From NCBI GenBank assembly GCA_914767715.1, contig OU612071.1, positions 22,751,681 to 22,815,680 on the forward strand: a stretch of DNA of 64,000 bases, read 5' to 3'. Shown here piece after piece: positions 1-64,000 of this stretch; positions within the stretch are counted from its first letter, which is position 1; each line of letters starts with the position of its first letter. A program made the translations under genes and the position numbers. The notes under the pieces are model-generated. The model did no database searches, was not told where the DNA came from, and saw nothing but the letters and a program-made list of their open reading frames with translations. Origin of the DNA: Membranipora membranacea (taxonomy: Eukaryota; Bryozoa; Gymnolaemata; Cheilostomatida; Membraniporidae).

Positions 1-2217
1 AGGCCTAGTGAAGAAGGTCTGAAATATCCCGGCAATAACAAAACCTAGTTGGCCGTATGCTATGTATGTATTAAAAACGGGCTTGTATGAGAATATCCCA
101 CAATGCAATTTATCGGGAATTCCTCATAAACATAGAAATACTCTAGACTGGAAACTACAGGCTAAGAGCGTCCTCCTACATTTTCTCGCTTTTTTTTTTT
201 CATTTTTAAATGTTATGATGATGGGTCTTTCATATATCTTTAGGCTGAGGACATGAGGCTCGGAAGAACTTCTGCCGCAGCTGCAATCACTAAAGATTTC
301 CGATACACTCGGCCTTGCATATAAGGGTATATAATCAAACTACAAAGCAGAACACTTCTGTAGAGGTATTTTCTCCTGCAACTTATCTTTTCACATTTGA
401 AATTGGTCTCCATTATAGGAATATTTTGATTTAACTTGTAACACAGTTCTCTGGATTTTATAGCGAGACCAGGTTAATGGTAACATTGTAATGCTGGTAA
501 TTTTAGAAAAAGTGGCATTGGCTGAATACTGTTTACCACTCTTTTCCAATTTAACTATTGTGATCACCTACATCTGTGGGATGCAGATGGCGTTGTTCTA
601 TCCAGATTTCAACTTGATCCCTGCTGTACATTGATGCTGTTTACTCTAGTGGAGAAATTGGCTTTGCGTCTGAATATTTCAGAAACCATTTATGCGAATT
701 CGCTTTTGTTTCTATCGGCAATTGAAAAACTTTATTTACATTTCATGAAGCCCTGACACCATTCGTAAATAAGTATTGATTATCGTCTGTGGGAGGAAAA
801 ATCATCAGGCATTTGTTTTTGTGATCAAACTCATCTAAGATCCAGTGCTTTTTAATTGGATCTAACATGACATAGATAAACCTCTGTAAAGCACCCTTAT
901 CAGTAATTTGTGGGCAGAGGAATTCAAAACAAATTTAATCCTGTTTCAGTTGTACCATGAAAAAAAGCCATGGAGCTATATCTGTCTCAGAGAAGATAAA
1001 ATCAAAATTGTTTTTGAATGATATACATAAATAAAAGAGCCCTCAGGTCTATTTCTGTTAATTAGGGGAGAGTTTGTTGGCATCCTTTGATCGGTTTCCT
1101 ATAACAGTTTGGCTATTACAGTTCAACAGGAATCATGCTGAGATAATAGAGTAAATATTTGACTTTCTTTTCATGGTGGTTGCGAAATCTAATAATACCT
1201 CTCTGTCAATAGACACTCTGTCTATTACTTTTATTTGCAGCTACTAAGATTATAAGAAGTTAGGGCTGGGTATTATTTAACTTTGGGTGCTTCACTTACT
1301 ATTGTTACGATTTATAAATAACTTGACAGACAGCTGGGGAGATTTCTATCATGTTGAAAGCGAGAGGACACGCACACGAATACTGTTGTTTATATAATTC
1401 AAAGGCGTATTCATCCGGCTGTTATGTCCATTAGATGTGGTATAATGGAATTCTAGTTTTTTGCCCATTGTGGCATCATGTCTGTTTCCCTCATCATTGC
1501 TTTATGAATCGAAGCCATCGTTATATCCTGTAGCTAAAACAAAATAAATCAGTCAGCTTGTAAACGCCAATCAATCAAAACCTGATCTAAATTACAACAA
1601 ATACTGCCGCGGCGCGTAGTGCAATGGTCAATGCCCGTGAGAATTTTTCTGCATATTTTTTGAATGAACTTGTGAGGTAATTCCTTGTATGATGTTGTTT
1701 TTTTTATAGATTGAGATTTTAGTGGACATCTTATATGACTGGACCTATTGCGATTTGAAAAAACAGTACCATGCTAGAGCTGAGATTGATTACTCTATCG
1801 CCTAAACAAAGCCTTTACAGTGCTCCCCGATGAATGACTTCATCTCAAGATGCTGCTCGAACGACTCCCACTCCGTATGCCTGGCTCTGTTTTTTTGCAA
1901 GTGGCCGTAATTTTGTTGCATAAAAGACGCTTCTACAAGGGATAAGGCTGTGTTTTCTTTGCTTGATGTTAGCTGTCTTACAAAACTTGTTCAATGCAAA
2001 TGTGAAAATGGTTTTGCAACTTATTATATTACCATGACTTCCTTATTAGCGGGTACTGCCAGCTATTGAGCTAAATTTTCTCTAGAAGTATATATATATA
2101 TATAGTTTTTTATCCATATTCACTATTCTATTTTCTCAATATTCAGCAAATAAATCTTAGTATTATAGAGTCAGACAACGATATTCTCGAGTTTTGATTC
2201 AGATTTAGTTTTGTCAT
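1..2217. other. Non-coding stretch, no gene seen
   Basis: AT-rich sequence with stops in all frames and no exon with protein-like composition between plausible splice sites. A short (TA)n run lies near 2090-2104. The segment around 1612-1640 resembles a tRNA A box but has no B box downstream. Confidence 0.6.
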
Positions 2218-2225
2218 GTTAACTC

Positions 2226-2293
2226 TAGAACAAGATTAATCCAATTGCCTGCATTCCTGTTGCTCCCTTCCAAATGGACCAAGCTTTGTCTAT
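2226..2293. mobile_element. Short hAT-like MITE (68 bp), family of the 33.8-kb element
   Basis: Inverted ends TAGAACAAG and CTTTGTCTA(T) are flanked by near-identical 8-bp repeats, GTTAACTC at 2218-2225 and GTCAACTC at 2294-2301 (one mismatch). The interior (around CCAATTGCCTGCAT and AATGGACCAAGC) matches the outer parts of the element at 33797-33917, so the two are copies of one family. This copy lacks the central GC-rich palindrome. An 8-bp target duplication is the hAT hallmark; assignment to hAT is inference because no transposase is present. Confidence 0.7.
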
Positions 2294-2301
2294 GTCAACT
2301 C

Positions 2302-3353
2302 TGATGATAGGAGCTGGTGATATGAGGGATTATCATTTGTCATGTAGTTTAGATTTACCATGAGGTTTGGCATGTAAGTCTGACTAGACAAGGGGAAAGG
2401 GGGTCAGTATTTTTGATACCACATACCTATGACTGGCCTGCCACTAATTGTTTGCTGCTAGGCTGTGCCTTTTTTTTGGCCACAACCTTGGCTGGAATCA
2501 AGGCAACACCATCACCGGGTAGGAAAACTGTTTGATTCTTTTTTGTCGATTGAAGATTGGTATCTTAGTTTAATGGTCACTGCTTGCTCGTAGTAGCATC
2601 AGAGACTATGGATAATAGTCTCTGGTATCATACCACAGTTTGCCAGACAAAGCAAACATTTTTCAATGTCACTGCTCACAAAATATCTCATAGCCTAAGT
2701 TTCATATCATAGTTATTCATCGCTATTATGCTCTAACCACAAGTACTTGTATGGAGATCATCACTTGGACGTTATGCTGTGTATTTGCTCTTGTGATATC
2801 ATGTTGGAACTGTGCCAAAACAGAACAATTTGTCGATTGATAATGTATATGCGCCAATGGATTTTTGTATTTGAGGTAAAAGCTTCAAAACTTCTCATCT
2901 TGGACAACGTTCTGACCTTAACTACACTGTGTGAAGGTATCAATTCTAATTAAATCTTATGATTTATTAATGTAAAAACTGAGCATTGTTCTCAAACCTG
3001 TAAACATTTCATCCTCAAACTGACCAAATCTCAACCTGCTATCTATCTTTGAATTTGACATTGTCAGCGACTCAGCGTTGGGAATTTGATAACAGATGCA
3101 CATTAAAACTAAAGAAAGGCTTCATACCCACAGTGATCACATGCACTAGACAAAGATCAACCTTATAATTCAGCTCAGAAACCGGTGATTCACTTTTTCT
3201 TCTGATTTTATTATTTCATTATCATGCACACAGACACATAAAACTAATAAAAAAACGTTCATAATAATGCAATTGATAATCAGTGTAGGTCAATTACGCA
3301 CCATTCTAAGACAGCTTGGGGAGATGAACCTTCAGTTAATTGTTGTATGATCT
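2302..3353. other. Non-coding stretch, no gene seen
   Basis: Small ORFs near 2750-2950 overlap on both strands and have no recognisable domain or splice context. Nothing else supported. Confidence 0.55.
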
Positions 3354-3402
3354 ATCTAGCCTTGTCACACTGCTTCTTGGTAGGCGTGTGACAAGGCTAG
3401 AT
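3354..3402. repeat. Hairpin inverted repeat
   Basis: A perfect 17-bp inverted repeat (ATCTAGCCTTGTCACAC and its complement) surrounds a 15-base loop. The inner motif GTGACAAGGCT recurs at about 3539. Function unknown; could be a decayed MITE end. Confidence 0.6.
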
Positions 3403-3753
3403 ATGCACTGTCAAACACTAATTTGATCATGCAATGCTACTGACTGCACTTGCAGCAGTCTCAACACTTGAAACAGAGAAAAACCACTGATAATACAATT
3501 CACTTTGTACTGGCATGTTACAAAAAGGGTGGCTACTGTGACAAGGCTTGAATTCACTGCATAACTTTCAGATCCCAGCGAAATTGATTATTTTACTTTC
3601 TATTCATGCTGGTTAGTGATGGCAACGAGACGGGAGTCCCGGTCTCGCGAGACTTGTCTCCTCGGGACAGTATCTCGTCTCGTCGAGACAGACAACTCTT
3701 ACTACAGGTCGAGACCACTGGCATTGTAAATGGTAGTAGCTGGTCAAAACACT

Positions 3754-3821
3754 GCCTTCACCCAGACTCGAACCAGTGACCTAGTGATCAGCAGTCCATG
3801 CTCTTACCCACTACACCACGG
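3754..3821 (-). pseudogene. tRNA-derived relic inside the hAT element
   Basis: On the minus strand an A-box-like TGGTGTAGTGGG is followed about 30 nt later by a B-box-like GGTTCGAGTCT. The T arm can pair 4 of 5 positions (with wobbles), and ATGGACTGCT resembles the anticodon arm of a GCU-type tRNA. The acceptor strands do not pair, so this is a tRNA pseudogene or the head of a tRNA-derived SINE, not a working tRNA. Confidence 0.5.
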
Positions 3822-3917
3822 TTATTATATGATGTCACATGTAATTCTGACTCTGATATAATGGAATGATAGTTATTAGTCATGCTTTTGCTGCAAATAT
3901 TTAACGGAAATGTTATC

Positions 3918-3980
3918 TGATTGGCTGTCAGATTTGATTGATTGGCTGTCTGTTTTGATTGATTGGCTGTCTGTTTTGAT
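3918..3980. repeat. 21-bp tandem repeat, 3 copies
   Basis: Three adjacent copies of TGATTGGCTGTCTGTTTTGAT at 3918, 3939 and 3960; the first differs at two positions. It lies inside the hAT element and leaves an open frame on the minus strand (a 7-residue periodic peptide), which I do not regard as a gene. Confidence 0.85.
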
Positions 3981-4691
3981 TGATAAGTCAAGGCCATATC
4001 TATGTAAACAACTTCTGTTAAAAAGATGGAATGGATGATCAATGTGGAGCTTTCTCATTGATTTGGACCTGGGGCAAGAGGGAGAAGGGATACAATGACT
4101 AATGGGGTATCAAATTGTATAAATATGAGGAGATAGTTGAGCCTAAGCATATCCAGAAGCTGAATCACTGGACTGGTTGGTATAATAAACAAGAAGAAAC
4201 AGCTTCTCCTTGGTTTAACTATTTTATTTAGTTATCACTATAGATAGGCCTATGTTTTAGATTGGCTGAGGAGGATTACAGTAGGATTACACCCATAAAT
4301 CATGAGTATGAATTTGGGCAATGACAATCATGTGTGGCAGGCTGATACTCATACAAAATTTAATTTGCAAGAATTAGTGGAAATCTGCACAAGCGTGTGG
4401 CTTTCTATAATTCAATAAATACTTGACAGAATTTGATGAAACTTGGTTTCAACATAGATCCTTATTGCTATAGATCATAAGTTACAACTTGAATCAAATG
4501 TACTATAATCTGATTGCACTAGTGATAGTGAATGAATATCCACCATTCTTTTAAATTGTGATATCTGAAGAATGTTTTATCGGCACCGTTATATGTCTCG
4601 GTCTCGTCCCGGTCTCGTCCCGAATTTTCTTGCTGTCTCGGTCTCGTCCCGTCTCGCCAAAATCTGACAATTTGCCATCACTAATGCTGGT

Positions 4692-7600
4692 GCACAATTT
4701 AGTAACGCTTCTCTATCAATAAACACATCCCTAATATTTTATTTGTAGTTAGAGTGCTGGAATATATAACTTTAGAGTCAGAGCAGGCTCCTCTTGATGT
4801 AATTACTATATGTAACAATATGTAATGTAATATGAATATGAAATATGTATGTAATTTTAATTAAACCAGTCTATGAATTAAACCTATTTTGGGTTGATTT
4901 TGATCAGATTGGAATGCCTGCCTAGCCTACAACTGCGTCGCCATCTCTTTTCCTGATGACGAAAGCTTCATAATGTAAAACAGGAGAGAACTCAAGACGA
5001 TATGCCATCTCAAATAGAATGATGAGTAGCTGGGTAGCTATCGCACCGAACAAATCCTGAAAATGAAGAAAAGAAGTGTAATGTTAAGTAGTGTTGTCCT
5101 TTTTTCTATCAGACAGAAAATAAACCACTGCAATAAAAATTCATTCACTATTCGGCCTTGCTTCAGTCAAGGACTAAAAGAGTTCTTTTACACCTTGCTC
5201 CAGTTACGCCTCGCCTTGTTAGTATAGCAAGATGGATACTGTTTGAGAATCTTTGGCAAGTCTCTGATAGAGTTCTGTGGCCAATTAACAATGCCTAATA
5301 TACCTGCAGCTAAATTTTGAAACGATGTTTTATCAGAGACTATGATTTAATGTCACAGCTGTCAAACTGTGGTCAAGCTGTGGTCTCTGCAGTAAACTCT
5401 TTGGTACCACAAGAACAGATGGGATAACTATGTGAACAGTTGAAAGGCTTACAGATTTATTGATTTATTTGCATTCCACTGTTGAAATACTGTTATTTGG
5501 CTAAATATGAGTCAGTGGCATTATCAACCACATTCTAAGTCTGAGCGTACAGTAACCTTCAATATCTCAATTCACTTGCATACAGAATCATTGCAACGCT
5601 ACAACTAAGTGGATAGAGCAGTGTCGCTGCGCCGTGAGGAATGCTCTGAATAAGTAAGGAAACTTTCTAGCTTGTACATTCCAGTCTAGAGCAATCGTAT
5701 GTTTCTGGTGATAACACAAATTCAAACACAAGTAGTTTGATCAGACCTTAGTCTACGAATAACCTGTGTATCCAAGTCTGATGGGCATAGCTTGATTTTG
5801 GTTGCAAAACCCTAGAAATATAATGCACCATGGGCATATCATCCCTGGCTACAAATCTGTCTATTCCTACCCCATTACTTAAGATAACAAGCACAAGAAG
5901 TAATTGCAAATTGTTGAGGGATCAATACTAGCTACTAGCTCGAGTTCAGCTAGCAAGGAGGCATAGGCATCTGGAGTTACAAACATGTATGATTTGTCAA
6001 TGTCCAGTATCAATACCCCCTCCCCCAAATGGGGTGACTTAATGTTAGCAAGTACTAAATTAGTGTCGCTCTATATAAATTCAAGATGCTGAGTAAATGT
6101 TAGCTAGCTTTGAATTTAGCTGTGTGCAATAAGGTGAGCTTTTGCTCCGGCGATTACTCTTCAAGGATATAAAATATTGATGCAATTGTTTTTCAGTGTC
6201 TAAAGAAGTTGGCATTCTTTGGACCAACATTACCATGTAATCACAGAAAAACCCCGTACCCTTAATTATGCTGATTTTGTCTAAACAAAACTTTTGCCAT
6301 GAGTTGTTATGAAAGCATCAAATTTGTCATCTTTGCTACAGGACTTTCCATATCTGAGAATGGAATGTTGAGGAGGTAGCATCACATAACCGATACCGCG
6401 GTAGTTATTGAGTACACTTTACCATGGGATGTTTACTACACCGGTCCCACCTATTGTTGTGTGACAGTTTATTGGTCTACTAAATAAGGCCAACAAACAC
6501 AATTAACACAATCCCGCTGAGACAAAAAAATCCTTCTGCTGTGCGCTTAGCCTAGTGTCTTCCCATAACGTATGACATATAAAACACAAAAAATGGCATG
6601 TTACCAATACTGGGATCGAAACGTTGCGTAATGTAAATCTTTCACTAGATGCTTTTAGCTGTGTAAGCTTTTTAGGGAATTCTTTTTTGTTTGAGAGATT
6701 GAATTTATGAGAAAGACAACTATGAGACATAATGTGCAGAGCGACCATTTATCATGGCCATGACCAACCAGCCCAGTGGCCAGAAAATCTCTGCAATAAT
6801 CTCATTATCCACAACACAATAATATTTGACACGAAAACCCTGATTAATTGCAGAAGGCAATACAACTGATTTAAAAAAGATTGGGTTATGCCTCGGTGTC
6901 CTTAGATAGGTTAAGGTACAACCTGGATTGATGTGATACTTACTTTATAGGCATGAAGAGCATGATTGCTCAACCACAGTTACTTTCTCAATCGAGGCCT
7001 CCAGAAGCTAGTTACTCGGCATCTGATCTTCTCGAACATTTGAGGGGACAAGAAATATTCTGGTGTCTGCTATTGCCTTCATAAGAGGGCAGTAGTATAC
7101 TGACAAATAATCCTTGAATTATGCTGAATATCCCATGTTAGGCAGTTTGTAATTGGTCTGTTGAAGATAGAATCTGTGCTCATTCATAGTTTCCCTGACA
7201 TTCAATATCCTCCAGCAGTGAACTGTATACTATATCTTATCATTCTAAAGATAGAAGAAATTAAGAAAGGCAATTAGCAACAAGCCACAAAACATCCACC
7301 TAACCATCTCCACCTCCATCTAACTAGGTGAGGTGACTCAATGTAAGCTAGCTGGATATACTTCCTAGCTGTGGTGGAAGTCTATATAAATTAATTTTGG
7401 TGAGTACATTTGCTTGAAATAGCAAATCCCCTACCAATAGTGCAATCCTCTAGGGTATGAAGTTTATCAAACACATATTTCCGATGGAACACAAGACACC
7501 ATCAGATTAGCTTTTTTTGGTTTTGCCCGGTTGTTTTTGTCATTCCCAGTCGTTATTCAATATGTTTTAGTGTTGATGGTAGGGAGGCTTACATTGAGAA

Positions 7601-10600
7601 TAAATGAGGCTTGCATGAGGCTCTCATCATCAGAATCACTTGCTCAGAACTACTTGGTTATTCAATTAGAAACATTCAGTTCCATATCGCTCACTCAGGA
7701 TACAAAGCCTACAGCTCCATCTAGCAGTGAGTGGTTTTTGAACGGGAACACACCTCTTCATTTCACTCAGATAGCATTTTTGGCTATTTATTTGTAATTG
7801 GAACACACCTGACCCGTCATTGGGGTGGTTGATGTACTTGAAATTGTCAACATCCTTTATTGCTATTCAACGATATGTTATCAACATGATCAACAACGTT
7901 AATGATATTCTATTCAATTTCCTGTCTGGTTTTTCTGTGTTGCTATTTTTTTCTGGCACTGAGTGCATAATATCTCCAATAAGGCGACTTTGGTTGCCAA
8001 TAGAAGTATTTATTTATACATTGAAATGGTACTTACTCTACTGGCAATTCGACGGGAGCATAGTTGCTCTACTGCAGGAACATTCTCAATCTCAGCAAGT
8101 TGTTGTTTATTTACTAGCCTATATCTCATCAGTCATTGCATCAAGCAAATCCTCAAATTCTATCCTGACGTCTGGTTTCCTGCCTTGCAGTTGAGGACTG
8201 AACGAGCCCTCCGTCTCATTTGCCTGAGGTATACTGATATGTATGTCTTGCATTTTGTTGAAATTGTGACAATAGGCTGCTTGCAAATAATAAATCCAGA
8301 AATATTGTGCTCCCACACATTCCAGTGGGCAGTATCAGCTTCAGCAATTACACTACATTACACTACACTAATTAGGCTACATGTAACTACTACAGTTATT
8401 TGCAAAGAGGGGTTATAGAGTGACATCTCATTATTAACCCAGTTACCATTTGCTGAGTAAACCCAGACAGGTCACAAAGTTGATAATACTCCGTTTAATA
8501 TTCAGCATATATTTCATATTGAGTCTATGAGCTTCAACCGTCCTGCACTGTATCAGTTTGATATGCTTGACCGATTTCAATGGCAGGTCTGTCTTATAAG
8601 TCTGCTAGCAGGTGCTTATATTGAATTATAATGTAATACGTTTTCCTGGTGTAGCTTGCAATAAAATGAATTTTTTTTAGAAAAACATTGTGATCCTTGT
8701 TCGGCTTTTTCTGACGAGTAGATCGGTATGAATGAAAAAAATCAAGGTAAGAGAATTACAGAGGGGGGTGAATGTTTTTTGCTAGATGATAATATATACA
8801 AAAATGCAGGAGAGGCAGATAGGAAAATTGTACACAACGTGGGGGAGATAAGCCGTAACTCATAAATTATCTTAAACCAGCAGAGCTAGGATAATTGTAC
8901 TATCTAAATCGATTGTTACTTGTTGGATTGGTATGTATCGTGAAAGACATTCCACATTCTTATCAATCTAAAAATCAATGGCCATTGACAAATCTTCTTT
9001 CATACAAAAATTTACTCATTTACTATGCTTTCATCTGATGGTTATTTATCTAAAACTTACACAATGGCTGGTCCGAAACGACATATAGTAGCTGGTAAGT
9101 GGCAGGCCATATGAAAATTTGGTGGACAGTTATTGTGTGTTCTGACGTATCTTACTAGAGAAAGCTGAAGTAGTCCAGCTGCTCTGCAAACGTCCGTTTC
9201 TGTGATTGATCTGTTAAAGATAAAATTTAACATCTATGAATTCAACACCACTCCATTCATCGAAAATAAAATCTACTGACATTCCCTGTACCGCATGGCT
9301 TGGATGCCATTTCAATTTCAGCCGCAGAAAGTCGCAACGTGATAGAGCTGACATTCTTTCTGTGACATGGAAAGAAAATGCAAAATGATACCACGTATCT
9401 ACCGTTGATCAGCTAATCACCTAGTCCCTCCATCAATACCTTTAGATACACTTGCACCAAAAATTGCTATATAGTTCCAAATGATGAAGCATTGAAAATA
9501 TAATGTACGTACAAATTGGCAATGATCGAGAAGGAACTCCATGCCTATGCTTGATATCCCAAACGATGAATTATCGAATTAAACTGGAAAAATGCTAGCT
9601 TACATCATCATGGAATTAATTGCTGTTATGCACCTTGGTATAACATGTGGAGATGATAATCTCTTTCTTTCTCCCCCTGAAGGCCCAGTTAGTGGTTTTT
9701 CTAAGTCTATGCTGAGAAATAAGAAGCTGAATTGGTGCACACTGGTAGCCTGGGATTCAGTCCAACAATGAGGCCTTGTTGTAACAGCCATCACCTGTCA
9801 TGTACCAGGTCCTGACAGTGACCGTTCTGGCTGTCACTGGAAATGCCATATAATAATCATTTCTTATTCACTTCCAGTGGCAGAAATAATGACATTTTAA
9901 TAGACATTTATTGCGATAACGATGACCAAATAATGGGCTGTGTCCTGGTGTGTGAGATTACGCTTTGCCATCTCGATGAGTGTGAGCCAATTAATTGTAG
10001 CTTTGCTATTACCTAGTTTTTGCAATTCATTGATATCATAATGATGTCCTGTTTTTACATATTTTTGGTAGTACTATATAGGAGATAGTTTTTACTCCGT
10101 TCAGTATGCTTTGTTTGAGAGAGCAATCAAGATGCTGATGTACAATAAAAAGTCTCGTCAATTCGCCCTAGTAACCGCTCAGTGTGAGGCATAGAGGTTT
10201 AGTGCCGTCACATTGTCTGCGTTATTGGTGATGTTGGATATTGCTTCTGTGGTGTTATCTGCTCATGCATCACTAGTATGTGTTTGTGTTATGTTTTGAT
10301 TGGCTGACAGGTTTTGGTTTGTTATTGTGTGGAGTTATCTGCAACCTGAAACTTTTAAATCTCCTGGTACCATCATGAAGACCCTTCATGAACTGGATTG
10401 TCATACAAGAGTGTTGATCTCTTTGACAGGTCTGATAGGGCGTAAAAAGACACATAAAATTAGTAAAATTTATTTACCCGAAATGTCCATTGTTCTGGAC
10501 TACAAGGCTTCTTGATCTATTTACACAGATTTGAGAGATTACTTATAGTATCACAGGATCACAGGTTTTATTCTAATTCCCGAAGGTTCCGTGAAACTGG

Positions 10601-12135
10601 AATAGAAAATGGTGCAATTAATGTGGTGCATAAAAATGTGCCTCGTTCAATAAAAATGCCATCAATAATTAACTATTCAATTCAACGCAAACTATAAGAA
10701 ACAATATACTCAAAGATCAAATAAACACAAATCTAGACCCTATTAATTAATTTTGAATGTACCAAGAAAAAAAAGAGATATTAAGTCAAGTGAGCTTGGA
10801 GTCGAATTATTTTAACCTACAGAAAACAGAATTTAATTTATAACATACCTTTTTGCTCCTTTAGTAAATCCCCAAATATTACCTTTGCCAAGAAAAATAG
10901 ATAAGTATAGTTAGAGTTTATACGCAACTCAAGTTTACTGAGCCTGTGAGGAAAACCTCAAACACCAAGGCTCACAGGGCAACTAAAGGCTTGAGGAATT
11001 TGCTCGCCAAATTAATCCATCAGTGTAGATAATTGGACACAAAGCACAATAGCCCGGTACCGCACAAAGCTATGCAGCTAAGGCCAATTAGGCACAACTC
11101 CCAGTGAATGGCAAAGGATCTAAACCGCCGTGAAGCAGCCACATCCATCTATGGCTTGGCCAATTCCAAAACAATAGCCAGTGAATAATCTTGGTATAGG
11201 CCTATTGGGTGGGTTTCTACATTATATTATTTGGGGCCTGAACAAAGACAATTTCAAATTCACCAGTATCCCTTACCATACTCATTAATATGTAAATCAT
11301 CATGATATATATAATACACATGTATACTGGGAAGGCGATAATCCGACCCTACAAATATGGATCTAATACGTGCTCTGTCTCTTACAGTTAGTATTATTTC
11401 AATTTGGATGTAAACCCAGACTATAAAATGACAGTCTTTGTCACTGTTACTGTCACTTAGAAACTGACAGTCATAAACCTATGTTGACTAAACTTTTTAG
11501 ACTTATGGAAATGGCGCTGGATATGGCTTGTTGTCCTGAATGGTGTTATGTCCAACCTGACTTTGATTCCGCTGGGCTCTTGACTCTTGCAACAACTGGT
11601 GTTTTCCCGAACTTTTATTTGGGCCTTGGTATATTGTACAGTGTAGATACGATATATGGTATTATTTTCCTGGAATTTTGGCATTGGCATATCATGCTCT
11701 CTGCGCATTTTGTCCTGATGGTATTTTGACCACGGCATTATGGCCAGGTTATGACTTTACCGCTGGATACCCCAGCACATGTTTGACAATAATGACTCAC
11801 CTGAAAAATGCACTTCAACAATTACTCATGATGTGGTTTTCAATCAAAAGGTCTGTCATCATTACTGTGTAGCTAGTCTGAGCCCCCTTGACTCGTGCCC
11901 CCACATCTGACGGCCCCATGCCGGGGCAGCACTTGTACTCATTACAACTCAAATCAAATCACTGTTGGTTCTTTGATGAAGTTTTATTGTTTTGTAGCTA
12001 AAATTATGATAGAAAATGATGTTTTCAAAGGAATTCATCATATTCTTAGGTCAGAAGGGAATAGTGAAGTACTTGCGCAGCTTTTCCATTCTGGTGATGG
12101 CGGATGTATCAACTACCTGAAAGACGCAAATAAGG
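4692..12135. other. Long non-coding stretch; one weak minus-strand exon candidate
   Basis: No gene supported. On the minus strand, 8178-8256 reads about 27 residues of protein-like composition (...GRKPDVRIEFEDLLDAMT...) before a stop, followed closely by AATAAA; this could be a last exon but I recognise no family. At 12000-12135 a + strand frame (...GGCINYLKDANKDIF) runs into the triplicated repeat and could continue in another frame after one frameshift. The rest shows only short, overlapping ORFs. Confidence 0.45.
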
Positions 12136-14557
12136 ATATATTTTAGTGAATCTGACAAAGCTAAGAAAGCAGTTCTCTACTTTGATGCTATCTTAAGTCC
12201 TGGTGTAAATCATTTAATTTAAGTCACAGTGTCTCTATCATATTGTTTGGTATTGTTTTTGGAAGTTCCCAGTCTAATTTAACGTGCGTAAGCAACCTTT
12301 GACATTCACTAAGTTCCCATTCATTGTGTTCACATTGACTTGAGGAGCTATGGAATCATGGCAAAAGCATTGGTTCAATTTAGTTGTGTATTGGTTTGTG
12401 TTCCTTCGTTAGATTAGGGCCGAGCGCAGTGGATAGCATCAAATACTGGTCCAATTCCCTTTGTCCGACGCCCCCCCCCCCCTTCCAAATTGTAATCAAC
12501 AAAGAGATCTGAGTCATGGAAATAAAAGAGAGGGAGTAATCAGTGCTTCCAGAGAGTAAGAATTATATTGAATTACAAAGATTAAGAAACAAACAACTCT
12601 ATCAAATGCAATGAAATTTGGTGTCAGGGACGAAGTGTCATGGAGGAAGCAGTCATTTGTTATTATATTCTATTATTAAATCAAATTAAAATTCAAGGGC
12701 TTATCAAACCAATTGAAAATGATTACATAAAATGTCACAAAAATATCTATTCTTGTGACTTTTAGCAACGCCAGGATACAATGATCGACTCCATTTCAGC
12801 TTCAAATATCTATTTTAGATGACACTGCACTATTTTTGCCAAGGTCAACCACTTAAAATTCATCATTGGCTCTCAGTTGTTCTCTAAAGGAGTGGTTGAG
12901 GATGTAAGGGCTCCCATGTGTGACTATGGGTACTACAATAGCTGCACAATGACGATATCCTGTAGAGGTTGTGTTCTGTTTTGGTATTTTTGCTGAATAT
13001 ATTTTAGTGAATTTGACAAAGCTAAGAAATCAGTTCTCTACTTTGATGCTATCAAAGGCCCTGGTGTAAATCATTTAATTTAAGTCACAGTGTCGCTATC
13101 ATATTGTTTGGTATTGTTTTGAAGTTCTCAGTCTAATTTAACGTGCGTCAGCAACCTTTGACGTTCACTAAGTTCCCATTCATTGTGTTCACATTGACTT
13201 GAGGAGCTATGGAATCATGGCAAAAGCATTGGTTCAATTTAGTTGTGAATTGGTTTGTGTTCCTTCGTTAGATTAGGGCCGAGCGCAGTGGATAGCATCA
13301 AAGACTGGTCCAATTCCCTTTGTCCGACGCCCCCCCCCCCCCCTTCTAAATTGTAATCAACAAAGAGATCTGAGTCATGGAAATAAAAGAGAGGGAGTCA
13401 TCAGTGATTCCAGAGAGTAAGAATTATATTGAATTACAAAGATTAAGAAACAAACAACTCTATCAAATGCAATGAAATTTGGCGTCAGGGACGAAGTGTC
13501 ATGGAAGAAGCAGTCATTTGTTATTATATTATATTATTAAATCAAATTAAAATTCAAGGGCTAATCAAACCAATTGAAAATGATTACATAAAATGTCACA
13601 AAAATATCTATTCTTGTGACTTTTATCAACGCCAGGATACAATGATCGACTCCATTTCAGCTTCAAATATCTATTTTAGGTGACACTGCACTATTTTTGC
13701 CAAGGTCAACCACTTAAAATTCATCATTGGCTCTCAGTTGTTCTCTAAAGGAGTGGTTGAGGATGTAAGGGCTCCCATGTGTGACTATGGGTACTACAAT
13801 AGCTGCACAATGACGATATCCTGTAGAGGTCGTGTTCTGGTTTGGTCTTTTTGCTGAATATATTTTAGTGAATTTGATTAAAGCTAAGAAAGCAGTTCTC
13901 TACTCTGATGCTATCAAAGGTCCTGGTGTAAATCATTTAATTTAAGTCACAGTGTCGCTATCATATTGTTTGGTATTGTTTTGAAGTTCTCAGTCTAATT
14001 TAATGTGCGTCAGCAACCTTTGACGTTCACTAAGTTCCCATTCATTGTGTTCACATTGACTTGAGGAGCTATGTAATCATGGCAAAAGCATTGGTTCAAT
14101 TTAGTTGTGTTCCTTTGTTAGATTAGGGCCGAGCACAGTGGATAGCATCAAAGACTGGTTCATCAAATGCAATGAAATTTGGTGTCAGGGACGAAGTGTC
14201 ATGAAAGAAGCATTCATCTTTTATTATATTCTATTATTAGATCAAATTAAAATTCAAGGGCTTATCAAACCAATTGAAAATGATTACATAAAATGTCACA
14301 AAAATATCTATTCTTGTGACTTTTATCAACGCCAGGATACAATGATCGACGCTTTTTCAGCTTCAAATATCTATGTTAGATGACACTGCGCTATTTTTGC
14401 CAAGGTCACTCACTTAAAATTCATCATTGGATCTCAGTTGTTCTTTAAAGGAGTGGTTGAGGATGTAAAGGCTCCCATGTGTGACTATGGGTACTACAAT
14501 AGCTGCACAATGACGATATCCTGTAGAGGTTGTGTCCTGGTTTGGTCATTTTGCTGA
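12136..14557. repeat. Tandem triplication of an 861-bp unit
   Basis: Three head-to-tail copies begin at ATATATTTTAGTGAAT: 12136-12996, 12997-13857 and 13858-14557. Copies 1 and 2 are near-identical and both carry a 12-14 nt poly-C run (12471 and 13330). Copy 3 lacks about 160 bp around that run and a few bases elsewhere. Each unit has a short open frame (...YYILLLDQIKIQGLIKP...), but it is interrupted in copy 1 and matches no family I know. Looks like a local segmental duplication. Confidence 0.9.
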
Positions 14558-14591
14558 AATCGGGCCAAGTTTTTACCAAAGACGTAACCAA

Positions 14592-14654
14592 CATAGACCT
14601 ACTAATAATAGATAAATTTATTTAATAAATAAATTTATTATTAGTAGGTCTATG
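14592..14654. mobile_element. Palindromic hAT-like MITE (63 bp)
   Basis: The element is almost one palindrome: CATAGACCTACTAATAATA at the left reads back at the right around an AT-rich centre. Flanks are GTAACCAA (14584-14591) and GTAATCAA (14655-14662), an 8-bp duplication with one mismatch. It sits 35 bp beyond the tandem triplication. Confidence 0.7.
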
Positions 14655-14662
14655 GTAATCAA

Positions 14663-16330
14663 TGATTACTAGTCAAGCCATTCCTTTCGATTTCCTCAAT
14701 TTCCTGTTTTCCGATTGGTCTGAATAAGTAGAATAACATGGCAAAATGATCACTTGGTTGGGAAAATTCAAACCAAAAGAGAACGTCCAAATTTTACACT
14801 CGGTCTTTGGGAGGATAACTCTTACAAATAAGTATTTGTGCGTCGCCAACAAAAACTGTATCACAGTATTCAGAAGTTTGATTGTTGGATTAACCCAGTG
14901 GGTGTATGGGGGGAAGAGGTTTATTCTGTTGTACTGTACCATGGGGCGCTTTTATTTTATTTGAATTAATGCATATTGTATTCATTACAAAAACAGGCCA
15001 GTATAGGGCCTTTAATTGTTGTCTATGCTTCCCTCCTAGTTCTTGCTTACCGAGCCTCAGGGTCCTGCAGCTTTTAATGTGAGAAGGCAGGGTCCCCGCA
15101 TTGTGTATCTGAGTAATGAACACGCTCAAACTAGAAGCAGTCATATTTTAACAAATATGTACCCGCAAGGTTCACAAGAAAAACTAATCCCTACAAGCGT
15201 TAGTATTGATAAATCTTGACACCATAGTAGTGGTAATAAATCAGCGGCCCCCCTAAGTGCCTGAGCTATGCGCCACCCCTGGGCTGGGAGTATTACCTTA
15301 ATACTGGTTAATATTGGTTACAGTGCCAACAAAATAACCATGTTAATGCTGATACGGCTTTTCAGCTGATATTAAATTAGCTCTTCTCGCTTGTGTATAA
15401 TAAAAAATAATATATTCACCCTATAGCCACAGATCACTTCAAGTTAGTTTCATGTATTTTCAGGAACTCATATGAGACCCTCAATATCAGTGCTTGACTT
15501 GAGAAGGTTACAGGCTATGAGCCAGAGATAAAAGGTAAAGTAGGCCGGTTCAATATAAGGTTAGCTAGAGAAGAGTTCCACTTACTCTGTTGGGTCGCTG
15601 TCTTTGTTCATGTTGGACTTCTGCTGATATACTGAATCTTACAGGTGAGACACATTCTCATGATTGGATCCGTAGGGCGCTGACAGACAGGTTGATATTA
15701 ACAGACCTTTTCTAGATTAGTTACTTCTTCTGGAGGTTTGTCTTAGCTTGTCTTTCCCTGTATTGGATAGATGGCAGGCTGGAGTTTAACACCAGTCTGG
15801 CATGGGTTCAGATCTCTGTGACCAACAGATCTCACAGAAACTTTTTTTTAAGTCTTTATTCGACAAATCGACCCGGAGATGTAGTCAATCTGAAGTTTTA
15901 ACGCATGTCGACTGGGCTGCTCCTGTAGCAATGAAATTACAAATTGAGATGCTGTGTCTTTGGATTGAGCACATTTTGATACCGAGGCACAGTTGGCCAT
16001 CAGTAGATGTCAGGGTTGTGATATATGATTTTTTTCACTGTTGTTTATAGAGCTGGAAGTGCTGGTTTCACCGATTTAAGATGTAACGTCTGTCTGCTAC
16101 GGCCCGGGTCCCGTCATCTGAATTTTATTATTTATATATTAATTATTACATGAAGCCATAGGCTATAGGAGATTTATGGACTGTGATATTATCTGAGCCC
16201 TTAATCTTTGTATTTAGTATCTCACACATGTGCTGCACCATACCACCTCCCTTTTTATACTTGTTCGTAATTTGCTCAGTTATCTTTAGCTATCAATTTT
16301 AGGCATGAGCATTTTATTCCATATTCCTAT
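14663..16330. other. Non-coding stretch, no gene seen
   Basis: Several short ORFs on both strands without domains or splice context. Immediately upstream of the (ACATT)n repeat and the transporter gene; no clear promoter element recognised. Confidence 0.5.
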
Positions 16331-16468
16331 TCATTACATTACATTACGTTACGTTACGTTACGTTACATGACATTACATTAAATTACATTACATTACATT
16401 ACATTACATTACATTATATTACATTACATTGCATTACATTACATTACATTACATTACATTACATTACA
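16331..16468. repeat. (ACATT)n pentanucleotide microsatellite
   Basis: About 27 units of TTACA/ACATT with scattered variants (ACGTT, ACATG, AAATT). It ends about 130 bp upstream of the transporter start codon. Confidence 0.95.
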
Positions 16469-16601
16469 TGCACATGCATATAATTGACAATGGTTTGTTA
16501 ACTTTGCAGGACCTTGCAATTCTAATCCCATCTTTGACACTTGCATAATAGACCTGTGAAAGCATCACTCCAAGTTAGACCCATATTTCAAAAATACATA
16601 C

Positions 16602-19600
16602 ATGGAGAAGGAGAATGCTGAGCAGGAGAATGCTGACCAGGAGATAGAAGATAGCCACAGAGCAGGAGATAAAGGCGAAGTTAACGACGAAGATAAAATC
16701 CCAACAGATAAATACGAGTTTGTAGATGGGGGTAAGTGTGGTTCAATTGTTCAGGCGTCAGAAGCAGGGTCACCATATATAATTTGAATATGCTAAAAAA
16801 GTTACATAACCTCGCATGTTCACAAGAGGTTGACAACTTATCTGCAATTTTAAGAATTTGTTGTAAAAATTGAAATTTAATTTCGAAGTTGCCCCCGTCC
16901 AAGTTATCTAGTATTATAAAGCATTTTTGGATGATCACTCTCTTTTTCTGTTGAGCATGCCTCATGCTCTTATTTCCTCTGCTCTTCTATGTCCGCTTTC
17001 GGCAGGGGTGATAAACCTCTCTATAATTTGTGGCAGGTTTGATGCATGCACACAAGGTCCCTCTGGTCTAGTCTCTAGTCTGATTGTGAGCTTAACAACG
17101 ATATAAGAAAAAGTATGGCTGCCATATAGCCTTTAACAGAATTTTACACAGCTCTGTCGTTTGTGTTCAAGAACTGTATATTATCATAAATATCTACCTT
17201 CAGTTTTAAGTTTTTCCCTACCAAAAGAAAGCATTGACGTGTTCTTTATTTTATAGGATATGGCTGGGTTATAGTTCTGAGCTGCTTTGTATTCTTGATG
17301 ATTGCGGACGGCATTACATTGTCTTTTGGAGTTCTGTATGATGACCTGGTGACTAGATACAACACAAGCAGAACAGCAGCATTCTGGTTGCTGTCTATGC
17401 AAATTGGAATCAGAAGTATTTCAGGTACAAATTGTCAGGAACCTTCATTTCTGAGGTACAAGTACCAAGTGATGTAATACAACTTTAATACTAATTTCTT
17501 TGGATACTCTTCGACCTAGAAATTGGGAGACAACCAGGGACAAAGCAACATGCAGCAGTATTTAAACCGAATCGATTACCTATAGATTACCTATAACAAT
17601 ACATCAACCATTCAATTTTTAATTTGTATTGTATTGAAATTGTATTGGTATTCTTGGTTTCCTAACATAAACCACAATTAGAGTTTGTGATAGATATTGG
17701 TTATCGTGAGGGTCTATTCGCAGTGTGCTTAGGAGTGTAGAATCCTGGTACTGGCTTACGTTTGCACATTTATGATAAGACATATTCATTGCCTACAGTA
17801 TGCATAGAGCATACACTTCAAAAGGACAGGACATCCCGCCTGTCCAAGTGATGGATAGGGAGGGAAGGATATCGTCACATCTGTAAGGGGTTAACATAGT
17901 ATAAGAATGTAAAACGTTCATGTTTCAATCCAAGCTGAAGCCTTCCCATATTTGGGATCATATTCTGCGCCATGGCCTGCCTAAAAAACAAACCTTTGGG
18001 CCCAACTCATCCTCCTTTCATCATATAATGCTCACCGATTTTTTTCAATTCTTAGTGTCAATCACAGTAGGGGTCTGATGATGCCCCTTCCTGTTACACT
18101 GAAATCCGAGGCTAATTTCTTGTCAATTTTCTTCTTAAAAAGGGATGAAATGCCTTAAAATTGTCTCTGATTTTTAAATTTTTTCTTGAGGCAGGCCCCC
18201 CATACCCCCTTTGGGGAAGGCGCTATAGCACCCCTCCCACACCCACCTGGCCTGGCCCTACCACTTCAAAACATATGGATACAGCCCTGCAGTGTTAATG
18301 TTTTTCTACCACAACGGTCCCCCCCCCCCCCCTCTTCATCGCTCAATAACATAGAGACATTTATGAATTTATCAAATTTCAAATTATGATCCCCTGAAGC
18401 TGAGGAAGTCTCTAAATTTTAATTATGATCAACCATAATTTTTTAACCAAGCAAACATCACAGTCCCAAAACACTACTATTGCTTTAATTGTTGATTGAC
18501 TTTAAACTGTAAATGCCCCTGTATATATATTTACTGTGATTGTTTCAGGTGTATTTGTGAGTGGAGTTATAAACACATATGGTGCACGCGTTGTCGGAGT
18601 TTTAGGATCATTACTTCTAGCATCTGGAACTTTGATATGTGCTCATGCTCCAAATATATACACCTTATACATCTCATATGGCTTCATCAATGGTGAGTCG
18701 GCTGTTTGTCAGATTAAACATTTCATTGTCTCAGGGGATGTTCAGAACTCGACTTACAGTGGGGTGTTTTTGGGGCCTTTAACAATTAACTTTTAGACAT
18801 TTTGTTTGTCCATGACTAAAGTTCTCTGAGGAGTTTTCGAAAAATTGACAGTCTTCATGAACCACAAACATATTGTCACCGCTTAAACATATATAATCTG
18901 GTTAAATAATGAACACAGACAGGTAGCTCTCTAAAAAACAACAAAATAGTAAAAATAAAACATCAACAGAAACAGCTTAGTGTTGACTAGCCTTTAGGTT
19001 GCAGAAATTGAGTCAAAGTTATCTTGTCATTGCATCAAATTTCTAATCTACACATACACATATTTTGAATCAAAAACCAGGTTTTCCAATCAAACGATAG
19101 ATTTTGAAAAAGGAGCAGGCTACAAAGTTAAAAAAAGGATAGTATTTGGCTCATTATAATCTTTTTTTTGAACACCTAGCTGCTATGTAAGGATACAGGG
19201 TGTTAGTAGCACTGATATCTTTAGGGACTAATGAAAATAATTTTTACTTTTTCTGTAGGTCTTGGAATCAACATGCTCCTACATACTGGTAGTGTTATAT
19301 CAAATCACTATTTCAGACAGAAGAGAGGTCTCGCTTCCTGCATCATCTCATGTGGAAGTGGGTTTGGCATTCTAACATTCCCTCTTATGACTTCTCACCT
19401 GCTTTATGTGTTTGGTCTCAATGGAACATTTTATATGTTAGCCGGAGCCACCCTACAAGGAATTGTTCTCAGTTCCGCAATAATTCCGCCACATCAGACC
19501 CTTCGCTTAAAACTTTATGCTAGAGGAAAAGGGAAAAAATCTGACAGACAGACACCAGAACCAGATACTAAACTTTCAGCTCATTACCCAGTTTGTCAAA

Positions 19601-22600
19601 TGAAAACAACAGAGACATCTGACAATACTCAGGGGACACCATCGTTCTTGGATAATATGAAGCTTGTCCTGAGAAAATCTGCAGATATCAAGCTACTGCG
19701 TAATCCAGTCTATTTAATATTTTGCATGAATTCGGCATCTCTTCGATTTTGCACTGTAGCACCGATCGTTTTGTTACCAGCAAGAGCATCAGACTTTGGT
19801 CTGTCATCAGAGAGTGGAGCTCTCCTGGTTTCAATAGTAGGGATAAGTAGCATAGTAGGGCGCTTTTGTTACGAATTGACAGCAGATACAGCTGCTGTGA
19901 GGCCATATCGTCTTTATCTCTATGTATCTACATTCTTAGGAGCCGGTCTCATCTCAATGGTGAACTTCGGTGAGAAGTTTTATCATCAGGCTATCTATGC
20001 AGGAAGCTTTGGGTTCTTCTTTGGTAAGTCATTGATTAGGATAATTAAATAGTATCTGCTTCTATCTGGTTATGCTTCAATATCAGGACTTAGAAAATGG
20101 TCGCCTGGTACAGCAGACAGGTAGACGATAGACTTTTACCTTTCTCAGATTACATGTGCACTAACTATGGAGTAAACATAGAGTAGCTGGAATGGCAAAG
20201 TACTGAGTGAAAACCCTTGAGCAAAATACTCACTTATATTAATTATGATTGTTATGTTCATCCATCATCATTTACAGGAGCACCATTCAGTTTGAGATAT
20301 ATGGTATTAGCTGACCTGATTGGGGTAGAAAATCTCATCACCGGATCTGGAATGCTTTCTCTCACAGATACAGTGTTTATATTACTTGGTCCCAGTGTGG
20401 GAGGTAAGTGATTCTTGTTTATGAGATTGGTAACTTTACTGTAGGAAGTAAATGGAGCTCTCTTTGTATTAGTAGCAGCATATAAGATATTTTGGCATTG
20501 ACTGACAGCAGATCTGTAGACTGAAGTGCCACTTGTCTCTACCTGTGTGTGACGAATCCGCTACATTTCGCCAATGTACATTTTGCCAATGCTATGTTTT
20601 GCTAATCACAAATCGCCAATCACATTTCGCCAAAGACATTTCGCCAATCTTATTTTGCCAATCACATTTCGCCAAAGATGTTTTGCCAATCTTATTTTGC
20701 CAATCACATTTTGCCAAATACATTTTGCCAATCTCATTTTGCCAGTCACATTTTGCCAAAGACATTTTGCCAATTTCATTTTGCCAATCTCATTTTGCCA
20801 ATCATATTTTGCCAAAGATATTTTGTCAATCATAAATTGCCAATAACATTTCGTCATCGCCAATTGCCAATTAAGGCGTACAAATATTCGTTCCAAAAAG
20901 GCTTCATGATGATGGTAAGGAATGCGTACCGGGTCAACTGTCGGGATGGGACGAATCCAATTCATTGTTCTCTCCTCATGGTTCTGGTTCTACTATCCTC
21001 ATCCCTTTTTGCTGTGACCGTTACCATTACCGATATCAGCTCCTATATTTTATCCAAAAAATTCAGATTTCAGACTAGATCGTTGACCGCAAATCTGGTT
21101 TTGTATTTGCTATCATCAAAAATGTGTAATGTCAGATGGTAAGCCCATTGAATTCCATATCTGGAATAGCATCATTAGCTTTCTTTTGCCAAACAAAGAA
21201 CAGCAAAAATAGCCAGTCCCTAATAGCATTTTAGAAAAGCCCAAATCACTGACGTTAAAGGCATTTTATCACTGTTTGCAGTTTTGTAGACAAGTGAATT
21301 TCCCAGGCTATATTTTTCATGCTAGTAGGGACAGCCAATCAGATTAATGTCAGAGCAGTCCCTGTGTTGAGTGTTTCAACTGGATGATGTCATGATACTA
21401 CTTCCATTCCATGAGAAGAATTTAATTCAGTGGGTAAGCCATATAGTTTAGTAATGGCATCATATCTATTCTGGAAATTACTCTTTATGTTTATTGTGCT
21501 GCTCGTTCATACATCAATTAGGAACCTATTGAAATAATTTCAATAATATGTTGAATGCACACATTTTTGTTTTAATACTTTATTGGAAGAATTTTCATTC
21601 TCAAAGAATGTTTTACAATATAAGCCTTGAAAAGAAAAAAAATTAAATAGTAGATTGACAGAAAAGATATTATCATGTTATCTGTGAAAAATAATGTTGG
21701 GAAGAATGAATTTTGAATAAACTGACAGCCGTGGTGGCAACCAAGGTTGAAGGTAAGCTGTTTTAACAGGACGCTATAATGTTGTTTAAAAGATTATTTG
21801 TTGACATAACATTGACATAACATAAAGTCAATGGTTGCAGGCCAGAGGTCAAGCCTACAGAGGAAAGGAAAATCTATCATTTTTTTCCTGCGACAATTAA
21901 TTGTATTTAAAATAAATGCACTAAAATAGTGAAATAAAATAAAGCAGCGGCATGGTAGGATAAGTCCAGGAATAGTGAGGCGGCCATGTCAGGACAATGA
22001 AGCCTACTTTCCACAAGGCTAGCCCAGACACGCAGCCTACTTGGCAAGATTCGAACCACACCCCGCAAACTCTCACACAAGGCAAAAGGAGCCGCCCCCT
22101 CCTCCCCCAGTTGGTATGAATTCAACAGGTTTGCACCAAGTGGCTGTTACGGCCGGGGTTTTGATTTCTAACTCGCCATTATTATTAAAAGGTAACAATT
22201 TACAATTTTCAATGGGCACAATTTGATACACAGAAAAGAAAGAGGTCACATAGCTATGTGGGCGGATTTTTGAAGTGAATAGGTGTCATTTAGATGACAA
22301 TATGCGACATGTGTTATACAATTTGATCATCGTATGAATATCATGATATGGTTGTACACAACGCATTAAAAATAGGATGTACTTCAATTTCCGACTAACT
22401 TCTAAATTATTTGATTTCAAAACTATGCTCTCATCAAGGTGAATGCCGAGAAATGATGTGCTATTTTTTGTCATTAAAACCTGATTACCAAGTTTTATAT
22501 GGTACTGTTCAGGATCTAAAATTTGTTTGTTTTTGTATAGTTTAAAATCAATTCATTGCTCAAGCACCATCGTTTAATTTTATGACCTTTTTTTTATTTT

Positions 22601-24587
22601 TGTGATCATTGGAAGAAAGATATATTTGTGTCGTCGGCAAAGAGAATATATTTAAACATTGGCGCGGGTATAACCAAATCACTAATTAATATTAAATATA
22701 AAATTGGACCTAATACGGATCCCTGATCTGGATTCCTGTATCGACCTATTTTATTGTACTGAAATGATCGTTGATTTTGACGAATTGCTCTCCGTTTTCT
22801 AAATAAGATTTCAGCAAATTACATACATCATTTATAAAATTACAAAAAGGCAATCTTTTAATTAAAATATCATGGTTGATGGTGTCAAAGCCTTGCTGAA
22901 GTCTAAAAAATATTCCTTGCGTAGTTTCACTGTCATTAAAACTGTCACACAGGTGCTCCATTACAATTATTATCTTTAATCTGACCATTGATCTTCACAA
23001 TGAGTGTTAAACCTTTAAAAGTCTCGTCATATAAAAAGTGACAACTAAAAAAGATCGTGTTTTAAAAATTTGGTAAAAGAATCTTAAAAAGAATTTCTTT
23101 TTTGAGATTTATACGTATATTATGAATTTGTAGAGATTATTATTATCATAAAATTATTGGTAAATTAATATTGGTGATTATATCAGTACCACAATACATA
23201 GATAGCCAGCACCTTCATGTTGCTGATGTTTTCCAGGTGCAACATTCGGCCACCATTTTGCCTTAACCTATGCCTGCAAATGTTTTAAGCTCGAACTCTT
23301 TGGATGGACAATCTCAGCAAGAATTGCATGAACTAACCGGCAACAGTCAAGGATGGATGTGAATAGGAAAGATATTTCTTTTCATATATTATAGACCTCT
23401 GATGTTCAACCATTGACATTATATTATATTATATTATATCAGTGTGTGCTTATAACATATTATTATAATTATTCCTGTAGGTGCTTAATTAATGTATGAC
23501 TGAACAGCAGAATAAACGTTCATAGTCTCTCCCCCCCCCCCCCGCCCTGAATAGATATGGTGTCTAATACCAAACTATATTGCTTACTATCTGTCATTAA
23601 ACTTTAGATCACAGCAAATACAAATCCAGTTTTGCGGCCGACAATCTAGTCTGAAATCGGAATTTTTTGGAAAAAATACGGGTGCTGATATCGGTAATTG
23701 TAACGGTCACAGCAAAAAGGGATCAGGATAGTAAAACCAGAACCATGAAGAGGGAACAATCAATAAGTGCTGATTGCGCGTGCTCAAAAACAATTGGAGT
23801 CGTCCCATACCGACAGTTGACCCGGTACGCATTCCTTACCATCATCATGAAGCATTTATGGAATGAATATTTCTACGCCTTAATTGGCAATTGGGGTTGA
23901 CGAAATGTTATTGGCAATTTATGATCGGCAAAATGAGATTGACAAACTACCTTTGGCAAAATGAGATTGGCAAAATGAGATTGGCAAAACATCTTTGGCA
24001 AAATGTGATTGGCAAAATAAAATTGGCAAAACATCTTTGGCGAAATGTGATTGGCAAAATATGACTGGCGAAATGTCTTTGGCAAAATGTGATTGGCAAA
24101 ATAAAATTGGCAAAACATCTTTGGCGAAATGTGATTGGCAAAATAAGACTGGCGAAATATCTTTGGCAAAGTATGATTGGCGAAATGTGATTGGCAAAAC
24201 ATTGCATTGGCGAAATGTACATTGGCGAAATGTCTGCCACCCGTGTGTGACTATGCTGCACATTGACTCTCACTGTTTTTCTATGGCTTGAGGTCTGTCA
24301 GTCTGTCAGTCAAGCAAACCATTAGTATGTGTTAAATGTGATTGAATTCAAAGGATTTAGGGATATAATCAATTTATGTTACAGCATGGCTGTATGAAGT
24401 GTCTGGTAGCTATGATGTAACATATGCTGTATTTGGATCTTCCTTCATTTTCGGTGGAGTAGTGCTTCTTCTCATTCCTCTTGTCAGGAAATTTCGTTGG
24501 TGTTCTAAGCATGATATTTTTGAGGAAGGAGTAGATGCAGCCTATGCTAAGCCTAGTGGAAATATCAACAAAGCTTACGAAGAATGA
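16602..24587 (+). CDS. Monocarboxylate-transporter-like protein (SLC16 / MCT family, MFS), six exons
   Basis: Exons 16602-16731, 17257-17424, 18549-18692, 19259-20023, 20278-20403 and 24385-24587 all have GT/AG junctions and a shared phase (each splits a codon after its first base). Joined, they give 511 aa and a stop, the usual MCT length. The MCT signature DGGYGW spans the exon 1/2 junction (about residues 42-47), and the second signature YFRQKRGLA opens TM5 (about residue 167). Twelve hydrophobic segments can be placed: six before and six after a hydrophilic loop at about 230-280. TM8 keeps a GRF arginine (about residue 349), the place where MCTs carry a substrate-linked Arg. The family moves lactate, pyruvate and other monocarboxylates across the plasma membrane; the substrate here is not determinable. 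The N-tail is acidic with a repeated E-N-A-[ED]-Q-E pattern. A start further upstream cannot be excluded. Intron 5 hosts the foldback element at 20554-24242; no exon is damaged. Confidence 0.92.
20563..20866 (+). repeat. Left-arm 14-bp tandem array
   Basis: About 20 units of CATTTYGCCAATNN, alternating between CATTTTGCCAAT and CATTTCGCCAAAGA types. The array has no stops in several frames, so it creates spurious ORFs of 90-150 aa. Confidence 0.92.
22286..22990 (-). pseudogene. LINE reverse-transcriptase relic inside the foldback element
   Basis: The minus strand reads ...GFDTINHDILIKRL... followed by KSYLENGEQFVKI (22746-22988), the block of non-LTR reverse transcriptases around the [KG]AFDT[IV][ND]H motif, and further down FLGIHLDES (22286-22474), from the region after the catalytic domain. 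The catalytic YADD box is not readable and frames shift, so it is a decayed 5'-truncated copy. The clade cannot be fixed. Confidence 0.8.
23893..24233 (-). repeat. Right-arm 14-bp tandem array
   Basis: Inverted counterpart of the left array, read on the + strand as GGCAAAATGTGATT and GGCAAAACATCTTT units. It has a few more units than the left arm, as expected for arrays that change copy number independently. Confidence 0.92.
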
Positions 24588-25050
24588 GAAAAGAATGCAT
24601 AAAAGTGGCAACTTTCATATCTGATTAATTGTGCATAGCCAGACATTGACCATTAGAATATATAGCTGGCAATCAATCGAAAAATAAGACGACTCTACTG
24701 TCAAATCTGAGTTATTGTTTTGTGAGATTATAATGGTTCAAAGCGAACTAAAGAAACCGAGTTTTACTTTTAATGCGGTGAGAATGTTTTTTTTGTTTTA
24801 ACATCTTTTCTCACTATAATTCCGCCTAGCCAGGCATTGACCTCATATTCAGTTTGTTATTTTTGTCTAAAATCCTTGTGGTTGCCTTTTAAAAACAAAT
24901 ATTAGGCAATCAATCAAAAATCAAAACCAAGTCTTCGGAATTTCCTTTTAGAAGTGCAAATACATGATTGGCGGCATCCCATTGTATGTATGTATGTATA
25001 TATTTGTATCAATTCTCATGATAAAATCAATGTTTCTCTTGTGCTCTGTG

Positions 25051-25062
25051 AATAAAAATAAA
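25051..25062 (+). terminator. Tandem poly(A) signals for the transporter gene
   Basis: Two abutting AATAAA hexamers (25051-25056, 25057-25062) lie about 465 nt downstream of the transporter stop codon in the same orientation. Plausible 3' end of its transcript. Confidence 0.5.
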
Positions 25063-25149
25063 GTTTTAAAAATTATAATAAAACATTGACTAGATTTATA
25101 ATAAATGAATCAAGCTATTCGATTGAGCAGTTTTACACATAATGAGCGA

Positions 25150-25620
25150 AAACAGTATTTACGGCAGTTTACACGGTAGGCTGGCACTCTGTATCTACCA
25201 GATGGGAGTTACTCTAGCGTTATGACAGTGTCTTTGCCCGAAGCGAACATTCTCAGGCATTTAGTTTTGAAGAATTTATCGAATATATCGTCTATGGTTG
25301 TAACTTCAAGCCTGCCTTTGCTTAGTCTACGTTCTGTGTTGATGAGGTGATTGTACTGGTTCTTAATATCAGATGAGAGGTGTCCGTATATAATACATAG
25401 GTGATATTGTAGGACACTCTCGAGAAATGAGGTGTATGCCAGCTTGATGGTAGTGTTGTCTTGACATTCATAAAGGCTAGCTGCTTCATGATGAATAGTC
25501 GTTTGTTAGCTTTGCTGATGATGTTTTTGGGGTTCGTATTGAAGTTAAGCTTATGATTGAGTGTGGTGCCAAGATATTTGTATTCATCTACTCGTTCGAT
25601 GGCGGAGTTGTTGATCATGA
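25150..25620 (-). pseudogene. LINE reverse-transcriptase C-terminal relic
   Basis: The minus strand reads VDEYKYLGTTLNHKLNF and then KANKRLFIMKQL, the conserved block downstream of the catalytic site in CR1/L2/jockey-like LINEs. The frame is lost further on. A paralogous relic lies at 50270-50640 (+), where VESYKYL and KLFIIKKIANL can be read. Confidence 0.8.
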
Positions 25621-28600
25621 TGGGTGGAGGGTCAGGATCATCGCGTAGATTACAGAAAACAACAACTTATAAGCTACCATCTCATGTTGTTGACTAAAGG
25701 TCATCAACTGTTTTCACCACTTGATGTTAATGTGGAAAATTCTTTGTTTCCATGGCAACAGAAGCACAACACATTTTCTATACACAGGCAGAGGAGAGGT
25801 GTATATTTGCTTATGAAACCTAGACAGAAAAAGCGCATTTTAATAGGGTTTGGAATTATGTTCCATACGAGAACATATTGCATAAAGCATGACTTGATGA
25901 TGCACTGCTGCTGCTGCTGCTGTTATAGTAAATCATCGGAGTCCTCCCAAGACATTCATGTGTCTATTATGTTGTCGGATCGAGAAAGATCACGACAGTT
26001 CACTGCTGGCAGAGTTCATATGAGATTACCTTCTATTACTGAATGCAGTTTTTCGGTAGTTTGATGATTTTATTACTGAACTACACCCTGGGGCAAATGC
26101 CCCAGGCAACTGAGAAATTGCAACGCCAAGTTGTAACTGTCATACGTAACTCCCGATCGTAACTCGCAATTGTAACTGATTCTTCAGAGCAAAAACCACT
26201 GTTCTTTATACTGACCTGTATAAATAGGTCGTAAAAATAGAAACGGGTGGGATTATACGTCATTATTTTGATGGCCAACCTCGCATTTAGATGGTAATTA
26301 AATGTGCAAAAAATGGAAGTAAATGCGGAAGAGTATAATAATTAATCAGATTAGGACCATGGCAACCATGACAGTGCAATATACAACGCCTAACTTCATG
26401 CAGAGTCATGCACCTAGGCGTGTCACATACAGTGTATGTGACACGCCTAGGTGTATGTGACAATGTGATTATCAATCTGATCAAGCTATCAAACAGGATT
26501 CTAGAGTATGTTTTTGGCAATTGTTTTTTAAATCCACTCTAGTTTTATTTAATATCAAATAGAGTCAATAGCTGCATTATACAATTAAAACCTTCCACAT
26601 TCAATTATTCAATTATTTAGGAGTTACCTAGCCATGAAGAAAACAACTTGATTTTGGGGTCTACCCTTACCTTTGGAGCAATTGGAAACAAACTGGATGA
26701 AAAAGAGAGGAATTTGCTAATTTCAAGTTATTAAAACATGTTAAAGTTATGCACTATCAAAAAAATTTCTAATTTTCGTGAAAATCTTGCAAAGCAGATT
26801 TCTGAATGAAAATTTTTCATTCTTCATATAACATTACCAGTCAAGCGATGCGAAGCATACATCAATCAAATATCCACAATCTATCTGCACAGCCTAGGCC
26901 TACTCCTACTCCAACTGATAGGACCAAAGTTCACTATCCCCTCTTCAAGCAGCTCGGCAGGAGGGTGCAACTCTAAACATAGGCAAATTGGATCATGCAT
27001 GACCAAGGGCCACAAGCGGCTGATCACAGTCACCGGTCTACAATCGATCATCATTTGAAGGTATGCATTGAGATAACCATAACTGACATCGACTAGCAAT
27101 TGCTTTATGATATAACCCCTTTTGTCGGCTGGAAGTTGAAATTGAGGCTCAAAAAGAGTTTATTTTAATTGTTATGAATAAATATTCTATTTTCAAGCAG
27201 AATGCTTGCTTACAAAAGACTTCGAATTAGAAGCCTGAGTGTATGCTAGTTCGCAATGCATTTATGATATCACTGGGAAGGTAAATATCGTATTTACGAA
27301 TCGTCAATTGTCCTGCTTGGTGATGGAGTCTTAGATAAAACCTATAGCCAGGCAAGATCATGTAGATAGATCATGTTACATGTCTGATTTAATTAAAGTT
27401 TCGGTAAAACTTCTTCACACAAACAAGTTACTTATTGGGAAAAATTTGTTTGTCATTTCACAGTTATTTGCATAAAATCAAATAATATCATAAATATCAT
27501 CTTAATTTTCCCGTCCATCAGTTTGTTTTGTTTCATTGCGGTTAGTTACCATTGTAAACATACCAAGTGTGATTTTCTACCAGCTGCTACCATTATCGCA
27601 TGCTTGATTTAACAGCGAGTAACTAAAACCACAATTCTGTCTGATTACTAATTGTCTCCGTCGTTAAATACTCAATGAAAAGCAGTGAAACCCATTACCC
27701 TCCAAACAAGATATTCTATCATTGAAAATGGCACATTCAAAGAATTTGAAGCGTGAAATCTTTTTGGATCACATCTTATCTTCCAAACTTTGGTCCATCA
27801 AGTTAGCATGTCGCTGGAGCAGCTCCGCAAAATGGTTAGAAAACTCAGTTGAATGGAATATTCCCCATTGAGGCCAATTAGTTCAGTTAGACAAACTTGT
27901 CATTTTGTACTTTGAAGCGCAGGGCCAGCAAAGTTTCAGCACAAGAAAAGATTTGTAAATAACATGAAGAGACTCTTAATAGCATTATTGGCAGGAATTC
28001 TGGACTATAAATTCACCGAGACATAAAAGTATGTATATAGCGTTATGCTGAGATGCTACTGACATAAGATTAATATATTAGAGCACAGCTATTTCATACC
28101 AGTGTAGAAAACACTGCACATATTGAGCCAGAGAAACTTTATCAGGCGAGAGAGACAACGATGCTAGGGCGAGCTGCTATCATCATCAGACTCAATTCTC
28201 CAGATATTATCCTACGATGAAAGATGATCACTCACATCTTCTAACGCTTGTTTGTAAATTCAATCATGACGATACCATTGATTTCATGTCCACCAGTAAT
28301 AGATTGTTACCAGCTCCATTTCAACGCTAAGTGATTCCGAAAACTTGTTAACTGGCAAGGGCTCTTCAAACGTTCAAACGCTCAAAGATGGGTAGATCAC
28401 AGGAAAGATGTGTACTGGAACGGTGGCAAAAAATCTGATTAATCTTGATTATTTTCTGTTTTATGACATATGGGATGCCTGCCTTCCATTGCAGTCAATA
28501 TGTTTGGTTTTGTCAAATGAAAAGCTAAAGAAAAAATAGTTTAAATCTTAGTTTCATGATGTGCTAGAGATAAAATTTTACAGGAGAGCAACAAATGTAC

Positions 28601-28875
28601 TCAGAGAGAAGGAGAAAGTGAACAGAATGTTTCACATAATTTGCCACAAGATTCAATATTTCGTTTGTTGAGTAGAGCTATGGAATAAACTGAAGGTTTT
28701 GCCATTTCTTTTTTATGGGATACAATACCAGTGTACTAGTATGTGCTGTTATGACCAATTATCTGGCAGTATTTATAATTACTGTTCAAAGCTCATAACC
28801 CAATCATATAAACTAAATTTGTGCCAGCATAGATGATGAACTGTGCATAATGTTCACTACGTAACGTGTTAAAAA
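25621..28875. other. Non-coding stretch with one strong palindrome
   Basis: No gene supported. A short (GCT)n run at about 25906-25922, and the palindrome at 26411-26453 listed separately. The ORFs here are short, overlapping and without domains. Confidence 0.5.
26411..26453. repeat. 43-bp near-perfect palindrome
   Basis: Arms of 21 bp (CACCTAGGCGTGTCACATACA and its complement) around a single G. The right arm is followed by a direct repeat of GTATGTGACA. It could extrude as a cruciform. No target duplication found on the flanks. Confidence 0.85.
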
Positions 28876-29217
28876 TAGTGATGGCAAATTGTCAGATTTT
28901 GGCGAGATAGTACGAAAACGAGACAGCAATAAATTTCGTGTCCGAGACATACATCGATGCCGATAAAATTGAAAAGTGACCCTTTGGGTTGAATTCAATA
29001 TGGTACAGAAATTACTTTGGCATGTTGATATTAACACTTTGGAAGATCAATATAATACAGTATAGTTAGGTGTTGTCTGTACATTTGGCACATTGAGTAA
29101 TCATCATAACAATGTTTATAATTAAGAGGTCACGACATATTACTGTCTCGGCGATATGGGGCAGTGTCTGGAGGAGACAAGTCTCAAGTGATTGAGACCG
29201 AGACATTGCCATCACAT
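28876..29217. mobile_element. Degraded hAT element (342 bp), inverted relative of the 3.6-kb copy
   Basis: The left end TAGTGATGGCAAATTGTC continues into ...AGATTTTGGCGAGA, the complement of the right end of the element at 3614-4683. The right end is TTGCCATCAC(AT). Flanks GTTAAAAA (28868-28875) and GTTGAAAT (29218-29225) match at 6 of 8 positions, an eroded target duplication. GAGAC motifs persist inside. Internally deleted relative to the 1,070-bp copy. Confidence 0.78.
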
Positions 29218-29832
29218 GTTGAAATGCTAGATTATCACGTTTAATAACATCAATATATTTATATGTATATGCATTGATATTAATCAATGGATTTGTGGTA
29301 AAATACAATATATGGCTATTTGTTGAGAAATTACATCTCTATATAACTCTGTGTCAGTATTTGGATCTAACTGAAATTCTGGCAACCTCTATGTTATGGA
29401 TTGACTGGCGCCTCAGTAAAAACCTTCAAAAACTCAAGCAAGCTTGGTAACAACAGTTTACGGGCGGCTGTACCATTAATGAACTTTTGGACTAATAAAA
29501 TATGAGAAATTATTTCCAGCAACCATGCATAAATCGCCAAATGCTTGTTCAGGGTCAGATATGTTCACCTAATCCATGAACATATATATCAGTGAGTATC
29601 ACTAAATTTTGGTGCCCCCTGAAACCTTGATATGATTGTAAAACACATTGCTCAACAGACGCAGTTATGGGAAGGTAGATTAAAAGCAACATACTTATAT
29701 TTTACATACCATTGGCTGGCGTATGAATATATTGTTATAAAAAATCGATATTGCATGTTTGAAGCGCTTGAAATATTTAGAGCCTCTCAATTTAAAATTT
29801 TCTCAGTTTCTCTCCCTTGATTGAGAAGAGAC
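29218..29832. other. Upstream region of the lectin pseudogene
   Basis: No coding exon seen. Its 3' part would hold the promoter and 5' UTR of the lectin gene that starts at 29833; I recognise no clear TATA box. Confidence 0.4.
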
Positions 29833-32430
29833 ATGGAGATAATAGGTTTAATGATCACCCTGGTACTAGTCTGTACTGGGCTTACTGTTGCAAAATATGA
29901 AGCAGCTTCGTTTGAGATTCTTATGGTCGACAACACACCTCAAACATCATAGCTCACATCATCTGGAATCAAATGCGCACTAGCTTGCCATGTCAGATCA
30001 GAATGCCAGGGTACGGTTGCCCAAAACCACCAATTTTTCCCACATAATATCCACAGTGCCTGTAATTATGGCGGTTTTGGTCGACCAAAACCGCCACTGC
30101 AGCTGCAAATCATACTTGTTTTCTTTTTTAGTGGCGGCGTTGGTCGATCAAAACCGCCACTGTAGTTGCAAATCATACTTGTTTTCTTTTTAGTGGCGGT
30201 TTTGGTCGACCAAAGCCGCCACTGTAGCTGCAAATCATACTTGTTTTCATTTGAGCGGCGGTTTTGGTCGACCAAAACTGCCAATAAAGAATGTTTATTT
30301 CATACAGGTGAGCACAACTCCGACCATAAATAGACTGATCATGTGATATATACTTTTCGTAAGTTCTTCAAGACCGGAAACCTTGCCAGTGCTAGGTACT
30401 AGTGACTAGTGCTTTGCAATTTAGCTTGTAATAGTTGGGAAATAGAAACATGGCTAGTGCTTATGGTTTCTATGATCGATGCCAATTATTTGACTGTTAT
30501 TACATGGGATCAGCCAACCACAGCTATGGATGTGGTCATCCAGCATCTCATCATTCATGTAAGTCAACTGCAGTACAAGTTTCACAATATTATTATAGTT
30601 ATGCTAAACTAGTAAGTATGTTATTATGTATGTATGATCAAGGAGTAACAGGTCATCCTTGGTAGTCACTAGTTTCTAGCACTGGGAATATGTCCGGTCT
30701 TGAGGAAATTCCGAAGAGTATATGTCAAATGATCAGTTTATTTATGGTGGGAGTTGTGCTCACCTGTCTGAAATACGAATTCTTTATTGGCGGTTTTGGT
30801 CGACAAAAAGCAAGTATGATTTGCAGCTACAGTGGCGGTTTTGGTCGACCGAAACCACCACAAAAAAGAAAACACGTATGATTGGCAGCTAAAATGGCGG
30901 TTTTGGTCGGCCAAAACCGCCATTATTACAGGCACTGGGGATATTTTGTGGGAAAAGTTGGTGGTTTTGGTCAACCGTAGCCAGGGATACAACTATTCAT
31001 CACAGATAGAGGATACAGATGTTAATTGTTTCATGTATGAGTGGCTGATGCCTGGCAGAGGAGATGTCAAAGTTTTTGCTACTAGACCAACTGTAATCAC
31101 ATCACATCCTCTGATATTTGGTTAGCATGTCCAACTTTCTTTCCCTTCACGTTGAAACAAAATCATTATGAGTGATTGTGATCCTTTTCTCTATGGAAGA
31201 CATAAAAGACAGCTTTGACTAGTTTTATCGTTTGTGATATTTTTGTTAGTCATTCTATTCAAACAACATAACACAGATATACATGATATATGAACTGTTT
31301 TAGCTTTAGAGGATACTGCAGAGCTATCGACTACAGGTACAGTAGGTAATCTTCATGCATCAAATGCAATAGACGGGATATATGATGGCAGCTCAAAGTC
31401 TATTGCCCACAGTCAGATAGAGCCTTCCCCTTGGCTGCAGATCAACCTAGATTAACCAGCTGTGGTGAGAGGAGTAAAGATCTGGAATCGTGTCGCTGGT
31501 AGCAACCCGGGTATGCAGTAGCTCATTGGATTTGTCAGAAATTTTCCTGCGTTTAACGCTACAGTTCACAGTTAACGCATTGTCTAATAATAGTGCCAAA
31601 TTTGAGATTCATTGCGCCTAATTTCGTTGAAACAGCAAAATTTAGCTCTTAAGTGTTAGGGCAGTATATTTTCACACAGGGATGAAATATTTGGATCTTT
31701 TTCCTTTTTTCAATGCAACATCCATCTTTTACTATCTCTTGAGATAAGGTAATAAAGTTTAATTTTGATAAAATCTTTGAGTCTTGCTAATCTCTTCTAA
31801 AACTTGAAAGTTTGTGCTGCAGACTTTAACTTGTATTATCCTAGTCTTTAGTGATTGTTTTATTGCATTACTTTATTTTTACAATATGACATATCACATC
31901 AAAGGGTGGCTTTGGTTAGTAGAATCATACCACTGTTCAGCACCAACGACTAGTGAAGAGCTAGAGCGCTAATCAATTACACTCGCTCCCCATCTTTAAT
32001 AAAGAATATTCTACGCTGTGATTAGCATGCTCACTTTTTACCACTCACAGTCAAATAATTGCCCCGCCCCTACCATCCCCACATAATGTGTACAAATATT
32101 TCGTTGCTTGCATGGCTCAATTCTTGGTTCCCTGATTAGTTGGCTATGGGCAAGTGCATAACCACCTGTGACCAATACTTTCATCAATTCTTTGTCTCAG
32201 TTATTGGACTGAGACTTCAGAATGTGTTAATAACAGTTGCTATGTCATTTGATGATGAGGGATTCGGAGAGCGCCTTACTGACTCAGCATGCTCATATTC
32301 TCCAGGAGTTCAGCCCCCTGTAGGGATACACCTGTGTTATAAAGCTATGGGTGGTAAATGTGTGAGAATCACAGCTGCTAGTGTAAACGATTATCTTAAT
32401 TTGTGGGAGATCGAGATTCATGTGTATTAA
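29833..32430 (+). pseudogene. PAN/apple plus fucolectin-like (FTP) lectin pseudogene
   Basis: Reading starts at ATG 29833 with a signal peptide (MEIIGLMITLVLVCTGLTVA). It continues as a PAN-like module (CALACHVRSECQGYNYSS, NCFMYEW) to a donor at 31120. Exon 31310-31510 gives the start of a fucolectin-tachylectin-4-pentraxin domain (LHASNAIDG, PWLQINLD, VKIWNRV). The last exon 32201-32430 finishes it (ACSYSPG, KCVRITA, LWEIEIHVY) and ends in TAA. All junctions are GT/AG with consistent phase. The family binds fucose-type glycans in secreted immune or egg lectins. Defects: TAG at 29950-29952, TAA at 31453-31455 where the domain normally continues, and a 968-bp foldback insertion (30012-30979) after codon CAG in the PAN exon. 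Removing the insertion and one duplication copy restores reading across the site, so the gene was whole at that point when hit. Stops could be strain-specific or sequencing errors, but three lesions favour a pseudogene. Confidence 0.85.
30012..30979. mobile_element. Foldback element (968 bp) built of palindromes, inserted in the PAN exon
   Basis: The ends TACGGTTG(C/A)CCAAAACC are inverted at both sides, flanked by an exact 7-bp duplication GCCAGGG (30005-30011 and 30980-30986). The arms run about 30012-30410 and 30663-30979. Each arm holds a tandem array of a ~62-bp unit, each unit containing a 26-bp palindrome made of GGCGGTTTTGGTC and its complement. Units start at 30070, 30133, 30195 and 30257 on the left and at 30789, 30834 and 30896 on the right. 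The inner 250 bp has a 76-codon open frame (30435-30665), rich in Cys and Tyr, that I do not recognise. No transposase. Unrelated in sequence to the foldback at 20.5-24.2 kb. Confidence 0.9.
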
Positions 32431-33203
32431 AAGTTGCATTTATACTTACTATTAAGCACTGATACTTAACTGATAACATAATTATATGTTTTGTGAAAAG
32501 TTGCTATCCTAGATGCCAATAAATAAAGTTTATAACTAAAGATGTTGGAAAGTAATGTGGGATAAACAATTACTAAATTAGGTTTTATAATTAAATCGAT
32601 ATTATAATAATAGGATCAGTGGATATTATAATGAAAAAAATTATTGTGACCTGACACTGAAAATGCAATCCTAATATTGTTTACCTCTGGTTCAACACTC
32701 TACTTGCTGGCCTCTCAATCTTTTCACCAAGAATTGTCCAGTTGAGAGAAACTTGAAGAAAAAAAAGCCTTTAGATAATAACCTGCACTAGGATAGAGTA
32801 ACTATTATATAAAGCAAGCAATAAAATTATATAGAAATTGCCTTTTACGATTACGATTATTACTCTGATTCAATCTGATTCGCCTCTCTTTCTGTCTGAG
32901 ATTATATTGTAATGATTATTACATATACGATATTTATTTGTTATGTGAAATAGAACTGACTATGAGCTTTGTTTATAGATGTTGTGGATGGGACTTACTC
33001 GAAATGAAAATGCTTTTCAGAGAAGGTAATACAATAATCTACAAAACAGTTATTTCCCAATATAAAAACAATTGCTTAATTATACCTTATGTCATATCTA
33101 TATGTAATGGAATAATCACAATCCTCCTTATTTTACTCAATGGCACAGGGTTGTTTGCTCTCTGATACCTCTCAACACTGAACTTACCAACAAGATTCGA
33201 ATG
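32431..33203. other. 3' flank of the lectin pseudogene
   Basis: AATAAA at about 32519-32524 is a plausible poly(A) signal, about 90 nt after the stop. The remainder is AT-rich with no gene seen. Confidence 0.45.
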
Positions 33204-33357
33204 ATCAGGTGTGTGTGTGTGTGCGTGTGTGTGTGTGCATGTGTGTGTGCATGCATGCATGTATGTATGTATGTATGTATGTATGTATGTATGTATGTAT
33301 GTATGTATGTATGTATGTATGTATGTATGTATGTATGTATGTATGTATGTATGTATA
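33204..33357. repeat. (TG)n followed by (TGTA)n microsatellite
   Basis: A GT-rich run to about 33250, then about 25 units of ATGT. The long Thr-His-Ile-Tyr-type frame on the minus strand is a product of this repeat, not a protein. Confidence 0.97.
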
Positions 33358-33484
33358 TACCTTTATTATATAACTACTGATAAATAAAATTGCTGGACTG
33401 CTGATAAAACTGTTAAATGAGCTCATAAAATGCAGGTACAAATAGAAAAAATAAAAGTGGAAAGGACAAATTTAAAATTTTCAA

Positions 33485-34390
33485 TAAGTATAATGTCAGA
33501 TCTTTATGAGGTTAGTATGATACTGTCTTGCGGCAGCATATCCACAATATTTCTCAAAGTTGCATAATTATAATAAGTGAGATGTTAAGAATTCAATAAA
33601 AGATGTTTCTAGGGTGGAACAACATGCTGAATCCAATATTAAGGGTGTACCCAGTTGTAGCGATCATGTCAGCGGCAGCATATCCTCATTTCCTCTAAAA
33701 ATTGCTTTTAACGATTGAAATATTATTAAGAGTTTAAATAAAAGGTGTTTCAAGGGTATAATAACGTGCTGAATATAAAGAAATAAGGGTGTAACCTAGA
33801 ACAAGTTTGATCCAATTGCCTGCATGCCTGTTGCTTCCCATCCACTGGTCACGCCGCGGCGTGACCAGTGGATTGGAAGCCACTCGGAATGCAGGCAAAT
33901 GGACCAAGCTTGGTCTAGTGTACCCAGTCGTAGCAATCATGTCAGCAAAAGATCGGCAGCGCGGCAGCATATCGCAATTTTTCTCAAAATCGCTTATAAT
34001 AAGTGAAATGTTACAAGATTTAAACAAGGGTATATCTAGGGTAGAACAACATGCTGAATCTAAAACTGAGAGTGTACCCGGTTGTAGCAATCATGTCAGC
34101 GGCAGCGCGGCAGCATACCTGCAATTTTCTTCACAATCGGTTAGGTAAGTGAAATGTTAAGTGATTAATATGGTCAGCAGGAAACACGACTATATGTATG
34201 ATTTTAACAAGATATTCTATCACATAATTTTAAAAGGTGGTCAGCGACAGCACTACATCACAATGAGAACAAGACAAAAAGCAGCCTAGACGTGAGACAA
34301 ATTTGATGTATGAAAAAAGTGTGTACCCAGTTGAAGAGGTCAGCTGCAGCACTACTGCATATCCCAAATATTCACACTATCGATATTTGA
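33485..34390. repeat. ~150-bp minisatellite, about four to five degenerate copies
   Basis: Recurring blocks: GTGTACCCAGTTGTAGC, ATCATGTCAGCGGCAGCATA, a stretch ending AATAAGTGA(A/G)ATGTTA, then GGGTAGAACAACATGCTGAAT. Clear copies end near 33670, 33925, 34085 and 34150; the last two (34230-34390) are eroded. A 121-bp MITE interrupts one copy at 33797-33917. Confidence 0.8.
33797..33917. mobile_element. Hairpin hAT-like MITE (121 bp) in the minisatellite
   Basis: The whole element folds on itself: the left half from TAGAACAAGTTTG and the right half from TAGACCAAGCTTG (minus strand) stay paired to a perfect 34-bp GC-rich centre (ATCCACTGGTCACGCCG and its complement). Flanks are GTGTAACC (33789-33796) and GTGTACCC (33918-33925), an 8-bp duplication with one mismatch inside the recurrent minisatellite motif. 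Same family as 2226-2293. Confidence 0.82.
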
Positions 34391-34393
34391 TTA

Positions 34394-35479
34394 GTGGGAA
34401 GTCAAGAGTTTGATGCAGTTCACACAGGTCAAGACTATAGTCCTGGGTTCTACATTGTATATGTTTTATCATTGCATGAGGTGGTTGGCGAGAGACAGCG
34501 CTACCGCATATCCCCATATCATGTCATTAGCATGTTAGGAAAGTATGCGAAGCTGGCATATCGAAGTTTTTCAGACTCTGACAGTTGGCTTTCTTTGCTG
34601 AAAAGAGAGGCACTCATTGAACTCTTTGCTCATGGGTTCTGCAAAAGATATCCAGCCAAAAAATGTCATAAGAGGCAATTGAAATATCAAAAATGTTGTT
34701 GGTAATTGCCCCAAGACAGTGGTCTTAAGACCATACAATATCATACTAGTCCCATAAGTAGTTTGACATAATTCAATTGAAATTTTTCAATTTGTGCTGG
34801 TCTGATACGATCAGACTTCTCTACAAGTTTACTTCGTGGATTAATAATGCAATGCAATTTCAACCTGGAATTCCCTGATGATTAGATTAGTTAGACTACA
34901 CAGAATAGGAGTTATTTCCCCACACATATAATGCCAAAACAAAAGACCTTTTAATTTCTAAATATGACCACTACAACTGGGTACACCCAGTGAATTTTAC
35001 AGAACATACACCAATGAAGTATAAAACGTGATCAATATCCTGCCATCAAATATTGTCCGTGCCATAACAACTTTTGCTATAGCTGCTTCTGGCCCACAAC
35101 CTTTTCTGAGATATTGAAGAGGCTATAAATAGTCATTCACAACTCAGTTCGTTAAAAGTATTTTGGCTTAGAGTTGCTGTAGAGTTATCTTCTCATTTTC
35201 ATACAATTTGTTCTTATTATGAACTAGAAGTTATCCCACTTTGCCCAATTTTTCATATCTCGTCCTTGTATCCGGCTAAACATAGAGAACTCTTTACAGA
35301 AGAAGAATCTAGGATCAAAAATTGAATGTCTCTGAACAATAGAAATTTTATCAGCATACAAGTTCTTCCTGTATACAGGTATTATTTCAAACTCCAAGTA
35401 CCAAGCAGAACAATCAATTGTGTTAATGTCGTTAAAAAACTCTCCATAAACCCTTATACTTGCAAGATAATAATAGAAT
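34394..35479. other. Region with one unassigned 103-codon frame
   Basis: A + strand frame 34394-34705 (ISPYHVISMLGKYAKLAYRS, ELFAHGFCKRYPAKK) has protein-like composition but no family I know and no clear splice sites. The rest shows nothing. Confidence 0.35.
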
Positions 35480-35491
35480 AGATAGCGATAG

Positions 35492-35721
35492 ATCGCTTCT
35501 CGGCCTATTGGCTAAGATCAAAGTGTCACTGCCAATGGCTGATTAGTGCCAGTTCAGTTTTGGCAGCTTGCTGCGCACTCATGATTAGGAGGTCTTCTAT
35601 GGCCTCACCTCTAGGATGCATTCTAGTTTTCTAGGATGTATCACATTCTCAGTATGAGGATTAGGGTACCTTGCGTCCCTCTTTAGGGGCAGCCCAATCT
35701 TTTGTTTCTTAGCAAACAGCA
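35492..35721 (+). pseudogene. U2 snRNA-headed retrocopy (chimeric, SINE-like)
   Basis: The first 34 nt match the 5' end of U2 snRNA (ATCGCTTCTCGGCC.ATTGGCTAAGATC...) with one substitution and one inserted A, then depart from U2. The segment is bracketed by a 14-bp direct repeat AGATAGCGATAGAT at 35480-35493 and 35722-35735, overlapping the U2 start by two bases. This is the structure of LINE-mediated retroposition of a chimera (U2 5' end joined to another sequence of about 195 bp), or of a SINE with a U2-derived head. No poly(A) tail is seen at its 3' end. Not a working U2 gene: the branch-point-recognition region and the stem-loops beyond it are absent. Confidence 0.8.
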
Positions 35722-35735
35722 AGATAGCGATAGAT

Positions 35736-36843
35736 ATTTGATTTAAAATTTCCAATCCAAATTCAATACTATTGCTTTTAATTTTTGCTGGACTGGGTAA
35801 TAGTTTTTGAGCGGTTGGATAAAATGAGGTCGCATAATTCATCTACTGGTACTTGAATCAACCCAGCTTAACCAGTGATATGAACAAAGTTTGAGCCAGG
35901 AATACCCATCAAACAATTATAAATATTTTAATCCTACGAAATACACAAGAAGGCCTGACACTATCACATTTCAAACAAGGATTGATCGAGGAAACAATGT
36001 CAATTAAAAATTAGTGAAGTTTATCAGAGTTGTTTCAAAAATAAATTACTGTCTTTCAAGCAAAATGTTTAAGAGTAGATTGGGCAGTGCTTCTGTTTTG
36101 AGAAAAAATAAGTGTTACGTTCAAATCCCAAATACTTCCCTCAAAGAAGCCCTAATAGTAGTAGTATTGAAATTATAGAGGCATATTATATCAGATATAA
36201 AATACTTTCTAGTTACTATTCGATTATGATCCCCAGAGAAAGCATGAGAGGGATTTCATTTTGCAGCTTAATTTGAGCTAGAATATTCCCAAATGCAGTC
36301 ACCAATAGCTCCTTGGCCATATGCCATCAACAGCTTGAAGTCAATATGGTTAGTTGGGTATCCAGATAAATCACGGTATGAAAGGTATTTACTATGGTAT
36401 CTACCTGTCATGGGTATATTATTGTTCACTGTATTGAGGGCTGTGATGCCATACAGAGAGCAAGGAGTTACAGGTAGCGCTGTCACGACTTTGTATTTGG
36501 CTAGGACTGCCTCGATTCTGATTGTGGCATCGATTTTCCCGATTTCGATTTTTCGATTTTACACCTTCGCTTTCAACCAACCCTTGTCCCAATTTCGATT
36601 TTCGATTTCTCCTTATCGGTATTTTCGATTTTAGGTATCGATATATGATTATAGTCTTTGAGATTAATTGGGATTATAATGGTATAATGCATAATTGCAT
36701 GTGGGTCTAATTCACCTATGATAAGTACACTTCCCTAGAGTGAAGTTCAAAGTTTGGTCAGAAGGAGATAATCACTAAATTCAGCCAATACTTTTAATGA
36801 ACTGAGAACATGTATAGGTATTTTATTTCAACAAAGATCAAAC
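35736..36843. other. Non-coding stretch, no gene seen
   Basis: Contains a patch rich in TCGATTTT motifs at 36510-36650, probably a decayed simple repeat. The ORF 36293-36634 crosses this patch and is not convincing as a gene. Confidence 0.45.
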
Positions 36844-37196
36844 TTACTGTTTTGGGTATCTGTTGTGCACTTTGTCAATCAGTGCTTGGCAGTGGTATCT
36901 GACCACTTTTCTCCTGTACAATCTCTCAAACTCCAGGAGATCGCAGCGGCCAGGCATCAGCTCCTCCACTTTGCTGGCATTGAAAATGCCTCGAAGGATG
37001 ACTCTGCTGTCATAAGTAAACCCGCCTGAAAACTGAAATAGGCAAAAACTTGTTTTTACCCATGCTGATCTTCAAAAACTAGGCAGGAAACTATGCGTCT
37101 GTAATGAAGGCTTACCTGCGCACACCTGTGATGAATTTCTAGCTTATTGTTGGCCTGATCCTTGTGTAAACGGGTGTACTTGCTCTCCCCTGCCAT
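36844..37196 (-). CDS. Unrecognised two-exon minus-strand gene or gene 3' end
   Basis: Exon A (37196 down to 37116) starts at ATG (MAGESKYTRLHKDQ) and ends at a GTAAG donor in phase 0. Exon B (37032 down to 36844) follows a TTTCAG acceptor in phase 0 and ends in TAA. Together they give 89 aa, basic and Arg/Lys rich, with GFTYDSRVILRGIF and FERLYRRKVVRYHC. I recognise no domain. The end (ALIDKVHNRYPKQ) is faintly like the stretch before the C-terminal dimerisation part of hAT transposases, which is inference only. An in-frame TGA lies three codons upstream of the ATG, but further 5' exons cannot be excluded. Confidence 0.5.
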
Positions 37197-38561
37197 ATGG
37201 CTTCATGTGCATGTGTAACCAGGTCTTTACAGTAAAGAGGTGTCATCAAGGTAAATAAATTTGTAGACAACTTGTGACAGCTTTGGCAGTGATGTTTTTT
37301 CCCGAACTCCCTGATTATAGTTTAAATTCAAACATTTCTTTTTGTTTCTATTGGACATATATTGTTGTGTCTAAAGACTGAAGCATGACTTTGGAGATTT
37401 TCAAGGTGTTTCTCGATATGATTACCAGCAAGAGAAGCCATGCTAGTTTTCATCCCCCTATTCTACTCATCCTGGACCGTGCTGGTTCCCACAGGGTGAA
37501 CTTAAGAATATTCCGGAAAGGTCCCTACACCTGAGGCTAACATTGATGTTGATGTGGTTCCACATGAAAATCAAGTATCTTTAAGATACTCCTAAACCTC
37601 CAATTGAACACCTTGTGCTTGATTTGCCAGCTGATAAAATTGAATGCTTACAATGGTTTAAGATGACAGAGAGCGGAGATCGTTGAAATCAGTCATTAAA
37701 AGGCGACAAAGGATTTGGCCCATTTTTGGGACCTACATAGTTTAGGTCCTAAAATAGTTTTGCAACAAGAAGATGTTCTAGATTCATTTCTGAAAATATG
37801 ATCAAAAAGATGGTGTGTTTGATTATCAGCTATTTTAGCACTGGAGATCAACACTACTTTTTGCAGACCCCACACACATTAAACATTACCTCTGATTTTT
37901 AGATATAAAGAGTAGCTGGATTTCTTGCTGGCGGGGTATACGGTGCGGCATAGATCAACAACTTACGCTGGTATTGGTCTAGGGCGCATGTCAGTCCTAT
38001 GCTCTAATCAATTTCTCCGGGTTTGTGCACAGTAGCGCCGCAGTTGCCATTGACCAGGGAAGAGGGGGGGGGGGGGCAAATCCAAACCTAGCCAGATGGA
38101 TCAATCTTGATCTAGTTACGGTGTGGTGGATTTTCAGCTGGACATTCAAAATTTTATTATATGAATTTATGTATTATGTAGTTGTCTTCATCATTGAGTA
38201 AGTTTTGTACATTTAATTCTATGGAATTTTCCATGGAAATTTTCCACAGTTTGTATCACATGACATTATTTGCTTTTATAACTGGAAATAATTGGAATAA
38301 GTTTTCAGTTAGTATGTAGCAGCTGAAGAAACATTACCTTATCTTTTTAACCTAGGCTGCAGTAATCAATAAAGTGCCATACTGAATTCAACCAACTGAA
38401 GTAAGTTTCTTGAGTTCTTGAGACCTCCCTACCTTGACATAATGTTGCCTTGTTTGTTCTCTGTTGTTAGACTGTAGCCTCCCTTGGGTAGTAGGTAGAG
38501 GCTCAGTGAAAGCCCCATTGCACCACTGCAACCATTGAGCTGAGTCCCGGTCCAGTTCCTC
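37197..38561. other. Non-coding stretch with a possible coding scrap
   Basis: At about 37600-37730 (+) a frame reads HLVLDLPADKIECLQWFKM with later interruptions, protein-like but unassigned. A 13-nt poly-G run lies at 38064-38076. Confidence 0.35.
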
Positions 38562-38800
38562 CCAGCTATCTCGCAAAGATAGTAGTCACTCAGAGCCATT
38601 CCCTCCCTTATTTGTTTTTTTATTTCATCTTTACCCCTTCCTTCCATTTGTCTCGCCGGATAAAAATTTCCAGTCCAGTTATTCTCCCAGCTATCTTGCA
38701 AAGATAGTTGTAACTCAGAGCCATTCCCTTCCACCCCATTTATTTAATTTATCCATACTCCTTCCCTTCCATTTGTCTTGCCGGACAAAAAAGGTAATAT
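38562..38800. repeat. 125-bp direct duplication
   Basis: Two copies starting CCAGCTATCT(C/T)GCAAAGATAGT at 38562 and 38687, each continuing through CTCAGAGCCATTCCCT to CCATTTGTCT(C/T)GCCGGA. The last motif recurs twice more downstream (to about 38905). Confidence 0.85.
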
Positions 38801-38983
38801 TTGTCCAAATCCCTTCCCCCAATTTTGTCTTGAAAGATAAATAGGGTTACTACCTTGTCTATGCCCCTCCCCTCCCCTCCCCTGCCATTTGTCTTGCCAG
38901 ATAAATAAGGCTAACATCTTTGTCCATACCTCCCCCCCCCCCCTAAACCCAGCCCCAAAGTCAGGTCAATTATATTAACAGCC

Positions 38984-39106
38984 CAGATAGAGTCGGCGTA
39001 CTCGTTACCTTCCTCCTCAGATAGAGTTGGCGTACTCAGTGTATTCACAGGCAGATAGAGTTGGCGTACTCGATATATTTCAACTTAGATAGAGTTGGCG
39101 TACTCG
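38984..39106. repeat. ~34-bp minisatellite, 4 copies
   Basis: AGATAGAGTTGGCGTACTCG recurs after 38984, 39019, 39052 and 39087 with variable spacers of about 14 bp. Confidence 0.9.
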
Positions 39107-41056
39107 TTTTGCGTGGTTGCAGTGGCGGGTATCGCAGCCTTAGGGTAACCCCCTTAAAATCCTCTACAGCGGCATGAGTATTATCTGTTCACTGTACCTG
39201 TGTTCAAGAGAGGATAACTATCGCCACATAATAGATGTTAGTGCTTATGGCTCGTTAGAGTTCTCCCCCATCAACCCGACAGCCAGAAATCCATGGCAGC
39301 CTACGTCCACTGCAAAAAGTTCTCAATCAAATCCTTTGTCTTGCTATTGTGTCACCTGATTGTAACATTTTGTCAATTTCTCTCATGAGCAAATGAGATA
39401 TTTTCTTCCAAGCGCACAATCACTCAGTGAATTAAATGCGATTTTTCCCCTGGATTAGGGCTGAGCATTGCAATAGGATAAGATTTTGGTATTGGCGCAG
39501 CCCTAAAATCAGGAAAAATCAAAATTTAGTCTTAAGAGATGTTTTCCATAGTTTGTCCACAATTAAAAAAATTCACATTCAAGAGTAAGTAGCTGAGAAG
39601 ATTTGGTCAAAAGTCGGTGTGCCTAGCTGAAGCAGGATTGGAAATATTGAAGAAAAAAAAATCATATATGTTAACCATTGGCAATGATAGCATTTTAATT
39701 CACTGTGCAACTCCATCAGTACCCGGATTTTTCAAGTCTTGTCTTTAGTTTTAGATCACAATACTTATGGTCACACCTCATTTACCATTTTCTGCTGTTC
39801 GTTCTCTTCCCCACCAGCACTAGCATATTCGCATTTCTCCATATTTTTCAACCTCTCAACAATCTCACTGATCTGCCGTTGATAGTTGGCATTTCTGACA
39901 GTCTCTCTGTATATAGACCACATTTTACCAGTGTCAACTGTCGGAGCACACTGTTTTAACTCAAAGTTTCCCTAAGTGATTTTGGGTTTAGCTCATGTAT
40001 GCCATTCGCCGTCTATTTATTTTATGTGTGAGCTTCTCAGCTGATTGAGAAACCTTGTTGGAGAGAAGAAGTCCTTTATCACCTGGTCTTATGACTCGTT
40101 CAACATTATATCAAGAATTGGTCTTAATGTCCGGTACTCTTCCACAAGCCATTTCATAGGCAGTAAAATTGTAAACAAACCTGAATACAGTGCATTAGTT
40201 TTAAAGTTCCTGGAAACTCCAAGCCACTTGCTTATGCCGGGTGAGTAGAATATCTTAAATTGGCTGACTCCGCAAAACTCTAGGCATGTATGAGCTTGAG
40301 CATATCAGCCTTTTTTGAATCTGAATATTATTAGTATCGCTCTAGTTTATAAGGGCCCAAGCCTATGAATCTATGCTTCTATATCCATTCCGAGAGAGCG
40401 ATTAGTTAACCAATTTTGTCTAATAAAAAGACCTAGTCAGTGGTAATTTTTAGCTAAGTGAAAGCCGGAAAATTCATTAAACAATAGTTTGATTTAGACC
40501 AAAACTAGCTCAGGAGTTAGTTAGGTCGGCTTCCTCTGGTAATGAATCATATATATTTCTCCATAAGTTGAGAAGGCGTAAGATGATGAGTTGTCTAGTT
40601 GTGACAGACAGACACATTAGTGATCATCAACAATATACACTGTACTCCAAACATCAGTTAAAATCATATATAAAAGAGGTTGCAAAATCTCGTAATCATC
40701 TTCTCTCGGTACATTGGATTGTCATCAGATATTGTTTCACACATTAATGGCCACTTTGACACAAATATTTCGTAGTAACATGCTCCCGACAATAGAAAAG
40801 ACAATTTTATAATTCATAACTTATATTAAATAAGTTGGCTTATATTGTTGTAACCTCTCTTTATACTTCAGCGTAACTGCTCAGAATGACGACCAAACTC
40901 TAATTCAGACAATCTATCACATGACATTCACTATCATCTTACAATAGAGGGAAACAACAAGGAAATGAAAAACTAACAATGCATTTTTATAGCTATTAAC
41001 GGAAATGATGATTTGTCAAGACTTAACTGATCGTGTTATATGGCTTCATCTAAATG
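39107..41056. other. Non-coding stretch with a weak exon candidate
   Basis: A + strand frame 40045-40248 ends at a donor-like GTGAGT (40241) and could be an exon, but no domain is recognisable. Nothing else supported. Confidence 0.35.
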
Positions 41057-41064
41057 TATAAAAA
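41057..41064 (+). promoter_or_regulatory. TATA box of the WSC/EGF gene
   Basis: TATAAAAA lies 71 nt upstream of the ATG at 41128. It would place transcription start near 41087-41095 and give a 5' UTR of about 35-40 nt. Confidence 0.6.
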
Positions 41065-41127
41065 GAGAGATTAACCTGTTTGTGTCACATTCAAGTTGAA
41101 TCTTACCTGACATAAGACGCAAGATCA

Positions 41128-44100
41128 ATGGCTGCCAGCGGCATCGTCTGTTTAGTCATCACTACATGTGTGATCTGTGAGCTGGTGAGTTAATATATTC
41201 TAAGAATTTATTACATCATATCTTCATAATCATCAAGATGGGAGATAAAAAGTTATGTAATGTAAACAGGTGCTCTAAAAAGCATGATTAAATGCTGGTA
41301 GGCTACTAAGGGTTCTTGCTCTCTGGCCACTAACAGTAATTTTCATCATTTGTAAGTCTTTTTTGTTCATTTATACTGTCCCACACATGCTGCACAAGAT
41401 ACATGTATGAATACAGAGAAGAAAAACTTTGCCTGCATTGAACCGAATTCTGCTTAATGTTGAAAGGCTAAAACGTAACGTTACGATCTTCAGGGACTGT
41501 TTAATACCATCTCAGACAGTTGAATTTTTCAAGTAGAGGACAACCATAAAATATTATGTAGTGGTAGACAAATTCTTGTTCTCTATTAGCAGACTAATTT
41601 CTCTACTAGCAAACTCATGTAACATTTTGTCGGTAAGTAGATAAAGTTTGGTAATATATCTTGATTACCGATTCCTATGGAGTACTTTTGCCATTAAAAG
41701 GCCTTCCTATTGGATAATGAGCAGATTAAAAAAAATCCAAAGATAATTGGGTTTATTTTTTCCCCCTTTTTCTCTCTTCCCGTTATCACAGAAGAGACCA
41801 TATTTTTGCAAAATTTCACATAAGTCATTAAAGGAGCGGATGAGACATTTTGCTGTGATATCTTATTGGTTTCGGTTGGCACCATTTAGCCAATAATTCA
41901 CTCTAAATGCTGAAAGAAAAGATAATCGAAAAGTCATAATTTCTATTACAATTAAAATCAAATAACGATATATTTAAATATAAAAATTACATCAATTATG
42001 GTGAACTTCTGTGTCTGTATGGAAAGAGTCATGAAATAAGCAATTTGATGTATTTTGCAAAAAAAATCAATATATATATTAAGTTATTGATTTTAATATA
42101 GGAATATTCTGTATTACAATGGAATTAAATATGTGATTCAAAATGTACAATTCAAAATGGAAATAAATATGTACAATTCAATTTTTTTTCCCGCAATCAA
42201 TTTTTTTAGGCGATATTCATGTGTTATCTGAAAATCAAAGCTGCATCATGGATATTTCTCATTATTTTAATGATGTATTGTTTGAATATATCATATAATA
42301 AATATTTGAATTCATTTTTTTGTCAATTTTGTTCTCATAACGTGGGTCAGTGTAAGATGCATATGAATATATGTGCTCCAAGTTTTTATCATATTTTCCC
42401 GGCTGTCAGACCAAATTCATGATCTAATCTGATAATGAGGGACGACTCCGGACACAAATCCATTACGAAAAAATCAATTTAATTTGTGTAAATTTGTTTT
42501 GTAGTATTTATTTTTCAACTAAAGAACATTCAACTATTCGCAGGTGAATACGACAACTCTGGTGTTGAATATTTTAGGTTGCAAGTGCGGTGATCAAGCC
42601 TCAGGCTAATATGGTTGAAAATGGAACCTCAACAGGGCATACTAACATCATTTTCGGCCTTTTCTTATATGAACCATTTTTAAAATCAGCTTATGATATC
42701 TGACGCAAAGTTTTTGAAATAAACTTAATTGCTATGAATATCTGTTTATTAATATTTTATAGCGGAATTCAAACTATAAGGGATGTTATGTGGATAGGCC
42801 AGAGAGAGACCTACCGAATGTTTCGAACTTGTGGTGGAGCAACTCCATAGCTGGGTGTATAGACCACTGCCTTGCAAAGGGTGAGTAGACAAATTTTCAT
42901 AGGTGTTTGTAATATCAGTTTGAATTCTGAAAATTTCAGTACTCCTGAACAATGGGGTTGTCAGGAATGTCGATAATCGTACAATTTAATGACGCTGTGT
43001 CATTTTATCAGTGAAATGAATCAGAAACTCTGCTTAAAGAATGATGAATTTAAAAACAGGTAATGAACTCATCATATGTTTTGGTTTGAGACAATATAGT
43101 AACTTAGTTATGTGTTCTGTAAGTATCTTAGGTGACACCCCAAATATCAACAGCATGAGACACAGGAACAGCAAATGACGACAAGTTTTGGCACGGATAT
43201 TTGGTTTATCTGTTATTCTGTAAAACAGAATGCTCCGAACCACCTCAAGTCAGCCTTTGTTGAACAATCTGTTGAGGAAAAGTGAAATTGAGGGCTAAGT
43301 TCTGTGGCTATTTCTGTATGTACTATACTGAATCTAACAGCTTTGTTTGTGCAAAAGAAATATTGGTAGGACCACAATTTTGTTCCCTTTTGCGGTATGT
43401 TTGCTGTTGGGAACAAATGACCGATATTGGTGGTATACGGTGATGCAAGCTATACAGTAGAAGTTGATGGCTATATCTTTGATATGATATTCTAAATCAG
43501 TGCACTCTCTATCTCAGAATAATAAACAAGCCACCTCAGGTTCAATGTCAAGAAATCTAAGCAAAAGCATAAAATGAACTAAAATTCCAAGAACAAATAA
43601 TAGCACCTGTACTGAAAAGTCTTGCAATGAATTTAAATCCGCCATTCACCTACTGTAAAATGAAAAAATGCCACCGCACCTAATTTCTGTTGCATCAGTC
43701 ACATTTGTAAAGCAGCTCCAATGCTTTCTGGCCGTAAATGGTTTGTTGTATTTGGAATTGCCTATTGATATCACTTTCAACAACATGTTTGGCATCTCAT
43801 TGCTAAGATATAGCTATGCCGGTCTGCAAGCTCGTATATTATGTGCCTGCTTAATTTGAACCTTGGCAATTCCTGAGCGGGGGAACGACTGAGTAGAGCC
43901 AGTAAGCCCAATAGACAATTTTTTAAGCAATGCATAGCAATAGAAGAACCAAATTCATTAGCAAGCTAGTAAACAACAGGACAGGTAAGCGCAGACGGGG
44001 CTGTATTGAATATCAGCACGAAAAAAGAAAATTAAAAGTCAATGTGCATGTGACCTTTCAGTTTGGCTTCTTACTATACATGCAAACAATGTATATAAAA

Positions 44101-47100
44101 CAGAATATTATTGAATTATTAAACTTTACAGCTTGGTTTGCTGTTTGTGTCTGAACGGGTGAGGGTGGACAACTCATCTAAAAACTACCGTGATTTCTAT
44201 TTTTAAAATTATTTCTTTAGCTTAGGCCTCTTTTTTGTCACTTCATCGTAAGACTACTGGTTGAGGGTGTAGAGTAAGCAAGCGCTGGAAATAGAGCTTT
44301 GACTTCGCACTGGGTAACTAGAGGGTAGGCTTTAAAATGAGGGTAAACTGTCAGACGTTTGTCTCCACCGATGATTAGCTTATCATTTTCTTTAGCAGCT
44401 GCCACTGACTTCTTTTAATGCGTGATAGCTCAGAACATCCCCAGCTGGGCTATAAAGAACAACTTCTCTGATCTGATCTTGTTTGTGTTCATGTACCTGT
44501 AAAATGAGATTGATAACATATGTGATAGTCTTCTCACAGTCTTCCATGATTAAATATAGTGTTGCATCCCCATATCGTTTCACCTGTCGGAATCAAGATG
44601 TGGTTGTTTGAAGACAATTCAAATATAGCAAGACAACATGGTAGAAATAATTATGCTGAAATCTAAATCGGCGACATAGATGGCAAGATCAAAACCTCCT
44701 ATCATGAATTCTGCAAAGTTTACACAACTTCGGAGACTAATTCCCCACTATGTATGAATGTACCCATTCCTATCATCATCATTAAATGATGTGCTGGAGG
44801 TGATAAGACAACAATCTGTGAGCACAGCAGATTTTCCACACCCAACAGTTTTCATTTGAATTTGTAAACTGCATGAGTGACATTCAAAAGCTTGCAACCT
44901 CACTCAGACTCCTCCTAAGATTTGTTGGTTGAGCAAGCATCCTACACTTGATAACATCACACAACAACAAAATATATAATACATAATACATATTTGTCGA
45001 TTTTGAATCAGTTGTGCAAGTTATGATGTTTGCAATTCCCAACAGCAGACAAAACTAGGCCAATTTATTATTATTGAAATATACTTACGTGAAATTTATG
45101 GATTTATGGATTTATCTCCCAATCCTCTAGTGCCACCAGTTCTCTCAAATCACTCACCTGCTAGTAACATTGAAGTCATTTTATCATCTCATAATCCTCC
45201 AAGGTAACATGGGCTGAGCAAACGTTGTAGCTGCGTCCTGATGTTAAGTCTTTATGCTTACACCTGAGAGAAGCCAGCCATGAGGCATATCAACCTGGGT
45301 GCTTTTGCAGTAGGAAATATATCCCAGTATGTACTATGGAAGCGACTCCCATTGAACACTCTCTTTCTTCGAGCAGAGCCCTGCACAGCATTGTTTGTTC
45401 GAAGTTGATGACAAATCTTGTGAAAAAACGTGCATGATAATTGCCACAGCAATGATCTGCAGTACTTTGAAATGGATGACAATTGTTATGCTGGCAATGT
45501 CAATGTTCCAGTATCAACCACCTACTGGACATTAGGCAAAGTCAAGGCATGTATCATGTAAGTCCCTGGGGCCCATGCCTCTGCAGCAGAGTGACGGGAA
45601 AGCTCCCATATGTTAACATGAGCTCATCGCTGAACTGAAGCTGGCAAACAACAATTCTATTGCTTTTATGAGCTGACACTGACAGTGTACTCAGTTAGGT
45701 TACAAACATCGAAGTCATTGTTGCTGATTCATTTTAATTTATCTCTCTCATACCTGTGCCCCACAAAAGCAGGCACTATAGCTAAGCCCTCAGATTATTG
45801 GGGGGCCGACCCATCAGAAGATATAACAATGATAAGATTTAATCCCTTGGTCTTTTGTATTACAGCCAACCAAGTGACCCAACCCTTCCCCACCCAAGGC
45901 CATTAATAATGAGAACAGAATCAATCAAGCCTGTTTACTCCTTGACACAAGTATATTATGATAAATAGGCTACTCACCAGTACAGTAGATGTAGTAAATG
46001 TGTGATGCTCTGTTTTGCCAAAAGGCTCTGACAGTAAAAAATATGAACTTGCAATGAAATCAAGAGGAAGGAGAGATTTGAGTTCAGTTCAATTTGAAAG
46101 TTCAGTTTGTTGGATGGAAAAAGGTGCCAATTCACTCATGTAGGGTACAACATATTCATACACACATTTGCAGCCTAGCTAAATTTTTTTCCTCTCCTAC
46201 TTTAAATTTCAAAATTTCTTCATTGAATCGTTTCAGAATCATCTCAGAAACATTATTTTATTATGATTTCCGAAAAATATATGTATTTACTGAAAAAGTC
46301 AAAATTGAAAATTGTGTGTTATATGTTATGAATGGCCTTTGTGTATGAGAGTACTACTTATGATTTCACAGACGACCGAAAAATGTACACCCACCCTGCA
46401 TGATGTCATAGGGGCCAAAATGTAGGACATGTTTATGGTCATTACTATGTGTTCTATCATCTTAGCAGCAGACCACCAAGCCGGCAAGGTTTAGCCAGCA
46501 ACCTTCTGTAGAGGTTGCCAATGGGCAGCTTTATTGTTGGCCAATATCCTCTGACATCACCTGTCTTTGATAGGTATGCCAGAGGGAGCCAGATATCCCC
46601 ATTTCCCAGCAACAGATATAAGTGGTTGTAGATGCTTCTGCTTTCATACTCTATTTTCTTGCCATTGGCGGTCGCAGAAATAACCTTTCTGGACTGACAA
46701 CACATAGCCAACACTTAAATATTAATGCATTTACCATCTATTAGTATGGCTCCAGCATGAGAACAGTTTACTCCCCAGTGTTTTTCGATGTACCAATCCT
46801 TGGTTGTCACGGTTAGGTCGATGTAATTTGCAGACCAAAGTAGCATTTGTCTCCCCTAGCGAGTGCTTGTTTTTGAGAATGCTTTACATCCAGACACCAA
46901 GTAATCAAATAAGACATGAGCATCCTTATTTAATCCCTGTGAACCAGTATCACATCTAAGAATTTTGAAAGAGGCAAATACGTGGCCATTGAATTTTGCA
47001 GTATCAATTTGATCAAGCAGTTCCCAATCTGTGAATTTTATTGATAACCCAGTTAAGAGATCGATTTTGGACTTTCCAGCAAAGTTCATTTGGCTAACAA

Positions 47101-50100
47101 CTGAAAACTTTGATTGCGGACAGCAAATCAATGATAACATCCATAGCCATCTGATATTTAGAGTTGATTTACCTCTCCTAGGTCTTAGCCCAAGCTTTAT
47201 GCCCTCATTACGGAAGTCACCATTGAGGTCGATCCCAAATCATTGATCTTGTTGCTGATACAAAACCATCAGTGAGTCATGTTCTAAAAGTCCACTCTGC
47301 TCTTGTGTGTACTACCCATCCACAATATCAGAACCAGCAAAGTCCTATGAGCTGACATGTACAGTACCGTATGTCACTTCTTATCTTAAAATCAGTTTGT
47401 AAAGCACTTACGTTTTAGCACATTATCAAGACTCCTGTACTATCATATTATTAAAGGCAAAAATAAATGGCTAATTCAGGGTATATAACTATTCAGTTAA
47501 TCACCTCATCAGTTCAGACACCATATTTGAGTCTTGTGAATGATAAAGGTGTGCAGGGTTGTTTCCATGGGCTTCCAAGTGCAATGCCAAATCGCATGGT
47601 TATATGAATAAAAGTAATAATAATACAATAACACTTTGCAAAAATAATAATTTCCTGATATTCAGCTCTCTGTGAGGGTCTTATACATTCGATCGATTAG
47701 TGTGAACCCATTGATTGTAAGTGATAATGTCCTCATCCATTTCGCAGTCTCTTATTTTTGTTGATAGCTTTTCAGTTAGACCCTCCCTGTACTTGGTAAG
47801 TCTGCGCATCTTCCTAGCATGCAGTCTGCATTCAACGTACCACCACCAAATATTGCAATGTGTTTATCAAGCAAATACCTTGTTGCTGCCACTAGAGCCA
47901 GCAAGTCTACAGCTTTTTGCGAGGCAATCCTGATTCAAGCAATTTGGCAAGAGTTCCTCAAAGTCCAATTCTGCCCACAATAGCAGATAGGAGGTCTTCC
48001 ATCCATCAATGCTGGGAATTTGTTTACTTTTGGGTCACCATACATGTCTGGTCAATCAGTGTCTGATCTTTGTCCTTACAACTGCAGGTCTAGAAATGAA
48101 AAGAAAATAGTCTTGAGAAACTGCACTGCTGTAAAATAATTGTAAAACTGAACTTGAGGCTTGATTGATATTAATGACTCAAAATAAATGCAGAATAGAT
48201 CTATTGCGCAAATTGCGAAAAAATGTGTTATTCCAGGATTTTGAAAAATATTTTAATATTACAAGGATAAAATAGAAATTTACGCTGACACAATCCAAGT
48301 AGAGGCTATATTCCAAATTGTAGTGCTGCATATAATAGGGCAGCTGAGTCATTATGTGCTATTATAGAATATTACTCAATAATTTCAGAATAATATCAAA
48401 ATAATTATCCAGATTACATGATGGTATTAATGATGCTGAAGAAGTCATGAGAACATTGCCTAAGACTCAGTTACAAAAATCATGAGCGATGATAAAAATG
48501 GTAAATATGTAATCATTTTGCAGGATAAAAAAATCATGCATGATATGGCATTCACTGAGCAGGCTTTCCATTTGAAGTTGCAAACCTTTTTATCAGCTTA
48601 TATAGAGCAAATTGCTATCTTAAAAACAACCTATGCAACCATACCCTACTTCTGCAGTACTCTCATCAGACCATGGGTTGATGAAGGCGCATATAGTGTC
48701 CATCAACATCTGCACATATCTCTGATCCAATAGTATCATTCATAAAGAGTAACATTTGTTCAATTTAGCACTGACAAATGAAACAAGCGCCCATACCCAT
48801 ATCGATTGCAACAAATAATTGGCATTTTTTGGGCTCCTAAGATATCCATATCCCTAACAGAGAAAGGCACTGCAGAATTAATGGGCATAAATTGATTACT
48901 TTCCATATTCTAGAGTAACGGGTTGCTAGGTTATTATAATGTGTGTCAATGAAAACAACCATGGACAATCACTCACCTTTTTTTAAACTGAACTCCGATT
49001 TGAGACAATCCAGATTTTCTAGGACAGATGCAATTGATGCCTTGTCTAGTTGTTGCCAAATCCACCTCTGATTTGCTATGCAAATTACACTGAATGAGAC
49101 ATGATCATTAGCAATACCAATATATCTGTCATGCACCTTCATATCATTAACAGCAATTTGTAGGATACATTTTTGACAGTCCGTACAAACCCAACTTGCA
49201 GCTCCTGTGATATTGAAAATTATAGTGGAAAATCAAGATAAGTGATCATACCTTTTGAGAGTTGGATAGCTCATATCCAGCCAGTTACTATCCCTTTTGT
49301 TTGTTGTCTCATTAGTTTGATCAGAGCCATTAAGCTGAATCCTGATTTATCTGGTCGTTGAGTTGTCCAACTGCCACGATTAGTGATTACGCATGCCCTG
49401 TCTCGCTGTGTTGTTCAGTTTAGTTAGGTTATGTGACTCACCTGGGGGCCAACCAAACCCCGGTAGTCAATGGTCTGCAGTAAGATTCGAGCCCACATGC
49501 TGGAGTTATCTTGGCTTATTGGGAAAGCGAGACGTCTCGAAATATTGAAGATCCAAAGTGTTACTTGATCAATTGTTTAGGATTTATTTCAGTCTAAAAA
49601 ACAACTGAAGGATAGTTTGATTTCTCTTCTATGGATGATAGAGCATTTATATGTGTCCCGCTGCCTCCTTTCAGAATCCTCACTTTGTTGGCCTCATTAC
49701 TGACTAAACGTGCCCAATAAGGAATGGGTGTGGCTTCTGAATGTAGGTCGAGTGGTTTACCTATCTTATACCTCTGACTGTTTTTGATTGAACCTGGTTA
49801 TCATAGCAATCAACTACAATGTTGATACGACCAAGGAGCAAAATTTGAACTACTGAGCAAATTCTTGAGCCATAGTCACCAAAATTTAGGCCAGTTTGAC
49901 CTCTATTCTTTTCTTTTAGGGCCATGACGTCAATGATGTACGTTGTATCAATATCTGCAGAGTCTCAGTGGAGTGGTACACAACAGAGATGTTTTCCTCA
50001 ATTTCTGTGACCAGTTTACTATTATTTTCACAGTGCAAAGTTCTTGGCTAAATGCTAATGACAGTGGATATGATGCCAACTCATGACAGAAAAGTTTACG

Positions 50101-53100
50101 ATATTCAAAGAGTAGTGCTGAGCATCAAAAATGAGGTAGATTAAGGCATTGGCCTAGACTTTATATTGGTCTGAATTGATTTCAGCTTCAAAACTATAAG
50201 CCCAGCTAGTCTAATCCTCAAAATGGTAAAGAAGGTAGTTTATAACAACATCATTAACTGTTCTTACAACTTTCTTACAGTCCACTCTCATAAAATAAAA
50301 GCCAATGGTGAAACATCAGTAAGCATCACAGCCAGTTACCAAGTTGAAAGCTATAAATACCTGATGCCTATATCAGCAAAGCCGAGATGAAACTTTTCAT
50401 TATCAAAAAGATAGCTAATCTGAAAATTGACCCGTCAACTTTACAATCGGTGTAATAGATATTTAGAAAGTGTTTTATTATATCACCTTCGAATCATATA
50501 TGGTCCTCTATTTGCTGAAAACATCCAGCAGTACAACCGCGTCATTAAATTTGTATGTCGCCTCAGACGCGGACAACCATTAGATGCAGACTAAATCAAT
50601 TACATTGCAACTAAAGTATAACCTGCTGTGATGCTCAAAGTGTCCTAGTCTTTAAAAACTTCCCTCTGGCAAGGCTTAAGACAGCAAATTTCGTGATGAT
50701 GCCAGGAATTTAAATTTCCGTGCAGAATGTGTTTGTTTTTGAGAATAATTTTCAATTGAATTTTCACAAGTGTATATTATCATTGTTTTCAACAGAGCAC
50801 TCACAGAACAATGATTTTTTCATGATATATGGTTTGCTTTAATGTCTTATTCATACGCGCGAAATGTTAGCTTCTGATCCTTTAGTCGTAACTGTCGGAT
50901 CGCCCCCTTTGCCTTCAATGCAAGCCTCGCCATCAGATTCAATGTATCGGATTTTGCTTTTGTTTGCACATTCAGCCTTTTCGCTTAGCCTGCAGTAGAT
51001 GGATTTCTCCTAATGACAGTATGCAAGCTTTGTAGTTATTCCGAAAATGTTCTTGTCAACACTGACACGGTCACATTGTAAGCGGCTGAGTTCCTTCATC
51101 ATATTTAGCAAAGATACTGAGGACAAACTCCCCATAGCTCTCTTCCTTCCCGTAGCTTGAAGCAAAATAGCTCCATAACATTTATAAGATATGTCAGATA
51201 AGATCTGTGATGAGCGGGTAATGTTTCTTCATAGGTTCATAAAGATCTTGATGAAAGACTCATCCGCTGCTGCGTGGTCGTTGGCTAGGTCGTCAAAGAA
51301 TAAAACGACAGAATCTCTATTCACACTGTTCCCATCTGGGAATATTTTGAAAACCAGGTGGATCGTATCACCATCATGCAGATGATAGCAGGTCCGTTCT
51401 TCTGACTGCCACAAACCACCACTTGATAAGGGCCCAGGGTTTGCTGCATTGTTTAATGCAGAGAGATTTGAGATGCAATTGAATAAATATGAAGTGCAAT
51501 CCTCTTTAGTGTAGGCACAGTTTTCCCACTGATCACTTCATTAACAGTTTTCCAATGATGGTACTTCAGCTGCTGGCTAGGGTTGTCTCCAACCCATTCT
51601 GAGAACATTCCCTAAGGTAACTTGGGCTGCAGTTCTCACATTTTCCATCGAGACATAAGAAGTTATTTATTTTGCATACTACTGTCTTAGCAAGCTTGAG
51701 CTCATTGAGAGCTTGTTTGGCGCAGCAAGGTTTTCTCTGAATATGGTAAACCTCATGGCTCTAGTCAGCATTGTGATATTGTCACATACCCCATATACCC
51801 ACACCTGGAACCACTCGGCATACTTCATCAGCTTCAGACTCCTTGATTTTAGCTGTCCAAGGTTGTTATGTCGCAAATGGTATCCGGAAATCCTTGTTTA
51901 AACACACTGTAAGCTGTCTTACAAGAGTATCTTATCACGCTTAATGCAAAGCCAGATTTGGTAGTATTTGGGTATGTTATAATAAAATACTCCCTTAGAT
52001 AAACGTCAACAGACAACCAAACGGACATTTTAGATATTCTTGGTATCATACCCCTCCCAATAGAAGTATAGATTTTGGCTTAAACCCCAGCAGTAGCATT
52101 AGCATCTGCAGATTCAGCAGGTGACGGTGTATTGTATGGTTGGTTGCAGTTAATACATGTATTCTATTATTACTGTAACAACAACATACAAAAATTAAAT
52201 GACGAAGACAAACATGAAACGTGTACGTGTCAATAAAAATAACGATAAAGAAAATCACAAAATTATACATACAGAAATAAGTGGTCGATATCTACTTGAT
52301 AACCTATCACCAAAAACAATCAGTAACAAACCTCACTGGGGTCTTATAATACCCATAGATAAATAATCAGGAATAGAGTGATGTTGGTTTTGTGATAATA
52401 GAGCTCCATGTATCTGTTTGTTACTGAGTGAATTAAATTTGGGGACACCACATCTCCTTCAAATATGCAGTGTGATTCATTAAGTTTTCTGAAGTCTTGT
52501 TTGAGGGCTACCTTTTCATTGACGGAGTGCTTTTGAGTGAAAACCAAAGTCGGTACCTGCGTACGAGGCCCTAAGCGGCCATGAATAATATGCCTTGCGG
52601 TCAGAACTTTTCTCATAATTTGCACATCGTTTTGAAAACAATTTACTACCTATGCATAAAAAGAAATTCCACTTGACTCTCTATTTATGTTAAAATCGTC
52701 GTGCAGGGCGGTATCACGGTATACGGTCACACCAGCCCGGTCTCACCCAAATGCTGCATAATACCTGGCCTATTTCACTCATTCTTAATATTACGTAAAA
52801 GAGAAACATAGGATGATGTGTGTATTGACATTGACAATTTTGTACCTATATGAATAGACAGACAATCATCAAATCTATCCAACTCATAGGGATCGGAAAC
52901 TCACGCCGGTGAGCTGTATCAGCCGAAAATATTCGAAGGTGTTGTCAATTACCCATCCGTCTTTTAACACAAATTGAACCTGCTAATCTGTGATTTTCTC
53001 TTGTTCTAAATCAGGAAGAGCTTCATAGTTTCTTCACCATAAAATTTAGCTGTGTCTAATGCTGAATATAATTGATTTCTCTCAGATTATCACATGGATT

Positions 53101-56100
53101 TAAAGTGGGATATTAATGTCATGCTCAATTCAATCAACAAGCCCTTGATTGTATAATAAGATAGATCATAACAACAAAATCCCTGATTTCTATTCAGGAA
53201 TGACCTCACCTGTAATTTAAAATGATAAGTCATTCTTTTTTTAAGTTATCAATTGTTGAGATAGCTCATGCCCGTCTAAGTAATTCGATCAAAATTGTAG
53301 CGATATTTTATTCTTTTGGTAATCTGCTTATGAACTTTCACCATAGACACTCATCTAAAACCCAGACAATTTATTGTTTATGGCCCTCAATTGCTCTCTA
53401 GGCTTACAGTGCCCCCCCCCCCCCACAAAACCTTCCAGCTGGATTTACTTTGACGCTTCAAGCCCTCAAGACAGTCAGGATTGGCAGGGTAACAAATTGA
53501 AAGCTAGAAAAAACACCCTCTCATCATGATAGAATATGGTTTGCGATGAATTATTTTGCGAATCAACTGAATGCTGATACATACAATTACTGTGAGTGTT
53601 TCAGTAAATGCTAAACTAAATAATTGAAAATTCCTTTGACAGAGTGCTGTAGTGGTTTGACTGTTGGATTGATGCTGGACTTGCTTGGCTTTGTGACTCC
53701 TTATCAGCTTGAATGGGCTCTAATGTTTGTTTATTCACGTGGGGACAACTCCTAATTCAATTCGTAATAATCTAGTGTAGACAACGCATCGTAAAATCGT
53801 AGTGTTAGCACTAGACAAGTACAGAGTGCTCTGATTTACCATTTAGTAGTAAGTCTAAGTCTTCATCGCCAAGAGGGTTTTCCCCTCTATTGAAATTGAA
53901 ATTGGTTGTATCAAAAATTATCCTTTCAACATAAGCAAGATATAGGCTGACACATGTTTTCAGGTAAATTGAGTTTTTTCATTCTCTTCTAAATGCAGGG
54001 GTTGGTGCCGATGACTGTGCCAGCGCGCCTTGTGGCCCTCATGGAATTTGTTCTGACTCATGGCGAGGAAATGGCTTTGAATGTTTATGTCATGACGACT
54101 GGTCTGGCTCAACATGTTCAATATGTAAGTTCAAATTTTCCTCAATGCTTGGAGCGTTCAAATCAAAAACATGTGTCTGCAGATCTAATGGCTGATTAAA
54201 ATTCAGGGGTCTTATCACTCGCCCATCCCGAAGCATGGACGGCAAAATATTAGTACTTTAGTAGCACATACCATCATGTTTACATGTTCTCCTGATTTGT
54301 ATCATTGTTCTATTTTCTTTGGTTACAGATTCTCCAAGAACTGGTGAGTGCTTATGACAATATTACTGTACCTAGGAGTACCAATGGGTCTCTACTATAT
54401 TTATCAGAACCGGAAGACAAAAATGTGGACCTGAAACTTGTTTATCCAAAATTATTTGTCTACTCAAATTTGTAAGTGTTGCATGTATCAGAACCCCAAT
54501 GATACTGTCTGTAAGCAAAATTTGAGGATTTTTATGCTAACATGACCTGTAAATGGTGTTAAATGTGACTGTAAACTATTTTAATTATCTGGGCGCAGTT
54601 TTTCCTGTACTCGGAGCCTTTGATGAAGGTGGTCATCTGATGAGCATGGGCACATCAAGGAGTGAGACCTTTTCAATCTTAATGTTCGCTGCTGCTTTAA
54701 CTTCCTGTTACCTTCATTTATCTGATCACCATTGATTACCGTGTTATTTTCCTGACTGTTTATCAATTATTCTAACAAACTAACTGACTTTTAAGAATTA
54801 GCAAGTAATCTCAATTATGTCTAGTAAAATTTTAAGCACAAATTATTCACAAACAAGCAAATTCAATGAATGTTTTGTAGCAGTTTTCGCCTAAATATAT
54901 CATTAGGAAACATAACATTTTACGATTTTTTGATACTGCCTCATCTTTAATTTCTTTGTCGAAAACAGTCTGTAGGGCAAAAATGAAACAGATAAGTAAC
55001 ATCAAGGTTTCAAACAAAAGGAGCGAGACTATAAATGTGCGTGAGTGTTTCATCTGCCAGAATTCCTACACTGTTATCCAAACGGTTCCAACTAAACATT
55101 CCAAATGACTAAAACATTCCAAATGGCCATCATACATGTCATATGGGACCTAAAACCGTCATTTGGAACTTTAAATTGTAGATTTGAAGTTCCAAATGAC
55201 TTTTAAGGTCCCATAAATTCCAATTACAGTGAATAAACAAGTCTAAGGATTTAACATCCCAGCAACATACAATGGGGACAGGTCATAAAATAGTAGGGCA
55301 AAGGTGAGATATTTCTGAAATTTGTTAATCACATAAGAGCGAAAGTTGTAATCCCCACAAACAAAATATTATTTTGAGTGCATATTTGAGTACCAAAATG
55401 CTTGACAATAGGTACACACAAAGAAATTTTAGAATCAGAATGATTTTAGCTCATAATCAAAAGGCAAATTAGCATCAAATAAAAGTTGTTTTGATTCTAA
55501 GATAGTTCCCCCACTTCACCCTTAGAATTAATCAAATAAGAATCCTATTTTAGAGTTAATTTTACTCTTTTATCACCTTTGGCCAGTTTCAAAAGACAGT
55601 TGGTTAATTCAGAGTATCAAATCACAGCTGATTGTTTTTCAATTAGCAGGTCATTTTAGTGTCAAAATAATTCATTGCAAGGGTGAAGTAAGAGAACTAT
55701 CTCAGAATCAAAACAAAGCTATAATAGTAATAGTAATAGTAATAATAATAGCATAGTCATTTCCACCCTTGTGCTCAGACAATGAAGAAGTTCATCACTT
55801 ACAAACCTACAGCCAGAAATAATTCTACTCTGATCGGATATTATATTCTACTCTGATCGGATATTATATTCTACTCTGATCGGATATTATATTCTACTCT
55901 GATCGGATATTATATTCTACTCTGATCGGATATTTATCCTTCTCTGAACAGATACTTTATTCTTCTCCAGTTTATTCCAAGATCTTCTCTGGACTCAGGT
56001 AATTTTCATTAATTTTGTTATGTTCATTCTCATAAGATAACAGTAAATGGCCCAATTATGCAATTTAAGTCCAGCTAAGGTGATGGTATGAAGTAGTCTT

Positions 56101-58324
56101 CATTTTCGAGCTCCATATTGCTACTAAAACAACTCATAAATGAATCAAATCTAGATTATGATCTAATTAATGGTTTTTGAGCAGCTAAGGTGGTGATTCC
56201 AAGCTTCAGTATGAAACAAGCTCACAGTCCACAGAGATGTTCATATAAGAGATTTTTAGAGCTTGACTGGAAGGCGCGTGAATTTCATTAACTTTCAAAA
56301 TTGGCATGATATTAGAAATATGATTCGTAGGCATTGCTAGTGGAAAGGCGAACTAGAAAAGTAATGATTGATTGATAAACTGAATGGGGTTAAGTAACGG
56401 AATTTTTGCCCATGACACTCTGTTGCTGGCAGACTAGGACAGTAGTGATTCTATAAATGAATTCTACTATGTGTTTGATGATTGTGTAATTTCATGCTTT
56501 GGAATGTGACCCCATCTGTATGAGGTTAAGTAACAGAATTTTTGCACATGACACTCTGTTGCTGGCAGACTAGCACAGTAGTGATTTCATAAATTTATTC
56601 ACCTATGTGTTTGATTATTGTGTAATTTCATGCTGTGGAATGTCACCACATCTGCACTGGTTTAGCTATGTGATTAGATGCACATGATACCATAATGTTT
56701 CAATCAAATGTGTTGTATCAAAAATTTGAGGACGACTAAAATGTTGATACTATTCATGGGCAGGAAGGTGGTGTTTTAAAGTTGCAGTATGATTTTATTC
56801 TGAGCCCATCGTGCTTCTAACATTATCTTTGTGTGGAGGTTCACCGTAGGGTGCCTGGTATTGAAGCATATTTCCACTCTAAACATGTTTTCTTGAGTTC
56901 TATCCTCAAATTTCTAGGCTAATTAGTAGAATTATGTTTGTCATGATAGACCATCGCTGTTTGACTGTTGATTTCAGACTCAAACAGCATTGACTATGAT
57001 CAGGATTGTAATAATTTTAGTATGTAATGGGTCATAGCTCACCTATGCACTGAATTTGTACTGAAATAGTTTATCTAAACTCTCGGATGTCAGTTGAATG
57101 GACCAGGGGGGATTTCTAGCCTTCAATTGTGGCCCTGCCATTTTTTATTGTCCCGTGCAGCATAGCTGCACACCAAGGCCACATAGCGCCCGAGCAAACC
57201 CAGCCGGGTCCTAGCCCCCCAGCGGGGCTCGGGGCAGAGGTTTTGGAGGACTGTCTTAGGTAAAGTTAACAAGCCAAAAGAATAAAGCAGTCAACCTAGA
57301 TATGCAGCATGGCTATATACTGTCAGAGCTGCCATTTTGATTAGGTGGGCATGAGCTGTCGCAACAGAAGTGATTACTGATAAAAAATACTTAACAATTG
57401 ACGCAGCCATCCCTTATCGGCGTTCGGGATGGCAAACGCCATTAATGACTGGCTGTGGATTTTGTTTGTTACGATCTATCTCATCATACAATCAAGGTGC
57501 TGCGACAACTATCCCGACCGAGTCAGGTCGTCGGTTGGTTAAGATTTTCCTTCAGCTAACTACGTTATTACGTTACTTGTACAATATTTGTGAGTTTTCT
57601 TGTCATTTCACCGGAGGGCATAAACGATTTGGCCTGCAACTTTCATGCTGAGTATGCTGATAGTGGAATTTCCTCCAACGAAAAATTTTGTCTACGTTCT
57701 CACTGCTTGACTACAGTTAGTAGAAATATTTCCATCCGATTTATTGTATACTTTTATCATCTCCAGCTCAGCTCCTTCGTGTACTAGATACACCATACCA
57801 TCGAACTGGCCAAATGATGTACTCCAATATCTTGTCAAGGGGAGTAATGAATCACCTTCGCCGACCATTGTAAATCTTCTTGTCAACCATATCATATCTC
57901 ACATAAAAATCAAACACCTCAGCCCAACAGAGCATAAGTATATTATTTAAATTTTAGAATACTCGCTTCTTGTTTCAATAATATCCCAACCTGAAAATTA
58001 GTCAGTATGCAAAAACTATGAGTAATCCCTGCTTAGGTAACTACCAGCCTACACATGAATAACGCAGAGGCTGGTATTCACGAGTTGAATCAGTATAAAC
58101 AGACAGATGATTTGAGAACAAGCTCACATCCATCGCATCATCTAGATTTTCAGTGAAATCATATGATCACGCTTGGCTATGCTGTTATAGCATAGTCATA
58201 GCATTAACACAGTTTTTCACGTTTTCTTATAGATTTGCCGATTGTCAATGGTCAGGGAGCTTCTAAAAAATCTAATAGAGAAGTATCTGAAACTGGAATG
58301 TCAAGCTTCTGGTTCATACAGCAT
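41128..58324 (+). CDS. Secreted WSC- and EGF-domain protein, partial gene model
   Basis: Exon 1 (41128-41184) is a signal peptide (MAASGIVCLVITTCVICEL) ending in phase 0. Exon 2 (42763-42880) begins in phase 0 and gives a WSC-like start (KGCYVDRPERDLPN, SIAGCIDHCLAKG), the first half of the Cys-rich carbohydrate-binding WSC fold; it ends in phase 1. Exon 3 (53999-54124) is a complete EGF-like module, phase 1-1, with C-x4-C-x5-C-x10-C-x-C-x8-C from CASAPC to STC. A 15-nt micro-exon follows (54329-54343, YSPRTG), then exon 58233-58324 (DLPIVNGQG... SFWFIQH). Phases agree throughout, so exon 2 could join exon 3 directly. The second half of the WSC domain (expected ...YAG..xCxCG) is not found in the right phase, so an exon may be missed or lost. 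A terminal exon may be at 58812-58881 (...YQKMKKRFQRF...). Exons 1-3 are well supported, the rest less so. Confidence 0.72.
42881..46456. other. First part of the large WSC/EGF intron
   Basis: Mostly featureless. On the minus strand 44392-44583 reads ITYVINLILQVHEHKQDQIR and LYSPAGDVLSYHALKEVSG, and 45258-45482 has another short frame. Both look protein-like but are unassigned; they may be outer parts of the minus-strand relic downstream. Confidence 0.35.
46457..52625 (-). pseudogene. Scattered minus-strand decayed coding segments in the WSC/EGF intron
   Basis: Segments with protein-like composition, all on the minus strand, in 5' to 3' order: 52625-52344 (GRLGPRTQVPTLVF), 52049-51849 and 51876-51679 (SVDVYLREYFIITYPNTT; YAEWFQVWVYGVCDN; a frameshift joins them), 51414-51229 (SVVLFFDDLANDHAAADES), 47960-47700 with frameshifts (FEELLPNCLNQDCL; RLTKYREGLTEKLSTKI), 47140-46856 (DTAKFNGHVFASFKILRCD) and 46714-46457 (NHLYLLLGNGDIWLPLAYLS). 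I recognise no family. One orientation plus frameshifts suggests one or more decayed mobile elements or a processed or degenerated gene within the intron. Whether they were ever one gene is inference. Confidence 0.4.
50270..50640 (+). pseudogene. LINE reverse-transcriptase C-terminal relic
   Basis: Reads VESYKYL, then in another frame ISKAEMKLFIIKKIANLKID, then stops. Same block as the minus-strand relic at 25150-25620, so the two probably derive from related LINEs. Heavily mutated. Confidence 0.7.
55145..55212. repeat. 68-bp hairpin, MITE-like
   Basis: GGGACCTAAAACCGTCATTTGG and the nearly complementary CCAAATGACTTTTAAGGTCCC enclose about 15 bases. The sequence CCAAATG recurs just upstream (55100-55126). 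No clear target duplication. Confidence 0.65.
55486..55716. mobile_element. MITE-like element (231 bp) with ~40-bp inverted ends
   Basis: The ends TTGTTTTGATTCTAAGATAG and TTGTTTTGATTCTGAGATAG (minus strand) continue as matching inverted repeats through ACTTCACCCTT. No convincing target duplication on the flanks, so the superfamily is undetermined. Confidence 0.72.
55822..55940. repeat. 23-bp tandem repeat, 5 copies
   Basis: CTCTGATCGGATATTATATT plus TCTA repeats at 55828, 55851, 55874, 55897 and 55920, exact except for the last copy. Confidence 0.95.
56389..56660. repeat. 135-bp tandem duplication
   Basis: Two copies beginning GGTTAAGTAAC(G/A)GAATTTTTG at 56389 and 56524, about 90% identical, each containing ACTCTGTTGCTGGCAGACTA. 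Confidence 0.9.
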
Positions 58325-59862
58325 GTAAGTCATCTAAGGTTGAATGCGGCTACATCAAACAGTCAAATATGTTAATTACCGTCTGATAGCTTCAGTTCAA
58401 ATAAGGAGTTGAACAAACTTCATATCAAAATTCAAGGGAGTTGTCACCCCTTTGGAGCTATGTAAATTGGGTAAATCACTTCCACATAAACATGGTGATA
58501 TGACAATCACAGTAACTCCACGGCTATGTGAAGCTAGACATGCCTTAGTGTAGATATGATGGCTTACCCTAGGACTCTTATTGCTCACCATGGTGTCGCT
58601 TATAGTAGTGTGAGTAATGTCTAAGATTGCTTCCAGGTCAATGTGTATTTATAAGACTAATGGCAATTTAAGGAGGTTTTTCAAAATTCAATGTGGTAGG
58701 GCCATGGCCCCCTGGCCCTACCTACCTACCTACCTACCTATGATTACACCCCTGCTGCCAACATAATAATTATACATCCATGTGTAATTAGAAATATACA
58801 TGCTATTTTAGTGACGCTCTCTACCAAAAGATGAAAAAGCGGTTCCAGCGATTCAGATATAACGGCAAAAAAAAGGCCTAGAAGACAGGCAAGACTCTAC
58901 CTCAGGCGATTCAGGTTAACCAAAAGTTAGTGCCAAGCAGCAGACATACAAGGCCTGCTACATCTCCAGTCAAGAGACACGCTCCCCAACAGTCTCCCAA
59001 ATAGGTATAATACAAATCTCTTCTCTATGATACAGAGGTGCCCAAACAAATTTCTTTGAAGTGATAAGTAAATATATATATACCAATAGTTCAACTTGTC
59101 TCCCTCTACCCAGCCAACCGAAGCAGGGATCTTCAACCTGTCAGCTTTTGGTGTGTTTTCTTTATTTGAATGTTTGTTCAAGAGCAGAGACATAAAATGA
59201 AACACCATCCAAGTCTGTGAAGTCCAATTGTTACTGACTCCTATCCAGGTGTTTTCAGATCTTTGAGAAGCAGAGATGTTTCAAAAAATTCCGCTATTCG
59301 CATATGTTTCTTCACGCTGTGCCAATTGTCGAACCAAAACAAGCGAACATAATATCAGACAACTCCTATTTTGTTAATAAACTGCTTAAATACTAACCCT
59401 AACAATCCATATCTCAACCAGTCCTATTCTGAAAACTATAAATGAAGGATATGCCATCAAACTCCCAAGAGTCCAAATACCAAGATAAATAATAACAATA
59501 GGGTAAGCCATTTTTTTGCAACTCCAAAGCAGATGATGACGAGGTTTATCTTATGATTAAAACATTTTCCTTCCCGATATTTTACGTGCTGACATTTGAA
59601 GGGATCAGAATTGAGCAGTGAAACTCATCAGCCAGTTAAAAATAAGAGTAATCACACAAAGCTTTAGTCTCTTGCAGATAGTAAACTATGATATTATTTA
59701 GATACCTAAAACAAATTTGGGACTTACAACCATATACATGACAATGTTGCTTTTGAATTATTTTTCTCTTTTTAATGTATTGAAGTATAAACATTTTCAT
59801 TGTATTGCTTCCAACAATGAAAGCTTATGGGTATAACTGATAACCAATCAAAAAATGAGTAA

Positions 59863-61400
59863 ATGTGGATAAAAGACGCAGTACAGGATATGATTTTGAT
59901 TCTGTGGTTGCAGACCAAACTATTTGAAATGGAAAGAAGGTATCACTTGAGATACAGACCTTGTAGGAATACAAGCCAGCAAGCACTCAAATATCGAGCC
60001 CACCTCCTCTGTCTTCCTTCTTTACGCACACTGCAACAAATGCTCCAAAGTTTCCAAACGGCACCTGGATTCCATGAGCAGGTATTTAGCACACTCAGAA
60101 TCTAGATGGAGGCAATGAGCGATTTAGATATGTACTGCACTGTGGTGTGTGACGAGATTACCATCAGGGCTGACATCTGTTACAAAAGCAAAACAATGCA
60201 GTCGAGGACAAAATATGTAGCAAACAGTGTGCTAGTTTTCACAAACCATGGCCTCAGAAGTAAATGGAAACAATCAGCTGGATATATTCTAACATCTGGA
60301 ATTATAAGCGCTACCATACTTCACGACCTGACGCATGAATGCATAAAGAAACTCAGAGATGCTGGATTGGTTCCAAAACCCCTAATATGTGAACAGGGTC
60401 CTAACAATAAAAAATTTCTCAAACATGTCTCTCCAAACTCGCTAGTTTTCTCCAACAATTACTCAGACACAATATATCTAATATATGATCCGCCACATTT
60501 TATTAAAAAGGTTCGGAACAATTTCAAAAGGAACACGCTGTCTATGGGGGGAGATGACATTCGCTGGGATCATTTGGTGCAGTTTTTTGAGTAAGTCAAG
60601 TCACAGTTGCTGAGGTTGGCACTGAGAGTGACAAAAAAAAACTTATCTTCATTCCAGCATTCAAGGAAATGAGAGTAAGTCACGCAACACAAGTGATGAG
60701 TCACACCGTTGCTGCCAGTATGTCAAGACTGGTAGCATTGAGAAAACTACCAGTGCAGCACCTACCATTACCTTTATATCATCTTTCAATGACTCGTTTG
60801 AAATCCTCAACAGCCATCAAATCAACAGTGGCAAACCCACAAACAACGCATTCACTAACACCATGGAACAAAAACAGTTCATGAAGGAGGCGATGAAGAA
60901 GCTCTCTTCTATCAACAGCAGTAGTCACCGCTCTCCCGTGTATTGGGCGATGGAAGATTTGTTATGTCCAGTTTATAGCATTATTTAGGCAGGCCACCAC
61001 TATGCATATGCTAAGCAAAAGCTACACCAGCAATTGCTCGGATGCGGGAGACATATCATTGTTAGAGCTCAGTAATATAACTCGCACTAACAAACCTGCC
61101 GATTCACTTCACTCTTCCTCTACATCAGCAAAACTCTGCCAGAGGATATTGCCACTCTGGCTAACCTGCCGGCCAACAACATATCTGTAGATGTCGCATG
61201 GTATGTGCTAGCACGTCATATTACTGAGCGGTGTGAGCACTGCAGTTTCATTTGTATTACCTTCCCCCCACAATCCGACTTACGAATGAGGTTATTCGGC
61301 TACAATCCTATGGTGAGAACTGTCACCTCACATACACAGTCGGAGTATATTTTATTGACATACTCCTGTGCTAAAACCACCTTTTCTGCAGAGTTTGCCT
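59863..61400 (+). pseudogene. P-superfamily (P element / THAP9-like) transposase relic
   Basis: The first frame reads RRYHLRYRPC and LPSLRTLQQM, then a TAG at 60103-60105, then a long frame (60106-60594) with VVCDEITIRADICY, GLRSKWKQSAGY, a CEQGPNN block and DPPHFIKKVRNN. These are the order and motifs of the RNase-H-like catalytic and GTP-binding parts of P transposases. A donor at 60591 (GTAAGT) and acceptor ending at 60657 may mark an old 67-nt intron. After it MRVSHATQVMSHTVAASM and, after a frameshift, TFISSFNDSFEILNS continue the family pattern. The N-terminal THAP domain is not seen. Stop and frameshifts make it non-functional. I did not find the 31-bp inverted ends. Confidence 0.85.
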
Positions 61401-61597
61401 AGGGAGCCACTCCACAATCAGACTAACAATATCAATTTGGTTTAACCAAAACGATGAGCTTTGAAACCCAAAAAAATAGAAATGTGAACAAAGGCCTGAT
61501 ATACTTCACGTGTTTTGTCTTAACAATCGCAATATTTGGTGGATGATGTATCACCAACTCTGTAGAATGCAATTTAATTGCTACAATTTTATTTCAG

Positions 61598-61768
61598 ATT
61601 CATATCATATGGGAAAATACAATGTTTGTCAGATGGAACAGCCTGTGTTTTAAACCTCACTCAAGGTATCGAAGAGTGTAAGCGCAAGACAGGATACAGT
61701 GGTGAAAACTGTACCACAAAACGTGATCCATGTGATGCCGCAAGATATGAAAATTGTACCTGCGTGGC
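61598..61768 (+). CDS. EGF-like exon (partial gene)
   Basis: After a TTTCAG acceptor the frame reads QCLSDGTACVLN, IEECKRKTGYSGENC, then DPCDAARYENCTC, and ends at a GTATGT donor. The cysteine spacing and GYSGENC resemble the second half of one EGF module and the start of another. It begins in phase 2, unlike the EGF exon at 53999, so it may belong to the same gene through unseen exons or to a neighbour that continues beyond the window. Confidence 0.6.
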
Positions 61769-62341
61769 TGCAGTATGTTTCATATAATTCATCGATTCTT
61801 GTGATAAGATCCTTCTAACCTTCCTAATATTATCCATTCAGACAAAACATCCCAAAAACTGGCGGATTTATTTTTCAACAGAGTGTCCCATATCACCTGC
61901 ATTCATGCAGTCAATAATATTGATAAACCATGTCTAGATGTGCTGAGAGAGTACTTTTTCATATAACACATCCCGCTTCTCAGCTCTGTCTCACATTGTT
62001 TTACTCCCATTTTCCTTACTGTATTACTATTCAGATCTCAACAAAACCAGTTTCAGTAAGTTATTTGTTTGATGTGAGATCCAATATATTATCATGAAAT
62101 ACTTTTCCAGATCTTGTAGTAGTCTTAGCATTTTTTATAAGTTCCGGAGTTGAATATTAAAAAACCAACTCGGCAGAACTCCTTGTCCTTGTCTTTTATA
62201 TGACACGTACCTCATTACTCCAACCCATGGAGTTGACTTAAGTCAGATCGCTAAAAATCTATATTATGCTACTACCTTATTTTTTATTAATTAATTTATA
62301 CTAACTATCAACATGCAATGAAATGATAAGGATTCATTACT
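61769..62341. other. Non-coding stretch, no gene seen
   Basis: AT-rich sequence downstream of the EGF-like exon; nothing supported. Confidence 0.5.
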
Positions 62342-62640
62342 CGGTCTCATCATGCAATCCTGGTTAACAAGTCCAGGTCCAGACAATTTCAGTATTGGTT
62401 GAAAAATTAGATGGTTGGTGGTTGTGTTTTGTTAACCTCACTCAGCTGACCACCTCATTTCTTGCTCCGTCTCATCATGTGATACTGGGTTATTTTTCCA
62501 GGCCTAGACAATTCCAGTGTTGGTAAAAAATTAAATGGTTGTGTTTTGTAAATCTCACTCAGCTGAGCACCTCATACATTACCCCATCTCATTATGCTAA
62601 ACCGAGTAAATTTTTAGGATATAGACGTGGTCAATCCTGG
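62342..62640. repeat. ~120-bp tandem repeat, about 2.5 copies
   Basis: Recurring blocks GTCTCATCATG(C/T), AGACAATT(T/C)CAGT, TGGTTGTGTTTTGT and CTCACTCAGCTGA at 62342, 62471 and (partial) 62586. Confidence 0.85.
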
Positions 62641-63679
62641 TTAAATAATAATGTAGATCGTTATCTAATTATAATATGGTATTTGAGAGTGTGCTTCCAT
62701 TAAATTTATTTGCTGAGAAAAAAGGCTCAAGCTCATGGAAACTCAGTGCATAAGTGCACAATTCTACAACTATTACATGTTAACATTTTTTTCATTAAAT
62801 AGATACTTGACCAAAGGTTGATGTTTATTTTATTCAACTAATACACACAGTAGGATCATATATTTGACACTAGAATGGATTGAGATTTTATTTTAATCGA
62901 GCTTTAATTCACAATACAATCGCTAGCTTCTGTGTTAGCGACATTCTAATAACATATATGCCAAATTGCAGCAGCACTCACAAATGGCTATTGTTTTTAA
63001 AAAGTTGCACATCAGGGTTGTCATACTTTACAGACAGGGGCTACAGGATACTGAAAGGCAGTCATGAATTTTTGGTTTGCTGGCCTTCAATGGGTATCAT
63101 ACAATGTGTGTAGTTCATTTCAGGTAGATTCTGTGCCATCGAGTATAAGTACTAGGATGTTGAATATAGTCACTTTGTTGGATTTACATAAGAAATGAAA
63201 TCACCCCCTGCCAAAAACTGACCTTCTCTGCACACCACTATTTTATACTCATGTCATGTCATGTTTGTGATTACTTTGCACTTGTGTATGAAGGACAATA
63301 GTTAATCTCACCATTAAGCTCATTATTGAAACACTTCATAGTGTTCTAGCCTGGTTTCAAGCAGCATACATTTCCCTATTTCTTCACAAAAGTTCTTGAT
63401 AGCTCGTTTTTTTGGAATCCCTTCTGATGATGATAAATGGCAAAATAATGACTCGTTAATGCATAATTGTAGAAACTTCTTATAATGATAATAATTCTGA
63501 TAAAAATAACTTTTCATGATAGATTTCATGAATAGTAAAGCCTCTATTTGCAGGCATGCTAAAATTTCACAAGTTTTATTTGATTGTTATGTGATAAAAG
63601 GGAAAGAAATTATTTTCTTTGAGGTTATTTTAGTGATGATGGATGCATATATTGAGCTGTTATGGACAATAAAAACTTC
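62641..63679. other. Non-coding stretch, no gene seen
   Basis: Short ORFs on both strands; nothing recognisable. Confidence 0.5.
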
Positions 63680-64000
63680 CTATGGAGCATGATGACATAT
63701 GCTTATATAATTTATTATATTTGTCCAATCCCCTATGCGAGGATTGAGCTGTTCTCTTGGGTTGTTGTTAATGTGGCAGTCGAAGAGAAAATGCTCTGAT
63801 GTTTCGTCCTCTTGCCAGCAAAGGCATAGGGGTGTATGGGTAAGCTTTAAAAGGAACATATGTGCTTGGAGTCTACTATGGCCTGAGAGAAGAGCACATA
63901 GGGATCCGAAGAGTTTTTTTATTTTGATCGAGTGGTAGGGGATTTTTAAAAATAAGGTTTGGTTCACAATCTGAGGTATATAATACCCCATAATCATGTG
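63680..64000 (-). pseudogene. LINE ORF2 C-terminal segment, running off the window end
   Basis: The minus-strand frame reads LLSGHSRLQAHMFLLKL, then TPLCLCWQEDETSEHFLFDC, then a stop after ICHHAP. This is the C-terminal zinc-knuckle-like region (C-x-C ... EHFLF.C) common to jockey/RTE-type LINEs. The frame is open over the 105 codons visible, so it may be a younger copy than the other relics; the reverse transcriptase would lie beyond 64000. Confidence 0.8.

Follow-up and report, generated by a model that had tools for sequence, protein, structure and literature searches.

The window analysed here (the whole 64,000-nucleotide stretch) contains an SLC16-like gene, one intron of which is occupied by a long foldback element (Table 1). 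The gene is recognized by an upstream 275-aa ORF that matches MFS_1 (Pfam) and, in the PDB, monocarboxylate transporter 1 (E 3e-11); in a protein search with the SLC16-like exon, one protein among 1,566 candidates reached E 1e-10 or better (63% identical). Joining the exon end at 20403 to the exon start at 24385 gives the in-frame sequence LGPSVGAWLYEVSGSYDVTYAVFG, indicating that the element sits in an intron across which the frame is preserved. The location in an SLC16 intron, which had been proposed from the letters of the DNA before any search (the sequence-only reading), is thereby borne out, with the gene described as SLC16-like. Before the insertion the intron would have measured about 283 bp. 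No Rfam match at gathering score and no tRNA (ARAGORN) was found in the 64-kb window.

Table 1. Features of the foldback element and its host intron (positions in the window)
Feature	Position	Strand	Remarks
Host intron of SLC16-like gene	20404..24384	+	3,981 bp; flanking exons join in frame
Left target site duplication	20545..20553		9 bp, GTGTGTGAC
Whole foldback element	20554..24242		3,689 bp; exact ends from flanking direct repeats
Left tip	20554..20562	+	GAATCCGCT; outside inverted repeat
Left array of 14-bp units	20563..20856	+	20.6 copies (TRF); 42-bp higher-order period
Left inner arm, single copy	20857..21145	+	90.1% identical to right arm (ungapped columns)
Insert, left arm only	21146..21432		287 bp; 8-bp duplication GGTAAGCC at 21138-21145 and 21433-21440
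Left inner arm, continued	21441..21563	+	78.7% identical to 23443-23580 (ungapped columns)
Stretch in left arm only	21564..21801		238 bp; inserted here, or deleted from right arm
Innermost left arm found	21802..21883	+	76.9% identical to 23362-23441 (ungapped columns)
Reverse-transcriptase relic of non-LTR retrotransposon	22286..22994	-	pieces in three frames
Right inner arm	23362..23897	-	
Right array of 14-bp units	23898..24233	-	23.4 copies (TRF); 42-bp higher-order period
Right tip	24234..24242	-	GGGTGGCAG, read inward
Right target site duplication	24243..24251		9 bp, GTGTGTGAC

The limits of the element are set by exact direct repeats of 9 bp on either side, and both the limits and the shared 9-bp flank that the sequence-only reading had given hold to the base. 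A third copy of this 9-mer occurs in the window at 60145. Agreement of this kind is rare by chance: identical 9-mers were found in 15 of 500,000 random pairs drawn from the window, and when two 40-bp stretches of the window were drawn at random, 140 of 20,000 draws had at least 9 exact bases in common. Read inward, the first 9 bp at either end match each other at just 2 of 9 positions; past these unlike tips both ends go on as ACATTTCGCCAATGTACATTT, and the inverted repeat starts inward of the tips.

Each arm begins with an array of 14-bp units. The unit ATTTYGCCAAT, allowing at most one mismatch, matches the window at 41 sites where 5.5 would be expected (none of 100 shuffles reached 41); 37 of these sites lie in the arms (all 17 of the left arm on the plus strand, all 20 of the right arm on the minus strand) and four elsewhere. 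Units three apart are more alike (mean 0.846, 33 pairs) than neighbours (0.747, 37 pairs), in a comparison in which the unit cutter missed one unit of the left arm, which affected a few of the pairs. The two arrays are 91.5% identical to one another in a gapped alignment (269 of 294 ungapped columns, with 42 gap columns left out). Taken as single-stranded DNA, the first 156 bases fold worse than their shuffles (198 of 200 fold at least as well). When a single translated frame of the right array was searched against proteins, none of 164 candidates reached E 1e-3. The build first proposed is confirmed, namely inverted copies that each consist of a 14-bp array and a single-copy inner part.

The arms are longer than the approximately 600 bp initially assigned to them, because they run inward to 21883 and 23362: the aligned extents are 20563-21883 on the left, with two interruptions, and 23362-24233 on the right. 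The innermost pair (21802-21883 and 23362-23441) aligns with a score of 63, as compared with a highest score of 39 in 1,000 shuffles. The first interruption of the left arm, the 287-bp insert, has near-inverted tips (CATTGAATT and CACTGAATT, 8 of 9 alike), and we infer that it is a nested hAT-like MITE. Arm identity falls at this insert. The first inner part has 255 identical columns out of 283 ungapped ones (32 left out), and inward of the MITE the counts are 96 of 122 (17 left out) and then 60 of 78 (6 left out); for the single-copy columns the difference (255/283 versus 156/200) gives a Fisher p of 4e-4, a value to be read with the breakpoint having been picked after the alignment was viewed and with columns treated as independent.

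The loop between the arms (21884-23361) holds the relic of a reverse transcriptase. Two of its pieces give weak RVT_1 matches, in order, of 20.2 and 16.3 bits (Pfam), one of which also matches DUF357 under the cut-off; when the pieces are placed in series and the breaks marked by X, the score rises to 35.6 bits, above the cut-off of 29.6. The LINE relic of the sequence-only reading is real, although all that is seen of it is reverse-transcriptase sequence broken over three frames. A Pfam scan of the six interior ORFs of at least 70 aa, all on the minus strand, returned no transposase family and none of MULE type. The two sides of the loop have six runs of 9 or 10 bases in common, some of them simple AT sequence, where shuffles of one side average 2.3; because 21 of 500 shuffles that kept base composition only also reach six, the excess is slight. 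A 9-bp direct repeat, GTGAATAGG, brackets the relic (22275-22283 and 23359-23367). We considered it as a possible duplication of the relic itself and did not accept it; it may equally be chance. Outside the element, ORFs at 25209-25666 on the minus strand have no Pfam match but carry the motif VDEYKYLGTTLN, which resembles the C-terminal portion of LINE reverse transcriptases.

Just one copy of the element is known. A DNA pattern of two units was found in 27 loci, two of them records among viral contigs and 25 among genome contigs. At 25 of these loci there are at most two units (at most one mismatch) per 200 bp; of the remaining two, one (L011) holds three and the other (L010) holds four. The latter, on a contig titled Methanosarcinaceae archaeon, has at 5102-5155 a 14-bp repeat, TGGAATTTTGCCAA, of 3.9 copies, with the core ATTTTGCCAA in common; we take it as chance or convergence rather than a second copy (3.9 copies, 601 bases read). 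In loci L001 and L002, covered by a tandem-repeat search over their whole length and by reading 601 bases of each, no array of the unit was found. The contig collections are viral and prokaryotic, so that the absence of a second copy there says little. A full-text literature search with unit sequence strings returned 12 papers with a single occurrence each which, judged by their titles, are not about transposons, and a term search of PMC13359780 found nothing on foldback builds.

Two other repeats in the window are recorded here in their own right. A second foldback-like element of 968 bp (30012-30979) lies between 7-bp direct repeats GCCAGGG (30005-30986), has the tips TACGGTTG at both ends, and carries in its left arm a 62-bp array (30069-30283) with the palindrome TGGCGGTTTTGGTCGACCAAAACCGCCA, two such palindromes standing 62 bp apart in the right arm; its 7-bp duplication has the length reported for Galileo in the excerpt of PMC2775673. 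A tandem repeat at 12136-14558 has a period of about 861 bp and nearly three copies, which are 94-96% alike in the longer matches.

The observation as a whole is thus real, with corrections to arm length and ends: long inverted arms with internal tandem repeats, and a target site duplication at the ends, place the element in the structural group of foldback elements. The Drosophila FB and sea-urchin TU elements, to which the sequence-only reading had likened it, also have short-unit arrays in long inverted arms, with other unit sequences, and TU duplications are 8 bp. The foldback build, the 9-bp duplication, the SLC16-like intron and the LINE relic of that reading stand; as nearest parallel, FB and TU give way to Tm1, the closest published anatomy that we have seen, which shares more, down to the unlike tips. 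As described in the available parts of PMC3169594, Tm1 of Meloidogyne (Mutator/Foldback, Phantom subclass) resembles our element in its commonly 9-bp duplications, its nested insertions, its unlike tips outside the inverted repeat (7 bp there, 9 bp here) and its arrays of units of 13-15 bp, most often 14 bp, that differ in number between arms; its copies are mostly non-autonomous, and one autonomous form encodes a Phantom-type MULE transposase. The likeness does not extend to sequence. The right tip shares 5 of 7 bases with one Tm1 tip, a match to be expected by chance in 5% of cases when four comparisons are made, and the left tip shares 1 of 7 with the other; the 14-bp unit agrees with that of Tm1 at 8 of 14, a value reached by 362 of 500 shuffles and so no more alike than shuffles; motif B (GGA) of Tm1, as given in the text available, does not occur inside the tips, and the best match to motif D in the arms covers 9 of 12 positions. 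In size, too, the two differ, Tm1 forms ranging, when nested inserts are not counted, from less than 0.5 kb to 2.6 kb (PMC3169594, in the part available), as compared with 3.7 kb here. The element is built like Tm1, from which membership in the Tm1 lineage does not follow. Tetris of Drosophila virilis has, in the accessible text of PMC4079207, a foldback build, arms of tandem repeats with an inner domain, duplications of 8-10 bp and no conserved ORF, as here, whereas its units of about 220 bp and its external flanking domain of up to 866 bp are unlike those of our element.

We consider it probable that the locus holds a foldback DNA transposon of Mutator (MULE) type that is old, non-autonomous and dependent for its movement on a transposase supplied in trans from another locus. 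Its superfamily is assigned from anatomy alone, that is, from duplication length and build, because no transposase was seen in the element; against such an assignment, PMC3169594 notes that elements of foldback build need not be related to one another. MULEs have duplications of 8-11 bp, a range that includes the 9 bp found here, and TIRs commonly of hundreds of bp (PMC6446971, in the portion available). On this assignment, the transposase would have bound array units of both arms, cleaved at either tip and inserted the element into the intron at a target cut with a 9-bp stagger, and the arms may later have acted as mutual conversion partners. Arm-to-arm conversion, if halted by the nested insert, would account for an outer part of about 580 bp that is 90-91% alike and an inner part that is 77-79% alike; the drop could instead reflect inner arms that are older or less constrained.

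Within Mutator, and as a sub-case of the MULE reading, a Rehavkus or NOF-type origin in place of a Phantom-like lineage is possible, if rather unlikely. Rehavkus (used as the Mutator outgroup; Table 1 of PMC6446971, as far as that text was available) is like our element in having 9-bp duplications, long TIRs (26-400 bp) and a minisatellite, but its minisatellite is reported in front of the 3' TIR alone, whereas here arrays form both arms, and no transposase, PHD-finger or other, was seen in the element for comparison.

Mobilization by a transposase of another class, be it of the P superfamily (like that of Galileo), of hAT or of some other type, with the 9-bp repeat as its product, appears unlikely, although no transposase was seen in the element by which to decide. 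hAT duplications are 8 bp, which counts against a hAT-type mobilization. Galileo (P superfamily) has long, internally repetitive arms, as here, and pairs a foldback build with a P-type transposase, but its duplications are 7 bp (consensus GTAGTAC), not 9, so that a Galileo-type origin is disfavoured, insofar as the excerpts of PMC2775673 and PMC3169594 describe it.

A bolder proposal, which we regard as doubtful, joins the 9-bp duplications, the pair of unlike tips (of which one, read inward, has GGGTRG) and the 14-bp array phased in 42 bp into the signature of a Phantom-like foldback lineage common to nematodes and the host, in which the ends would play different parts and the spacing of the array would follow from the geometry with which the transposase binds, since 42 bp corresponds to four turns of B-DNA. 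Least probable is that no transposon is present and that an intronic satellite array underwent local inverted duplication, as the lack of a second copy of array and arms elsewhere in the 64-kb window might suggest, since the exact 9-bp repeats at the very ends (with the chance rate for 9-mer pairs given above) and a build that equals that of published elements both speak against it.

Read as a Mutator-type foldback transposon, the element is ordinary in kind, a known build of transposon, and it leaves the picture of the foldback kind unchanged. As an addition to the foldback elements it has clear limits and unlike tips, the latter a trait termed unusual in the available part of PMC3169594, and it offers a case for testing whether a nested insert halts conversion between arms.
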